A DNA stretch of 64,000 nucleotides from Bdellovibrionales bacterium RIFCSPHIGHO2_01_FULL_40_29 (GTDB taxonomy: Bacteria > Bdellovibrionota > Bdellovibrionia > Bdellovibrionales > Bdellovibrionaceae): the NCBI GenBank assembly GCA_001771815.1, contig MEPU01000013.1, positions 496,001-560,000 of the forward strand. Reading direction: 5' to 3'. Shown here piece after piece: positions 1-64,000 of the stretch (position 1 is the first letter of the stretch; each line of letters begins with the position of its first letter). The translations under genes and the position numbers were made by a program. The notes beneath the pieces were generated by a model that was not told the DNA's origin, did not search any database, and worked only from the letters and a program-made list of their open reading frames with translations.

Positions 1-1
1 T

Positions 2-589
2 TTGGTCAGTGCTGCGCGGACGACGACCGTGGCGCGAATGGATTCCACAGCGCTGGGTGTGGGGATTTCTGCTTCGGGTCACTTTACCAATTCAGGTTAT
101 ACGATGGGATATAATTTCAAATCACGACGACATAATGTGTATAAGTCAGGCCGTGGTACGGGCACGTCCTCTGTTTATGATCCCATTTTAGCTCCAGAAT
201 TTCAGGTGATTGAAACCACTCCCGAGGCACGAGTTGAGCCCACGGGGTATTCTGTGTCGATTGGCCATGGTTTCAAATCAGGAGATCACGAATTTTTGAC
301 AGATTCTCATTTGCAGGAGAAAACTGATCTGAGCAGTGTCTACGATCTGACCCAGACCTTTGGATATCGATTAACATCGGATGCGGGTCACCAGTATCTA
401 TGTGGAATCAGTCATTTAATTAATTCTGACGTGAAGTATTTTGGTCAAAGTGCGTATTATTCGACGGGATATTCCTGGCAAACCCGAGCTTTGCGTTCAT
501 CCATAGGTATTTATTATTACAGTTCAAAGCTGAATCAAGATGATATTTTCGCAATGGGTCTGAGTTTTGGAAGTGAATTTAGTTACTAA
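2..589 (+). CDS. C-terminal part of a hypothetical envelope/outer-membrane-like protein (5' truncated by window edge)
   Basis: Open frame from window start; alternating polar/aromatic strands and aromatic C-terminus (GLSFGSEFSY) suggest a beta-barrel. Confidence 0.5.
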   Translation: MVSAARTTTVARMDSTALGVGISASGHFTNSGYTMGYNFKSRRHNVYKSGRGTGTSSVYDPILAPEFQVIETTPEARVEPTGYSVSIGHGFKSGDHEFLTDSHLQEKTDLSSVYDLTQTFGYRLTSDAGHQYLCGISHLINSDVKYFGQSAYYSTGYSWQTRALRSSIGIYYYSSKLNQDDIFAMGLSFGSEFSY

Positions 590-606
590 CCTTGTTAGGA
601 TTAATC

Positions 607-1707
607 ATGTCTAAAAAAATTAAAACAATTTGTTGGCACGTGACTTTATTTCTTATTTTAAATCCCGTTATATCGATTGCAATGTTAGTTCTGTTTCTTG
701 TTTTTTCAAACAGTTACACGACAATTGAATTGGTCTGGAATATTTTATTTGCAACTATTTTTGCAGTCTTGACGAATTTAAGTATTACAATGGGCTATCA
801 TCGTTTATTCGCTCATAAATCATTCGAAGCGCACCCCGTGCTTGAGGCTGTTTTACTTTTCATTAGTGCTGGAGCCTTTCAGGGGTCTTGTTTAAAATGG
901 GCCAGTGATCATCGCATTCATCATCGATTCGAAGATACAGATAAAGATCCGTATTCAATTAAAAAAGGTTTCTGGCATGCTCACATGGGTTGGATGATGA
1001 AGCAGGAGTCTGTGAATATTCCAATTCATGCACCAGATTTAGAAAAAAATAAATTGGTTCACTTTCAACACAAATATTATTTAATCAGTGCGATTGTCGT
1101 TGGATATCTTTTACCGATGTTGGTCGGCGCCCTGTTTGGCAGTGCCTTCTTGGGGTTGGTGATCGGTGGGGGACTGCGAATATTTTTGACTCAACAATCC
1201 ACATTTTTTGTAAATTCATTGAGTCATACATTAGGAAAAACTCCGTACTCGACCGAGAAAACGGCAAAGGACAGTTTAGTCGTAGCATTCTTGACTCACG
1301 GAGAAGGTTTTCACAATTTTCATCATAAGTTTCAGTTCGATTATCGAAATGGTATTCGGTGGTATCATTGGGATCCAACAAAATGGTCTATTCAATTGGC
1401 CTATTTAGTTGGCTTAGCCAAAAAACTGAAGACCGTTAATTTTTCAGAAATTTTAAAGGCTCGATTGCAAGTACAGTCCGAGAAATTTGTAAATTCAAAA
1501 TTTTACGCTGAAAAACTTGAACCCGCATATGAAAAAGTGATTCAGTCACAAATACGATTCGAGCAACTTAAGATTGAATACAAGAATAGTCACAAGGTTA
1601 AAGTAGCAGCACTTCGGGCCGAAATGAAATTAGCTCAAATTGAATTCAAGTTTCAAATGAAGCGATGGAAAATTCTAATTGAATCTGCAAATGATTTTGC
1701 GGTTTAA
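607..1707 (+). CDS. Membrane fatty acid desaturase (acyl-CoA delta-9 desaturase family) with C-terminal helical extension
   Basis: Three His boxes: HRLFAH, HRIHH, HNFHH. ATG at 607 preferred over TTG at 592. Confidence 0.9.
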   Translation: MSKKIKTICWHVTLFLILNPVISIAMLVLFLVFSNSYTTIELVWNILFATIFAVLTNLSITMGYHRLFAHKSFEAHPVLEAVLLFISAGAFQGSCLKWASDHRIHHRFEDTDKDPYSIKKGFWHAHMGWMMKQESVNIPIHAPDLEKNKLVHFQHKYYLISAIVVGYLLPMLVGALFGSAFLGLVIGGGLRIFLTQQSTFFVNSLSHTLGKTPYSTEKTAKDSLVVAFLTHGEGFHNFHHKFQFDYRNGIRWYHWDPTKWSIQLAYLVGLAKKLKTVNFSEILKARLQVQSEKFVNSKFYAEKLEPAYEKVIQSQIRFEQLKIEYKNSHKVKVAALRAEMKLAQIEFKFQMKRWKILIESANDFAV

Positions 1708-1720
1708 TTTGTCTTCTTAG

Positions 1721-2254
1721 CTATCGAGCGCTTAAATTACAAAACACGAGATTGATGTTATTTGAACCCGCGTCTTGGCCAATGATCGCAAGTCCGCCTT
1801 GGGGAGTCCCGCGAAACCAGTATCGAATTTCTGATTCAGGATAAATATATTCGAGTTCCAGATGGCCATCGGTTATTGCCGTTTTCTTAAATTTTGAGCT
1901 GCTCGATTTCAACCAATGTGTAAGCTCTTCTGCAGTCAGATCCTTGAAAGGATCTGTTTCCGCAAAAAATGAAAAAATCCCACCAGCGTATAAACCGGAA
2001 TCGACTTGTTCAAAGGCAAATCCAGCATGATGTTCAATCGTAGGATTATACAAATGATTCAAGTGGTAACAGGCCCCGCTAAATGCAGTGGCATCCGAGC
2101 TGGTAAAATCTAAATTTCCATTTTGATAAAGTCTTGAAATTTCAACCATCTGAGGAGTGCAGAATTCATTGTTTGTACAAAATTCAGCTGGATTTTCCTG
2201 AGTAAAGGCCAAGCAGTAGGCGGTCAGAATGAGTAAAAACAAAATAATTTTCAT
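1721..2254 (-). CDS. Hypothetical secreted protein
   Basis: Signal-peptide-like N-terminus ([19 protein letters not shown]); 4-nt overlap with panD. Confidence 0.6.
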
Positions 2255-2637
2255 CGTTTTCTCATTTTTGGGCCTTTTTGAATCTCTGCACGTGTTTCTT
2301 TGTATTCGTTTTTCTCATTCACAAAGACAACAGTTGGTTTGTGGCTTGAGGCATCTGCAATATCAACTGAGGCATAGGCGACAATAATCACAATATCACC
2401 TTTTTGAACATGGCGTGCGGCAGCTCCATTCAGGCAAACTTCGCCTTTTTTTCCTTCGATCACATAGGTTGAAAAACGAGCGCCATTGTTGCAATTTAAA
2501 ATATCAACTTTTTGATTCAAATAAAGTTTTGCCCGTTTGATAAGGGTTTTATCAATTGAAACTGAGCCTTCATAGTTAAGATCTGCATTCGTAACTGTGG
2601 CGCGGTGAATTTTTGAATACATCATATTTATTTTCAT
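2251..2637 (-). CDS. panD: Aspartate 1-decarboxylase
   Basis: [25 protein letters not shown] with the self-cleaving G-S site; ATG at 2637 overlaps the coaX stop. Confidence 0.93.
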
Positions 2638-3443
2638 TTTTCGACTCCTGCGGCAGACTGGTTCTTTGAATAATTCTGATTCATCTGTAATGCAATTAAA
2701 TTTCCCTTTAAAACAAGATCCGGGATAATAGCATCGAATATTTTCTCTTTTTCGAATAGGCTTGAAAATCCACCTGTACCAATTACAAAAGGTTTTTCGC
2801 CTTGGAAGCACTCGTTCGTCATGCGCGTGATGATCTCGCGCATGGCGCCCAAATGGCCGTAGTACAGGCCTGATTGCAGGCTTTCAATTGTTGATAGGCC
2901 CAGAACTTCATTTCGAGCGACGATTTCGATGGATGGAAGCTTTGCTGTTTTGGCCTCGAGCGACTCCATACTGAGTTTAAGTCCCGAAATAATCGATCCC
3001 CCAAGATAATCATGTTGTTTTGTGACGGCGCAAAAAGTTGTCGCAGTACCAAGATCAACTAAAATCAAATGACGATCCGGGTATAAATTTGTTGCAGCGA
3101 TGGAATTTGCAATTCGATCCGCTCCAACTTCTAAAGGGTTTCGATATTTTATTCGCAGGCCTGTTTTGACTCCGGCTTGAAGAATAAATGGTGTTAAATT
3201 GAAGTACTTTTGACAAGCACCTTTCAATGAAAAAATAACATCAGGGACGACTGAGCACAATACGATCTGACTAATGCCTTTGGGATCAATTCCATTTTCT
3301 CGAAGAACCATTCTTAAGAAAACGCCCACTTCATCTGAAGACGAACCATGTCTGGAATTTCTGCGAAAAGATAAAAGCATTTTATCTTTGTCGAATACGC
3401 CTCCGTAAATTTGGGTATTACCCACATCAAGTGATAGAATCAT
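2634..3443 (-). CDS. coaX: Type III pantothenate kinase
   Basis: [17 protein letters not shown] start, [10 protein letters not shown] and GGSIISGL motifs. Confidence 0.93.
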
Positions 3444-4657
3444 AAATCCCCCGCAAGAATTTGAAATATTTTAAAAGATAGCTCAGACTTATTTTCAAGT
3501 TTAAGAGTCTGCATTTTTGAATCAAACACTGTGAATCGATGGTTTTGATTTTGAACATCGGCCCAATCATTGTGAATAACAAAGTCGCAGTGAGCATCTT
3601 GAAAAAGTGCAGTGACTTTTTCAGTGATTGATTCTGTTGAAGCTTGAGAGGTCAGCTTAAATCCGATCAATTTTGATTGTGGGCTCAGAGTTTTGATTTC
3701 GTTTATCAGTTTTTTATTTTTTTTCAGTTTCAATGATAACTCATCTGCAGTGCTAGATATTTTTCCAATTTCTTTGATGACCGAGTAATCACTGACGGCT
3801 GCTAAATGGATGACGGTATCAAATTTTTCTGCTGGAAGTAAATGCTGCAGTTGAGATTGAAGGTCAGTAAATGAATAAAAAGAAGTCCTTGGGCAACTGA
3901 TTTGGGGAAGTGCCGAATTTTTAGAATGAAGAAAATGAACATCAATTCCTGATTCAAGCAACTGGTTAGCAAGATAAGCCGCTGTTTTACCAGTGCTGGA
4001 ATTTGTAATCACCCGGACATCGTCGATAGGTTCAGATGTTCCACCACCCGTGATTAAAACTTTGAGTGATTTTAAAGGCTGAGTCGCCTGAGCCATCGGT
4101 GGTTCGTGTGAGATTTGGAGCTGCTGTTGAATCGTTTGAACAATGAGGTCTGGATCTAGCAAACGACCGAAGCCAACTTCGCCACAGGCCAAGACGCCGG
4201 ATTCTGTCTCTAGAATTTTAACTCCAAACGAACGCAATTTTTGCATCGATTCTTGAGTTGTCGGATGAAGGTACATCATTGTATTCATCGCGGGTGATAT
4301 TAAAAATGGTTTTTTAAAATCATGTGCTAAAAATAAAGTCGTCAGTAAATCATCACCAATTCCATGTGCAATTTTATTGATATAATTTGCAGTAGCCGGA
4401 GCAACAATTATCAAGTCAGCCCAGCGTGCCAGGTGAATGTGATCCATAACCGATCCCGACTGGTACATATTTGTAATCGGAGGTTCGCCAGTAAGACCTT
4501 CGAGAGTTGCGGCTCCGATAAATTCAAGGCTGCTTGGGGAAAGAACGGTTTTAACTTGATAGCCTTTCTGTTGAAGGCTAGAGGCAATGCTACAGGCTTT
4601 ATAGCAAGCAATAGATCCCGTCATAATAAGAAGAATATTTTTATTTAATGGTAACAT
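3440..4657 (-). CDS. coaBC: Bifunctional phosphopantothenoylcysteine decarboxylase / phosphopantothenate-cysteine ligase
   Basis: [22 protein letters not shown] and [23 protein letters not shown] motifs. Confidence 0.93.
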
Positions 4658-5411
4658 TGTCAATTAACCTGACCCCTTCTAAGAAAGCGGCTACAAAGCG
4701 GCGATCGCCTTCGTCTTGAAGATACTCGACCTGAAAACCATGATCTGTTAATTTTTGCGCGGCCTGAACTGTCGTTTTTTCTTCAGAGATAAATTGATAA
4801 ATAAGTGCTGCTTTTTTTAAGCCTTCAGCAGATAGACGTGTGTTGCGAGAACTCATGGCCAAACCACTGGCTTCACGAAGAGTTGGACATGGAACGACTT
4901 GAATAGGCATGAAAAAACTTTGAACCATGTCATGAATCAGCTTGAATTGCTGATAGTCTTTTTCTCCGAAATAAGCTTTATGTGGGCGAACGATTTGTAA
5001 TAGCTTCATCACGACCGTTAAGACGCCATCAAAGTGCCCAATGCGTTCAGCTCCACAAAGTTTTTTTGAAAATTCACCCTCGATGATTTTGTAACGATAG
5101 TTGTCTGGGTACAATTGATTGTATGTCGGAGCAATGATGGCGTTGACTCCTGCCGCAGTGGCCAAAACCATATCGGCGTCCCAAGTTTTTGGATACTTTG
5201 TAAAGTCGGTGGGGTCATTGAACTGAGTGGGGTTTACAAAAATACTTAAAACGGTGAAATCATTTTCATCAATGGATCTATTCAAAAGACTGACGTGACC
5301 TTGGTGAAGAGCGCCCATCGTGGGCACAAAACCAATTTCAACATCCGGTGAAAATGTTTGGCGAAAAGATAAAAATTCAGTCATGGAATCAAAAACTTGA
5401 ACTTTACTCAT
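4641..5411 (-). CDS. panC: Pantothenate synthetase
   Basis: VPTMGALHQGHVSL, FVNPTQF, GEKDYQQ and MSSRNTRLS motifs; ATG at 5411. Confidence 0.95.
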   Translation of the reverse strand: MSKVQVFDSMTEFLSFRQTFSPDVEIGFVPTMGALHQGHVSLLNRSIDENDFTVLSIFVNPTQFNDPTDFTKYPKTWDADMVLATAAGVNAIIAPTYNQLYPDNYRYKIIEGEFSKKLCGAERIGHFDGVLTVVMKLLQIVRPHKAYFGEKDYQQFKLIHDMVQSFFMPIQVVPCPTLREASGLAMSSRNTRLSAEGLKKAALIYQFISEEKTTVQAAQKLTDHGFQVEYLQDEGDRRFVAAFLEGVRLIDNVTIK

Positions 5412-6195
5412 ATGAATGCTCTTTTTTCGGAAATTGACCTGAGCCAACGTCGGAGACATAAGAATTCAGTGCTCCCACAATAAGATCAGCTCCATTTAAA
5501 TATTTTTTCAAAAATCGTGGTTGAAAATCAGGATTCATTCCCAGCATGTCTTGTAAGACTAAAACTTGACCGTCGGTTTCATGGCCAGCGCCGATTCCAA
5601 TGGTTGGAATTTTGAGTGAAGCCGTAATTTCTTTTGCCAGCTGAGCTGGGACGCATTCTAAAACCACCGCGAAGCAGCCGGCCTTTTCCAAAGCCCGGGC
5701 ATCATTGATGATTTTGAGCGCCTGTTCCGACTTTTTCCCCTGCACTTTGGGGCCACCCAATTGATGAATGGATTGCGGAGTCAGCCCTAAGTGTCCCATG
5801 ACCGGAACTCCAGATTCGACAATGTGTTGAATTAATTCTGAATGACCGTCGGCCCCTTCAATTTTGATGGCTTGTGCTCCAGCCTTCATGACTAAATCCA
5901 CACAGTTCATGGCATGAATCAGTCCTTTTCGCGTTGATAAGAATGGCATATCGGCGACAACAAACTTGTTGGGTAGACCACGCACCACGGCTGCGGTATG
6001 TAGGGCCATCAATTTTGCGGTGGCTTTCAGTGTGGTTGGATGCCCATGCATCACCTGAGCCAATGAGTCGCCCACCAAAATACAATCAACATTGGTTTTT
6101 TGAATCAACTGAGCAAATGAATAATCATAACAAGTCACCATGGTGATTTTTTGACCGGATACTTTTTTCTTTTGAAAATCAAGAACTGTATTCAT
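5404..6195 (-). CDS. panB: 3-methyl-2-oxobutanoate hydroxymethyltransferase
   Basis: MVTCYDYSFAQL, VGDSLAQVMHGH, GHLGLTPQS and IGIGAG motifs. Confidence 0.95.
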   Translation of the reverse strand: MNTVLDFQKKKVSGQKITMVTCYDYSFAQLIQKTNVDCILVGDSLAQVMHGHPTTLKATAKLMALHTAAVVRGLPNKFVVADMPFLSTRKGLIHAMNCVDLVMKAGAQAIKIEGADGHSELIQHIVESGVPVMGHLGLTPQSIHQLGGPKVQGKKSEQALKIINDARALEKAGCFAVVLECVPAQLAKEITASLKIPTIGIGAGHETDGQVLVLQDMLGMNPDFQPRFLKKYLNGADLIVGALNSYVSDVGSGQFPKKEHSYE

Positions 6196-6908
6196 GAGGA
6201 AAACTCCTTTACGAAGGCAGCATAAATAGTTTGGAGCTTGGTTCCATTTAATGAGGCCATATTTTTATTTATTGTCAGATGATCATTTCGCACAAGCGGT
6301 CCCGTCAGTGATTTTTCCTTGAGGGTTAAAAAATTTTGTAAAACTTGAGAGAGATAATTCTGAAAAGCCAGATCAGGAATTTGTAATTGGGCTAAAGATT
6401 TATCGACTTCATTCCAAAGCAATTGAGGAAAATTTCCTGCAACAACACAAAGCGCATGATACAGCGGCTTATGTTCATCTGAAACGATAAAGCTAGAGTT
6501 TTTAAATCCGGGCAAAAGTTGATCCAGATCTGTATTGGCACCGATGGCAAACGAAATAGAATGATAAACGTATTGTGCTAAGAGTCCTTCTGGAAAAGAC
6601 ATCAGCGGGTGAGCCCAACTCAATCGACGATCGGTTAATGCGCCACTAAAATGAACCACGGGAATGTCACTTCCGGCCAGATGGGTTTCATAGAATGGGA
6701 TAATTGCAGAATCACGAATAGCGAGCCAAACAATATGACACTGATTCAGATACTTAACTAAGGCATGTGGATCCTGCGAGCGATCCCAGGTTAACAGGGT
6801 ATTCGGTTTTTCTAAAAGTGAGTTCCAATGTTGCAGATGTTTTGCAAGACGGCCAGAGCCGATAAGAAGAATGGTCTTAGAATGTTCAATTCGAACGTTT
6901 TGCTTCAT
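6192..6908 (-). CDS. Rossmann-like / DUF2520-type reductase, candidate PanG-like ketopantoate reductase
   Basis: N-terminal ILLIGSGRLAKHL Rossmann motif, FSGAL..SWAHPLMSF typical of DUF2520 proteins; overlaps panB by 4 nt. Confidence 0.7.
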   Translation of the reverse strand: MKQNVRIEHSKTILLIGSGRLAKHLQHWNSLLEKPNTLLTWDRSQDPHALVKYLNQCHIVWLAIRDSAIIPFYETHLAGSDIPVVHFSGALTDRRLSWAHPLMSFPEGLLAQYVYHSISFAIGANTDLDQLLPGFKNSSFIVSDEHKPLYHALCVVAGNFPQLLWNEVDKSLAQLQIPDLAFQNYLSQVLQNFLTLKEKSLTGPLVRNDHLTINKNMASLNGTKLQTIYAAFVKEFSS

Positions 6909-7023
6909 TTTTACCTCGGTACCTGTCGGAAATCATGCTTGCCGATCAAGTCCACTAGAGCTCAAGCTCTAAAAAGGAAATTAACACTTTTTAAATGAAA
7001 AGCAAGCTGCTAGAAGTACCACT

Positions 7024-7755
7024 ATGAAAGCAATTTATTGGGTTATAGGCGCGTCTATAGTGGCTTTAGGTATTTTTATTTCTGTTTCACTGGATAGTGC
7101 ACAGAGGACCGTGCCTAAAATCAAGTTAAGCTACTTTGCGGACGAGGTCGAAATTGCTCAGAATGTCTTGAAGCGTCTGCAGTTGGAAATCGGTCAGAAT
7201 CCATTTTATTGGGTCGGAGTCGAGCCAGATAAAACAGAACAGATTGCAGTTGTTGTGCAAATAAAAAATGAAATCGAAAAGTTAAATGGACCATTTGTCG
7301 AAGTCATTGCAGATAGTGAACTGAAGCTTTCCGCAGAAAATATGAAATTATTAGGTGTGACTCAAAATGTTTTTATCAAAGAAAATATAATTAATGTTGG
7401 TGAAGTTCTTACCAAATTAGAGCAGCAAAATAAAAAATATTTCCTGGTGACGGCTTCTTTGTATACGAACACCTTCATCAAAGAAAATCCGACATCTATT
7501 TTAAAGAAAAATAATTCCATTAAACCAATGACTGTGTCGATGGCCTATTTTGCAACAAATCCAGAACAGGAAAAGAATATTTTATTTCCATGTGATACAG
7601 AAGATAAATCTGGGACATCGGCTTGGGGCTGTGTGATCGTCACCAAAGCCCGAAGTGTGCGACGAAAATATGAAAAGCAAAATATCAAGCCATGGGTGGG
7701 GTTGATGGATTTAACTGGTGGCAATGATTACATGCTGCTGATTCAAAAAAAGTAA
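7024..7755 (+). CDS. Hypothetical membrane-anchored protein
   Basis: N-terminal hydrophobic segment; no family recognised. Confidence 0.5.
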   Translation: MKAIYWVIGASIVALGIFISVSLDSAQRTVPKIKLSYFADEVEIAQNVLKRLQLEIGQNPFYWVGVEPDKTEQIAVVVQIKNEIEKLNGPFVEVIADSELKLSAENMKLLGVTQNVFIKENIINVGEVLTKLEQQNKKYFLVTASLYTNTFIKENPTSILKKNNSIKPMTVSMAYFATNPEQEKNILFPCDTEDKSGTSAWGCVIVTKARSVRRKYEKQNIKPWVGLMDLTGGNDYMLLIQKK

Positions 7756-7776
7756 AACGATACCAAATTGACTTCA

Positions 7777-9174
7777 TCAGACTGTTAAACTGCGCATTTC
7801 GACCTCATGACTGAGTGGTCGACGTGGAGCTCGAAAATAAGTCCGCGGTGACAACTCAAAAAGATCTCCAATTTTGCTCATGTAGACGCAAGCATAGCGT
7901 TCCATTTGATAAGCAAAATAGCTTTCTTCATTTCCTGCACGCATCAACTGTCCCCAATTTGGATTATAAAGAGCCTGTTGTTTTTTAATCAATTGGCTGA
8001 TTTGGGTGTCTATGGCCGTGATGTCATCTTGCAACTGATCAATTCGTTTTTCATCGACAGGAGATTCTTTTTCAATTTTCTTAGTCATGAGCTCGGTGAG
8101 CTCTTCTTCGAGGGGTTCCTTCTGATGCATCAAAGATTCGATCTCATTCATAATGGGTTCGGCTTCAACATTTTTTTGTAACTCTTCGTCCAGCTCTTCG
8201 ATAATCATTGCCGTTCGCCAGTTGCAATCTTTTTTCAAGCGCAGAATATCGCCATAGATATGGTCGCCAATATACAAAATATCGTCTCCATCTAAACCCA
8301 GATCTGCAGTGAATTTTCGAGCGCCGCCGCTTTGGTAAACTCCGGGGCTGAGTTTTTCATCCATGTTCGACATTGTGCCATCTTCAGGATTTACTTTTAA
8401 AAATTTTAAATCATCATAGAAAAATTTTGGTTTTTGAGCAAAAGTAATGACGATTTCGAACAGATCAACCCACGACTTATAGTCTTTCAAAAATGGAGTG
8501 ACAGCGTAATCCAATAATAATTTTGAATAATGAAAATCAGAATTTGTCAGAACAAATATTTTTTTGCCGTGTTTTCGAAATTTCTCTAATCCACGAACAA
8601 CACTTTCGTCTTTAATAATATAGTGAGAGAGGTTTTTGCGAACTTCTTCTTTTAGAGATCCATCTCGGTGAGCTTCATCCAAAGCATCCAAAACATCATC
8701 AGCCATTTGGGCGTAATCTGGCAATTTAGATTGAGGATCTGAGTCTTTGAGTTCAACCAGTTGCGAATAGGCATGGGCCAGCGAGTACGAAAAACTGGTA
8801 TCGATCGCCAAGTAATCATTTTTGCTGAGATCAATATAAGTGGATTTGTAAACTTTTTGATGAGTTTTAAAATCTAAAGGCTTAAGGCCATGAAAGCTAT
8901 TGCGAATAGCTGTGTAGCGATTCAATTTTAAAAGATTTCCTTTTTTTCGATCAACAACCAAGCCTCGAAGAGCAAACTGAAAATCAAACTGTAATTTTTT
9001 AACAGATTCTGGATAGTTTTTTCGACTGACCAATTTCTCCATAATTTTTGTATGGGAAAGTCGTTCAAAATTCTCGGTGTTGTAGCGGATCAGAGTGTGA
9101 TCCATATCTAAGCCAATATACTTGATGCGTTTTAGATTCAATGTGCGATTTACAAAAACTTTATTTCGAGGCAT
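7777..9174 (-). CDS. HAD-IG family 5'-nucleotidase
   Basis: GLDMDHTLIRYNTENFE and ILYIGDHIYGDILRLKKDCNWRTAMIIEEL motifs. Confidence 0.88.
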   Translation of the reverse strand: MPRNKVFVNRTLNLKRIKYIGLDMDHTLIRYNTENFERLSHTKIMEKLVSRKNYPESVKKLQFDFQFALRGLVVDRKKGNLLKLNRYTAIRNSFHGLKPLDFKTHQKVYKSTYIDLSKNDYLAIDTSFSYSLAHAYSQLVELKDSDPQSKLPDYAQMADDVLDALDEAHRDGSLKEEVRKNLSHYIIKDESVVRGLEKFRKHGKKIFVLTNSDFHYSKLLLDYAVTPFLKDYKSWVDLFEIVITFAQKPKFFYDDLKFLKVNPEDGTMSNMDEKLSPGVYQSGGARKFTADLGLDGDDILYIGDHIYGDILRLKKDCNWRTAMIIEELDEELQKNVEAEPIMNEIESLMHQKEPLEEELTELMTKKIEKESPVDEKRIDQLQDDITAIDTQISQLIKKQQALYNPNWGQLMRAGNEESYFAYQMERYACVYMSKIGDLFELSPRTYFRAPRRPLSHEVEMRSLTV

Positions 9175-9203
9175 AGGTCCTTCTTGAGTGTAATGAGGAT
9201 GCG

Positions 9204-9605
9204 TTACTCTTTAGTGATTGGCAGCTGAAAATGATTCCAAAGCATCATGCCGCCACGCATATTATAAACATTCTTTAGCCCCTGTTGTTGAGCAAATGCG
9301 CATGCTTGTGCTGATCGCCCACCAGATCGACAAACAAAGACAATGGGTTTGTCTGTTGGAATAGATTTTAAGTGGTCGGGAATGGTGTGTAAAATAATGA
9401 GTGTTGCCGATGCAATATGTCCGAGGTCACCATTAAATTCAGATTGTTCTCTGACATCAATTAATGTCAGTTGAGAGGCATTTTCAAAAACCTCGGTGGG
9501 TTCGACGTCTTGGACGTTTTCAAAATGCGGGTTTTGTGTTTTTAACTTCACTTCATAAAGCATAGGCAATAGACAATACATTAATTCGCGACTCAACAGC
9601 AACAT
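9204..9605 (-). CDS. Rhodanese-like domain protein
   Basis: LIDVREQSEFNGDLGHIASA and active-site loop VFVCRSGGRSAQACAFAQQQG. Confidence 0.88.
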   Translation of the reverse strand: MLLLSRELMYCLLPMLYEVKLKTQNPHFENVQDVEPTEVFENASQLTLIDVREQSEFNGDLGHIASATLIILHTIPDHLKSIPTDKPIVFVCRSGGRSAQACAFAQQQGLKNVYNMRGGMMLWNHFQLPITKE

Positions 9606-9701
9606 TTTATCGCAGAAAAGGCGCCTATTATTTATATATTTATAGCGTCTTGTGTCTAATGGGCTCGCAAGTCATAATGGCGCTTCCTTTGGAGGTTTCA
9701 A

Positions 9702-10958
9702 ATAGAAAAAAAGCTTAAAGAGAATTCACTTTCCAAAGAACAGCAATTGGCATTGGAGCTTTGCCAGTCCGGCGAGAACATCTTCTTAACAGGTGGCGCA
9801 GGATCCGGAAAAAGTTTTGTCATTAAAGAGTTCATGCAAAAAATTGATCCCAAGCAAATGCCCATTTTAGCCAGTACGGGTGCTGCAGCCGTATTGCTCG
9901 GGGGACGAACGTTTCATAGTTTTTTTGGGCTTGGAATTATGGAGGGCGGTCCCTCAGCAACTTTCCAGCGCGTGATGAATGATGCGCGGACCATGAAGCG
10001 CCTTCGCCAAGTTGAAGGGGTTATTATTGATGAAATTTCAATGATTCCGGGTGATGCTTTGATGATCGCCGAAGCCTTGGCTCAGCATGCAAAAGAATCC
10101 ACATTACCCTGGGGTGGCTTGCGAATTATTGCAGTCGGAGATTTCGGACAACTTCCCCCAGTTACAAAATTTGGACAAAAAAGAGATTGGTGTTTCTTAA
10201 CAGATGCTTGGAGGAATACGGGATTTCAAAACTGTGCGCTGCATTTCAATCAGCGGATTCAGGACAATCGATTTCTGGATGTTTTAGCCGATGTGCGAGA
10301 CGGAAAAATTTCAACAACAGTCACGGATTTTTTAGAAGAACACACCCGTGATCATGATGAGGACCATCCGGGTACGCGATTGTTTCCACGACGGGATTTG
10401 TCTGAGAATTACAATCAAAAAAAATTATCTGAAATTGCCGAGACTGAATACATTGTGGATTCTATTTTTTTGGGAGAGCAGCGCTATATCGATATTTTGG
10501 GAAAATCGGCTCCAGTGCCAGCTCAGCTGAAACTAAAAATTGGGTGTCGGATTTTATTTCTTAAGAATGATCCGCAAAAAAAATATGTGAACGGCACGCG
10601 CGGCATGTTGGTTCATCATGAATCGGACCACTTGATTGTGCGAAAAGACAATGGACGAGAAATCAAAGTCGAAAAAATTTCATTCTCGCTTTTAGATGCT
10701 GATGGGAATGTGAAAGCCAGCGTCATTCAGTATCCGTTGAATCTGGCGTATGCCACAACAATTCACAAATCGCAGGGGGCAACCCTGGATGAACTGTGGT
10801 GTGATTTGGGCTCTCTTTGGGAGCCTGGGCATGCTTATGTGGCTCTTTCTCGATTGCGAGAACCATCCGGGTTGCATATCGTGAGATGGAATGCACGTTC
10901 CATAATTGTTGATCCTGCCGTGCAAAAATTCTATCAAAATTTGCCCATTGTTTTCTAG
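9702..10958 (+). CDS. Pif1-like / RecD-like superfamily 1B helicase (5' end uncertain)
   Basis: Walker A GGAGSGKS, IIDEISM, AVGDFGQLPPV, C-terminal TIHKSQGATLDELW. The Q-motif LSKEQQLAL lies upstream of the track start (9747); the frame is open back to 9678. Confidence 0.85.
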   Translation: MEKKLKENSLSKEQQLALELCQSGENIFLTGGAGSGKSFVIKEFMQKIDPKQMPILASTGAAAVLLGGRTFHSFFGLGIMEGGPSATFQRVMNDARTMKRLRQVEGVIIDEISMIPGDALMIAEALAQHAKESTLPWGGLRIIAVGDFGQLPPVTKFGQKRDWCFLTDAWRNTGFQNCALHFNQRIQDNRFLDVLADVRDGKISTTVTDFLEEHTRDHDEDHPGTRLFPRRDLSENYNQKKLSEIAETEYIVDSIFLGEQRYIDILGKSAPVPAQLKLKIGCRILFLKNDPQKKYVNGTRGMLVHHESDHLIVRKDNGREIKVEKISFSLLDADGNVKASVIQYPLNLAYATTIHKSQGATLDELWCDLGSLWEPGHAYVALSRLREPSGLHIVRWNARSIIVDPAVQKFYQNLPIVF

Positions 10959-11018
10959 TATTCATTTTGACCTGGCTCGTCCGGATTGATACGTTGTTGC
11001 CTATAAAAAGGGGAGTTT

Positions 11019-12101
11019 ATGGCAGCAACAATTATTGATTGGACTCAGGGGCAAATAACTGAGCAAAATCCACTTGGTCTTAACGGAGTTGATTTTATTG
11101 AGTACTCTGGATCTGATGCCATGTATTTTGAAAATCTTTTTTCGAAGATGGGTTTTGCACACACGGCGGAAATTCCAAATAAAAAAATTAAACTTTACCG
11201 TCAGGGTGACATTAACTTTATTCTCAATTGTGAACCGGGAACTTTTGCGATTAATTTTTTTGAGGCCCATGGCCCTTCGGTGTGTTCGACCGGATTTCGA
11301 GTTGGGAATGCAGAAAAAGCATTTGCTTTAGCCATACAGCGTGGCGCCAAAGCCTACGCGGGTACTTCTGAATCACGAGGTGCTAGTCCGTATCCTGCGA
11401 TTTATGGGATTGGCGAATCTTTAATTTATTTTATAGATGAAAAATTGTATTTAGATCTATATCAAAACCAATTTCGTATGCCCGAGCCTTACACGCGACC
11501 AGAGGGCTTTGGATTGAATCACATTGATCATTTTACAAATAATGTTCCAGTCGGAGAAATGCAAAAGTGGTGTGATTTTTATGAAAAAGTTTTTAACTTT
11601 CGAGAAGCGCGTTATTTTGATATTCGGGGCAGTTCAACAGGGTTGATTTCAAAAGTGATGCGCTCTCCGTGCGGAAAATTTTCAGTTCCAATCAATGAGC
11701 CAACCGATTCAAAATCACAAATTCAAGAGTATTTGGAAGAATATAAAGGTTCTGGAATTCAGCACATTGCCATGACAACAAATCATATCATTCCAACATT
11801 GGAAAATTTAAAACGAAACAGCATCCAATTTTTAAATGCACCTCCGGGAACTTATTATCAAATGTTGAAAGACCGTCTTCCATTGGTGAGCGAAGATGTG
11901 GCTCAGCTCGAGAAGAACGCTATTCTAGTTGATGGTGATGAGCATGGTTATTTACTGCAAATTTTCACGAAGAATGTCATTGGTCCTGTTTTTTATGAAG
12001 TGATTCAGCGAAAAGGTCATGATGGTTTTGGAAATGGAAATTTCCAAGCTCTATTTGATGCGATCGAAGCCGATCAGCGGGAACGCGGCTACTTAACTTA
12101 A
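11019..12101 (+). CDS. hppD: 4-hydroxyphenylpyruvate dioxygenase
   Basis: LNHIDHFTNNV, GIQHIAMTT, GYLLQIFTKNVIGPVFYEVIQRKGHDGFGNGNFQALFDAIE. Confidence 0.95.
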   Translation: MAATIIDWTQGQITEQNPLGLNGVDFIEYSGSDAMYFENLFSKMGFAHTAEIPNKKIKLYRQGDINFILNCEPGTFAINFFEAHGPSVCSTGFRVGNAEKAFALAIQRGAKAYAGTSESRGASPYPAIYGIGESLIYFIDEKLYLDLYQNQFRMPEPYTRPEGFGLNHIDHFTNNVPVGEMQKWCDFYEKVFNFREARYFDIRGSSTGLISKVMRSPCGKFSVPINEPTDSKSQIQEYLEEYKGSGIQHIAMTTNHIIPTLENLKRNSIQFLNAPPGTYYQMLKDRLPLVSEDVAQLEKNAILVDGDEHGYLLQIFTKNVIGPVFYEVIQRKGHDGFGNGNFQALFDAIEADQRERGYLT

Positions 12102-12114
12102 AAAAGGATTTGAT

Positions 12115-13230
12115 ATGCATCAATATTCACAAGGTAAAAACCACACACAAGGGCACAAAGGAATTCCTGAGGGCAAGTTCGAAGAAGAACATGGTCGTCG
12201 GGGTTTTTTTGGTCCAGTGTCTCATTTGATTAAAAATGTTGCTCCAACCAGTTGGACCAACATTGAAGGTCCCCTAAAGCCACAGCTTTTTGATTTGGTG
12301 CCAGCAAAGTATAAACTGAACCAATGGCACCGACTTTTATACAATAGCGATGTTGTGATTTATTCAATGTGGAATGATAAAACAGATCTATCCACATCAA
12401 AAGATATTCCAGCACTTCGAAACGCTGAAGGTGATACGTTATATTATTGTCACCAGGGTTCAGGGGTTGTTTTAACAGAGTATGGCTTACTGTCATTTAA
12501 AGTTGGCTCTTATGTGACTATTCCGAAAAGTTTGCATCACACGGTTGTCTATTTTGAAAAAACACAATTTTTGATCATCGAATCACGCTCGAGTGCGTAT
12601 CGCGAGCCTGACCGCGGAATGGCAGGACGGAATGCTTTTTATGATCCAGCGGCTTTTGGAAAACCAAATTTGGATGCGCAGAATGAGTTTAAGAAAAAAA
12701 ATAATTTAACATCTAAAGAAATCGTGGTTCTACGAAATGGTGTGACCAAGTTTTCCTATAATCAATGTGTCTATGATACGTATAGCTGGAAAGGGGATTA
12801 CTTTCCTTTTACACTGCATATTGATGATATGATGCCCATCATGTCACATCGGGTGCATTTGCCACCCTCTGTACACACGACATTTGTTGCCAATGGATTT
12901 GTAGTTTGTACATTTTTGCCACGACTGATTGAAACAGATGCTGACGCCTTGAAGGTTCCATTTTTCCATCAGAATATTGATTACGATGAAGTTTTATTTT
13001 ATCACGCAGGCAATTTCTTTAGTCGTGATAATCTGCACTCCAATATGATCAGTTTGCATCCGGCGGGAATGCCTCATGGACCGCATCCAAAGGCTTTTGC
13101 GGCGCAAGGAAAAAAAGCTATGACAGACGAAGTGGCTGTTATGATTGATTCGACTCAGGCGTTTAATGTGGATCCTTATTTTGAAAATCTTGAAGTGAAA
13201 TCATACTGGCAATCATGGATGCTAAAGTAA
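12115..13230 (+). CDS. hmgA: Homogentisate 1,2-dioxygenase
   Basis: FHQNIDYDEVLFYHAGNFFSRDNLHSNMISLHPAGMPHGPHP; adjacent to HPPD. Confidence 0.93.
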   Translation: MHQYSQGKNHTQGHKGIPEGKFEEEHGRRGFFGPVSHLIKNVAPTSWTNIEGPLKPQLFDLVPAKYKLNQWHRLLYNSDVVIYSMWNDKTDLSTSKDIPALRNAEGDTLYYCHQGSGVVLTEYGLLSFKVGSYVTIPKSLHHTVVYFEKTQFLIIESRSSAYREPDRGMAGRNAFYDPAAFGKPNLDAQNEFKKKNNLTSKEIVVLRNGVTKFSYNQCVYDTYSWKGDYFPFTLHIDDMMPIMSHRVHLPPSVHTTFVANGFVVCTFLPRLIETDADALKVPFFHQNIDYDEVLFYHAGNFFSRDNLHSNMISLHPAGMPHGPHPKAFAAQGKKAMTDEVAVMIDSTQAFNVDPYFENLEVKSYWQSWMLK

Positions 13231-14321
13231 ATTTTAATAAAGGCGATTTGCTTTCTGGCGAGCAGGCCATGCAGTTGGCAATGGATGTGGCTTTGACTGG
13301 TGCGCCATTTGTCTCGCCCAATCCTGTTGTAGGATGTGTGGTTGTAGATCATCATCATCGTCTTTTGGCGACAGGGTTTCATGCCAAGTACGGATATGAT
13401 CATGCTGAAATAGATGCTTTAAAAAAATTATCAGAAGCCGAAATACGAGATTCAATTTTTTATGTGACTCTGGAGCCCTGTGCCCACGAAGGCAGGACTG
13501 GATCCTGTGCAAAAAAAATAGCAACGTTACCTGTTCACAAAGTGGTGTATGGAATCCAAGATCCCAATCCATTAGTGAACGGCCAAGGCGTAGCCATTTT
13601 AGAAAAAGCAGGAATAATTACAGAAGAGTATCAGGGACCGTTGAAAGAAGATTTGTTTCAATTGTGTGAAATCTTTTTGAAGAATTTTATTCAAAAAAAA
13701 GTTTTTATTGCTGCTAAAGTAGCGACCAGTTTAGACGGGCAAATTGCTTTACGAACAGGTGAAAGCAAGTGGATCACATCACCAAGTTCACGAGAGTTCG
13801 TCCATGAGTTGCGATCCCATTATGATGCTATTTTAGTGGGAGCAAATACAATAGTGCAGGACGATCCATCCTTGAATATTCGACATCCCAAAATTCAAAA
13901 ATCTGGAAAAATTATTATTCTAGATGCCGAAAATAGTATTTTTGAGAAAGAATGCAAAATATTTAAAATCCACCAAAAAGAAAATATACTTTTTGCTGTT
14001 CGGAAATCTAATCCCAGAAATCCTTACAAACAAATTGAGTTTACGGATTTGTTACAACTGACAGAGAAATTTTGGGTGGAGGGACTTCGATCGCTATTTA
14101 TCGAAGGCGGTGCCCACACCTATTCTTCATTTTTGAGTGCAGGTTTAGTGGATCGAATCTTTGTTTTTATGGCGCCCTCCATTATTGGTGCTAAGAATGG
14201 CTTGGCCTGGACCAGTCATTTGGGCATCGACTCGTTGAGTAAGAAAATTGAGTTTTCTCAACTTAAAGTGAAAATAATAGGGTCTGATTTATTTATGACT
14301 GCGCGCATGAGTCAGAGCTAG
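13215..14321 (+). CDS. ribD: Bifunctional riboflavin deaminase/reductase RibD
   Basis: HAEIDAL and PCAHEGRTGSC deaminase zinc motifs; C-terminal reductase motifs VATSLDGQIAL, VGANTIVQDDPSLN, IEGGAHTYSSFL. Confidence 0.93.
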   Translation: MDAKVNFNKGDLLSGEQAMQLAMDVALTGAPFVSPNPVVGCVVVDHHHRLLATGFHAKYGYDHAEIDALKKLSEAEIRDSIFYVTLEPCAHEGRTGSCAKKIATLPVHKVVYGIQDPNPLVNGQGVAILEKAGIITEEYQGPLKEDLFQLCEIFLKNFIQKKVFIAAKVATSLDGQIALRTGESKWITSPSSREFVHELRSHYDAILVGANTIVQDDPSLNIRHPKIQKSGKIIILDAENSIFEKECKIFKIHQKENILFAVRKSNPRNPYKQIEFTDLLQLTEKFWVEGLRSLFIEGGAHTYSSFLSAGLVDRIFVFMAPSIIGAKNGLAWTSHLGIDSLSKKIEFSQLKVKIIGSDLFMTARMSQS

Positions 14322-14370
14322 CCAAAAGTCTTGTTTAAATCAATTCTCGTTTCTGTTACACTGAATATGT

Positions 14371-14787
14371 ATGAATGATGGTCCCAGTAATATTAGTGGT
14401 CTTCAAAAAGAATGGTCTTTGTTAGTTCATAGTTTTTTAGATCAAGACATTCCTGATCGAAAATTGGTTGAAAAACTAAACTCTCAAGATTTAACACTTG
14501 AGCAAGTGAACACATTGCGAAAAGATTTAAGTCAACGTCGTCAGGGTTTGAATCAAAAAATCGAAACAATTAAATTAGAAATCGAAAGATTATCTGAAAT
14601 TATCGAAAGCTTAAGTCTTGTTGGATCAAGTATCGAAGAGACTCAGACAGAAATCGAAGCCCTGCATCAGCAAGGCGAAAAACTGTCTATTGAAATATTA
14701 AGTATAGATCATAAAATCAATAAGATTCATGACTTAACAGATCGTCTGATGAAAATTCCTGTCTTTTTTGAACACACCGAGAGCTAG
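14371..14787 (+). CDS. Hypothetical coiled-coil protein
   Basis: Heptad-like charged helical sequence; no family recognised. Confidence 0.55.
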   Translation: MNDGPSNISGLQKEWSLLVHSFLDQDIPDRKLVEKLNSQDLTLEQVNTLRKDLSQRRQGLNQKIETIKLEIERLSEIIESLSLVGSSIEETQTEIEALHQQGEKLSIEILSIDHKINKIHDLTDRLMKIPVFFEHTES

Positions 14788-15551
14788 TCTGTTTTTTTAG
14801 AATTTTTCATGCGCCGGATACTCTGTTGAAGAGCAATTTCCAAAACTCGAAATTCTTTGGCGGAGGGGGCATTTTGCAAGAGCATGCGTCGGAGCACAGT
14901 AAAAACATTCATCTTTCGTTTGGAAAGATCGAAGCCCATTTCTTCAAGCCACATTCTTAAGGAAATATCCGGAAAGACCTCGGCCTTTTTTTGACGCTCT
15001 TTGGGGACCTGTTGTCCGTCTAATTTTGTGCGTTCGCCACCAAATAGAGATCGAAATATATACATTGCCAGCAGCGTGGCTTGACCCAAGTTCAAGCTGG
15101 AATTTTCACCATACGTGGGAATAGAGCAGCAATGATTGGCATACTGCAGATCTTCACCGCTAAGTCCCCAATCTTCAGGTCCAAAAATAAGATGAAAAAC
15201 AACGGCATTGTTTGAATCTTTTTGAAAAGCCGAATGAGTTTCTAAAACTTGCTTTAAAGTGGATTCCAGATCTGTGACTTGACGACCGCGACCGTCTCTT
15301 GCCGTGAGTGCAATTTGAAAACCTCGAGGTTCATTATCATAAAACTCAGTCCAATTATTATAGACAGTTCTATTTTGTAAAGCATCTTGTCCGGTGGCCG
15401 CGGCTTTTTGAGCTTCGATGGTGAGTTCGCATTGAGGTTGTACTAAAATCAGTCGTGAAAACCCCATGTTGGCCATAGCTCGGGATGTGGCACCCACATT
15501 GCGTTCATAGATCGAGCGTACGAGAACAATGCGTAAATCAATTGATCTCAT
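14784..15551 (-). CDS. TrmH/TrmJ-family (SPOUT) RNA methyltransferase
   Basis: RNVGATSRAMANMGFSRLILVQP, FGPEDWGLSGEDL, SSLNLGQATLLAMY motifs. Confidence 0.88.
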   Translation of the reverse strand: MRSIDLRIVLVRSIYERNVGATSRAMANMGFSRLILVQPQCELTIEAQKAAATGQDALQNRTVYNNWTEFYDNEPRGFQIALTARDGRGRQVTDLESTLKQVLETHSAFQKDSNNAVVFHLIFGPEDWGLSGEDLQYANHCCSIPTYGENSSLNLGQATLLAMYIFRSLFGGERTKLDGQQVPKERQKKAEVFPDISLRMWLEEMGFDLSKRKMNVFTVLRRMLLQNAPSAKEFRVLEIALQQSIRRMKNSKKTD

Positions 15552-17226
15552 GTGATAAACTTAGACCGTCTTCAATCAGACCGGCCACCTTGTCATTTTG
15601 ATTTTTTAGATTGAGTAAGCGCGCCAACAATTCGGCTTCAATTTCGGGAACTATATTTTGAGTATTACAAATTTCAAGCAGTTCCAAAAATAAAAGCCAC
15701 TCAGTGGGGGCATTTGCTTTAACTTTTTCATACAGAGAAAGAAAAGAATCTTTTATCTGTGTTGGATTATCTCTGAGATTGCGAACACTTTGATAAAGAG
15801 AAAAAAGATTTTTTTGGCTTTCAGTATAAATTGGCGGGGGAACAGTTTTCGCAATAAAATCATCTGTTTCACCATAAGCAACGCGGTCGGCAGGTCCGCC
15901 AAAGACGGATGTGACCACATGACCTGTGATGACATCATATAAACCCCAGTCCGGTTGAAATAGGATCTGATCATTGAATTTTGCAGTGGCATTTTTAAAC
16001 GTAATTATTTTTGCATTATCAGAGATTGATTTAACTTGTGTGACTGTACCTTCAATTTTAACACCGGATTTGTAGATCAATGAATATTTTTGATCCACGG
16101 ATAAATTAGCCCAGTCTTGATCGACCAATTCGCCAAGGGGTGAGCCATAGCCATGCTGGTGATAATTTTTATCATGACCGGTGAGTTCTTTGTCTTGAAA
16201 AGAAATTTGAGTGGGGCCAGTGAACTGAAGGTAGGCAATCGTTTGACCTGATAAATGATACTTACTGAGAACACCGCTGATTTGTATTCCAGAGTCTAAT
16301 TGGACAGTGTTGACGGATTCGGCTTTGATGGCTTTGTCCAGACCAGAGACTCCGCCAACTTTAAAAGCCATGGTCTGAGCCATGCTTTCCAAAACATCGA
16401 CTAGATTTTTGAAATCTTTTGCTACAAAAAGCTGTGGTTGGGGTTCGGTGATATCATAACTTTGCTTGATACAATCAACAGTCAGGGGAACTTTTCGAAC
16501 TCGTTTAGAAAGACACCATCTGGATTCTCCAACAGAGGAGAGCAACCCAGCACCAAAAATTTTTGGATTATTCATTTCACCAATCAGCCCATACTCTGCG
16601 GTCCACCAATTCATTCGTGACAATTCAGAAGCTTCTGAAATAAAGGAAATGCGACGAGTGACTTGTTCCAGCTGAGATTCTGCAGATTTAATTTCGGCTT
16701 CAGTTGAATTGGGATTTTCTTTTAAATCCGATAAAACCCGAATGGCTTCATACTGTTCCAGATCTTGCTTGCTAAGAATGGCCTTCTTGGCGACTTGAGC
16801 ATACTGTCGCAAATAGTTTGCATACTCGGGATGGATAAGTATCGGAGCATGTCCTGCGGCTTCATGAACAATGTCAGGCGCTGGAGTATATAACAAATGA
16901 TCAATCGAGCGCATATCAGAAGCAATGGGTAATACACCAAGGGATTGTAATTCCATAAATGCAGCTGGTGGAATAAAACCACTAACAGGCAGAGCTCGCC
17001 AACCAAATTTCTCTAATTTTTCACTGATGGCATCAATTTTTGGGATTTTATCAATATCGATTCCAGTTTTTTCCAACCCATCAAGGTAACATTCATGGGC
17101 GTGAATTTTTAAAAAACTTTTCAGCTGGCGTAAAACATAGCGCCAAACTGCATGATCAAGTGCTGTGTATTTTTCGTAGTTTTGTTTAACTATATATTTT
17201 TGTAAGTGATGCGGAAGATTCACCAT
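15538..17226 (-). CDS. Long-form phenylalanine/aromatic amino acid hydroxylase
   Basis: Iron site HEAAGHAPILIHPEYA and WWTAEYGLIG (2-His-1-Glu); long C-terminal extension. Confidence 0.88.
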   Translation of the reverse strand: MVNLPHHLQKYIVKQNYEKYTALDHAVWRYVLRQLKSFLKIHAHECYLDGLEKTGIDIDKIPKIDAISEKLEKFGWRALPVSGFIPPAAFMELQSLGVLPIASDMRSIDHLLYTPAPDIVHEAAGHAPILIHPEYANYLRQYAQVAKKAILSKQDLEQYEAIRVLSDLKENPNSTEAEIKSAESQLEQVTRRISFISEASELSRMNWWTAEYGLIGEMNNPKIFGAGLLSSVGESRWCLSKRVRKVPLTVDCIKQSYDITEPQPQLFVAKDFKNLVDVLESMAQTMAFKVGGVSGLDKAIKAESVNTVQLDSGIQISGVLSKYHLSGQTIAYLQFTGPTQISFQDKELTGHDKNYHQHGYGSPLGELVDQDWANLSVDQKYSLIYKSGVKIEGTVTQVKSISDNAKIITFKNATAKFNDQILFQPDWGLYDVITGHVVTSVFGGPADRVAYGETDDFIAKTVPPPIYTESQKNLFSLYQSVRNLRDNPTQIKDSFLSLYEKVKANAPTEWLLFLELLEICNTQNIVPEIEAELLARLLNLKNQNDKVAGLIEDGLSLSHEIN

Positions 17227-17229
17227 AGA

Positions 17230-18216
17230 TTATAACCAGGGGTCCTTTTGTGACAAATGATTCTGGACATAGTCAGTGATTGCTTTTTCTAGACTCCACT
17301 CCGGAGCGGATAAGTTCTGTGAACTCCATTTGGTCATATCGGCTTTAGTGAAATACTGATACTGATTGCGAATAGAATCTGGCATCTCGAGCCAATTGAT
17401 TTGGAGCGGCTTTCCCATGGCAGCAAACAAGGCACGAGCCATATCCAGCCAAGAGCGAGCCTCGCCAAAACCCATATTGTAAATACCGCTTTGAGGCTTT
17501 TTTTGAATGAGTTCACGTATCCAGCGAGTTATATCTTTGACGTAAACAAAATCGCGCAGTTGTTCACCATCTTTGTAATTTGCATTGTAGGATTTAAAAA
17601 GTCCCAACTCGTTGGTTTTTAGAATCTGATGATAGGCCTTAAAGGCCACGCTGGCCATAGATCCTTTTTCATACTCATTGGGGCCAAAAACATTGAAAAA
17701 TTTCAAACCATACCAATTGGGTGGAGTTGCTTTTTGCTTTGCAACCCATCGATCCATGATCACTTTGGATTCACCGTATAAGTTTAATGGTTTCAATTTT
17801 TCCGAATCCAATGAGTCATTGAATCCGTTTTCGCCAGCGCCGTAGGTGGCTGCGCTACTGGCATAAATGAGACTCTTTTGATTCTGTGAGCACCATTCAA
17901 ATAGACGTTGAGAGTATTGAAAATTATTAGCAAACAAATAGTCCCAATTTGTTTCGGTTGTCGATGAGCAGGCGCCCATGTGAACAATCCAGGTGACCGA
18001 TTTTTTGGCTTCTGGCGTGGCTAAAAAACTCCAAAGTTCTTGAGCTTCGAAAAATTGGCTGTATGTGCGTTTTTGTAAAAGATTCCTGTTTGATAGGTTG
18101 ACGGTATCAACACAGATAATGTCTGTGATGCCGGCTTGGTTAAGCTCCCACACGAATGCACTTCCAATAAATCCATTTGCTCCAGTGACAATAATCATGA
18201 GCGGATTATCTGGCAT
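17230..18216 (-). CDS. rfaD: ADP-L-glycero-D-manno-heptose-6-epimerase
   Basis: VTGANGFIGSAFVWELN, ASSAATYG, LNLYGESK, FFNVFGPNEYEKGSMASVAF, LRDFVYVKD. Confidence 0.92.
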   Translation of the reverse strand: MPDNPLMIIVTGANGFIGSAFVWELNQAGITDIICVDTVNLSNRNLLQKRTYSQFFEAQELWSFLATPEAKKSVTWIVHMGACSSTTETNWDYLFANNFQYSQRLFEWCSQNQKSLIYASSAATYGAGENGFNDSLDSEKLKPLNLYGESKVIMDRWVAKQKATPPNWYGLKFFNVFGPNEYEKGSMASVAFKAYHQILKTNELGLFKSYNANYKDGEQLRDFVYVKDITRWIRELIQKKPQSGIYNMGFGEARSWLDMARALFAAMGKPLQINWLEMPDSIRNQYQYFTKADMTKWSSQNLSAPEWSLEKAITDYVQNHLSQKDPWL

Positions 18217-18348
18217 AACTCACAATGTTCGCAACTATTTTAACTGTGGTTAAAGTAATCACTATTGAAAATAGTTCTTAGAGATAACTTTATAAGCAAT
18301 TTAGGTGGATTTGAGGCTTAAAAATCCAGGCACAGGCGTTGCTTTTAA

Positions 18349-19986
18349 ATGTCACTGTACATAACTGTCGGTGGGAGACCAAAAGTGAAGTCATGGGGAA
18401 TTATCATAGTTACAGCCTTGGGGTTTTTAATGGGGCTGATCTTAGCTGGAGTTGGGGTGACTTCAGCTAAGACTTATTTCTCTTCGAAATCGAAAGTCGA
18501 GAAAATGGTGGATTCTTATTGGCGTGACGCGGACTTAAGTTCAAAAGAATTATTTCAACTGATTTCAAATACAAACTGTCAAAGTTCAGAAAAATATTTT
18601 TTAGCCTGTGTCAATTCAGTCCTGCAGGTACTGCCGAAGTATCACTTGGTGCTTTCGCCAGAAACGGGCTCTCTGAGTCGTGTCGAGATGGCATCTGAAT
18701 ACGATGGTCGTTCAGAAAAAGAAAACTTGCAGCCCTATATACGCGCCTATGAACTACAGAAGAATCACCGGATTAATTTTGAAAGCATTTGGAAACAAAT
18801 TTTAGATGCGGAACCTTCTGAGGAAACGGAAAGTTACACGATAGGGATGGGAATAAACGGATTTCTATCCGTTTATAAAGACCCACACACTTATATTTTA
18901 CCGAATCAATTTTTTGAGGAGGTCGGTTCAAAGTCAGAACGGTCTCATTTATTTGTCGGTATTTCTTTTGAGCGAAAGAACGGTAGTATTTTTGTTCGTC
19001 GAATATACAGAAACTCGGATGCCGAAAGGTCCGGTTTAAAAGAACAAGATGAACTTTTGAGTTTAAACGGTCAGAACGCTCAATTTTTGAATTTACCGGA
19101 TATCAGTACGATTCTTAAAAACTCAGAGATTAACCAGTTTGCTATTCGAATCAAAAGAAATGGTGAAGAAAAAGAATTAGTCATCGAGCGCTCGCACCGA
19201 GTTCTGAATCATATTTTCGTCGAAAGAATATCTGGATTGCGGGATTATGCAGTTTTGACTCTGTCTAAGTTTAATCGCGGTGTTTGCTCTGAAGTGAGTA
19301 ATCATATTAAAGATTTATTCGAAGGATCTGTTTCGGGTCTTGTGCTGGATTTACGAGATAATCCAGGTGGCGAGCTGAATGAAGTCGCATGTCTTGCTGG
19401 TTTATTTATTGGAATGAATAAGAAAATATATTCAGTTAAATATTTTGATCCATTGAAAATTGATGAGGTGGTTCTGACAACGGGATCATTGCTATATACA
19501 GGGCCGCTGGTGGTTTTAGTGAATAGTTCGTCAGCCAGTGCCTCAGAACTTTTGGCTGGTGCCTTGCAAGAGTACAATCGTGCTGCCGTTGTGGGAGAGC
19601 GAACATTTGGTAAAGGAACTTTTCAGGAACCTGAAGTTTGGAATAAGAATTCTAAAATTTCTCTTTTTAAAACCCAAGGATTTTATCTTTTACCAAGTGG
19701 TGCTTCGCCACAACTTAAAGGCATCAATCCTGATTTCTTAGCCGATGAGGCTCATGTGCAGTTGCGAGAAGCATCAAATTATTTTAATCCCATTGTTCCT
19801 AAGAATAAAGAGCAAGAGTCTCGTCGTGCTGTCACTGATTTTGAATTGGAATTCAAAAAATGTTCGAGCACTAATTTGTTTCAAAGGGAAGATCTTATTT
19901 TGAAAAAAGGTTTGGACGTGCTGTCATGTCATCGCATTTCATCTGCGATGGCATCGAAGTTTTCTCCAGAAGAATTCAATCAATAA
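18349..19986 (+). CDS. S41-family C-terminal processing peptidase with PDZ domain
   Basis: N-terminal membrane anchor, PDZ, LRDNPGG, catalytic SSSASASE and GERTFGKGTFQ. Confidence 0.9.
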   Translation: MSLYITVGGRPKVKSWGIIIVTALGFLMGLILAGVGVTSAKTYFSSKSKVEKMVDSYWRDADLSSKELFQLISNTNCQSSEKYFLACVNSVLQVLPKYHLVLSPETGSLSRVEMASEYDGRSEKENLQPYIRAYELQKNHRINFESIWKQILDAEPSEETESYTIGMGINGFLSVYKDPHTYILPNQFFEEVGSKSERSHLFVGISFERKNGSIFVRRIYRNSDAERSGLKEQDELLSLNGQNAQFLNLPDISTILKNSEINQFAIRIKRNGEEKELVIERSHRVLNHIFVERISGLRDYAVLTLSKFNRGVCSEVSNHIKDLFEGSVSGLVLDLRDNPGGELNEVACLAGLFIGMNKKIYSVKYFDPLKIDEVVLTTGSLLYTGPLVVLVNSSSASASELLAGALQEYNRAAVVGERTFGKGTFQEPEVWNKNSKISLFKTQGFYLLPSGASPQLKGINPDFLADEAHVQLREASNYFNPIVPKNKEQESRRAVTDFELEFKKCSSTNLFQREDLILKKGLDVLSCHRISSAMASKFSPEEFNQ

Positions 19987-21094
19987 TAATGCAGGCAAAC
20001 CCACCACCCGGTGTGCGGAGATTCGTGGTTTGTCCCTGATAAATTCTGGCAATAATCATCTGCAATTGATCTTTGTAAGCATAGCATCTTAAATCATACT
20101 TAAATTTTGCGGGTTGATTCTCAAAGGTGACTGTAATTTCGGACGCATTTGAAACTTGTTGTGCAATAAAATTATCTTGAAATGAATTATCAAAAGCTGT
20201 GCGTGAAATGGAGGCGCCTTTGTAAGCCTGCTTGCTTCCAAAAGAATTCTTGGGCTTAAAAAATAATTGCTTGCGCATGGCCCAGATTTCGTCTCGATTT
20301 TCTGTAGCTAAGTCATAGACGGGTAATAGACTTGCAGGCTTTGGCACATCTGTTTGTAAATTCCAATCAATCATGCGTTGCTTGTCAGCTAATAAAAAAT
20401 AATCGTAAGGGTTTGGAGATAGATTCAATTGTCCTGAATTATAAAGCTTGCGAATGGGTTGAGATGCTTCTGACGATAAATAAAAATCAGTATAGCGATT
20501 ATATAAAAACGAGTGCTCCGCGCTGACATTTTTAAGATCAAGAATTTCACATTGAATTTGATTTCGAGTAAACATTTTTTGATACACTAAAAATTCAAGA
20601 AATAATCGCTGTTCAGTGGGGTTTTCATCTAAAATTCCCAATGAATAAGGTGCGGTCTGTCCTGTCAGTTGCATTTCTTCAATGAACATTTGAATTAATT
20701 CGGGTTCTTGAAATGGCAACACATTTCTTAACTGATGAAACTGATACAGCTCAAGTCCTAATGCCAAGAATGCGGCGTTTGTATTGATTTCAATGAGCTC
20801 CAGGTGATTCGAGGAATTAACATGAAAGTCGTAACTCATGCACGCCGAAAAATTCGAAGGCCGACGTAAATCTTTTGCATGAAATTGTGCGCTGAGTTTG
20901 GATTCTCCCCAGCTGCGCAAATTCCAGTAGGCTTTAATTTCTTGCTTTATTTCAGTGAGCAAATTTTGACTGAGATGAATTTGAAATGGTGAGATCATTT
21001 GGTCAGCGACCAAACCATCAAGTTGGGCTTCTGAAAAATCAGGATAATTTTTTACTAAATGTTGGATGAAACTTGATTTCAGACTCATGCCCAT
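19976..21094 (-). CDS. Putative ATP-grasp-like protein
   Basis: ELIEINTNAAF, FFKPKNSFGSKQAYKG, DLRCYAYKDQLQMIIARIYQGQTTNLRTPGGGFA resemble ATP-grasp lysine/acidic motifs. Confidence 0.5.
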   Translation of the reverse strand: MGMSLKSSFIQHLVKNYPDFSEAQLDGLVADQMISPFQIHLSQNLLTEIKQEIKAYWNLRSWGESKLSAQFHAKDLRRPSNFSACMSYDFHVNSSNHLELIEINTNAAFLALGLELYQFHQLRNVLPFQEPELIQMFIEEMQLTGQTAPYSLGILDENPTEQRLFLEFLVYQKMFTRNQIQCEILDLKNVSAEHSFLYNRYTDFYLSSEASQPIRKLYNSGQLNLSPNPYDYFLLADKQRMIDWNLQTDVPKPASLLPVYDLATENRDEIWAMRKQLFFKPKNSFGSKQAYKGASISRTAFDNSFQDNFIAQQVSNASEITVTFENQPAKFKYDLRCYAYKDQLQMIIARIYQGQTTNLRTPGGGFACIIID

Positions 21095-21158
21095 TTAGTG
21101 TTGCCACATTCACGAGCTTGTTACAATGAAAAGCAATAACACTGGAAGATAAATATCT

Positions 21159-21926
21159 ATGAAATTAATCACATGGAATGTAAATGGAATAAGAGCCAGC
21201 TACGGAAAAGGTCTTCACCAGTTGGTGCAGCAATTTCAGCCAGATATTTTGTGCTTGCAAGAAACCAAGGCTCATCGTGAACAAGTCGAACCTGTCGCTC
21301 AAAATTTAGGATTTGGTCATGACTTTTGGTCCTCAGCTGAGCGTAAAGGTTATTCAAGCGTTGCTACCTTTAGCCATATTCATCCAATCAAGGTGGTTAA
21401 GTCTATCGATTGCCCAGATTATGAAAGAGAAGGGCGAATTGTCTGGTCCACCTATGAAAATTTTGATTTGTATAATATTTACTTTCCAAATGGTGGATCG
21501 GGGCAAGAGCGTCACCATTTCAAACAAAAATTTTTAAAAGATTTAGCAGAGCATTTGCAATTTGAAATTCGCAAGGGTCGGGAAATCATTGTTGTTGGCG
21601 ATTACAATATCGCGCATCAGCCGATAGATGTTTATGATCCTGTTTTGTTAGCCAATGAATCTGGTTTTTTACCTGAAGAGCGTCAGTGGTTTAGTCAATT
21701 TTTGGAACTGGGTTTTGTTGATAGTTATAGGCATTTTAATCCGGATAAAAGAGATGTTTACTCGTGGTGGTCTTATAAAGAAATGTCCAGGGTTAAAAAT
21801 CGTGGATGGCGCATTGATTATATCTGTATCACCCGGGGGTTGGTGAAAAATTTAAAATCATGTGATGTATTGATGCAGCAAGAGGGTTCGGATCATTGCC
21901 CGGTCATTGCTGAGTTTGAGTTTTAA
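21159..21926 (+). CDS. xth: Exodeoxyribonuclease III
   Basis: MKLITWNVNGIRA, LCLQETK, VGDYNIAHQPIDVYDP, RIDYICIT, SDHCPVIAEFEF. Confidence 0.93.
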   Translation: MKLITWNVNGIRASYGKGLHQLVQQFQPDILCLQETKAHREQVEPVAQNLGFGHDFWSSAERKGYSSVATFSHIHPIKVVKSIDCPDYEREGRIVWSTYENFDLYNIYFPNGGSGQERHHFKQKFLKDLAEHLQFEIRKGREIIVVGDYNIAHQPIDVYDPVLLANESGFLPEERQWFSQFLELGFVDSYRHFNPDKRDVYSWWSYKEMSRVKNRGWRIDYICITRGLVKNLKSCDVLMQQEGSDHCPVIAEFEF

Positions 21927-21950
21927 GAATAAATAGTGAAAATGAATTTC

Positions 21951-23240
21951 TTAACCACGGTTTTTCAATGCAGCATTGGCTTTTGCGGCGCGCTTTTCTT
22001 CAAGCCGTTCTTTAAAGTACTTTCGAAACATCATTTCACCAAGGGCAGAAGACTTTACAGTCCATTTGCGAATATTAACAGTGACAGCAGCAATTGCGAT
22101 TTTGTCATCTTGATCAGTCGCGTAACCAACAAACCAATCCGTGCGTCCACGAGGATTCATGCCGGTGAAGTGTCCGGTTTTTCCACCCATTTCAACTTCT
22201 TTAAACTTTTTATCACGAACAAGTTTACGAAAAGTTTTTCGCGACGTTCCGCTTAAAACAGTTTGCTCCATCATTTGGCGAACTTTCTCTGCAGATTCGG
22301 GACGTAAAATTTGTCCGCGCTCAAGAACTTTGGCCTGATAGATTTTTTCAGAATTGGAATCTTCAAGGGATTCTACTAAATAGGGGACAATCATTTTTCC
22401 GTCGTTAATAACAGAGGCCGCAATCATGGCTCCATGCACGGGACTTAATGTATTGAAGCGATTAAATCCAGAGGCCACCTCAGTCATGGCAAAACCTTTT
22501 TCGGTAGGAATGGTGGCTTGACTGGTTTCGACTTCGAAGTCCGTTGGGATCGTCTGGTTGAACATGAAACGTTGAGCATACTCTTTGAGATCGTGGGGTT
22601 CGAGATTCTCTAGACTGAGGCGACCAAATGCGGTGTTGATAGACCGAGCAAAGGCTTCTTTTAGAGTGATAAATCGCGTCCATTTGTTCACTTTGTCTGA
22701 GAGCACGTTTTTCTTGTAAAGGGTGTAGTTCCCGCCGTTGAATCCAATGCGATGCTCGGGACTGACGCCGGCTTTATCAACGGCAGCAGAAGCTGTAATG
22801 ATTTTAAAAATACTTGCCGCCGGAAATGTTGCGCGGAGATTCAAATTGCTTCCCTGAGAGTTTGCTTTTTCAAAGCTAGACATCGCCAAAATTTTCCCGG
22901 TTTTAGCGTCCATCATGAAGATGGCTGCGTAATCAGGCTTGTATCGCTTGAGTAGAGTTTCAGATTCTTTTTGGAGTTCTTGGTCAAATGTATAATTGAT
23001 TTTTAAATTGCGTTTTTCTGATTCGCCATCTGGAGCAAAATCGCCGGATTCAGGTTTTTTATTGGCTTTGATCAGTGGTGATAGCGAGTTGGATATGGTT
23101 AAGCGAGCATCAAGAGTTTTCTTGAGCCACTCGTCCTCTGTTTCGGGCGTAGTCTTTTCGTTAAAGAATAAAAAAGCCGTTAACAATAAAGCAAAAGGCA
23201 CCATCATCCATGATGCTATACGTCGTCTTCCATGTACCAT
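21951..23240 (-). CDS. Penicillin-binding protein transpeptidase domain protein (membrane anchored)
   Basis: SxxK (PAASIFK), SxN (SIN), KTG (GGKTGHFTG). Confidence 0.88.
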   Translation of the reverse strand: MVHGRRRIASWMMVPFALLLTAFLFFNEKTTPETEDEWLKKTLDARLTISNSLSPLIKANKKPESGDFAPDGESEKRNLKINYTFDQELQKESETLLKRYKPDYAAIFMMDAKTGKILAMSSFEKANSQGSNLNLRATFPAASIFKIITASAAVDKAGVSPEHRIGFNGGNYTLYKKNVLSDKVNKWTRFITLKEAFARSINTAFGRLSLENLEPHDLKEYAQRFMFNQTIPTDFEVETSQATIPTEKGFAMTEVASGFNRFNTLSPVHGAMIAASVINDGKMIVPYLVESLEDSNSEKIYQAKVLERGQILRPESAEKVRQMMEQTVLSGTSRKTFRKLVRDKKFKEVEMGGKTGHFTGMNPRGRTDWFVGYATDQDDKIAIAAVTVNIRKWTVKSSALGEMMFRKYFKERLEEKRAAKANAALKNRG

Positions 23241-23307
23241 CTATGAATATAGGAACACAAAAAAAAGATCTTCTCAAGTGATACAGTTCGAATGATGATA
23301 AAAGTAT

Positions 23308-23934
23308 ATGAAAACAAAAGAACGAATTCTTTTAGGCGCTTTGGATCTGTTTAATTTGAATGCTGCGACAGAGGTCACAACGAACGATTTAGCTCGAGGA
23401 TTGAAGATGAGTCCGGGCAATTTGTACTTTCATTATAAAAACAAAGAACAGATTGTTCGTGAACTATTCAAACGTCTAGCTCAAGAGACGGCGATGATTT
23501 GGAAGCCTCAAACAAAAAAGTCAAATAACAAAGAAAAAATGGAAATGGTCGAGTTCATTGATCGCAACTTACAGCTTTATTGGAAGTATCGATTTTTTCA
23601 TCGCGAGCTGTACACGCTTCGAAAAGTAGACCCGGAGCTGTCGCGACTGTGGCGGGCTCATTTGCAGAAAATGCGTCGACTGATGATTGTGCTTCACAAG
23701 CATTGGGTGCGGGCAGGGGTGATGTTGCCGATTCAATCCAAGTATGAAATGGAATTCTTAGGAGAGCTTTTGTTTGTGGCTTCCAATAGCTTCATGCAGT
23801 TTTTTGAAACCGTGGATAGATCGCCGAATCAGCGCACGGTCGACAAAGCTCGCAAGCATATATTGCGAATGCTGATGCCTTACTTGAGTGTCGAAACTCA
23901 GAACAGCTTTGCAATTTTTTTCAAAGAGAAATGA
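23308..23934 (+). CDS. TetR-family transcriptional regulator
   Basis: RILLGALDLFNLNAATEVTTNDLARGLKMSPGNLYFHYKNKEQI helix-turn-helix. Confidence 0.9.
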   Translation: MKTKERILLGALDLFNLNAATEVTTNDLARGLKMSPGNLYFHYKNKEQIVRELFKRLAQETAMIWKPQTKKSNNKEKMEMVEFIDRNLQLYWKYRFFHRELYTLRKVDPELSRLWRAHLQKMRRLMIVLHKHWVRAGVMLPIQSKYEMEFLGELLFVASNSFMQFFETVDRSPNQRTVDKARKHILRMLMPYLSVETQNSFAIFFKEK

Positions 23935-24029
23935 ATTCAAGACTTGAGTTAAATCTTAAAGGAGCTGGGCCACTAGGGCTTGTGGCCGCTTCCTTGCTAT
24001 GATGATTTCCTGGGTGGGAGATAATCGGT

Positions 24030-24371
24030 ATGAAATTTAATCTGATATTCGCCATGGGGTGTTTTGTTTCTGTAACGGCTTTTGCGGATAGTTGCGATGA
24101 TGTCATCAGTGAATTGCAAGCCATGAAAAAAGCGCAATCCTCTATACAGGAATCGCTCATCGCAAACCACGGTCTGTTTGCTGGCTCGATGGAGAGCTAC
24201 GCAGACGCCTTGTCGTCCACGGGCGGCCGGGTCCACAAAACAGTCTCTTCCAATATGCTAGAGAGCGCCCAAGCTATCCGCGAGCGCGCCCAAAAAGCCC
24301 AAAACACAGCCCAGAAGCTAGACTCCGCCACAACCAAGCTCATCCAACAAATCACCAGCTGCCTCAAATAA
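24030..24371 (+). CDS. Small secreted hypothetical protein
   Basis: Signal peptide MKFNLIFAMGCFVSVTAFADS; GGGAG upstream; helical body with Cys near each end. Confidence 0.65.
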   Translation: MKFNLIFAMGCFVSVTAFADSCDDVISELQAMKKAQSSIQESLIANHGLFAGSMESYADALSSTGGRVHKTVSSNMLESAQAIRERAQKAQNTAQKLDSATTKLIQQITSCLK

Positions 24372-24376
24372 AAAGG

Positions 24377-24399
24377 TAAAAAGGTACCAGCTCACTTTT
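24377..24399 (+). repeat. 23-nt perfect repeat TAAAAAGGTACCAGCTCACTTTT (copy 1)
   Basis: Exact reverse complement of 25414-25436. Confidence 0.95.
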
Positions 24400-24631
24400 C
24401 GCTGTACCTGCATGTCTTAGCTCTACCTAAAATTAACTAGATATAAGACTCAAATAATTTAATTTTGAGTCAGTTTTTTCTCATTCCTCTAAATTTAATG
24501 CAGCGCATTAAAGTCATAAAATCGTAAATAATTAAGTAATTACAATATTTTATCGAATTTAATTTCATGTAAGATTTTTCATTGCAAAATTTACAGGAAT
24601 ACATTTAGATAAGGCGGTTCCAAATTGGAAC

Positions 24632-24658
24632 TTAAGTTTCTGGCAAGGATGCCGATAA
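24632..24658 (+). promoter_or_regulatory. Sigma-28 (FliA)-type promoter
   Basis: TTAAGTTT-N11-GCCGATAA versus E. coli consensus TAAAGTTT-N11-GCCGATAA. Confidence 0.8.
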
Positions 24659-24721
24659 GGGTAGCCAAAGCGAAGCGACCCGCATACGAAAAAGCTTGAA
24701 AGAGCAACTAACGGAGGGGAA

Positions 24722-25105
24722 ATGGCAAAGAATACTGGAAGTAAGCTCACTGATAAAGTGATCAAGGATTGCCGCGATAAACTATTGAAATCAAAAATGG
24801 ATCTTTTGAATCGAGTTAAAGAAGCCCGTGAAAAACTAGATTTGGGTGAAAAAGGTGGAGACGAAGCAGATCAAACAATGCGTCTCTTGGCAGAACAAGA
24901 GATGTTAAATTTGAATGATCGTTTACGTTCACAACTCTACGAGATCGAAAGCGCACTTGGCCGTATTGAAAATGGATCTTTTGGAACGTGTGAAGAGACT
25001 GAAGAAGCCATTGAAGTTGAAAGACTTCGCGCTATTCCTTGGACTCGCTTGAGTATCGAAGGTGCGGAGATTCGCGAATCAGTAAATAAACGTTACGCTC
25101 GTTAA
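24722..25105 (+). CDS. DksA/TraR-family regulator with degenerate zinc finger
   Basis: Coiled-coil N-terminus with DEADQT and ALGRIENGSFGTCEETEEAIEVERLRAIPWTRLSIEGAE; SD GGAGGGG upstream. Confidence 0.85.
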   Translation: MAKNTGSKLTDKVIKDCRDKLLKSKMDLLNRVKEAREKLDLGEKGGDEADQTMRLLAEQEMLNLNDRLRSQLYEIESALGRIENGSFGTCEETEEAIEVERLRAIPWTRLSIEGAEIRESVNKRYAR

Positions 25106-25326
25106 TAGACTTTTATATTAAAACCCTCTAATGCAACTGATTCGCTTTCAGTGAGATATTCGAGGGTTTTTTCTTTTTGAAATCCTAAGTGAGATTGAAT
25201 TTCAGCAGCAAGCATCTTTTCATTCTGGATTGATTCCGCCACGATGGCAGCAAAGTCTTCAATAGCTGCAAAGACATGAATTCCCCACGCAAAAATAAGT
25301 ACTAAAAAGATCCATCTTAAACTCAT
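25102..25326 (-). CDS. Small secreted/membrane hypothetical protein
   Basis: MSLRWIFLVLIFAWGIHVFAA signal-like; SD AGGAGG with ATG at 25326. Confidence 0.65.
   Translation of the reverse strand: MSLRWIFLVLIFAWGIHVFAAIEDFAAIVAESIQNEKMLAAEIQSHLGFQKEKTLEYLTESESVALEGFNIKVY
25120..25175 (+). terminator. Putative intrinsic terminator of the DksA-like gene, inside the convergent CDS
   Basis: AAAACCCTC ... GAGGGTTTT stem with inner ACTGA/TCAGT stem, then TTCTTTTT. Confidence 0.65.
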
Positions 25327-25413
25327 AAAGCCTCCTGGCTTTGTTAGTTGGCTTTTCCTGATGTTTAGACGGAGCCAGCTATCGCTGAGGTTAAAACGAC
25401 GCACCGCTTACTA

Positions 25414-25436
25414 AAAAGTGAGCTGGTACCTTTTTA
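25414..25436 (-). repeat. 23-nt perfect repeat (copy 2, inverted)
   Basis: Reverse complement is TAAAAAGGTACCAGCTCACTTTT; its first three bases are the speB stop codon. Confidence 0.95.
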
Positions 25437-26474
25437 GTTGGTTAGGATGGACCAGTTGCAGAGTTTGTAGAGCATGCGGGCGCCGACGTTGCCGTCCCAT
25501 TCGCTGGATTCGGCTTCGCCGGGGGAGACTTCGTTGAGGTCGAAGCCTACGATTTGGCGTCCGCTTTGGGCCAGGAGATTGAATAAGAAGAAAACTTCGT
25601 CTGTTGAGAGGCCGCCGATGACTGGTGTTCCAGTTGATGGGCAGTAGCGGGGATCTAATCCATCGATATCAAAAGAGATGTAAACCTTTTTCGGCAATTC
25701 TTGAATGATGTCTGAGGCGATTGAGGCCCATGATTCACCTTTGAATAAGCGTTGCTTCAGTTCTACATCAAAAAAAGTTTTCATTTCCGGAGTTGATTTT
25801 ACAAAGTTGTATTCATCTTCGCAGAAATCACGAATACCAATTTGGACTAATTTTTTTGGTTTTATCGGCAATTGCATCACATTGTACATGATCGAGGCAT
25901 GGGATTGCTGAAAACCTTGGTAAGCCTTTCGCGTGTCAGAGTGAGCATCGATATGCAGAATTCCTATATCGCCAGCGTGTTTTTCGCAAATGGCTTTGAT
26001 CGCGCCCAACGGAGTGGAGTGATCGCCGCCAACCAAGCCAAACAATTTTCCAGCATCCAGAATTTTTTTGGTTTCTGTGTAAACCCAGTCCGTCAATTTG
26101 GCAGAAGCTTCATTCACTTGAGCGACTAATTTTTCGATCAGGGCATGATCTTCGGACTGTTCGGTGCGAAGGGCGATGACCTGTTGAGCAATGGCCTTGA
26201 ATTTTTTGTTTTCACTGATCCAATGCTCAGAAATTTCTTGCATAAAATAGCCGGCTTCGAAAGCATTTTTAGTTTCAAAATCAAAGAGGTCAATTTGCTC
26301 AGAAGCCTCGCGGATAATACGAGGACCATGGGACGCGCCTTTTCCATAGGACGTGGTGACCTCCCAAGGAACAGGCAACATGACAAGTTTGCATTCAGCC
26401 TCTGTGAGTGGAATTCCAAAAATTCCAAAATCGGCCGAGATTGTCGTTGTGGGATCAAATTTTTTTGTTGTCAT
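25434..26474 (-). CDS. speB: Agmatinase / ureohydrolase family protein
   Basis: GGDHSTPLGAI, LHIDAHSDTR, SFDIDGLDPRYCPSTGTP, FDLNEVSPGE. Confidence 0.88.
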   Translation of the reverse strand: MTTKKFDPTTTISADFGIFGIPLTEAECKLVMLPVPWEVTTSYGKGASHGPRIIREASEQIDLFDFETKNAFEAGYFMQEISEHWISENKKFKAIAQQVIALRTEQSEDHALIEKLVAQVNEASAKLTDWVYTETKKILDAGKLFGLVGGDHSTPLGAIKAICEKHAGDIGILHIDAHSDTRKAYQGFQQSHASIMYNVMQLPIKPKKLVQIGIRDFCEDEYNFVKSTPEMKTFFDVELKQRLFKGESWASIASDIIQELPKKVYISFDIDGLDPRYCPSTGTPVIGGLSTDEVFFLFNLLAQSGRQIVGFDLNEVSPGEAESSEWDGNVGARMLYKLCNWSILTN

Positions 26475-26711
26475 CGTATTTCCTTAGAGTCTGTTCGCAG
26501 TGCTTGCATTTCATTGCGTGGCTTGCGTTGTGTGATGAAATTTCACAGTTTTTTTTAAACAAAATCGTCGTTTCTGAATTAGGCTGAAAATCAAAAAAAG
26601 AAAATGAAATCCTTACTTTACCTATTGCGCCATGAATCAGAAGTTGAATAAAAAGCGAAGTTCGATCATGTTTCCATTACAGATTAAACAACTTCTACAA
26701 GGGGTCGTCCA

Positions 26712-28340
26712 ATGTTTTTAAAATGCTTTATTTTAACGCTCGTCACAGGTGCTTTTGTTGCCACATCCGCAGTTGCTGTTGAGCCAAATCGCAATGCTCC
26801 AAAGGGTGGGGTTCTTAACTATAACTTTTCCGCAGAGCCAGAAAGCCTTCACCCCATTATGTCGGGCGACGCCTACGAGAGCTACTTTGGAGCTTATGTG
26901 CATGACGGATTGTGCACTAACAATCTGGAAACCTATGAGTTAGAACCGCGTTTGGCTGAAAAATGGGAAGTCTCTAAAGACGGATTAACATTTACATTTT
27001 TCTTGCGTAAAGACGCCTATTTTCACAACGGTGAGAATGTCACTGCTGATGATGTGAAGTTTTCATTGGAAACAATCCGTGATCCTAAGCACCAGGCGTT
27101 GCATTTAATTCCATATTTTGAAAAATTCACAAAAATTGATGTCTTGGATAAGCACACCATTAAATTTATTGCGACCGAAAAGTACTTCAAGAATTTGAGT
27201 GTTTTGTGTGGCATTAGAATTTTGCCGAAAAGTGTTTATGGCAATATTGATAAATCAGTGAAAATGCAAAAAGAAGCCATTGGTGCAGGGCCATTCAAAC
27301 TTGAGAAATACGATAAAGGTCAAATGATCGTCGTTAAGAAATTTGATAAATGGTATGGTGACAAGTTGCCTGAGATGAAGGGCTTTTATAATTTCGACCA
27401 AATCAATTTTCGATTCACTAAAGACGATAACATTATGGTTGAGCGTTTTAAAAAGGGTGAGTTGGATTATTCTGAGCTAGCCTCAGTTGATCAGTATTTA
27501 AAAGCGAAGGCCGGCTCGGTCGGTAAATCTTACGTTGCTAAAAATATTGTCAACCTAAAGCCAAAATCTTATGGCTATATTGGATTTAACTTTAAAAAAG
27601 AAGTTCTGCAGGATCTGAATGTTCGTATGGCCTTCGCCCATCTGGTGAACCGTGCTGAAATGAATAAAAAATTTCGAAATAACATGAGTGACTTGGCAAA
27701 CGGCCCGGTTTCTGTGAATTCAAAGCAAGCTGCCGATATGAAGCCCATTGAGTTTAGCCCAAAGAAAGCGCAAGAGCTTTTGAAAAAATCGGGCTGGGCT
27801 GATGCTGATAAAAACGGAATTCTTGAGAAGGATTTTGGCGGTAAAAAAGTTGAGCTGAAGCTTTCAATGATTTATGCCAATAAAGACAGCGAAAAATATT
27901 GGACAATGATTAAAGAAGAAGGCAAAAAAGCCGGAATCGATTTGGAATTAAAGTTTTTAGAGTGGAACAGCTTTTTGAAAACAATCGAAGACAGTTCGCG
28001 TTTTGATCTTTACGCCATGGCGTGGGGCGGAGGCGATATTGAAATGGATCCAAAGCAAATTTGGCATTCGTCTTCAAGCGGTAAAGGCGGATCTAACCGT
28101 GGGCACTATGCCAATCCAGAAGTGGATAAATTGATTGATGAGGGTCGTGCAGAATTAGACCCAGCTAAGCGCACAGTCATTTTCAAAAAAGCGTATACAA
28201 TGATAGCTAAAGATGTGCCGTATGTGTTCTTGTTCAATAATAAGTTTGAGTTTTATGCAAATTCAAACAAGGTTAAAATGGTTGCGGATAGTTTCAAGTA
28301 TGACTTCGGCCATGAAACTTGGTGGTCAGCTGCAAAATAG
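26712..28340 (+). CDS. Peptide/oligopeptide ABC transporter substrate-binding protein
   Basis: Signal peptide; SBP_bac_5-type features (PKGGVLNYNFSAEPESLHPI, LAEKWEVSKDGLTFTFFLRKDAYFHNGENVTADDVKFSLE). Confidence 0.93.
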   Translation: MFLKCFILTLVTGAFVATSAVAVEPNRNAPKGGVLNYNFSAEPESLHPIMSGDAYESYFGAYVHDGLCTNNLETYELEPRLAEKWEVSKDGLTFTFFLRKDAYFHNGENVTADDVKFSLETIRDPKHQALHLIPYFEKFTKIDVLDKHTIKFIATEKYFKNLSVLCGIRILPKSVYGNIDKSVKMQKEAIGAGPFKLEKYDKGQMIVVKKFDKWYGDKLPEMKGFYNFDQINFRFTKDDNIMVERFKKGELDYSELASVDQYLKAKAGSVGKSYVAKNIVNLKPKSYGYIGFNFKKEVLQDLNVRMAFAHLVNRAEMNKKFRNNMSDLANGPVSVNSKQAADMKPIEFSPKKAQELLKKSGWADADKNGILEKDFGGKKVELKLSMIYANKDSEKYWTMIKEEGKKAGIDLELKFLEWNSFLKTIEDSSRFDLYAMAWGGGDIEMDPKQIWHSSSSGKGGSNRGHYANPEVDKLIDEGRAELDPAKRTVIFKKAYTMIAKDVPYVFLFNNKFEFYANSNKVKMVADSFKYDFGHETWWSAAK

Positions 28341-28379
28341 AATTGGTAAAAAAGTTTATTTAGCGTAGGCTGTACCGAA

Positions 28380-29387
28380 ATGTTAATTTACTTAATTAGA
28401 CGTATTTTGATTGCGATCCCTACTTTGTTAGGGATCACGCTTGTGACATTCGTCATTATCAACTTGGCTCCAGGTGGGCCAATTGAGCAGAAGCTTCAGA
28501 AAATGCAAATGGGTGCTGGTGGCGATAGCCGCAGCACAAGCATTCCACCCGAAGTTTTAGAAAATCTTATAAAACAGTATGGTTTCGATAAGCCTGTCCA
28601 TGTTCGCTATTGGATTTGGTTGAAGAATATTTCTCGATTTGATTTTGGAGAAAGTTTTTCTTATCAGGAGCCGGTTATGGACGTTATTAGTTCCAAGTTT
28701 CCGGTTTCACTTCAATTTGGTATTGCCTCGTTGATTTTGACCTACATGATCTGTATTCCCCTTGGAGTGAAGAAGGCCATCAATGCCGGTGGTATCTTTG
28801 ATCAGGTCTCGGGAATTATTCTTTATATCATGGTATCCATACCGCCCCTTGTACTGGGAATATTTTTGATTGTTTGGTTTGCCGGTGGATCCTATTTTGA
28901 TTGGTTTCCTATTGGTGGCATCAAGTCTGATATGTACGATGATTTAACAACAATGGGTAAGGTGCTTGATCGCGCTTATCACTTTGTATTGCCACTGACA
29001 TGTTATGTGATTGGTGGCTTTACAGAGCTTAGTATGTTGGTGCGCAATTCAATGTTGGATGTGATCAAATCTGATTTTATTAGAACAGCTCGCGCAAAGG
29101 GGCTGGATAATAATTTAATTTACTTCAAGCATGCTTTAAGAAACGCTTTGATTCCCGTGGCAACAGGTTTGGGTGGATTTTTGCGCGTTTTCTTAGCGGG
29201 ATCATTGATTGTTGAAACAATTTTTAATCTGGATGGAATTGGCTTGTTGGGTTATAGCTCGATTTTAGCCCGCGATTATAATGTGATTATGGGATTAACT
29301 TTTATTTCTGCATTATTATTATTAGTGGGAAATATGATGAGTGACTTTATTTACGTGATGGTTGATCCCCGTATTGATTTTAAATAG
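28380..29387 (+). CDS. Oligopeptide ABC transporter permease (OppB-like)
   Basis: Multi-TM protein with DFIRTARAKGLDNNLIYFKHALRNALIP EAA motif. Confidence 0.92.
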   Translation: MLIYLIRRILIAIPTLLGITLVTFVIINLAPGGPIEQKLQKMQMGAGGDSRSTSIPPEVLENLIKQYGFDKPVHVRYWIWLKNISRFDFGESFSYQEPVMDVISSKFPVSLQFGIASLILTYMICIPLGVKKAINAGGIFDQVSGIILYIMVSIPPLVLGIFLIVWFAGGSYFDWFPIGGIKSDMYDDLTTMGKVLDRAYHFVLPLTCYVIGGFTELSMLVRNSMLDVIKSDFIRTARAKGLDNNLIYFKHALRNALIPVATGLGGFLRVFLAGSLIVETIFNLDGIGLLGYSSILARDYNVIMGLTFISALLLLVGNMMSDFIYVMVDPRIDFK

Positions 29388-29395
29388 GACAAATT

Positions 29396-30427
29396 TTGAA
29401 ACTGATTGAAGGCCGAATACAAAATGATCTGACTTTGAAGCGTTACCGCCGGTTCAAGCGCAACCGCGTGGCTATGGTTTCGGTTTGGCTTTTAGGGATT
29501 TTGTTTTTTCTAAGTTTTACGGCGGAACTGTGGGCCAATAGCAAACCTCATATTATGCAGTATGATGGTAAGTTGTATTTTCCGTTGGTGGTGGATTACC
29601 ACCCAACTGTTTTTGGTCGTGATGATATTTATGTGATGGATTACCGCTCGTTGGAATTTAAAGACAACGATTGGTCCGTTTGGCCGGTTGTTCAGTGGAA
29701 TCCCTTTGAAAGTAACACGGTTGAAGAGAGCTATCCTTCAGCGCCAAGCAAATACAATTTGATGGGTACCGATGATCGCGGACGAGATGTTTTGACGCGT
29801 CTGTTGTATGGTCTGCGGTACACATTGATATTTTCAATTGGAGCTTGGTTTTGCAGTTACTTGATTGGTGTTATCTTTGGTTCATTGATGGGTTATTTCG
29901 GGGGAAAAGTTGATCTGGTTGGAATGCGTATTGTTGAAATTATTCAAACGATGCCAGTCACATTAATATTAATCACGATTATATCTATTTTTACGCCAAA
30001 CCTTTTAGTTTTGATTATCTTTTTATCGTTGTTTGATTGGACCAAAATTGCTTCCTACATGCGGGGTCAGTTTTTACAATTGCGCCAACGGGAATTTGTT
30101 GAAGCGGCACGGGCGTTGGGTTCATCTGATGCGCGAATTGTTTTTAAACATATCTTGCCGAATGGTTTAACTCCGATCGTGACCTTTTCGCCGTTTGATA
30201 TTGCCTTTAATATTTCCTATTTAGCATTTTTAGATTATTTGGGATTGGGATTGCGGGCACCAACGCCAAGTTGGGGCGAACTTTTGCAACAAGCTCAAAA
30301 ATATTTTACCACTTCAGAGTGGTTGGTGTGGTGGCCATCGGTCGCGTTGGTCTTGACGTTGACGTTATTGATTAATATCGGCTTAGCGATTCGCGATGCC
30401 TTTGATTCCAAATCTTCAGTCGGATAA
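29396..30427 (+). CDS. Oligopeptide ABC transporter permease (OppC-like)
   Basis: LMGTDDRGRDVLTRLLYGLRYTL and EFVEAARALGSSDARIVFKHILPN; TTG start. Confidence 0.92.
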   Translation: MKLIEGRIQNDLTLKRYRRFKRNRVAMVSVWLLGILFFLSFTAELWANSKPHIMQYDGKLYFPLVVDYHPTVFGRDDIYVMDYRSLEFKDNDWSVWPVVQWNPFESNTVEESYPSAPSKYNLMGTDDRGRDVLTRLLYGLRYTLIFSIGAWFCSYLIGVIFGSLMGYFGGKVDLVGMRIVEIIQTMPVTLILITIISIFTPNLLVLIIFLSLFDWTKIASYMRGQFLQLRQREFVEAARALGSSDARIVFKHILPNGLTPIVTFSPFDIAFNISYLAFLDYLGLGLRAPTPSWGELLQQAQKYFTTSEWLVWWPSVALVLTLTLLINIGLAIRDAFDSKSSVG

Positions 30428-30433
30428 ATTTAA

Positions 30434-31288
30434 ATGCAAGTGATAGTGACTCTTGCGGGTCAGGGACAAAGGTTTCAGGCTGAGGGTTATTCAGAGCCAA
30501 AGCCAATTGTTTCAGTCATGGGTCGCCCTGCAATCAATTACCTGATTTCGACGATGCATCCGGATTGGAAACTTTATTTCGCTATTGGTGAGCACTACCG
30601 TGATACCAAAATTGAATCCATTATTTTAGAAACAGCTTCATCCGCAAAGATTTTTTACGTTCCTTATTCTTCGCGAGGACCCATTGCAACTGTCGAAGCG
30701 GTGCTGCCTGCGCTTGATCCCATGGATTCGGTGGCTGTTTCCTATTGTGATTATGCCATGTTGTGGAACCCCAGCGCCTTTGAGCAGTTTGTGCGGACGG
30801 TGAATGCGGATATTTGCGTGACCTCATACCGTGGATTTCACCCGACCTATTTGGGACCCAATACCTATGCTCATTTGCAAGTGGATGAGATTTCGCATCA
30901 AATTTTAAAAATTCAAGAAAAGAAACTATTTGGAAGTTCACTTCAAGAGGAATGGACCTCGACAGGATTTTATTATTTTAAAAGCGCTTCGCTTCTTGAG
31001 CAAGGGCTGCAGTTGCAGGTGCAAAAAAATTTAAAATATGGAACAGAGTATTATACGTCGTTAGCTATTCAAGCATTGATGGAAGAGGCTTCCGCAGAGG
31101 GGCATGATTTAAAAGTTTTTAATTATGAGATTTCACATTTTTTACAGTTGGGAACTCCGACAGATGTTAAACATGTCGAGTATTGGTATCAATACATAAT
31201 GAGAGACGGTCACCAGAACCAATTTCCACCTGGTTCAGAAGATGACTTATTATTTCGGTACTGGAAAATATTCTTTAAGAGTTTTTAA
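30434..31288 (+). CDS. Nucleotidyltransferase / NDP-sugar-type glycosyltransferase domain protein
   Basis: VIVTLAGQGQRFQAEGYSEPKPIVSVMGRPAINYLI. Confidence 0.75.
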   Translation: MQVIVTLAGQGQRFQAEGYSEPKPIVSVMGRPAINYLISTMHPDWKLYFAIGEHYRDTKIESIILETASSAKIFYVPYSSRGPIATVEAVLPALDPMDSVAVSYCDYAMLWNPSAFEQFVRTVNADICVTSYRGFHPTYLGPNTYAHLQVDEISHQILKIQEKKLFGSSLQEEWTSTGFYYFKSASLLEQGLQLQVQKNLKYGTEYYTSLAIQALMEEASAEGHDLKVFNYEISHFLQLGTPTDVKHVEYWYQYIMRDGHQNQFPPGSEDDLLFRYWKIFFKSF

Positions 31289-31310
31289 TCGCTTACGTGG
31301 TTCGTTGGTG

Positions 31311-31336
31311 ACTTCTGATTGTTTACAATCAGAAGT
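31311..31336. other. Perfect 11-bp stem, 4-nt loop hairpin between convergent genes
   Basis: ACTTCTGATTG-TTTA-CAATCAGAAGT; no T-tract follows on either side. Confidence 0.8.
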
Positions 31337-31403
31337 GCCGTCCGAAAAAAAGGTTTATTTAAAATACCAAACGGTTAGAGGACAGAGTTGCACTTGCCCA
31401 AGT

Positions 31404-33413
31404 CTATTCCATTTCTTCCAGGTAGGTGTATCCCGAAAGACCTTCTTCGTAGTGCTTAATTAAAGATTTTGCCTCTTGTTTTGTAATATTACCAGCAGCA
31501 ATGCTTTCTTCGGTGTACTGACGGATGCTATCTACCATTTCGGCTCGTCCGTACTGAACGTAGGTCAAAACTTCGGTCACGGTATCGCCCGGTACATAGT
31601 GGTCAACCGTGTAGCCTGAATTGTGAATGGAAATATGGACGGCATCGGTGTCGCCAAAAAGATTATGCAAATCGCCCAATATTTCTTGATAGGCCCCCGT
31701 TAAGAAGACACCCAAGTAATAAGGCGCATCGCCTTCTTTGTAAGGATGAATACGCAGTGTTTTTTTAACTTCGCCAGTTTCTGAATCGATGAATTTTTCA
31801 ATTTTTCCATCGGAATCACATGTGAGATCAGCCAAAGTGGCTTCGTGGTAGGGTTCGTTTTTAAGATTATGAATTGGCATAACTGGAAACAACTGTCCAA
31901 CAGCCCAAGAATCTGGAACAGATTGAAACACCGAAAAATTACAAAAATAAGTATCACATAATTTTTCACGTAAATCAGAAATGATATCCGCAGAGTCCGG
32001 TGTTCTTTGAGCCAAAGCCAGCATTTTTGTGGCAATCGCAAAGAACATGCTTTCACACCAGGCTCGTTGAGTCAGATTCAAAACGCCATATGTAAACTGG
32101 TTTAATGTTTCTGTTTTGGCCTGAAGCAAATCATTGAAACATTCGTTCAAGTTATCTGCAGTCAGTTTTTCAAAAATATACTGCATATCTTGCATGATCG
32201 AAGGATCTTTTTTTTCTGCTGGAGTAGGAGGTTCTTGGCGATACAAATTATTAACACCCATTACATTGAAAATTAAAACCGAGTGATGGGCGACTAATGC
32301 GCGACCAGATTCGGTAACGATATTGGGATGGGGAATTCCTTTTTCGTCACACATCGTTTGTAATGTCGAAACAATATCATTGGCGTATTCTTGCTCTGAA
32401 TAATTCATTGAGGAATCCGACCAGCCCGAACCGTCATAATCAACGCCTAAACCACCGCCAACATCGATATACTTAAGCTTTGCACCTAATGAGTAAATCT
32501 CGGTGTAAAAACGAGCGGCTTCTTTTAATGAGGACTTGATGCTTTGGATAGATGGGACTTGCGAGCCAATGTGGTAGTGAAGAAGTTCGAGACATTCCAG
32601 CATATTTTGTTTTCGTAAGAACTCGATACCTTCTACGATTTCAATCGCGGTTAGACCAAATTTAGAGCGAGCGCCTGCAGAATCAACCCATTTGCCGGCG
32701 CCTTGAGTATTTAATTTTGCGCGAAATCCAATTTTTGGACGGATATTTAATTTTTTTGCGGTTTCAGTGATGATTTTAAGTTCGTCTTTGCGATCCACAA
32801 CGATGATAATTTCGCGACCAATTTTTTGCGCCAAAAGTGCTGTTTCAATATACTCAGTATCTTTGAAGCCATTGCAAATAATCACTCCATTTGGAGTGTT
32901 CATCAATGAAAGGACAACCAGCAGCTCGGGCTTGGATCCGCACTCTAGCCCTAGGCGGACATCTTTTCCAAACTTGACGAGCTCTTGAACCAAATGGCGT
33001 TGTTGATTTACTTTGATGGGATAAACCCCGCAGTACTTGCCGCTGTAATTATGATCGGCAATCGCTTTTTGAAAACAAGAGTGCAGCAAGTGCACGCGCT
33101 CGCGAATAATATCAGGAAAACGGATCATAATAGGCACGCGAATTCCGCGATCTTGAAGTTCTTGGGTTAATTCATAAAGATCTGCCGAATAGCCGTCTGC
33201 GCCTTTTGGAGTTACAGAGACATTTCCATTTTGATTGATTCGAAAATAACCGCTGCCCCAGTTGTTGATCCCGTAGGTCTGAGCGCTTTTTTCAACGCTC
33301 CAGCTATCAGATTTTAATTGCGAGAAAGCATGTGTCGTTGGCGATTCATTGCCATTCGTCATTGCAGGATTTGTTGATGTCGATTTTCCGTTGGCGTCTG
33401 TGGAAAGACTCAT
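31404..33413 (-). CDS. speA: Biosynthetic arginine decarboxylase
   Basis: GVYPIKVNQQRHLVQEL (PLP Lys), LGLECGSKPELL, HYHIGSQ, DVGGGLGVDYDGS, ESGRALVAHHSVL. Confidence 0.95.
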   Translation of the reverse strand: MSLSTDANGKSTSTNPAMTNGNESPTTHAFSQLKSDSWSVEKSAQTYGINNWGSGYFRINQNGNVSVTPKGADGYSADLYELTQELQDRGIRVPIMIRFPDIIRERVHLLHSCFQKAIADHNYSGKYCGVYPIKVNQQRHLVQELVKFGKDVRLGLECGSKPELLVVLSLMNTPNGVIICNGFKDTEYIETALLAQKIGREIIIVVDRKDELKIITETAKKLNIRPKIGFRAKLNTQGAGKWVDSAGARSKFGLTAIEIVEGIEFLRKQNMLECLELLHYHIGSQVPSIQSIKSSLKEAARFYTEIYSLGAKLKYIDVGGGLGVDYDGSGWSDSSMNYSEQEYANDIVSTLQTMCDEKGIPHPNIVTESGRALVAHHSVLIFNVMGVNNLYRQEPPTPAEKKDPSIMQDMQYIFEKLTADNLNECFNDLLQAKTETLNQFTYGVLNLTQRAWCESMFFAIATKMLALAQRTPDSADIISDLREKLCDTYFCNFSVFQSVPDSWAVGQLFPVMPIHNLKNEPYHEATLADLTCDSDGKIEKFIDSETGEVKKTLRIHPYKEGDAPYYLGVFLTGAYQEILGDLHNLFGDTDAVHISIHNSGYTVDHYVPGDTVTEVLTYVQYGRAEMVDSIRQYTEESIAAGNITKQEAKSLIKHYEEGLSGYTYLEEME

Positions 33414-33494
33414 GCTTTTAATCCCCCAAAAAAAGTAAACTTATAGGCTCGTTGTTGAGGCTTTGGTATTACATTTAATGGGGTAGCGTTGCAA

Positions 33495-35891
33495 CTAATT
33501 TGGTGCGATCAGATTTAAAATCTTTCCAGCTTTGTAAATTACTTTTGTCGGTTGTTTGCCAGCAAGTGCCGATATAACAGTCGAGATTTTCAAGGCCTCT
33601 GTGACGGCTGTTTTTTCATCAGTCGTTAAAGTAATTTCAATCGTTCCGCGCATCTTGCCGTTGACCTGAACGCCCATGGTAACGGTGTCATCCACACAAA
33701 GAGCTGGATTGAACGTTGGCCAAGTCGCATTTACGACCAAGCCATCGCCACCGAGGGCTTGCCAGATTTCTTCGGCCACATGGGGCGCAAAAGGTTGCAA
33801 GAGCTGAGCTAAAGGCAGAAGAGCTTTCTTTGATTTGCAGTCAAATTTATAAAGATCGTTCACAAAAATCATCATTTGGCTGATCGAGGTGTTGAAACTC
33901 ATGTTTTCAATATCCTCGGTAATCTTTTTGATGGTTTTGTGCAGACTTTTCTCAACCTCAGCTGGAAGTTCTAAATCTGTTGCATGTCCTACACCGGTCT
34001 CTTCATTTGCGGCCAAACGATAGAAGCGATCAAGAAATCTTTTCACACCATCAATTCCCGAAGAGGACCAGGGTTTGTCTTTATCCATGGGGCCAAGAAA
34101 ACAAACAAAGCAGCGAAGAGCATCAACACCGTATTCTCCGGCCACTTCGTCCGCAGGAATGACATTGCCACGCGACTTCGACATTTTTTCTCCGTCAGGA
34201 CCTAAAATCATACCTTGATGGGCTAACTTTTTAAAAGGTTCATCGACCGGAGAAATTCCGGCATCAAAAAGAACTTTGGTCCAAAAGCGTGAATACAATA
34301 AATGACCGACAGTGTGCTCAGGCCCTCCGACATAAAGATCAACGGGCATCCAGTATTTTGCGGCTTGCTGACTAAAAGCCTCTTTGTCGTTGTGGGGATC
34401 GGCATAACGAAAAAAATACCAAGATGATCCTGCGGCACCAGGCATGGTGTCAGTTATTCTTTTTCCAGTTAAACCGTGTGAGTTGTAATTCACCCATTCC
34501 GTATTTTTTGCTAAGGGAGCTTCACCAGACTCAGAAGGTTCATAATTAGCGACTTCCGGTAAGACAACAGGCAACTCATTTAAGGGAACGGCTTTCAGCG
34601 TTCCGTCGGGTGTTTGAACGATGGGGAAGGGTTCTCCCCAGTAACGTTGGCGTGAAAAAAGCCAGTCTCGTAATTTATAATTGATCTGTTTTTTCCCTAA
34701 ATTTTCCGATTCAAGATAGGCAATCATTTTTGTAACAGCTTCTGATTTCAATAAACCATTTAAAAAATCAGAGTTTATCAATTTGCCTTCACCCGTAAAT
34801 GGTAGGTCAGATTCAGATTCTAAAACGCGCAGGATGGGAAGAGAAAATTTTTGAGCAAATTCGAAATCACGTTCATCGTGGCCGGGAACGGCCATGATAG
34901 CTCCGGTGCCGTAATCCATCATCACATAGTCTGCAATCCAGACGGGGATTTCTTTTTTATTTAACGGATTAATCGCGTAGCCGCCTGTAAAAACTCCGGT
35001 TTTTTCAGTGGTGGCTTTGCGATCGACTTCTGATTTTTTAGCAGTTGTTTCTATATAGGATGAAACAGATGTGGCTTGATCTGCAGAGGTCAGTTTTTTG
35101 ACAAGGGGATGTTCTGGAGCAAGAACCATAAATGAAACACCAAATAAAGTATCCGGGCGGGTGGTGAATACTTCTAGTTTTTCATTTTGGCCTTTGACTG
35201 AGAAAAATACCGAAGCCCCTTCGGATTTTCCAATCCAATTGCGCTGGCCTTCTTTGGTGCGTTCGGGCCAATCCAGTTTATCCAAATCATTTAACAGTCG
35301 CTCAGCATAATCTGTGATCTTTAGCATCCATTGTTTCATCGGCACACGTATCACGGGATGCCCGCCACGTTCTGATTTTCCATCGATGACTTCGTCATTT
35401 GCCAAAACAGTTTTTAAAGCAGGACACCAATTCACGGGAACTTCTTTTTGATAGGCTAAGCCTTTTTCAAATAATTTTATAAAAATAGCTTGTGTCCATT
35501 TGTAATAACTAGGATCAGCTGTGGAAATTTCACGGGACCAATCAAAGCTAAATCCATATTTTTTCAAAGTCGAGCGAAACCCCGCGATGGATTTTTCAGT
35601 TGTGATAGCAGGGTGAACACCTGTTTGAATAGCAAATTGTTCAGCGGGTAAACCAAAGGCATCGTATCCCATGGGATGAAGCACATTGAAACCACGTGCA
35701 CGCTTGTATCTGGAGACAATATCGCCAGGAGTGTAAGATGCAATATGTCCCATATGTAATCCTGATCCAGATGGGTAGGGAAACATATCGAGAGCGTAGT
35801 ATTTTGGTTTTTTGGAATCTGTTTCAGTTTTGTAAGCTTGCTGTTTATCCCAAATATTTTGCCATTTTTCTTGAATTTCGATGTGTTTCAT
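33495..35891 (-). CDS. leuS: Leucyl-tRNA synthetase
   Basis: MFPYPSGSGLHMGHIASYTPGD (HIGH-type), KMSKSRGN (KMSKS). Confidence 0.96.
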   Translation of the reverse strand: MKHIEIQEKWQNIWDKQQAYKTETDSKKPKYYALDMFPYPSGSGLHMGHIASYTPGDIVSRYKRARGFNVLHPMGYDAFGLPAEQFAIQTGVHPAITTEKSIAGFRSTLKKYGFSFDWSREISTADPSYYKWTQAIFIKLFEKGLAYQKEVPVNWCPALKTVLANDEVIDGKSERGGHPVIRVPMKQWMLKITDYAERLLNDLDKLDWPERTKEGQRNWIGKSEGASVFFSVKGQNEKLEVFTTRPDTLFGVSFMVLAPEHPLVKKLTSADQATSVSSYIETTAKKSEVDRKATTEKTGVFTGGYAINPLNKKEIPVWIADYVMMDYGTGAIMAVPGHDERDFEFAQKFSLPILRVLESESDLPFTGEGKLINSDFLNGLLKSEAVTKMIAYLESENLGKKQINYKLRDWLFSRQRYWGEPFPIVQTPDGTLKAVPLNELPVVLPEVANYEPSESGEAPLAKNTEWVNYNSHGLTGKRITDTMPGAAGSSWYFFRYADPHNDKEAFSQQAAKYWMPVDLYVGGPEHTVGHLLYSRFWTKVLFDAGISPVDEPFKKLAHQGMILGPDGEKMSKSRGNVIPADEVAGEYGVDALRCFVCFLGPMDKDKPWSSSGIDGVKRFLDRFYRLAANEETGVGHATDLELPAEVEKSLHKTIKKITEDIENMSFNTSISQMMIFVNDLYKFDCKSKKALLPLAQLLQPFAPHVAEEIWQALGGDGLVVNATWPTFNPALCVDDTVTMGVQVNGKMRGTIEITLTTDEKTAVTEALKISTVISALAGKQPTKVIYKAGKILNLIAPN

Positions 35892-35930
35892 AGGCACCGA
35901 GTTTAGACAGCCTCGGGTGGAAAGTAAATA

Positions 35931-35956
35931 AAAAGCAGAGCTTACGCTCTGCTTTT
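35931..35956 (-). terminator. Terminator-like hairpin in the leuS leader
   Basis: On minus strand AAAAGCAGAGC-GTAA-GCTCTGCTTTT followed by TATTT, about 40 nt upstream of leuS ATG. Confidence 0.75.
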
Positions 35957-36137
35957 CGAAGGAAGACTTTGGACGGCTACAACAACAATATGTTCTATCC
36001 CTAATTGTTTATTCGGGTAGTTCTAATCGTCTTGCCATTCGAAAGCTAGCCCTTGATCTTGGTAAAATGGTTTAAAATAAGACAACTGGACTCAATCTGG
36101 ATCTTCAAAAATTGACAGAGATGCCGATAACTAAAGA

Positions 36138-37133
36138 GTGAAAAGAGATCCTAAAAGCAGACCAATTTTAGTTCTTGATGAAGACCCTCAAACCTTAGAG
36201 CTGATGCTTGAACCGTTGCGGTGGGAAGGCTATGACGTGCGCGGTTTAACTTCGGCGACGGAAGCCAGCGAATTTTTGAACTATTGGAAACCACAATTAA
36301 TCATTGTTGATCCGGAATTTTCAAATCAGGATGGTTTAAAGTATTTGAATTCATTGGCGCCTTTTTTAGAGACTACGGGTTTGATTATTGTCAGTTCAGA
36401 AAATTCAACCGAGCGTATTTCAGAGTGTTTGGATATGGGTGCTAGTGATTATATTTTATCTCCTTTTGTTCCTATGGAATTTTTAGCGCGTGTGCGTGCA
36501 CAATTGCGTTTTCGAGACGCAAAAGAAGACTTGTTAGAAGCCAATCACCAATTGCAAGAGCTTGTCGAGATTGATGATCTGACAGGTTTATTTAATATGC
36601 GTTCAATTTTTAGTAAGTTGGAATTTGAGATGGAGCGTGGAAAGCGCTTCAATCGTCCGGTGACAGTTGTGATGATTGATATGGATCATTTCAAAAGTGT
36701 TAATGATGGACATGATCATCTGTTTGGAAGTTATGTTTTATCAGAAGTTGGTAAAATTATAAAAACATCGACTCGAACGGTGGATATACCGGCTCGATAT
36801 GGTGGTGATGAATTTTTGATTGTTCTGTCTGAAACACCGTTGGCTGGAATCGAGCAGTTTTGCGAACGTCTTCGAGCGCGAATTGAACACGCGACTTTTT
36901 CACAGGGAAAAGATTCTATTAAGTTAACAATTTCAATGGGCTTTGCAACATCCACTTTGGGTGAACCTATTGCCGCTAAAGAATTGGTTCGTAAGGCCGA
37001 CATGGCTTTATATGAAGCCAAGAGGCGCGGTCGTAATCAGGTCTGTGCTTACAAGCCAGAGATTGATCGAAATACCAGCTTGGATCATTCGGCAGTGATT
37101 GATATTTTCGATAAAAAAAGAAAGACAGCTTGA
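36138..37133 (+). CDS. REC-GGDEF response regulator, diguanylate cyclase
   Basis: REC (IIVDPEFSNQDGLKYL) and active GGDEF with RxxD I-site (RTVDIPARYGGDEF); GTG start. Confidence 0.92.
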   Translation: MKRDPKSRPILVLDEDPQTLELMLEPLRWEGYDVRGLTSATEASEFLNYWKPQLIIVDPEFSNQDGLKYLNSLAPFLETTGLIIVSSENSTERISECLDMGASDYILSPFVPMEFLARVRAQLRFRDAKEDLLEANHQLQELVEIDDLTGLFNMRSIFSKLEFEMERGKRFNRPVTVVMIDMDHFKSVNDGHDHLFGSYVLSEVGKIIKTSTRTVDIPARYGGDEFLIVLSETPLAGIEQFCERLRARIEHATFSQGKDSIKLTISMGFATSTLGEPIAAKELVRKADMALYEAKRRGRNQVCAYKPEIDRNTSLDHSAVIDIFDKKRKTA

Positions 37134-37156
37134 TCAAGTTGTGACATACATGGACT

Positions 37157-38140
37157 ATGTTGCCGGATAAAAAAAGACAAATTGCTGCACTTATTTCGGT
37201 TGTTGTTAGCGTGATCGTTCTTTTTTGGAAACTCAAAGCCTATTATGCCACAAACTCCTCTGCGATTCTATCGGATGCTTTGGAAACAGTTGCCAATGTG
37301 ATCACATCATTTGTAGCCCTATTCGCAGTGAAGTTGGCTGATGAACCGGCGGATGCGAATCATCCTTATGGTCACGGTAAAGCCGAGCATTTTTCTGCTG
37401 CATTTGAAGGTGGTTTAGTTTTTTTTGCAGGCGTGACTATTATCTACAATGCATTTCAATTTTTTTATGCAGGACTTCAGGTTCAAAATATTCAAACGGG
37501 CGTCGAGTACTCTTTGATCGCCACTCTACTTAATTTGGTGGTGGGGTGGTATTTGCTTTCTACAGGGAGGAAAGAAAAATCACCGGCACTACGAGCTAGC
37601 GGAAAACATTTGCTTTCAGATGTGGTCACCACAGCGGGTGTTTTGATTGGATTGGGTATTATTTACTTCACCGGTTTTATGTGGATTGATCCGCTACTGA
37701 GTTTGTTGGTGGGTATTTGGTTGATTTATGATGCTTATAAAACAATGCGAATTAATTCCGGTGCATTGATGGATGAAACCAATGACGAGCTCTTGGAGCA
37801 GTTGGCCTATGCGATTGAAAAAAATCGTATGCAAGGTGTGATTGATATTCATAATCTTCGAATGATTCGCTCTGGAAATTTTCATCATATTGACGCTCAT
37901 ATGGTGGTGCCAGAATTTTGGACTGTTGAAATGGTTCACGAGATGTGCCACGAGTTTGAAAAGGCTGTTGTGAAAGCCTATGAATTTGATGGAGAATTTG
38001 CTTTTCACACAGATCCTTGTCAGCAAAAGTACTGTGCTGTTTGCCCCGTTGAGCCGTGTGCTATTCGAAAAGTGAAGTTCAAAGAATCCCGATTATTAAC
38101 CCGTGAGCACATGAAATTAGGCCCACAAGGTACAGAGTAG
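37157..38140 (+). CDS. Cation diffusion facilitator family transporter with Cys-rich C-terminus
   Basis: SDALETVANVITSFVAL, HPYGHGKAEHFSA, SDVVTTAGV; C-terminal HTDPCQQKYCAVCPVEPC. Confidence 0.92.
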   Translation: MLPDKKRQIAALISVVVSVIVLFWKLKAYYATNSSAILSDALETVANVITSFVALFAVKLADEPADANHPYGHGKAEHFSAAFEGGLVFFAGVTIIYNAFQFFYAGLQVQNIQTGVEYSLIATLLNLVVGWYLLSTGRKEKSPALRASGKHLLSDVVTTAGVLIGLGIIYFTGFMWIDPLLSLLVGIWLIYDAYKTMRINSGALMDETNDELLEQLAYAIEKNRMQGVIDIHNLRMIRSGNFHHIDAHMVVPEFWTVEMVHEMCHEFEKAVVKAYEFDGEFAFHTDPCQQKYCAVCPVEPCAIRKVKFKESRLLTREHMKLGPQGTE

Positions 38141-38143
38141 ATC

Positions 38144-38848
38144 ATGATTGATGAAAAACGCAGACCAAAAATAAATATAACCAGAACCCTTCCGAAGCAA
38201 AATGCATACACATTAGCCCTGGATAATGAATTCAAAGATTTTGCATTTAATGAGGAGCGTGCTCCGTTGAACAAGGGCAAGTGGCGATCAGAAGTTTTTC
38301 ATGCTGCAGAATCTGTCCCATTGGATTTGGAAATTGGCACAGGATCTGGAATGCATTTTGCCCATCACGCCAATAAATACCCAGATCGTTTTTTAGTGGG
38401 ACTGGAACTCAAGTATAAACCGTTGATTCAGACTATTCGTCGTGCCCAAGCGCAGGGGAAAAAAAATTCAGCAATTTGTCGGTATCATGCCTTTAACATA
38501 GACTTGCTATTTGAAAAAAATGAATTGAACAATGTGTATATTCATTTTCCAGATCCTTGGGTGACTCCAAGAAAACCAAAAAACAGAGTGGTCAATCGCG
38601 CGATCTTAAGCGAACTTTATGAAATGCAGCGTTCGGGTTCTTTTTTAGAATTTAAAACAGATTCACGAGAGTATTTTTTGTGGTCGATGGATGAATTTAA
38701 AGAGACCAAGTACCAGGTTGAATATCAAACTTTGAATTTGTACGCTGAGGACACCATTTATAAGCGTGAAAATTATCAAACCACGTTTGAAAAAATTTTT
38801 GTAAAACAAGGGATCGAGATTAATTTTATCAAAGCCTGGAAAAAGTAG
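38144..38848 (+). CDS. trmB: tRNA (guanine-N7)-methyltransferase
   Basis: DLEIGTGSGMHFAHHA, VYIHFPDPWVTPRKPKNRVV. Confidence 0.88.
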   Translation: MIDEKRRPKINITRTLPKQNAYTLALDNEFKDFAFNEERAPLNKGKWRSEVFHAAESVPLDLEIGTGSGMHFAHHANKYPDRFLVGLELKYKPLIQTIRRAQAQGKKNSAICRYHAFNIDLLFEKNELNNVYIHFPDPWVTPRKPKNRVVNRAILSELYEMQRSGSFLEFKTDSREYFLWSMDEFKETKYQVEYQTLNLYAEDTIYKRENYQTTFEKIFVKQGIEINFIKAWKK

Positions 38849-38853
38849 GATTT

Positions 38854-39132
38854 TTACCAATAGCTAGACTTGAGAATCAAATCGGTCGTCACAGTTATTT
38901 GACACGACAGTCTTTCAGTTGGTGTGGCTCGATTTCGCAAAAGCGTATCGGATTCAAGAGGAGTGATTTTTGAAACTTCACCCTCGGTCATCAAGCGGCA
39001 TTTTCCACAAATTCCATCACCTAAGCACGATGACGCCACGGGAATACCCGCGTCCAAGAGGGTCTTCATCAAGTTGGCTCCGGCATGAACTTCTAGGATG
39101 AGATTTTTTTGAGGGAGATGAATTTTTGGCAT
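38854..39132 (-). CDS. [2Fe-2S] ferredoxin
   Basis: Cluster motif SSCLGDGICGKCRLM plus distal Cys (LSCQITV). Confidence 0.88.
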   Translation of the reverse strand: MPKIHLPQKNLILEVHAGANLMKTLLDAGIPVASSCLGDGICGKCRLMTEGEVSKITPLESDTLLRNRATPTERLSCQITVTTDLILKSSYW

Positions 39133-39166
39133 ACAAAGTTCCTGAGTTATTGTAAGCATAAAGTCG

Positions 39167-39850
39167 ATGCCAGAGCGAACATTTAGTCATAAAATTTCTG
39201 AAAAAGATCGAATTGCCATCCTGGGGGCTAGCCGGGGTTTGGGTTTTGCTTTGTATCAAGAGTTATCGCAACGCCACTTCAATTGTTCTTTTTTTGTGAG
39301 CTCGCGGAAAATCACAGAGCGGGCGTCTGATTTTTCTGAAAAAACGCATGTGCAGAGTCAGGATTATTCAAAAACTCCAGTGACAGAAGAATTTTTAAAC
39401 TCGCTTTGTGAGTTTGCTCCGACGCGACTTATTTATGTCGCCGGCGGTGGACCGCATGGGAGTTTTCATTCTAAAAAATGGAGTGACCATCAATGGGCCT
39501 TGAATACCAGTTTTTTGTATCCTGCGGAGCTATTGCACCGGATATTATCTCAGAATAAGTCATGGCCGGGATTGACTCAGATTGTGCTGGTGGGTTCGGA
39601 AATTGCCGAAGCCAAGCCTGATCTAGGGGCGGCCAGTTATGCTGCGGCCAAGCATGGATTACGTGGATTAGTGACGTCAATACAGGCTGAGCAGGGCTTG
39701 GGGCCGGAGGTTTTGTTATTTAGCCCAGGATATATGCAAACAGATCTTTTACCCGCTGAGAGTTGGCCTGTTCAGAAGGGTCTTGCTGTTCAGCCATCCC
39801 AGGTCGCCAAGGAATTGATCGCTTTCATAGAAAAAAACAATCAGCGTTAA
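39167..39850 (+). CDS. SDR-family oxidoreductase
   Basis: AILGASRGLGFALYQEL, AGGGPHG, VGSEIAE..SYAAAKHGLRG. Confidence 0.85.
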   Translation: MPERTFSHKISEKDRIAILGASRGLGFALYQELSQRHFNCSFFVSSRKITERASDFSEKTHVQSQDYSKTPVTEEFLNSLCEFAPTRLIYVAGGGPHGSFHSKKWSDHQWALNTSFLYPAELLHRILSQNKSWPGLTQIVLVGSEIAEAKPDLGAASYAAAKHGLRGLVTSIQAEQGLGPEVLLFSPGYMQTDLLPAESWPVQKGLAVQPSQVAKELIAFIEKNNQR

Positions 39851-39907
39851 GGGTTACATGCGCTTCGGATAGAATATACGCTAATGAACTTGAATGAGGT
39901 TATTCGT

Positions 39908-40858
39908 ATGTCAAAAACAGAATCAGATAAAAAAATTGAAGACGTGCTTATTATTGGATCGGGTCCGGCGGGTCTGACGGCAGCCATTTATGCAGCCCGT
40001 GCTCGATTGAACCCCTTGATGATCGAGGGCGAAGAGGCCGGTGGCCAGTTGATGATCACAACAGAAGTTGAAAATTATCCGGGGTTTGAGCATGGTATCA
40101 CCGGACCAGAATTAGTTGCGGTCATGCGTCAGCAGGCAGAACGATTTGGAACGCGATTTTTGACTCGGAATGTGACAGCCGTGGATTTTTCGGTGCGTCC
40201 ATTTAAAGTCAAAGTGGATGCAACAGAGTATTTTGCAAAATCAATTATTGTATCAACAGGGGCCAGTGCCAGTTGGTTGGGATTACCCAGCGAAAAACAA
40301 TACATGAATCGCGGCGTTTCTGCGTGTGCGACTTGTGACGGCGCATTTTTTAAAAATGTAGAAGTTGGTGTTGTCGGAGGTGGTGATACCGCAATGGAAG
40401 AAGCCAATTTTCTAACTCGATTTGCTTCGAAAGTTTATGTGATTCATCGCAGTGAAAATTTCAAAGCCTCGAAAATTATGCTGGAGCGGGCTCAGAAAAA
40501 TCCTAAAATTGAATTTATTATGAACAGCGTTGTCGATGAAGTTCTGGGAGATGGCAAATCTATCACGGCTTCAAAATTAAAAAATACAAAATCGGGCGAA
40601 ATCACTGAGCTGAAAATGCAGGGTCTTTTTATTGCCATCGGACACAAGCCAAACACTAAAATTTTTAATGGTGTTTTGGATATGAACGAAGCTGGATATT
40701 TAAAAACCAAACCAGGCACGACGTTTACAAATATTCCGGGTGTCTTTGCTGCGGGAGATGTTCAAGATCCGTACTATCGACAAGCCATCACTGCAGCTGG
40801 AACGGGTTGTATGGCCGCCATCGATGCGGAACGTTGGCTAGAAACACAGGGGCATTAA
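39908..40858 (+). CDS. trxB: Thioredoxin reductase
   Basis: GSGPAGLTAAIYAARA, redox CATC, VGGGDTAMEEANFLT, AAGDVQDPYYRQAITAAGTGCMAA. Confidence 0.95.
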   Translation: MSKTESDKKIEDVLIIGSGPAGLTAAIYAARARLNPLMIEGEEAGGQLMITTEVENYPGFEHGITGPELVAVMRQQAERFGTRFLTRNVTAVDFSVRPFKVKVDATEYFAKSIIVSTGASASWLGLPSEKQYMNRGVSACATCDGAFFKNVEVGVVGGGDTAMEEANFLTRFASKVYVIHRSENFKASKIMLERAQKNPKIEFIMNSVVDEVLGDGKSITASKLKNTKSGEITELKMQGLFIAIGHKPNTKIFNGVLDMNEAGYLKTKPGTTFTNIPGVFAAGDVQDPYYRQAITAAGTGCMAAIDAERWLETQGH

Positions 40859-40859
40859 A

Positions 40860-41357
40860 ATGACAAAAAAGCTGAGCACGACAGATCTTATAAAAAAAAT
40901 TGAAAAATTAACTAAGCAGCGAATGGCCGAGCAGCCCATCGTCAGTTTGGATTCTTTTCGCGATGCTCAGCAAAAATTGCATCCTCAAAATATACTGGTT
41001 ATAGAAGATGACGAAACTCAGCGGCACTCGTTGAAGCGTATTCTGGAATCCAGCGGTTACCAAGTGAAGTTGGCTGCGGATGGTGCAGAGCTGACATTAT
41101 TATTAGATCAGGACCAAGATATTCATTTAATCTTAATGGATGTTGGACTGCCTTGGATCAACGGTTTTGAATTGGCGCAAATGATGAAAGAACACCGTGA
41201 TCTAAAAAAGATTCCGTTGATATTTTTATCGGCTCAGGCCGACGAGAAAGATTTTGATAAAGCTCGCGAAGTGGGAGCTGATGATTATATTAAAAAACCA
41301 TTTGATATCGAGAAACTAAAAATTCGCATTAGCGAATTATTGTCCGAACAAAAATAG
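40860..41357 (+). CDS. Response regulator (REC domain with N-terminal extension)
   Basis: ILVIEDDETQRHSL, LILMDVGLPWINGFELA, GADDYIKKPF. Confidence 0.9.
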   Translation: MTKKLSTTDLIKKIEKLTKQRMAEQPIVSLDSFRDAQQKLHPQNILVIEDDETQRHSLKRILESSGYQVKLAADGAELTLLLDQDQDIHLILMDVGLPWINGFELAQMMKEHRDLKKIPLIFLSAQADEKDFDKAREVGADDYIKKPFDIEKLKIRISELLSEQK

Positions 41358-41369
41358 CCTCATAAATAA

Positions 41370-41400
41370 AAAAAGAGTCGGGGAGAAACCGACTCTTTTT
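41370..41400 (+). terminator. Intrinsic terminator
   Basis: AAAAAGAGTCGG-GGAGAAA-CCGACTCTTTTT directly after the response regulator. Confidence 0.9.
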
Positions 41401-41423
41401 CAAATGACTTTTCTAAGAATTTA

Positions 41424-42638
41424 TTAATCTGCAACAATCATTGAAGTCACACAATTATTGAATGAATTCGCTGATTGAAATGATTCACCATTCGAGCGCG
41501 TCACGCGAGTTGCTCCGGGTGTTGTTAAATCAATTGTGAACTGTTCAATATTGTATCCTGATGGAGCCACAGCAAATGAATTGCTAGATGCTGCATACAA
41601 AGTGCTTGTTGTGGCATCGTAAGCCAAGGCGCTGACACCAAAGAAGTACTGGTGATCATGATAAAGTACAGTACCATTTGTTATTGAAGCGGCTGTGGCT
41701 GAAGTTTCCTCAACATCGTAAACAACCAAGGCATTACTTAAACCTGCTGCTGTCGTCACATTGGGATCTGACGAAGAGTAAGCTACAAATAATTTTCCAA
41801 TTGTTGATCCGGTAGCAGGTGCTGCATAAGCCACTGCTGTCGGAGTTGCCGTTGCAGAAAGCTGCGCACTGAATCCATTATTTGCAGTTGCCGCATTTGT
41901 TAACGTCGCACCACCGGGTGCATTCGCTAAACAGTCAGCCGCGGCTCCGGCACCATTCATACCAATGATACCGATATCTTTTTGTCCGGCAGCATCGTGT
42001 GTGTAAATGAATTTTCCGTAGCTAGCATCTGTAAATAGTGGAAGAGACGTGATCGACGTGATGGACGTATTATTGGTCGCACATGCTCCCGCAAAACCCT
42101 CACCCCAAGCAACTGTTGCACTGACAGTTTTGCGAGTTGGTGTTGAATCCAAACGGTCAACTAATGTTGTTCTGCCGATCAAAACACCACCATCAGTACC
42201 TAAAGCAATGCCTTTAAGCGCTGTTGTTAAGACCGTACTATTTTTATAGAATTCTTCGAAAGCACCATAGTAATCTTTGGTGATGCGATCAATACGTCGC
42301 GAACCAGTTGCTGTTGCATTTTCAACGGCTGTAAATAAAGTTCCATCACCAGCATCAACGATACCAGCAGGATAAGATCCTGAAGTTTCTAATGAGAGAT
42401 CTCCATAATCATGAACCATCTCGTAGTTTAAAGAGCTTAAGTTTAAGCGGGATAATGTCTTACCAACAGTACCAATAGTGGGAGGTGTAAAACCTTCGCC
42501 GGAGTAACAGATACCCGTGGCTATATAAAGTTTCTTTGGTGCAGCGACTGAAGCTTCTTCATCGCTACTTGAACTACATCCAACAGCAAACGTGATTAAC
42601 GTTAAAGCCGCTAGAGATTTTGTAAAGTGACGTCCCAT
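41424..42638 (-). CDS. Hypothetical lipoprotein
   Basis: MGRHFTKSLAALTLITFAVGCSSSSDEE signal peptide and lipobox. Confidence 0.75.
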   Translation of the reverse strand: MGRHFTKSLAALTLITFAVGCSSSSDEEASVAAPKKLYIATGICYSGEGFTPPTIGTVGKTLSRLNLSSLNYEMVHDYGDLSLETSGSYPAGIVDAGDGTLFTAVENATATGSRRIDRITKDYYGAFEEFYKNSTVLTTALKGIALGTDGGVLIGRTTLVDRLDSTPTRKTVSATVAWGEGFAGACATNNTSITSITSLPLFTDASYGKFIYTHDAAGQKDIGIIGMNGAGAAADCLANAPGGATLTNAATANNGFSAQLSATATPTAVAYAAPATGSTIGKLFVAYSSSDPNVTTAAGLSNALVVYDVEETSATAASITNGTVLYHDHQYFFGVSALAYDATTSTLYAASSNSFAVAPSGYNIEQFTIDLTTPGATRVTRSNGESFQSANSFNNCVTSMIVAD

Positions 42639-42875
42639 GTTTTCTCCTAAGCGTTTAAATTCCGTAGAAAAGATTATTCTTTTCACTATTCTTAACGGCG
42701 CCTCTTATTGGTAACTTGAAAAATAATTCATCACTTAGGGCTAACTCTCTCAAAACTGGACTTCTGTCTTAACCTGAGACAGTTTTGAGTCACATAAAAA
42801 GCACACAGACTTAAAAAAGCGAGATTCCAAGTATTGGTTCTGGACGGAATTCATATTTTGATTTCTTCTATATAT

Positions 42876-43517
42876 ATGTCTCAGATGCGGAATATCTTAC
42901 GAAGTGGCTTGGTGATAGGTCTTATTCTTTTTGCAGCTTCTGGCGAAGCCATTGAAAAAAATAAAGGTGGTTTTCAATCCACGAAGCTGGGATTTATTCA
43001 GCAAACATATTCTGGGATCACTAGCAAATCCTTTGCGCAAGGCAGCCCTGGCTTGGGATTAGAGCTGACTCTAGACAGTGGCAATTCCGTATTTCGTTAT
43101 TTTTTTAAATCACGCTTTACGATGTCACAAGGCGAACAAAGTTTTCTGAATGCCGGGACGGCGTTTACATCGAAGTATAAATTTTCTCAGTTTGCTCCGG
43201 AATTGGGTTTGAGTTTCTTCCCGATTCCACGTCGTGAAAAAGGCGTGAATATTTTTTTATGGGGTACAGGAACGATCAGCTATAATAATTTGGAATTAAA
43301 AACATTGCCCAGTCCCACATCTTTGAAATCAAAAGAGCAGGCATTTGGTTATGGCTATGGTGGCGGCATTGGAATTGAACTGATCATTGCTCCAGGAAAA
43401 AAAGGAAGTCGTTATTTAGCCTATGCGGAATTAGGTTTTCGTCATGAACAGGCGGATCTTGTGAATACAAAATTTGAAATTAGTGGCATGACGTATTCTG
43501 TGGGTGTTGGATTCTAA
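42876..43517 (+). CDS. Hypothetical outer membrane beta-barrel protein
   Basis: Signal-like N-terminus, repeated amphipathic strands, C-terminal aromatic (YSVGVGF). Confidence 0.6.
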   Translation: MSQMRNILRSGLVIGLILFAASGEAIEKNKGGFQSTKLGFIQQTYSGITSKSFAQGSPGLGLELTLDSGNSVFRYFFKSRFTMSQGEQSFLNAGTAFTSKYKFSQFAPELGLSFFPIPRREKGVNIFLWGTGTISYNNLELKTLPSPTSLKSKEQAFGYGYGGGIGIELIIAPGKKGSRYLAYAELGFRHEQADLVNTKFEISGMTYSVGVGF

Positions 43518-44317
43518 CCTGATTTTTTTGTCAAACGCTGTTGTTCGTCTAAGTAATCTTGCAATAGTCCATGAAGCATTTTTTTCTGATTTGTTGAAAT
43601 GTCATGAAACGAAATTCGTTGAGTGAGTCCGTCTCCAACAGTTTTTGCTTTTAAAGTTACCCGTGCATTAACGGGGTGTTTAGCCGTGCGATTGACAATC
43701 ACAACATCAAAAATGGTTCCATAGTAGTCAAAGGGAATATTGTCTTCTAAAAGTGAACCACTCAAAGAGATATTGGAAGAGGTGCTGCGGAAAGTTTTTC
43801 CTTTCGGAGAAATGAGAAGGACTTCAATTTTTAATTCATGACGAGGAGACCGTCGAGAGAACGACATTTTTTCAGTCAGCCGTTTAAAATTGATTTCAGG
43901 TTTTTCAAGTCCAGACCACGTCATTTCGTCGCCATTAAAAGAACTTTTCCCAAGAAGAGGTTCGCTGCTGTTTGGAGTTTCCTCGTCAATAGATACTCCA
44001 GAAAAAGATTTGGTGATTTCTTTTTGTGTTTTCGTGTCGACGGCATTCATTTCCATAACATCACGTTCAAGATGATGTTTGATCGTTTCTTCTGAATAAG
44101 TTGCTGTTGCAAAATGTGTGATAAAAATCTTTTGCTCACTTTTTAAAAATTGCTCGAGGGGTTGCCAGTTGCTCCAGCTTTGGGTCCAAATAAAAAAACG
44201 GGACCAGTCCTTTGGTTTCATTTTGAAGATGGCCATCTGAGCTTCATCCGACCCAAGAGGATTTGATTGAGTCTTAGACATTGAATCGTAGAATATCCAT
44301 TTGATAGAGCTTGTCAT
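43514..44317 (-). CDS. PilZ-domain protein
   Basis: RxxxR (RRSPRHELK) and NxSxxG (NISLSG) c-di-GMP-binding motifs. Confidence 0.8.
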   Translation of the reverse strand: MTSSIKWIFYDSMSKTQSNPLGSDEAQMAIFKMKPKDWSRFFIWTQSWSNWQPLEQFLKSEQKIFITHFATATYSEETIKHHLERDVMEMNAVDTKTQKEITKSFSGVSIDEETPNSSEPLLGKSSFNGDEMTWSGLEKPEINFKRLTEKMSFSRRSPRHELKIEVLLISPKGKTFRSTSSNISLSGSLLEDNIPFDYYGTIFDVVIVNRTAKHPVNARVTLKAKTVGDGLTQRISFHDISTNQKKMLHGLLQDYLDEQQRLTKKSG

Positions 44318-44395
44318 ATAGTCTGCTTATCGGGTTTTGCAGGAAAAAATAAATATAAAAGGCTGTAAAAATATCTTATTCCAGACTGAGCTGGA

Positions 44396-45376
44396 CTAGA
44401 CTTTAATGCAGCTGACCCAGTGCTGAGGTGCTTTTTCGAGCAATTCAGGCACAACCACTTTGCAATCCGGTCCAGCGATTGGACAGCGCGGATGAAAGTG
44501 ACACCCGCTTGGGGGATTGAGTGGCGAAGGGACATCTCCAGTCAAAATGATGCGCTCTGGGCGCGGCTTTGGATCTGGAACTGGAATGGCAGAAAGAAGC
44601 GCTTTTGTATACGGATGCATTGGATTTTTATAAAGTTGATCAGCCTCTGCAATTTCAACAATCTTACCCAGGTACATCACGGCAACACGAGTTGAAACGT
44701 GTTCAACAACTTTTAAATCATGAGCAATGAAAACATAAGTCAGTCCAAGCTTTTGTTGCAACTCCATCAAAAGATTGATCACTTGAGCTTGAATAGAAAC
44801 ATCCAGTGCCGAAACAGGTTCATCACAAATAATAAGATCGGGATTCACCGCGAGGGCACGGGCAATACCAACGCGTTGACGTTGGCCACCTGAGAATTCA
44901 TGAGGATACCGTGTCAAATGTTCGGGACGAAGACCAACAAGTGAAATTAATTCTTTAATACGATCATTGCGATCATTCTGAGAATTAAATAAATTATGAA
45001 TAATTAAAGGTTCTTCTAAAATAGATCCAATTGTCATCCGTGGATTCAAAGAAGCATAGGGATCTTGAAAAATGATCTGCATGCTTTTTCGAAGTTCTCG
45101 AAGCTGTTCGCCTTTGTAGCCCGTGATATCTTGATTTTTGAAGAATATTTTTCCATCAGTGGGCTCGAGTAATTTAATGAGACACCGTCCGAGTGTGGAT
45201 TTGCCGCAACCGGATTCACCCACCAATCCTAAGGTTTCGCCTTTTTTCAATTCAAAAGAAACACCTTGGACAGCTTTGACCGAGCCTATTTGTTGAGAAA
45301 AAAGCCCACCGTGAATGGGGAAGCTCTTTACAATATTTTCAGCTCGTAGAATGGAGTCAGATGAAGTTGCATTCAT
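44396..45376 (-). CDS. Oligopeptide ABC transporter ATP-binding protein (OppF-like)
   Basis: [55 protein letters not shown]. Confidence 0.93.
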
Positions 45377-45377
45377 A

Positions 45378-46376
45378 TTATAGCGTAGCCTCTTTTTGAG
45401 TTTGATCCGAGTGATAACAAGCGACCCGATGAATTCCGCGCAAATTTTCCAGATGGGGTTCTTTTTGTCGGCAAATATCCGTCATAAAGGAACATCGATC
45501 TTGAAATCGACAGCCCTGTGGCAGTTTATATAAATTTGGAACTAATCCTGGAATCGTTTGCAGAGTTTTTAATCGAGACCCTGTTTCAAAATGGGGAATT
45601 GATTTTAATAATCCCAATGTATACGGATGGCGAGGTCGATAAAAAATATCTTCAACAGTTCCGTATTCGACAACTTTACCAGCGTACATAACCAGAACTT
45701 CTTGGCACATTTCTGCAACCACTCCTAAGTCATGAGTGATGAGAATCATACCAGCATTGAATTCTTTCTGTACTTTGCGCATCAGATCTAAAATCTGTGC
45801 TTGAATGGTCACATCAAGTGCCGTAGTGGGCTCGTCAGCAATTAAAAGTTGCGGATTGCAGCTCATCGCCATAGCAATCATCACGCGTTGGCGCATTCCG
45901 CCTGAAAGTTGATGGGGGTACTCATCATAACGTTTGACCGGAGCTGGAATTCCAACAAGCGCCAGCATATCAATGGCTCGTTTTTTAACTTCGGCGTTCG
46001 AGAGATTTTTATTGTGTTGGGCTATGGATTCGCTGACTTGATTACCGATGGTAAATACAGGGTTTAAAGAGGTCATAGGTTCTTGAAAAATCATGGCCAT
46101 TTGATTTCCCAGAATTTCACGCATTTGGGATTCTGATTTTTGTATCAAACTTTCATTTTTAAAAATCACGTCACCGGATTCGATGACTCCAGGTTTTTGA
46201 ATCAAGCGCATCACGGACAATGCTGTTTGTGATTTTCCGCAGCCAGATTCACCAACAATACCTAAGGTTTGGCCTTTTTTGACATTAAAGCTGACGTCGT
46301 CGACAGGATAAATAACACCATCTTCGGTTCGGTACTTTGTGCGTAGATTTTTGACTTCAAGGATTAGATCTGACAT
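45378..46376 (-). CDS. Oligopeptide ABC transporter ATP-binding protein (OppD-like)
   Basis: [57 protein letters not shown]. Confidence 0.93.
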
Positions 46377-46422
46377 TCAGTACTTATACCCGAAAGTCGA
46401 AAGCCTCAGCAATCACAAAAAA

Positions 46423-47079
46423 TCAAATTAACGCCTTTAGATCATCAAATTTTTTTAAAATGTGATTTGGTTGATAAATAGCAAGTTCATGGGGCTGTGA
46501 GTACCCATAGTGCACGGCTACTTTAAGGGTGCCAGCCGCTGTGGCAGACAGCATATCCGGGCGACCATCCCCGATCATCCAGGTATTTTGAGGCCTTACA
46601 GAGGCTTTTTCCATAACGTGGATCAAAGGCAGCGGCGAGGGTTTTCTTTCGCTCAACGAATCGCCGCCGATAACAGCAACCCAATTCAAGTGATGCAGAT
46701 TAAAGTATTCTAAAACTTGATGGGTGGGATGGATGCTTTTATTTGTGACGATGGCCTTGGGGCCTTTATAAGTGTGTAAAAATTCAGATACGCCAGGATA
46801 GAGTTTTGTGTGATCAATCAAGTTGTGCTCGTAGATTTTTAAAAACTCGTCGACACGATTTTCATTTTCTGGCGAATCAATATGAAATTCTGGAAAAAAA
46901 TCATTCACCAATTTATTTAACCCATCACCAATATGAGAAGTCAGCGTTGGTAAATCCACAAGTTGTCGTCCGTAGAGAGCCAGCATTTTATTAAGGGCGA
47001 CATGAATATCTTGAGCCGAGTCAATTAAAGTGCCGTCTAAATCAAAAATCAGAAGTGGTAAATTTTTATCAAAAGTCAT
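46423..47079 (-). CDS. HAD hydrolase, phosphoglycolate phosphatase-like
   Basis: LLIFDLDGTLIDSAQDI, MIGDGRPDMLSATAAG. Confidence 0.88.
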   Translation of the reverse strand: MTFDKNLPLLIFDLDGTLIDSAQDIHVALNKMLALYGRQLVDLPTLTSHIGDGLNKLVNDFFPEFHIDSPENENRVDEFLKIYEHNLIDHTKLYPGVSEFLHTYKGPKAIVTNKSIHPTHQVLEYFNLHHLNWVAVIGGDSLSERKPSPLPLIHVMEKASVRPQNTWMIGDGRPDMLSATAAGTLKVAVHYGYSQPHELAIYQPNHILKKFDDLKALI

Positions 47080-47090
47080 AGGATCTAATT

Positions 47091-47735
47091 ATGAGAAAAC
47101 AAAATCCAAAAAGCTATGAATATATCGAATCTTTGCTGCCTACTGAAAATGAAAGTATGTTGAAATCCAGGCGGGGTGCTGAATCGTTAGGACTTGGTGG
47201 AATATCTATTTCTGCAGCCGAAGGATCATTGGTGCAATTTTTGGTTGGTATCAGTGGAGCTAAAAAGGCGATTGAGATTGGAACTTTAACAGGATTATCT
47301 GCTCAGTATATTTTAAAAGCACTCAGCCCCGATGGCCAACTTTGGACGTTGGAAAAATCAAAACAACATGCTGATTTAGCTGCCGACGCCGTCAATGATA
47401 AGCGCTGTCATATTGTTGTCGGAGACGCCCAAGAAAAGTTATCCGAGTTGGTATCCAAGGGTCCGTTTGATGCCATATTTATTGATGGCAATAAGGCGGC
47501 GTATCTTAATTATTTCAACTGGGCGGTTGAAAATATTGCCATAGGTGGAGTGATCGTCGCGGATAATGTTTTTTTAGCAGGGGCTGTTTGGGGTGATCAA
47601 AGCCAGCAAAAGTTTAATGAAAAACAAGTTGATGTTGTTCGTCGTATGAATTTAAAAGCTTTTTCGACTGAAGCTTTGGTGTCTACAATTATTCCGACTG
47701 AAGAAGGCCTGTTGATTTGTCGAAGAGTGAAGTGA
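47091..47735 (+). CDS. O-methyltransferase (class I SAM, catechol OMT-like)
   Basis: KAIEIGTLTGLSAQYILKAL, FDAIFIDGNKAAYLNYF, GGVIVADNVFLAGAV. Confidence 0.88.
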   Translation: MRKQNPKSYEYIESLLPTENESMLKSRRGAESLGLGGISISAAEGSLVQFLVGISGAKKAIEIGTLTGLSAQYILKALSPDGQLWTLEKSKQHADLAADAVNDKRCHIVVGDAQEKLSELVSKGPFDAIFIDGNKAAYLNYFNWAVENIAIGGVIVADNVFLAGAVWGDQSQQKFNEKQVDVVRRMNLKAFSTEALVSTIIPTEEGLLICRRVK

Positions 47736-47854
47736 GTCTCATTTTGAGATAATAACCTAAATTGTCGTCCTGATCGAAGTATTGACACCATGAGTGATTC
47801 TATTCGAGTTGGGAATCATTTTATTGAGCGGCGATCTTGCATTTAAAGATCCTT

Positions 47855-49879
47855 ATGGGATTAAGACACGTCATTTTATCAGGCTGTGCATTTATGATAA
47901 CGTTATTTATGACGTTATCAGCGACGGCCTATGAATCGGATTCACATTTCGATATGATGTACCATCTATCTCGGGCGGCTGGTATTGCCGATGGGACTGC
48001 AAAGTTTTTAGCACTTGCAAATCAACATATTGACGAAAAAATTATTAGCTCTCCGATGCTGGTTTCTGTTCAGAGACAACTGTTTCACTTTCCTGGTGAT
48101 ATTGAAAAAGTGAATATTGAAGGTCATGGTATTATAAGTTTACCTGCGAAAATGTTTAAATCCAAATTGGCGTTGGCCGAAAGAAACTCAGCTATCGGTA
48201 ATTATATGATCTATTTAGGATTAGTCCGTGGTGATTTGATGCTGGTGGGCCTAGGAATGCATGTTAAAATGGATACCTATGGACATGCTGGATTTTCGAA
48301 TATTGCGGGACACGTTGTAGATGGTCACAATCCAGATCGTGCCTTTTTAGAAGCTACAAAATATGAGGATATGATTCGTTCTCTTATTCAAGGATTAGTG
48401 GCCGTTCGTAAGTTGCTACCCAGAGAAGCCGTTGATAAAGAATCAGCACTGCAATTTTTAAATAAATGGGCTCCCAAGACACATTTGAAGCGCGAATTGA
48501 CGATGGCAGACATGGATGGACCACAAGCCGCAACACTTATTTCAGGGGTTGTCGTTGCAGATGACAACATGCTTGGTATTTACCGCGAAGATATTTTTAA
48601 AAAATTCGAGTACAAGAAATTTGCTTTAAAGCAAGTATATGAAAAATTCAAACGCTCTGGTGAAATCAATTCAAAATTATCATTCGAAGAATTATTCCCA
48701 GATCGATTGTTGCAAAATCGCCGTATGGAAGCCAAAGATGTCTTGAAATATGTAATCATATCGACATCTGATGCTGAATTTCTTAAAGCTGAAGGTGGAA
48801 AAGAAATTTTTAATCTGCAAAAACTATTTGGCTACCAGTCGTCCGATATTTTTTTTCGCAAGTTCAAAGTTGAAATCGAACGCGCTGAATTTCGGTTGCG
48901 AGAAATGTATCATTTGGAAGCCTCAATTATTGAGGAAGAACGAGCTTATGAAAAAAAAGCATCTGAATTTCAGTCCTATATCGAATCGGGCCGAGACAAA
49001 GAATTATATGCGGGAAATCAATTGCAAGAACTGCGTGAGGAACGTCAACGAATTGATATTAAAACCGAGCGTTTGAACTCTGAAAAATTAGACTTGCTGT
49101 CTGGGGCCGAATCGCTGTCTTTGAATTATGAAATCGGCAGCGAAGACTACATCCGTGTTCGGGTTCGCGAGATTGCGGAGAATCGCAATGCCGAAGAAAT
49201 TTCAATCAAGTTATTCAAAGATCTCATACCCATGCGCCGGACAGAATATATTAAGCAAAATTTTGAAGGTAAACCAGACACTCGAAACTTCGAAACGGAA
49301 TATAAATCTGAAGCTCATCGATTGGCTCGAATTAAAAACTGGGGCGTTAATTTTTTGCATTTGCGGTCAGAAAAAGAAGATATTGTTCAGATGGTGCATG
49401 TTAACCCTGTTGAATCTGGCTTCGTTCGATTTTTAACTCATGCAATCACAAAATTTCGAGTGATGATGCGAAACAGTTCAACGCCCGCCCAAGTGGAAGA
49501 GTGGAAAACTCTGGCGCAAAAATCGGCAGCAGAGTATTTGGATCTAGATATGCGACTAGCACCTGCCGAAAATGCAGAACGTTTGCGATTAGATCGTCGT
49601 AATAGGCGAGATGCTTTTTTCAAATTATTTTCCTATGTGGGACCAGCGATGTTTCCATGGTTAACCGGGAATATCAGTGGATACTCCTATGTGAAAAAAA
49701 TAGTTCTTAAGGCTAAGCTTCACGCCAAAGACTACGAGGTCGAGAATTTAGATCTGGCCGTTGCTGAAGGCAGATACAGCGCTGATTTTTTGAGTTCTAA
49801 AAAATCAAAAAAAGCATTTGATTTGATTCGACGATTTGAACAGTCTGCAGTTTTGCAGTGCACACGTCTATTTAACTAG
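47855..49879 (+). CDS. Large secreted hypothetical protein, N-terminal DUF6765 / PLC-like metal-site motifs
   Basis: SDSHFDMMYHLSRAAGI, LANQHIDE, GLGMHVKMDTYGHAGFSN; signal peptide; long charged helical C-terminal half. Confidence 0.6.
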   Translation: MGLRHVILSGCAFMITLFMTLSATAYESDSHFDMMYHLSRAAGIADGTAKFLALANQHIDEKIISSPMLVSVQRQLFHFPGDIEKVNIEGHGIISLPAKMFKSKLALAERNSAIGNYMIYLGLVRGDLMLVGLGMHVKMDTYGHAGFSNIAGHVVDGHNPDRAFLEATKYEDMIRSLIQGLVAVRKLLPREAVDKESALQFLNKWAPKTHLKRELTMADMDGPQAATLISGVVVADDNMLGIYREDIFKKFEYKKFALKQVYEKFKRSGEINSKLSFEELFPDRLLQNRRMEAKDVLKYVIISTSDAEFLKAEGGKEIFNLQKLFGYQSSDIFFRKFKVEIERAEFRLREMYHLEASIIEEERAYEKKASEFQSYIESGRDKELYAGNQLQELREERQRIDIKTERLNSEKLDLLSGAESLSLNYEIGSEDYIRVRVREIAENRNAEEISIKLFKDLIPMRRTEYIKQNFEGKPDTRNFETEYKSEAHRLARIKNWGVNFLHLRSEKEDIVQMVHVNPVESGFVRFLTHAITKFRVMMRNSSTPAQVEEWKTLAQKSAAEYLDLDMRLAPAENAERLRLDRRNRRDAFFKLFSYVGPAMFPWLTGNISGYSYVKKIVLKAKLHAKDYEVENLDLAVAEGRYSADFLSSKKSKKAFDLIRRFEQSAVLQCTRLFN

Positions 49880-50611
49880 ATTTTCTAAGAAATTTTTTAC
49901 AGCGGGTTTATAGTCTTCGGGAAAATCCCGAAGTCCTGTGAGATGGCCGGCTTCGGGCAGACTGAGCTTTTGCCAATTGAGATTCTTGCAGGGCTCAAAA
50001 CACAAATCTATATCTTTGGGTTTGATCAAGGGATCTTTCCAACCGCGAATACTCAGAACAGGAAAATGATTCGGCAATTGCCTGAGATCATGGTGAATGT
50101 CTTTGTGAAGGGCTTTGCTCCAGCCATAGGCCAAAAGCGGTGTTGCCAGTAAACGTAAAGGCAAAAAACGAATAGGCATCGAGTGCGTATACAAGTTGTA
50201 AGCGGAATTGATAAATTTCAAGGATGGGCCACTGTCGCAAATCAGTCCAATAACATCTAATGGTTTTCGCCGGGCCATGGCTTCCATGGCACAGGCCGAA
50301 ACATTTGAAAATGCAAAAATAATTTTTTGTGGATAGGCCGCATGTAAATTTAAATGCTCTTCGATTTGATCGGCTAACGCATGTTTCATTCCAAATTTTT
50401 GAGACACATAAGAATAGGGTAAGCCATAGTGATCTTTGACGCTGTCTTTGAGATTAAACACATAGGCATCAAATCCCAAACTATTCACAAGCTTCACATG
50501 GCGAAGAAGTGCTTTTTTGTGCCCCCGATAAAAATGAACAAAGAAAATCAAAGCATCATACTTTTTATGGGATGCTTTGATTAATTGTCCATGATCAGGA
50601 TAGTCGGTCAT
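49868..50611 (-). CDS. Alpha/beta-hydrolase-fold protein
   Basis: Hydrolase-like topology (FFVHFYRGHKK, IIFAFSNVSACAME, FPVLSIRGWKDPLIKP, EAGHLTGL); nucleophile elbow non-canonical. Confidence 0.65.
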   Translation of the reverse strand: MTDYPDHGQLIKASHKKYDALIFFVHFYRGHKKALLRHVKLVNSLGFDAYVFNLKDSVKDHYGLPYSYVSQKFGMKHALADQIEEHLNLHAAYPQKIIFAFSNVSACAMEAMARRKPLDVIGLICDSGPSLKFINSAYNLYTHSMPIRFLPLRLLATPLLAYGWSKALHKDIHHDLRQLPNHFPVLSIRGWKDPLIKPKDIDLCFEPCKNLNWQKLSLPEAGHLTGLRDFPEDYKPAVKNFLENLVK

Positions 50612-53418
50612 CAGTGCTTATGACTTTGGCTTTTTGTTGGCCAAAGCTCAGTCCAATGCGGAGGCTGTCCCGAAGTTGTTTCGGATTGGGTGACTTCATC
50701 TAATGCAGTCTTTGTGACCATAACTTTTTCAAGTGCTGTTTCTGATAAGGCTTTACCGCAGGCATCCTGGATAGCTTCGGCATCGATACTGTGAAAATGA
50801 TAAATCTCTGAAGGTCTGCCACATTTTGAATGTTTACGAACGGCACAGCTTTCTTGGCGAACGCCAACAATGGAACCTAAATTATCCAATAGCCCCGCTT
50901 CACCGTCGTGAACGCTGACAATTGGAATGCGACGACCCGAAACAGTCATCAGATCGGTTGATCCCACTTCGCCTGATTTATTCAGGTACAAATTGGGATT
51001 AATTCCCAATTCTGTTCGCAAGTAATGGTAGTCATTTTCATGAGCCAATATTCCACACAGAAGATCTGACGATGTGACAGCAATCACATTGGCATAAATT
51101 CCGCGAGTGAGTAAATACTCGGAGGCCTTAATGGCTTCGGCAACCATGGCTCCCATTCCAAAAATATTAACCACATTGTCACCAGGTTCGTATCCCGCAT
51201 AACCACGATAATCAATCAGGTGATAAGCGCCTTTTAAAACTTCGTCGCGAATTTGAGTTAAAATTTCAGATTCGCTGACAGAGGCTATGTCTTCTTCGTT
51301 GGTGGCGCCGTTGATTGGAAACTCAGCGCGAGACAAGGGGACGGTGGTATCTGTTTTAAAGCGAGATTGTTTGGTTAAAAATTTCATCATGTCTTTTTGT
51401 TCAATACCACGAGTGACCAAACGCAAAAGCGTTCCGCAGCGACCGGCATTATCATTTAATACATGACGTTTCATGGTGTCTGATAAAATCCAATCCACTT
51501 CGATGCAGTAGAACGGCTCCCAAGTGATTTGATTTGGAATTTGAAAATCAGATTTCCAACCGTGCTGCGCGCCTTCCGGTGAAAGCGTCACGCCGGATGG
51601 GGTTCCAACGCAGATGAAGCTGGATTTCCAATAAAGATTGTAAAAATACTGATCCAAAGCGCGCTTGATAAAGAAATCATAAACCGTCATTAATGGCATA
51701 ATCGGAACGCCAATAATATCGCGCATTTTTCCAAATGAACCCACGCAAGACATCACATTGCCTTCAGCAATTTCAAATCGCAAGAAGCGATCGGAAACAT
51801 CTTCGCCAGGAACTAAATCGGGAAGCTTATTGTCTTTAACTCCGAGATCCGTTTCTAAATCCGCAACAACCGGAGCTCCAAAAATTTTACCGTCCATAGC
51901 GGGATTTAAATTTGTAGATGTTCCAACATCGGGTGCCATTGTCATGAAAAGCTCGCCAGGAATTTTCCATTTTTTCTCGAGCTCAACTGTTATTTTACCT
52001 GAATCCGAGTTGGCAATACGTGTGAGTTTTGCAGTGAGCTGACCCAGCATCCACTGGGTGTGGGGATAGCTGGCCATTTTTGTATTGATATCTAATTTTT
52101 CAGGAATCCCACCAGCTTTTTCAATTTCAGCTGTAAAGAATTTAATATTTTTTTCTTTAATAGAGTTTTGTTCTTTGAATTCAGATAAGAGCTTGTCGCC
52201 ACGATCTTTTAAAAATTTACCTTCATTTGATTTTGCATCAAAATTTGCAAAAAGAATTTCGCCTTTTAATCCTTGTTTTGCGCGTAATTCTTCGATTTCT
52301 TCGGCAGAGGTCAGCGCCGAGTGATTACCCGGAGCGGCAGCCATTTTTAATCCCCAACCTTTTAAAGTGTGGGCGATAATGATTGTGGGTTTTCGTTTTG
52401 ATTCTTTGGATTTTAACATGGCCTCTGCAAGTAGAATCATGTCGTGACCACCGAAATCTCGGAATGAATCATAAAGCTCTTGATCCGTAACGCTTTCAAT
52501 AAATTTTTTCATGGTCGGGTGTTCTTTGACGATTCCTTTTTTTAAGGCCTTCATGTCTTGCACAAGTAAAAGCGCTTGCAGCTCATAGTCTTGCAATTCG
52601 TTTTCTAAGAAATTTTTAAAAACGTCGCCACCGGGTTTTTTAAATAAAGCCTGACGTTTGGCTCCGTGCCGAACTTGGATAACTTCCCAACCGTTGGCGG
52701 CCATGGTGCGTTCGATGCGAAGGGCATCGGTACCATGCATTTGTTTTTCGTTGATGATGCGGTGGCCATCAAGGGATTGGCGATTGTAGTCGACAATCCA
52801 AGTCAGGTTTCCAATTTCACGATCAGCAAAATCGGGAACAGCTTCATACATCGAGCCTTCGCGAAATTCAGAATCACCAGTCAGCGCCCAAAAATGGGCT
52901 TCAGGAATATTGTAGTTATGTTCTTTTGCAAATCGATACGCTAAAGCCAGATAGCCCGCTTGAACTGGTGGGATGCCAACAGTTCCTGAAGGGAAAAAAT
53001 TGTGGTGATCAGAATCATAAGCGGAATGGTACGATTGAAATACAGGTTCGCCATTTTTTGAATATTTACGCAAGCCCATCATGGCCGTATTTTTTTGATC
53101 TTCTGTTAATTTTGAAAAATCAGGATTTAAAAATAAATCCAATAAATAATTATAGGAGTGATCTGTTGGTGAGGCATGGGGTTTGTTGGCGATATGATCA
53201 AAACCCGTTTTCACTAATAAATGAAGCGCGCCCATTATGTGCAAAGCGCTGGCGCTGCCGGCGGCATGACCGCCAATTTTGGGATCACCTTTTTCTTTAT
53301 CGGCGCGGATGTTGGCTTGATAAATCATTTGCGTCGCGAAGTAATGCGCACGGCGCGCAATGGATTCTAAAGTTTCGCGATTGGTCTCTTTGAGGGCATT
53401 AACAGGGGTGGTTTTCAT
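50611..53418 (-). CDS. aceE: Pyruvate dehydrogenase E1 component, homodimeric type
   Basis: GHAAGSASALHIMGALHLL, ALTGDSEFREGSMYEA, NLTWIVDYNRQSLDGHRI, MAPDVGTSTNLNPAMDGKIFG. Confidence 0.9.
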   Translation of the reverse strand: MKTTPVNALKETNRETLESIARRAHYFATQMIYQANIRADKEKGDPKIGGHAAGSASALHIMGALHLLVKTGFDHIANKPHASPTDHSYNYLLDLFLNPDFSKLTEDQKNTAMMGLRKYSKNGEPVFQSYHSAYDSDHHNFFPSGTVGIPPVQAGYLALAYRFAKEHNYNIPEAHFWALTGDSEFREGSMYEAVPDFADREIGNLTWIVDYNRQSLDGHRIINEKQMHGTDALRIERTMAANGWEVIQVRHGAKRQALFKKPGGDVFKNFLENELQDYELQALLLVQDMKALKKGIVKEHPTMKKFIESVTDQELYDSFRDFGGHDMILLAEAMLKSKESKRKPTIIIAHTLKGWGLKMAAAPGNHSALTSAEEIEELRAKQGLKGEILFANFDAKSNEGKFLKDRGDKLLSEFKEQNSIKEKNIKFFTAEIEKAGGIPEKLDINTKMASYPHTQWMLGQLTAKLTRIANSDSGKITVELEKKWKIPGELFMTMAPDVGTSTNLNPAMDGKIFGAPVVADLETDLGVKDNKLPDLVPGEDVSDRFLRFEIAEGNVMSCVGSFGKMRDIIGVPIMPLMTVYDFFIKRALDQYFYNLYWKSSFICVGTPSGVTLSPEGAQHGWKSDFQIPNQITWEPFYCIEVDWILSDTMKRHVLNDNAGRCGTLLRLVTRGIEQKDMMKFLTKQSRFKTDTTVPLSRAEFPINGATNEEDIASVSESEILTQIRDEVLKGAYHLIDYRGYAGYEPGDNVVNIFGMGAMVAEAIKASEYLLTRGIYANVIAVTSSDLLCGILAHENDYHYLRTELGINPNLYLNKSGEVGSTDLMTVSGRRIPIVSVHDGEAGLLDNLGSIVGVRQESCAVRKHSKCGRPSEIYHFHSIDAEAIQDACGKALSETALEKVMVTKTALDEVTQSETTSGQPPHWTELWPTKSQSHKH

Positions 53419-53479
53419 GGACACGGGGGTCTCCTCTTTTTAGCCTGATTTTAGAGTAAAGACTTTAGTATTTTGGGGA

Positions 53480-54361
53480 TTAACTTTCAATGACAAAATC
53501 CCAGCGGATTTTGACGGTACCGTCAGATTCAATAATCCCTTTAGGAGGGTTAGGAAACGGTGCGGCTGCGCGAAAAGCTTCAACGGCCGCGTCATCTAAG
53601 TCGCGAAATCCTGACTCTCCGATGACTTGAACCTTCATTAAAGTGCCCTTGTTATCCAGAATAATCACTAAACGGGTGATTTTGTCGGCCTCGGAGGCAA
53701 TTGTTCGATCGCGGCGAATAATCTTTGCGAACTTTTCTCGAACTTTTGGCTGCCACCACTGATTTAATTGGATGCGCATGCGGTGATAGTATCCGTAATA
53801 CTTGTATTCTTTCGTATTGAGTTTTGTGACCAAGCTTTCATCCACATTGGCTAAATGATCATTTGTGGTGGGCGTGCTTCCCGGACCAGTTGCGGCTTGC
53901 TCTTTGGAAAACTTTTTAAGTTCTCGGGCCATGTCTTGTTTTACTAAAGTGGCATAGGGATCAAAATCTTGATCAAATAATTTGGAATTTGTTGGTTTTG
54001 GTTTCACGGCTTTTTGGGCCTGTTGCGCCGATTTATTCTCGGAGCCAGGCTTTGTAGCATTCGTAAAAGTTTCTCCGCGTTTTGCTTTTGTTTCTTTGGC
54101 GACAGCATTATTTTTTTCACCGTAAAATTTGGCATTCACAGTGATCTGTTCATTGGCATCTGATTGGACGATTACTTTCGAATCTTCTTTGTCTTGCAGC
54201 AGACGAATTTCTTCCGGAGTCAGTAGCGAAATTTCAACAGCGGATTCCGGGGTGCTCGAAGGAATTTTCAAAGTGCTGATGGCAAACAAAAGAAGAAAGA
54301 AAACGACGTGAAACGTGATGGAAGTGAGCACATACGTTATGAATCTCGATCTACTTTTCAT
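53480..54361 (-). CDS. TonB/TolA-like energy transducer
   Basis: N-terminal TM, charged periplasmic linker, C-terminal RLVIILDNKGTLMKVQVIGESGFRDLDDAAVEAFRAAAPFPNPP. Confidence 0.85.
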   Translation of the reverse strand: MKSRSRFITYVLTSITFHVVFFLLLFAISTLKIPSSTPESAVEISLLTPEEIRLLQDKEDSKVIVQSDANEQITVNAKFYGEKNNAVAKETKAKRGETFTNATKPGSENKSAQQAQKAVKPKPTNSKLFDQDFDPYATLVKQDMARELKKFSKEQAATGPGSTPTTNDHLANVDESLVTKLNTKEYKYYGYYHRMRIQLNQWWQPKVREKFAKIIRRDRTIASEADKITRLVIILDNKGTLMKVQVIGESGFRDLDDAAVEAFRAAAPFPNPPKGIIESDGTVKIRWDFVIES

Positions 54362-54524
54362 GATAGTGATTCCTTTACCACTAGACTATCGGAGGTTAGA
54401 CAGTTGATATGAAGGTTTAGGTGAGTGGTTTTTAGAAAGTATTTTGACAATTAGACGGAGGTCCAGTCACCCCCATCGGTCTGCTGTTTGACTTGGCGAA
54501 TTCAGCCAGCGAGAATGTTTAATA

Positions 54525-55250
54525 ATGAGATTTCAATCGTGGTGTTTAACAGACAAAGGTTTAAAGCGTGAAGGCAATCAAGATTCATTTTTGATTGATG
54601 AGCGCCTGGGTTTGTTCATCGTTGCTGATGGGGTCGGTGGTCATCAAGGCGGAGAAGTGGCATCTGCGTTAGCGGTTGAAACAGTCCGCGAAGTTGTGGG
54701 CCATCCGAAAGCACATAAATTCACAGCCAAAGAAGTTTTGTATCAAGCCTTTGAAGAGGCCAGCCATCGTATTTTTGATCGCGCCACTGCCGAATTAAAA
54801 CTCAATGGCATGGGAACGACCATGGTTATGGGACTGATACGTGACAAAAAATTATATATCGCTAACGTCGGAGACAGTCGTTGCTATCTGTACCGCAAAC
54901 CTTATATCTGGCAGGTGACAGAAGATCATTCTTTGATCAATGAACAAATTCGATTGGGTCTTTTAACCGAAGAGCAGGCACATAAAACGGTTGGCAAAAA
55001 TGTAATCACTCGCAGTGTGGGTTTTGAACGTGATGTCTTTCCGGATGTTCTAGAACGAGAGGTCTCGAGCGGAGATATCTTTTTGTTTTGTTCGGATGGT
55101 CTGTCAGGAATGGTGACCGATCCGTTGATATGTCAGATTTTTAACCAAACTCCGGTTGATAAAGTAACACCAAAAATGATTGAGCAAGCCTTGGAGCATG
55201 GTGGAGATGATAACGTGACAGTTCTTGTCCTTCACTTTCAAGACGTGTAG
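54525..55250 (+). CDS. PP2C-type serine/threonine phosphatase
   Basis: DKGLKREGNQDSFLID, VADGVGGHQGGEVAS, ANVGDSRCYLYR, DNVTVLVLHF. Confidence 0.92.
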   Translation: MRFQSWCLTDKGLKREGNQDSFLIDERLGLFIVADGVGGHQGGEVASALAVETVREVVGHPKAHKFTAKEVLYQAFEEASHRIFDRATAELKLNGMGTTMVMGLIRDKKLYIANVGDSRCYLYRKPYIWQVTEDHSLINEQIRLGLLTEEQAHKTVGKNVITRSVGFERDVFPDVLEREVSSGDIFLFCSDGLSGMVTDPLICQIFNQTPVDKVTPKMIEQALEHGGDDNVTVLVLHFQDV

Positions 55251-55262
55251 GGTAGAGCACTC

Positions 55263-56264
55263 ATGAGTGATTTGCGAAAAACAATAACAATTTATTTGGT
55301 GGCGAACGATGAAAGCCAAACCAAAAAACTGACGATGCCAATGAGCTATTTCAAAATCTCGGCGTTCATAGTTGCCGTATTTGTGATCTCGTTATTCGCA
55401 GGTCTTATTGATTATTTCGGGTTATTGGCTCAATCTCTGGAAAATAAAAAATTAAAAATCGAAAACCTCAATCTTCAAAAACAATTCCAAGTGGTTGAAG
55501 GAAAATTAGATACGCTGCAATCAGGTTTGGATCGCGTTGGCATGATGACCAGCAAATTGAAATTGATCACAGACACTCAAATGAAAGACCGCGCCGAAAA
55601 GTTGAATTTTCCAGCGCAAACGTCAGCGCCAGGAACTGATCCCACACAAGAGCGCATGAGCAACGAACAACTGATTCAGCAAGAACCATTGATAGCCAGC
55701 GAAAATCCAGTGAATACATTCAAGGGCGAAATCGCGACTGAAAAATCAACATCAAATTACGCAACCCTAGTGATCCGCATTGATGAAGCCGTCAAAGATT
55801 CAGCGCTGAAAGAACAATCCGTCATCGAATTATGGGAAATGCTTTCAGATCGCCAAAGTTTGCTGTCAGCAACCCCCTATATAAAACCCGCACGTGGCCC
55901 GATCGGTTCGCGTTTTGGATACCGCATCGATCCTATTAACGGCCGCCAAAAAATGCATGCCGGCGTCGACATCGTGGCCTCACCAGGCACCCCCGTTCGC
56001 GCCCCCGCAGACGGAGTCATCAGCTTCGCCGGATGGGATGAACAATTCGGAAAATTAGTTTCCATCGATCACGGTTACGGAGTCTTAACTCGTTATGCCC
56101 ACAACTCACAAATTTACGTGCAAGTCGGTCAAAAAGTTTCCAAGTTCGACGTCGTTTCCGCAACCGGGAATACCGGTCGATCTACGGGACCTCATTTGCA
56201 TTACGAGGTTCGCGTGAACGGTATTCCGGTGAATCCGATGAATTATATTTTGGATGAAGAGTAG
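55263..56264 (+). CDS. M23-family (LytM) metallopeptidase
   Basis: GSRFGYRIDPINGRQKMHAGVDIVASPGTPV, DHGYGVLTRYAH, GRSTGPHLHYEVRVNG. Confidence 0.93.
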   Translation: MSDLRKTITIYLVANDESQTKKLTMPMSYFKISAFIVAVFVISLFAGLIDYFGLLAQSLENKKLKIENLNLQKQFQVVEGKLDTLQSGLDRVGMMTSKLKLITDTQMKDRAEKLNFPAQTSAPGTDPTQERMSNEQLIQQEPLIASENPVNTFKGEIATEKSTSNYATLVIRIDEAVKDSALKEQSVIELWEMLSDRQSLLSATPYIKPARGPIGSRFGYRIDPINGRQKMHAGVDIVASPGTPVRAPADGVISFAGWDEQFGKLVSIDHGYGVLTRYAHNSQIYVQVGQKVSKFDVVSATGNTGRSTGPHLHYEVRVNGIPVNPMNYILDEE

Positions 56265-56394
56265 GGTTTTTTAATGACCAATCCAAAAATTCCGTAACCC
56301 GAGAGTCTATCGCAGATCCTTTCATTAATCCTAGTCATTTCAGCAGGTTACAAATTAAAATATTGTGTTATAGTCTTTTTATTCGGAGGTGTTT

Positions 56395-56583
56395 ATGACA
56401 TTACAAAATCCAAAAATAGGAAAAAAAGGTGCTCCTGCGAAAATCGCAGAAAAAGCAAACCGGCTGCGTCGACAGCCGCTTTCAAAAAAGATATTTGAAA
56501 TCGTAGATGAAAATTATAAAAATAATCTCAATAAAGAACCTCTGAAGAGATCGGCTAAATCGGATCAAGATATGGATTTGTAA
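56395..56583 (+). CDS. Small basic hypothetical protein, candidate antitoxin partner
   Basis: GGAGG SD at the right spacing; stop directly abuts the PIN-like ATG. Confidence 0.55.
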   Translation: MTLQNPKIGKKGAPAKIAEKANRLRRQPLSKKIFEIVDENYKNNLNKEPLKRSAKSDQDMDL

Positions 56584-57375
56584 ATGTCGCAACTTTGGGG
56601 GTATTCCGATCTTTACAATTTAATTGATCAGCGGCCTAATCTCAAATTAGGAATGATGATCGATACGAATCTTCTTATCGCAGCAACCTATGATTCTGAT
56701 GAAAATTATGAAAAGACAAAAGAGTTTTTAGATTTGGTTTTTGAAAATGAGATTCCACTCTACTGTAACGTCAATGTTAAAGCTGAGTTTCTTGAAATTC
56801 ATAGGCGAATTATTTTTACAGAGGCAATTGTTGGTTTTGCAGAGGTAATTGAAATTGGTAAACTTCCGCCGACCCTAGCCAGCAAGATTACAACCCTGAA
56901 TAATCGTATCACGAGGATAGAAAAAAAGAATACAGAGGAAAATCTGAATTCTCCCAAAGTTCTTCGACTTAGCGAAGCCGAAATCAAAGATTTCAAGCTT
57001 GAAATGCTTAGAGTTTCAAATTCTGGTGGTGAAAATCTTTGGTATGAACTTTGCGAATTACGAGTCGGTGATAAAATTAGCAGTCTTTGGGAAGAGACCA
57101 AAGAGGGGTTTGGCCTCAATTTCATTGGAACTAGGAAAGAGGACCAGGATAATCATCTAAAGCATGAACCTGATTGGAACAGGGCCACTGCGCTCATGGA
57201 AAAACAAGGTCTATCTAGTGCAGATGCCATGATCGTAAATATGTTTTTAGCTTCAAAATTTGATTTGCTTATAACAAGCGACAATGAAGTGGCAATTGCA
57301 ATTCTAAAAAATGGTAACATTCCACAAGGATGTATCGTACCAGAACGAGTTAAAATTATTATTCAAGGCATGTGA
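56584..57375 (+). CDS. PIN-domain-like protein with large internal insertion, candidate toxin/RNase
   Basis: Acidic residues in PIN arrangement: MMIDTNLLIAATYD, NVKAEFLEI, LSSADAMIVNMFLASKFDLLITSDNE. Confidence 0.65.
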   Translation: MSQLWGYSDLYNLIDQRPNLKLGMMIDTNLLIAATYDSDENYEKTKEFLDLVFENEIPLYCNVNVKAEFLEIHRRIIFTEAIVGFAEVIEIGKLPPTLASKITTLNNRITRIEKKNTEENLNSPKVLRLSEAEIKDFKLEMLRVSNSGGENLWYELCELRVGDKISSLWEETKEGFGLNFIGTRKEDQDNHLKHEPDWNRATALMEKQGLSSADAMIVNMFLASKFDLLITSDNEVAIAILKNGNIPQGCIVPERVKIIIQGM

Positions 57376-57376
57376 T

Positions 57377-59071
57377 TTATTTTTCGCGAAGTTCTTGAAC
57401 CGCTTGCTTAAAAATAAGATTATCTGGAGAAAGTTCTAAGGCTTTCTGATAGTGCTTGAGGGCGTTGATTTTTTGATTTTGTCTTTCGTAAGCGTATCCT
57501 AAATTGTAGTAAGCCAAAGCATTTGTTTCATCTCGTTTTATAGCTTCAGTAAATAATTCAGATGCCTTTTCATAAAGATTCAATTTTGCATATATGGCGC
57601 CCAAATTATTGTATGAATTTGAAAAATAGGGATTCAGCTGAATGGCTTTTTCATAATAAAGTTTTGCTTGATCAAGCTGACTGCGATCATCATAGATTGC
57701 TGCTATATTATAATAACTTTGAGCATTCGGATTGATATTAATCGCTTTTTGTAAATTTATCAAAGCGCCTTCATTATCACCTTTATTCTTTAAAACTAAT
57801 GCTAAGGTGTTGTGGGCCATCAGGCTTTGTGGGTTTAAAGAAATATTCTGCTCAAGAAGCTTCTGTTCCGTAGAAAAGTTCTCTATATGATTCAGGCTAA
57901 GAACAAAAAATATGATCGCTACAATTATGCTAACGGCATAAAACCAAATTTTTTTAACTGATTTTCTAAATAAGAATTCAATAGTCGGTGCTAAAAATCC
58001 CAACATAGCAATGCCAAGCCAATGTTCAGCGACAAACGAATATCTAAAAAAGTATATTTCGAATAATCCCAAAACTGGAAACAAAAGACAAAATGATGTG
58101 AATAGACCAATCAGAGTAAGCGAAAATTTCTTTTTTAAAATCAAATAAACTGATCCTATCAGAATGGCGAATAGAATGAATGTCGGTAGATATGCAGCGA
58201 TAGAATTTTGAATCACCCATCGAGGGTGAACCAATGTCAGTGGATGTGGCCAAAATGTATTAAATAAATAGAAAAAATAGGTCTTACCGACCAAAGCGAA
58301 GCGAAACCACATCGATGGCTCAAGAATGAGCTCAGAATCAACAGTGGGGAATGCATTCTGTTCCCAAAAAATATTGATTAAACCTACTGCAAAAGTAATT
58401 AAAAAAAGAGGTCCCGTTAAAAGCACCACTTTTTTAATTGAACCAGCCTTAAATTTGAAAAAAAGATAGACGGCAAATAAAACCGTTAGCCCAACAAGTG
58501 ATACTTTAGATAAAAACGATAAAATTAAGAATATTGCGGATAGAAAATAATATTTATAATGATCTTTTTTTAAATATTGATCTGTGTTTTGTAGATATCT
58601 ATTTACAAACTCTATCCAAAACAATGTGGAAATCAAAGCAAACATATTGGCGAGGTTTGTTTTAATCTGAAAAATCCATACAACAACTTCCACATTCATT
58701 GGATGCAGTGCAAATAGCAAGGCAATCCACCATGCGGCTGCAAAACCCAATTTATTCAGAGTTTTCCAAACTAAAATTACGGTTGTGATGTAAAGAATCA
58801 AATTAACGATATGATAGCCGAAAGCCTCATTGCCAAAAGCTTGCTTGCAAATCCACAAAACACTGTATGCAACAGGCCAAAAATCAACAGTACTGTGCTG
58901 GGTCCAAATCTTTTTAAGGCCATTGGGATCACTCATCAATTTACTATTAAGAATATATGTAAAGTCATCCCATATAAATCCATAGGATAGGCTTTGGAAA
59001 TAAAGCAGAATAATTGCTAAAGCCAAGACGCTTGTTGCTAAAAATATAGTTTTTCTGTCTACAGAGAGCAC
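57377..59071 (-). CDS. TMTC-like GT-C membrane glycosyltransferase with C-terminal TPRs
   Basis: N-terminal multi-TM with WDDFTYILNSKLM and LFALHPMNVEVVVWI; C-terminal TPR units (YYEKAIQLNPYFSNSYNNLGAIYAK). Confidence 0.85.
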   Translation of the reverse strand: MLSVDRKTIFLATSVLALAIILLYFQSLSYGFIWDDFTYILNSKLMSDPNGLKKIWTQHSTVDFWPVAYSVLWICKQAFGNEAFGYHIVNLILYITTVILVWKTLNKLGFAAAWWIALLFALHPMNVEVVVWIFQIKTNLANMFALISTLFWIEFVNRYLQNTDQYLKKDHYKYYFLSAIFLILSFLSKVSLVGLTVLFAVYLFFKFKAGSIKKVVLLTGPLFLITFAVGLINIFWEQNAFPTVDSELILEPSMWFRFALVGKTYFFYLFNTFWPHPLTLVHPRWVIQNSIAAYLPTFILFAILIGSVYLILKKKFSLTLIGLFTSFCLLFPVLGLFEIYFFRYSFVAEHWLGIAMLGFLAPTIEFLFRKSVKKIWFYAVSIIVAIIFFVLSLNHIENFSTEQKLLEQNISLNPQSLMAHNTLALVLKNKGDNEGALINLQKAININPNAQSYYNIAAIYDDRSQLDQAKLYYEKAIQLNPYFSNSYNNLGAIYAKLNLYEKASELFTEAIKRDETNALAYYNLGYAYERQNQKINALKHYQKALELSPDNLIFKQAVQELREK

Positions 59072-59141
59072 GTCATTATGTTAACTGGATTTATTAGGAA
59101 TACAAATTCTTAGTATATAAAGTTTTGATTTTAAAGGCAGT

Positions 59142-61025
59142 TTAATTTTTATTTGGCTCAGAAATGTTTGTGCGACGATTCTGAGGCAAGTTCTTAACTC
59201 GGTTTTGAATATTTATAAAATTCTCGAGTTCACTTTTTCCGAGTTCTACATTTCCTTTTTGAAAATAGGCTCTGGATAATGTTTGGTGTGGTTCTGGATA
59301 ATTAGGATCAAGTTCAATTGCTTTTAAAAGATAGGAAATGCTTTTTTCAACTTCGTTCAATTCTAAGTAAATACTTCCGAGATTATTATTGGCTTCAGGA
59401 CTGTGGGAATTTAATTTTAAGAGATCTAATAAAATTTGAATCGCATCTTGTTTTCTATTAAGTCGATAATAAACAATAGACGAGTTAATATAGCTTGCGG
59501 TCAATGAAGAGTTTAGTGCAATTGATTTTTTGTAATAATCTAAGGCTTGATCTAAATTGTTTTCACGTTCATTTATGAGTCCCATGTTGAAGTAAATGGA
59601 TCCTTCTTCAATTCCTAAGGTTTTCGTTTTCTCAAATAGTTCGCGCACCTTAAGGGGTTGGTTTGTCTGGGTGTAAGCTTCAATTAAATTTATGAAGGGT
59701 TTTGAAAAATTGGGATCAAGCTCAAGCGCTCTTTCAAAAAAAGGTATTGCTTCATTAAAATTCCCCTTCTTTTGAAGCTCTAATCCAAAATTACTATTGG
59801 CGACTGCGCTCAATGGATAGTGCTGCAAAGTGTTTTTCCATAATTCGGTTGAATTGGCCCAGGTTTTTGCTTGTAAGTGTGTTTTATAGGACAGCAAGCC
59901 GACGATTAGAAAAAAGGAAATATAGGCGGGGTTTTTTATTTTTTTAATCTTTGTCAATTCAAAAGCAAGTATTGCAAAAATTGTGAAAATTCCGATGCTT
60001 GGAAAATACATAAAACGATCTGCAAATAGAAAACGATTCCCAAACGGAATAATTTGAAGCACTGGAAAAATTGAAATTAAGAAAAAGAGCAATAGAAAAA
60101 CGATAGTTCTAGAATAATTTTTATATATTTTGATAAAAGTAACAACGGTAGTGAAAAAAAGAATCATTATTAAATAATCAATCCATGTAATTGCGGTGGC
60201 GCTTTTTTCATATAAGGCAGCAAGCATTGTCGGATTGAATGATTTACTGATATAAAAAGTCAAAGAGTCAAAAATGTTTATAAAGACTTCGGCGAGTGTT
60301 CGGTTCTGAGAAAACTCAGGAGTCAATGCCGAGTTATGAAGATTAAGATGAAAACTTGCAAAAATAATCATTAATAAAATATAGGGTATGCTTTTAAAAA
60401 AAATGTTTTTAAGCGGTTCTTTTTTATAAAGACTAATTAAAATAATCAATCCAGGCATGGTGATGGCCATGAATTTTGAAAATAAAGCAAGGGCTGTGCA
60501 GAGGACACTAATGCTTAAAAATATGATATTTTTTCGAAAAGAATTTTCGGTAGTTTTAAAGTAAAAAATCAAAGAAAGCATCGAAAAAAAAGTGCAAAGC
60601 ATATCTTTTCTTTGAGAGATCCAGGCCACAGACTCAACATGCAGAGGATGAATTCCGAAAAGCAATGCTGCGGCTAAGGGAATAAAAGTATTTTTAGGAA
60701 AAAATAAGCGAACAAAAATAAAAACCAATATAACATTCAAGATATGAAAAATTAAATTAGTGAGGTGATAGTAAAATGGATTAAATTTAAAAAATGTATA
60801 TTCAATCGCAAAAGAAGTCGTTACTAAAGGAAGATAATCTTCGGCAACAACACTTGTAAAAGCTTTTTTGAAGCTAAAATCTATCACTGCAGGGTTTTGA
60901 ATAAGCAGGATGGGGTCATCAAAATCGACAAAGCCATTGTTTAAAGAGCTGATGTATGGAATAGCAGAAACAAATATTACTATGAGCATCAAGAATAAAG
61001 GGTTTATATTTTTCGATGAGATCAT
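59142..61025 (-). CDS. TMTC-like GT-C membrane glycosyltransferase with C-terminal TPRs
   Basis: FVDFDDPILLIQNPAV, FGIHPLHVESVAWISQRKDML; TPR units. Confidence 0.88.
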   Translation of the reverse strand: MISSKNINPLFLMLIVIFVSAIPYISSLNNGFVDFDDPILLIQNPAVIDFSFKKAFTSVVAEDYLPLVTTSFAIEYTFFKFNPFYYHLTNLIFHILNVILVFIFVRLFFPKNTFIPLAAALLFGIHPLHVESVAWISQRKDMLCTFFSMLSLIFYFKTTENSFRKNIIFLSISVLCTALALFSKFMAITMPGLIILISLYKKEPLKNIFFKSIPYILLMIIFASFHLNLHNSALTPEFSQNRTLAEVFINIFDSLTFYISKSFNPTMLAALYEKSATAITWIDYLIMILFFTTVVTFIKIYKNYSRTIVFLLLFFLISIFPVLQIIPFGNRFLFADRFMYFPSIGIFTIFAILAFELTKIKKIKNPAYISFFLIVGLLSYKTHLQAKTWANSTELWKNTLQHYPLSAVANSNFGLELQKKGNFNEAIPFFERALELDPNFSKPFINLIEAYTQTNQPLKVRELFEKTKTLGIEEGSIYFNMGLINERENNLDQALDYYKKSIALNSSLTASYINSSIVYYRLNRKQDAIQILLDLLKLNSHSPEANNNLGSIYLELNEVEKSISYLLKAIELDPNYPEPHQTLSRAYFQKGNVELGKSELENFINIQNRVKNLPQNRRTNISEPNKN

Positions 61026-61078
61026 GATTTAACGCTATGTCATTTGCAGAGAAAAATCAGGTTAAATTAATAATTAAT

Positions 61079-62884
61079 CTAAAAATATCTAAAATATTTA
61101 CTCTGAATCGCTTCAAGCTTTTGATTACATGCCGAAATATTTTTATTTTGCATGGCTTCGATTTCGCAAATTTTTTGCTGTGCAGGAGTATACCAAGACG
61201 CTGTATCCAGAGCCTTCAAAAATTCAGCCTTCGCAAAATCTAATTGCTTACTCTCAAGAATTGCAAGCGCCTTCAAATAATTAAAATGGGCATACTCTGT
61301 CCAAATTTCACGAAACACATCGTATTCATTTTCAGGGGACTTAATAAGTTTAATATCCGAATGAAAAAGTAAAGTCGGCAGGGCTCCTGACATTAAGTTA
61401 ATCCCTGAGCCTTGCTCTAACATTCTGCCAAGTGGAAGAATTCCAATTTTATACTTTTCAGCATTTTGAAAGTCTAAGTTAGTTAAAAAGTTAAATTTTT
61501 GCAAATTAGGGCCTATAATGTCATCTTCAATAACAATATTTTTTGTTTCAATAATTTTTTCTGTATTTGCAATCAAACCATTATGAACGGCTTTGGTTAA
61601 AAACCACTCGAAGAATAATAACCTTGGATGAATAATAAATACTTCAGGGTGCACATTCAAAATGGTCTGAGCATATTTTAAAGCACCATACTTAGTGTCC
61701 GTCATAGTTAAAAGAATAACTGATTTGTCTGGTGTTGATTGATTAAGAAGATTTATTGAGTAATCTTCTATTATTGTATTTTTTGAAAAATCATTTTCTT
61801 TATAAAAATTTAAAATATTAAAAGCAGAACCCGACACGATAACAACGAAAACTATTTGCTTTAAAGTTTTAGAAAATTCACATTTAAGAACTTGTAGCAT
61901 TATCCAAAAACAAAGCAGTACATGGAAGAAAATAAAAAATCTCTCTACAGTTTCAATTTTGAATCCAATTAACTCTATATTTGATAAATAAAAGAAAACA
62001 AAAACATACAGACCTATTGAAAATGTAAAAATGTGTTCATTAAAAGTAAAATTCTTATGTTTAGAGGCCCTGTGGAAAAAAGCTATGAAACCTACAATTA
62101 AAAGAACCCAAAAACTTTTTAATGTTTGCATTGCTAAATGAGTCAAAATTAGCCACATCGATCCTGATTCATTTGTTCCCACTAATTTAAAAGTTCCATA
62201 ATCATGACGCAAAAAGTGTAAAACTACGGCATTGAGAGAATCTAAATTTCCCCATGAATCTAAATTTGATGGGTGCAAAAGCATAAGCGACGCATACATC
62301 GCCATCATTAAAATTAAACCAATTGCTATAAGCAGCCATTGCATTTTTGATTTAATATTTTTTAATCCAATATGAATAATAATGGGTGCTAAGAAAATTA
62401 ATGTTAAGTGATGGGATAGTCCGATTAAAAATATAAATGGAATATATATTTGATGCTTCAAAGCACGTGCATCCAAATACAAAAATAAAATAAGGGCAAC
62501 AAAAAGTCCATGCAGCGCAAAAACATCAGGAAGAATTGAAAATTTCCAAAAAATTCTTGAGCTTGCCAGGGTTAAAGCAATTGCAAATCCCAACCAAGGT
62601 TTGCTTCGCAGACATAAAAATAAAATGGCACAAGTAATCACTGAAATAATAGAAGTTGCCAGAGCTGCTCGCCAAAAAACAGAACCAAAAGGTAAAAACG
62701 AAGTCACTGCATGAATGAGCCAAATAAATAACGGATATCCCGGGGGATGTATAACTTCTAAAAGAAATGCGGAACGCACTAATTCACCAGTATCACCCAT
62801 TTGAACTGTGTATGGCATATTAGGAATATAAATAAGAAATATTCCCATAATAAGAACAAGGGCTGAAGTTATTTTAGATTTCAT
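61079..62884 (-). CDS. DUF2723-like membrane protein (GT-C family)
   Basis: MGDTGELVRSAFLLEVIHPPGYPLFIWL with multi-TM body; ATG at 62884 preferred. Confidence 0.8.
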   Translation of the reverse strand: MKSKITSALVLIMGIFLIYIPNMPYTVQMGDTGELVRSAFLLEVIHPPGYPLFIWLIHAVTSFLPFGSVFWRAALATSIISVITCAILFLCLRSKPWLGFAIALTLASSRIFWKFSILPDVFALHGLFVALILFLYLDARALKHQIYIPFIFLIGLSHHLTLIFLAPIIIHIGLKNIKSKMQWLLIAIGLILMMAMYASLMLLHPSNLDSWGNLDSLNAVVLHFLRHDYGTFKLVGTNESGSMWLILTHLAMQTLKSFWVLLIVGFIAFFHRASKHKNFTFNEHIFTFSIGLYVFVFFYLSNIELIGFKIETVERFFIFFHVLLCFWIMLQVLKCEFSKTLKQIVFVVIVSGSAFNILNFYKENDFSKNTIIEDYSINLLNQSTPDKSVILLTMTDTKYGALKYAQTILNVHPEVFIIHPRLLFFEWFLTKAVHNGLIANTEKIIETKNIVIEDDIIGPNLQKFNFLTNLDFQNAEKYKIGILPLGRMLEQGSGINLMSGALPTLLFHSDIKLIKSPENEYDVFREIWTEYAHFNYLKALAILESKQLDFAKAEFLKALDTASWYTPAQQKICEIEAMQNKNISACNQKLEAIQSKYFRYF

Positions 62885-62959
62885 CACCTTATCGTAAGTA
62901 AACTTGCAATCCTTGTCACATATGAAATAGCGAACAACGGCCACAATAAATTTTAATAG

Positions 62960-64000
62960 CTAATAACCTTGAGATTGCAGCTCAAGCAAAAGTTTATTTT
63001 TTGGTAGTACTATGATGGCATCTTTCAAGAAATGGCTTAGATCATTTCTTCGATTTTGTACGAGAAGTAATCGCGCATAATTTTCTATCGCAAGGGGGTA
63101 TTGGCCATTTTTAATTGCCGTAATAAAATATTCTTCTGCAGCTGCATAGTTTCCTCTGTTGGCTTCGATTGTCCCAATATTATTCCATGCCGAAAATGAT
63201 GCTGGATCGAGTTGAATGGATTTTTTAAAAAGCGCTTCAGCTTTGGTTAAATTTCCAGCTCGAGAATAATACAAACCAAGTGTATTGTTATAATTACTAT
63301 CATTTGGAGATGTTGCAACCGCTTCGGTGAATAATGAAATGCCACTTTTCCATTCTTGAATGCGCAAGTAAGTTCGGCCAGACAAAAGACAGAATACTAG
63401 TAGAAATAAAACAATGGCAGATTTTTGGTATCTCAAAATAATTTGTTCTGCAGATAATCCAATTAGACCAATGACGGCAAGTGATCCAACATAGAACCAC
63501 CTATTGGCTACTGTGGCATCAAGTGGAATAAATATGTTTGAATGAAGTCCCATATTTAAAACAATTAAGATTAAAAAAATTTTGCCCAGTGGTTTTTTCA
63601 ATAGTTGGATTCGATTACACATACTTATAATGCACCAAATGACAAAAATTGAAACGAATAAAGGAAAAATCACTTCTGAAAATGAAAATTCAGTGACCAC
63701 CCAGTTTTCATGAAGTGAGATTGTTTCGGGCCAAAAAAATGTCTTTATATAATAAAATACTTCTTTTGGAAAGGTAAGTAGTCGCTCGCCCCAAGTGAGT
63801 TTTCCAATAGGAATTGTCGTATATGATAGCGTGGTCATTTCTACGATAATAAATCGAATAACTGAATATGCACCGAACGCAATGACAGAAGCCGTGAAAA
63901 CTAATATCAACCGTGTTTTATTATTGGAGTTAAGAAAAAATGAAATGACTGGAGCCGCAAAAACAAAAATAATTCCAGACTCTTTACTCATCAGAGAAAA
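62960..64000 (-). CDS. TMTC-like TPR membrane protein (5' part outside window)
   Basis: Multi-TM then TPR units (FKKSIQLDPASFSAWNNIGTIEANRGNYAAAEEYF); frame still open at window end. Confidence 0.8.
   Translation of the reverse strand, partial: FSLMSKESGIIFVFAAPVISFFLNSNNKTRLILVFTASVIAFGAYSVIRFIIVEMTTLSYTTIPIGKLTWGERLLTFPKEVFYYIKTFFWPETISLHENWVVTEFSFSEVIFPLFVSIFVIWCIISMCNRIQLLKKPLGKIFLILIVLNMGLHSNIFIPLDATVANRWFYVGSLAVIGLIGLSAEQIILRYQKSAIVLFLLVFCLLSGRTYLRIQEWKSGISLFTEAVATSPNDSNYNNTLGLYYSRAGNLTKAEALFKKSIQLDPASFSAWNNIGTIEANRGNYAAAEEYFITAIKNGQYPLAIENYARLLLVQNRRNDLSHFLKDAIIVLPKNKLLLELQSQGY

Follow-up and report, generated by a model that had tools for sequence, protein, structure and literature searches.

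Introduction

DksA-family proteins that do without a C4 zinc finger have already been described, among them Pseudomonas aeruginosa DksA2, a Zur-repressed spare for zinc starvation (PMC9213440), as well as Rhodobacter sphaeroides RSP2654 and Sinorhizobium SMc00469, both of which act like DksA (PMC9239242). In E. coli, the residues D71, D74 and A76 form the tip behind the DksA-specific effects (PMC5886539), and the K98A and R129A variants bind RNA polymerase (RNAP) and shorten complex lifetime, with no ppGpp support at site 2 (PMC7676912).

The life cycle of predatory bacteria has two stages, a hunter that swims fast and does not grow and a second form that grows. In the Bdellovibrio-type predators, FliA (sigma-28) is reported to be the master regulator of the attack phase and to control many non-flagellar attack-phase genes (PMC3627812, PMC5430801), and the sequence TTAAG-N16-CCGATA is given for 92 of 140 attack-phase promoters of strain HD100 (PMC3627812). 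A FliA deletion was not obtained, FliA being essential, and in E. coli the factor from B. exovorus activates promoters of its own species (PMC5430801). Additionally, the mRNA of the HD100 dksA gene Bd3519 drops on leaving the attack phase, and the authors of that work read the gene as a ppGpp-coupled, stringent-response DksA (PMC2797640). In their main text, Karunker et al. name no DksA-family member and do not use the term dksA, and a search of the literature for published RNA data on the B. exovorus clade found none.

The window considered here, i.e. the whole 64,000-nucleotide stretch of DNA that was analysed, comes from a Bdellovibrio-type predator of the Pseudobdellovibrio/exovorus clade, and it carries a dksA-like gene preceded by a FliA-type promoter sequence.

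Promoter architecture

The elements upstream of and including the gene are the following, with their positions in the window:

24582-24611, plus strand: putative older housekeeping-type promoter, TTGCAA (24582-24587), 18 nt and TAGATA (24606-24611), assigned from sequence
24617-24631, unstranded: palindrome GTTCCAAATTGGAAC, candidate operator, from conservation and enrichment
24632-24639, plus strand: TTAAGTTT, putative sigma-28 (FliA) -35 box, 7/8 to the E. coli FliA -35, conservation 0.92
24642-24653, unstranded: inverted repeat GGCA-AGGA-TGCC, overlapping the sigma-28 spacer and -10, from paired arm changes
24651-24658, plus strand: GCCGATAA, putative sigma-28 (FliA) -10 box, 8/8 to the E. 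coli consensus, conservation 0.91
24713-24719, plus strand: putative ribosome-binding site GGAGGGG, from sequence, with a G-rich site here in nearly all orthologues
24722-25105, plus strand: DksA/TraR-family open reading frame of 127 aa without a C4 zinc finger, from the reading frame and family match

The older promoter, which would be used by sigma-70, is about 0.9 conserved within the genus, and the palindrome sits where its transcript is expected to start; transcription from the sigma-28 promoter would begin at about 24664-24666. The near-consensus sigma-28 site described in an earlier note on this DNA is present as claimed, the two boxes being separated by 11 nt, with 63 nt between GCCGATAA and the ATG at 24722. 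It also matches the published attack-phase FliA consensus, the distance from TTAAG to CCGATA being N15 by our count, as in E. coli TAAAGTTT-N11-GCCGATAA. The genome itself encodes a FliA that scores 269 bits, over the curated cut-off.

Four sigma-28-like sites with at most three mismatches occur in the window, where 1.15 are expected, and that of the dksA-like gene is the best of them. Genome-wide statements rest on pattern searches: TTAAGTTTN{10,12}GCCGATA has a single match in the whole 2.93 Mb genome and none in the reversed control, and the looser TTAAGN{14,16}CCGATA has 13 matches against five in the control. Among dinucleotide-shuffled upstream regions, the best score in 300 nt reached at least 13 in 1.7% and at least 14 of 16 in 0.2%, and 16/16 never. 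The flagellin promoters of the same genome match the consensus less well (best 14/16), so strength of match need not equal strength of use.

Comparison within the genus covered 12 members of the Pseudobdellovibrio/B. exovorus clade with a readable upstream region, the source genome included. The best sigma-28 score lies between 13 and 16 of 16 in all 12, and in the alignment of these regions the two boxes are more than 90% conserved, compared with 0.67 for the spacer, 0.32 for the leader and 0.52 for the sequence further upstream, a pattern that constitutes a promoter footprint. The proposed sigma-28 site ahead of a secondary-channel-type DksA-family gene is borne out, and it is selectively conserved. 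In some species of the genus the spacer is 12 nt long and both boxes are intact. Origin by chance is ruled out by the uniqueness of the site in the genome, the shuffled upstreams and the conservation within the genus, and judged by its sequence and distribution the sigma-28 promoter is real.

Close homologues without the promoter, which the earlier note had held to count against its reading, are absent within the genus, where all 11 other members with a readable upstream region carry the site, and common outside it, where most orthologues lack one and a few score 13-15. Such outside-genus sites may perhaps represent independent gains of FliA promoters; in one locus of another genus of the family (L028, genome G019), TCAAGTTT-N11-GCCGATAA lies 105 nt before the start codon of the orthologue and scores 15/16. 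Since the site is conserved in the genus and absent from most other genera, the FliA promoter appears as a genus-level addition directly downstream of the older, palindrome-bearing promoter. In several species of Bdellovibrio proper, CTTAAG already follows the palindrome and the -10 is missing, which suggests a route by which the FliA promoter could have arisen.

Scanned against Rfam, the promoter and the leader gave no credible riboswitch or structured RNA, and a conserved leader structure was rejected, leader length and sequence varying across the genus. A match to the S15 leader on the other strand, at 25219-25338, stayed under the gathering score.

Probable attack-phase expression and the older promoter

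The earlier note had called the gene motility-coupled. The proposed coupling is better described as one to the attack phase than to motility alone, because in these predators FliA is essential and acts as master regulator of that phase (PMC3627812, PMC5430801).

Evidence on expression comes from HD100. In a 3,782,950-bp genome that we presume to be that of HD100, the orthologue lies at 3,422,680, fliA (bd3318) at 3,232,822 and the other two DksA-type copies near 3,738,000. The distance from bd3318 corresponds to about 195 gene numbers, 201 being expected, and at 974 bp per number it points to about Bd3513. As this spacing fits and the other two copies are distant, Bd3519 is almost certainly the orthologue of the dksA-like gene. 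Upstream of it, the palindrome and the older promoter are present and the sigma-28 site is absent. Expression of the gene in the attack phase is therefore probably older than the FliA promoter.

This apparent attack-phase expression without a sigma-28 site means that FliA may only top up the level of the protein, and it opens the way to the best-surviving alternative. According to this account the sigma-28 promoter works, the older promoter and palindrome exert the main control, and the product is a general housekeeping RNAP factor serving both life stages. The older arrangement, in which TTGCAA is followed after about 18 nt by TAGATA, TTAATA or TAAATA and then by GTTCCAAATTGGAAC, is indeed kept through much of the order, whereas the sigma-28 site is confined largely to one genus, and the gene was found in 59/59 related genomes searched. 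Nevertheless, a housekeeping factor for both stages sits poorly with the fall of the HD100 mRNA on leaving the attack phase (PMC2797640), and within the genus the sigma-28 boxes are conserved as well as the older ones, so that we regard this account as rather unlikely.

The protein and its key residues

The family match identifies the protein as a genuine member of the DksA family: it reaches 35.1 bits against PF01258, above the cut-off of 24.9, and the motif TCEET...LSIEGAE reported for it is there. It falls below the cut-offs for DksA equivalogs (54.5 of 115.5 bits for TIGR02420 and 51.7 of 105 for NF033459). The canonical CxxC...CxxC finger is absent, the corresponding positions being C90, T93, S111 and G114. 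The earlier statement that only one cysteine remains holds for the finger (C90) and fails for the protein, whose first helix carries a second one, C17, shared by 113 of 114 distinct orthologues.

The description of the protein as having lost its zinc finger is correct in that no C4 finger exists and misleading in that it implies a recent event. The finger state C90/T93/S111/G114 is identical in 113-114 of the 114 distinct orthologues across the order, which places the loss of the zinc site long ago; a recent loss was rejected, T93, S111 and G114 being invariant or nearly so.

In the AlphaFold2 model (pLDDT 83.7), helices span residues 11-40, 48-84, 99-104 and 112-125, and the coiled coil, globular domain and C-terminal helix are arranged as in DksA. 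Foldseek TM scores are 0.84 to DksA2 (4ijj), 0.80 to 1tjl and 0.80-0.81 to E. coli DksA. With P. aeruginosa DksA2 as the best match in both sequence and fold, the view of a DksA2-like, finger-less secondary-channel protein is upheld, and the protein is predicted to keep the DksA fold without zinc. The source genome contains two further DksA-type genes in tandem before lon (L062:849-1742), one finger-less and one with a full C4 finger, and many family members share the same three copies. A Zur-type zinc-starvation role as in DksA2 is without support, because the gene is universal and a C4 paralogue is also present.

At the tip, the protein retains the equivalents of D71 and D74 of E. coli DksA, and T52 takes the place of A76, a substitution found as Thr in 110 of the 114 distinct orthologues, with Ala in three from another family of the phylum; activity may differ as a result. 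Furthermore, four of the five ppGpp site-2 residues are replaced throughout the order (114 distinct orthologues), L95, K98, R129 and K139 corresponding to Q71, E74, I105 and A115, with R91 kept as R67, and on the RNAP rim beta' N680 is kept.

These replacements bear on a second alternative, namely an E. coli-like stringent-response DksA, coupled to ppGpp and placed under FliA. The modelled DksA fold, the retained beta' N680 and the HD100 authors' own interpretation of Bd3519 (PMC2797640) speak in its favour, and an action of ppGpp at site 1 is still conceivable; yet in E. coli a single alanine at K98 or R129 is enough for site 2 to be lost (PMC7676912), and here Q, E, I and A stand throughout the order in place of L95, K98, R129 and K139. 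Classical ppGpp-coupled action is consequently doubtful, and we consider this alternative improbable. Judged by residues and by the behaviour of the K98A and R129A variants, the protein would be expected to act like DksA but without being coupled to ppGpp in the usual way, and the ppGpp-DksA logic should not be taken for granted in this order.

Palindrome and inverted repeats

The palindrome at 24617-24631 is 0.94 conserved in the genus alignment, and of the 112 distinct orthologue upstream regions, 80 contain its core GTTCCA-N3/4-GG, compared with 0.2% after shuffling. Among the matches listed, AGTTCCAANWTGGMAC occurs 40 times in 35 genomes, both strands being counted so that separate places are fewer, and never in the reversed control. 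The palindrome is likely the site of a regulator with a small regulon.

The form GTTCCAA-N-TTGGAAC was seen in the window at 24617-24631 and in three further loci (L036, L037 and L038, each at 1501-1516). Across the genus, the candidate regulon would comprise the dksA-like gene, two secreted subtilases and a GYF/TPR-repeat protein, whose upstream region contains the palindrome and several extra TTCCAA/TGCCAA half-sites. In several species the palindrome precedes a secreted subtilase that is divergent from an uppP-like gene, and four subtilase upstreams (L101, L105, L122 and L129) carry a GATACGAT-like motif about 20 nt before it, possibly another promoter type.

The GGCA-N4-TGCC repeat at 24642-24653 is a candidate operator, or a candidate hairpin of the longer transcript: its arms jointly become GGAA/TTCC in two genus members and its loop varies freely. 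The weakest alternative, that the sigma-28-like sequence is a binding-site array for another regulator (palindrome plus GGCA/TGCC repeat) and not a promoter, draws on the position of the -10 within this jointly changing repeat and on similar half-sites 5' of other genes, but it is very improbable, the two boxes, spaced 11-12 nt apart, fitting the attack-phase FliA promoters reported as mapped (PMC3627812) and CCGATA being kept although the inverted repeat alone does not demand it.

A perfect 20-bp inverted repeat, AAAGGTACCAGCTCACTTTT, also flanks the gene at 24380-24399 (plus strand) and 25414-25433 (minus strand), about 1 kb apart; these are the only two copies in the window, with none expected by chance.

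Proposed mechanism and comparison with known systems

Taken together, the reading that we hold to be probable is that of an attack-phase, abundance-controlled secondary-channel regulator, an ancient zinc-free DksA-family protein whose gene gained a FliA promoter in Pseudobdellovibrio. The protein would enter the RNAP secondary channel and weaken open complexes at selected promoters, for example those for ribosome synthesis. With the FliA promoter gained just 3' of the older housekeeping-type one, the level of the protein would be raised by FliA holoenzyme, which is active while the cells swim freely in the attack phase and do not grow, and the shut-off of FliA at prey contact would let this level fall. 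The main control would lie in the amount of the protein and not in ppGpp at site 2.

The wiring is new and the parts are known. More tentatively, and with some doubt on our side, it is possible that an order-wide DksA-family protein without zinc or ppGpp site 2 uses its own level as the signal in place of the alarmone, and that one predatory genus put this level under FliA, directly imposing a growth brake on the hunting stage. In that reading a disulfide between the conserved C17 and C90 could add a redox switch. If true, a FliA-driven, DksA-type brake without a ppGpp site would directly link the hunting program to ribosome synthesis.

Among known systems, the C4 paralogue (L062:1401-1742) belongs to the same family and the same cell, and differs in keeping CEGC...CISC and in standing in tandem with the second finger-less copy. 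P. aeruginosa DksA2 (4ijj) is alike in having the DksA fold without a zinc site; read from alignments, it retains the K98, R129 and K139 equivalents and the tip Ala, all of which are replaced here, and whereas DksA2 is a spare, the present protein is the order-wide standard copy, served by putative FliA and housekeeping promoters. RSP2654 and SMc00469, compared by description only, likewise lack the C4 finger and are reported to retain other functionally important DksA features (PMC9239242). Bd3519, which position and sequence (73% identity) mark as the orthologue, shares the older promoter and palindrome and has no sigma-28 site. Finally, the Bdellovibrio attack-phase FliA regulon shares its promoter consensus with the dksA-like gene, which would depend on FliA in the mechanism proposed.
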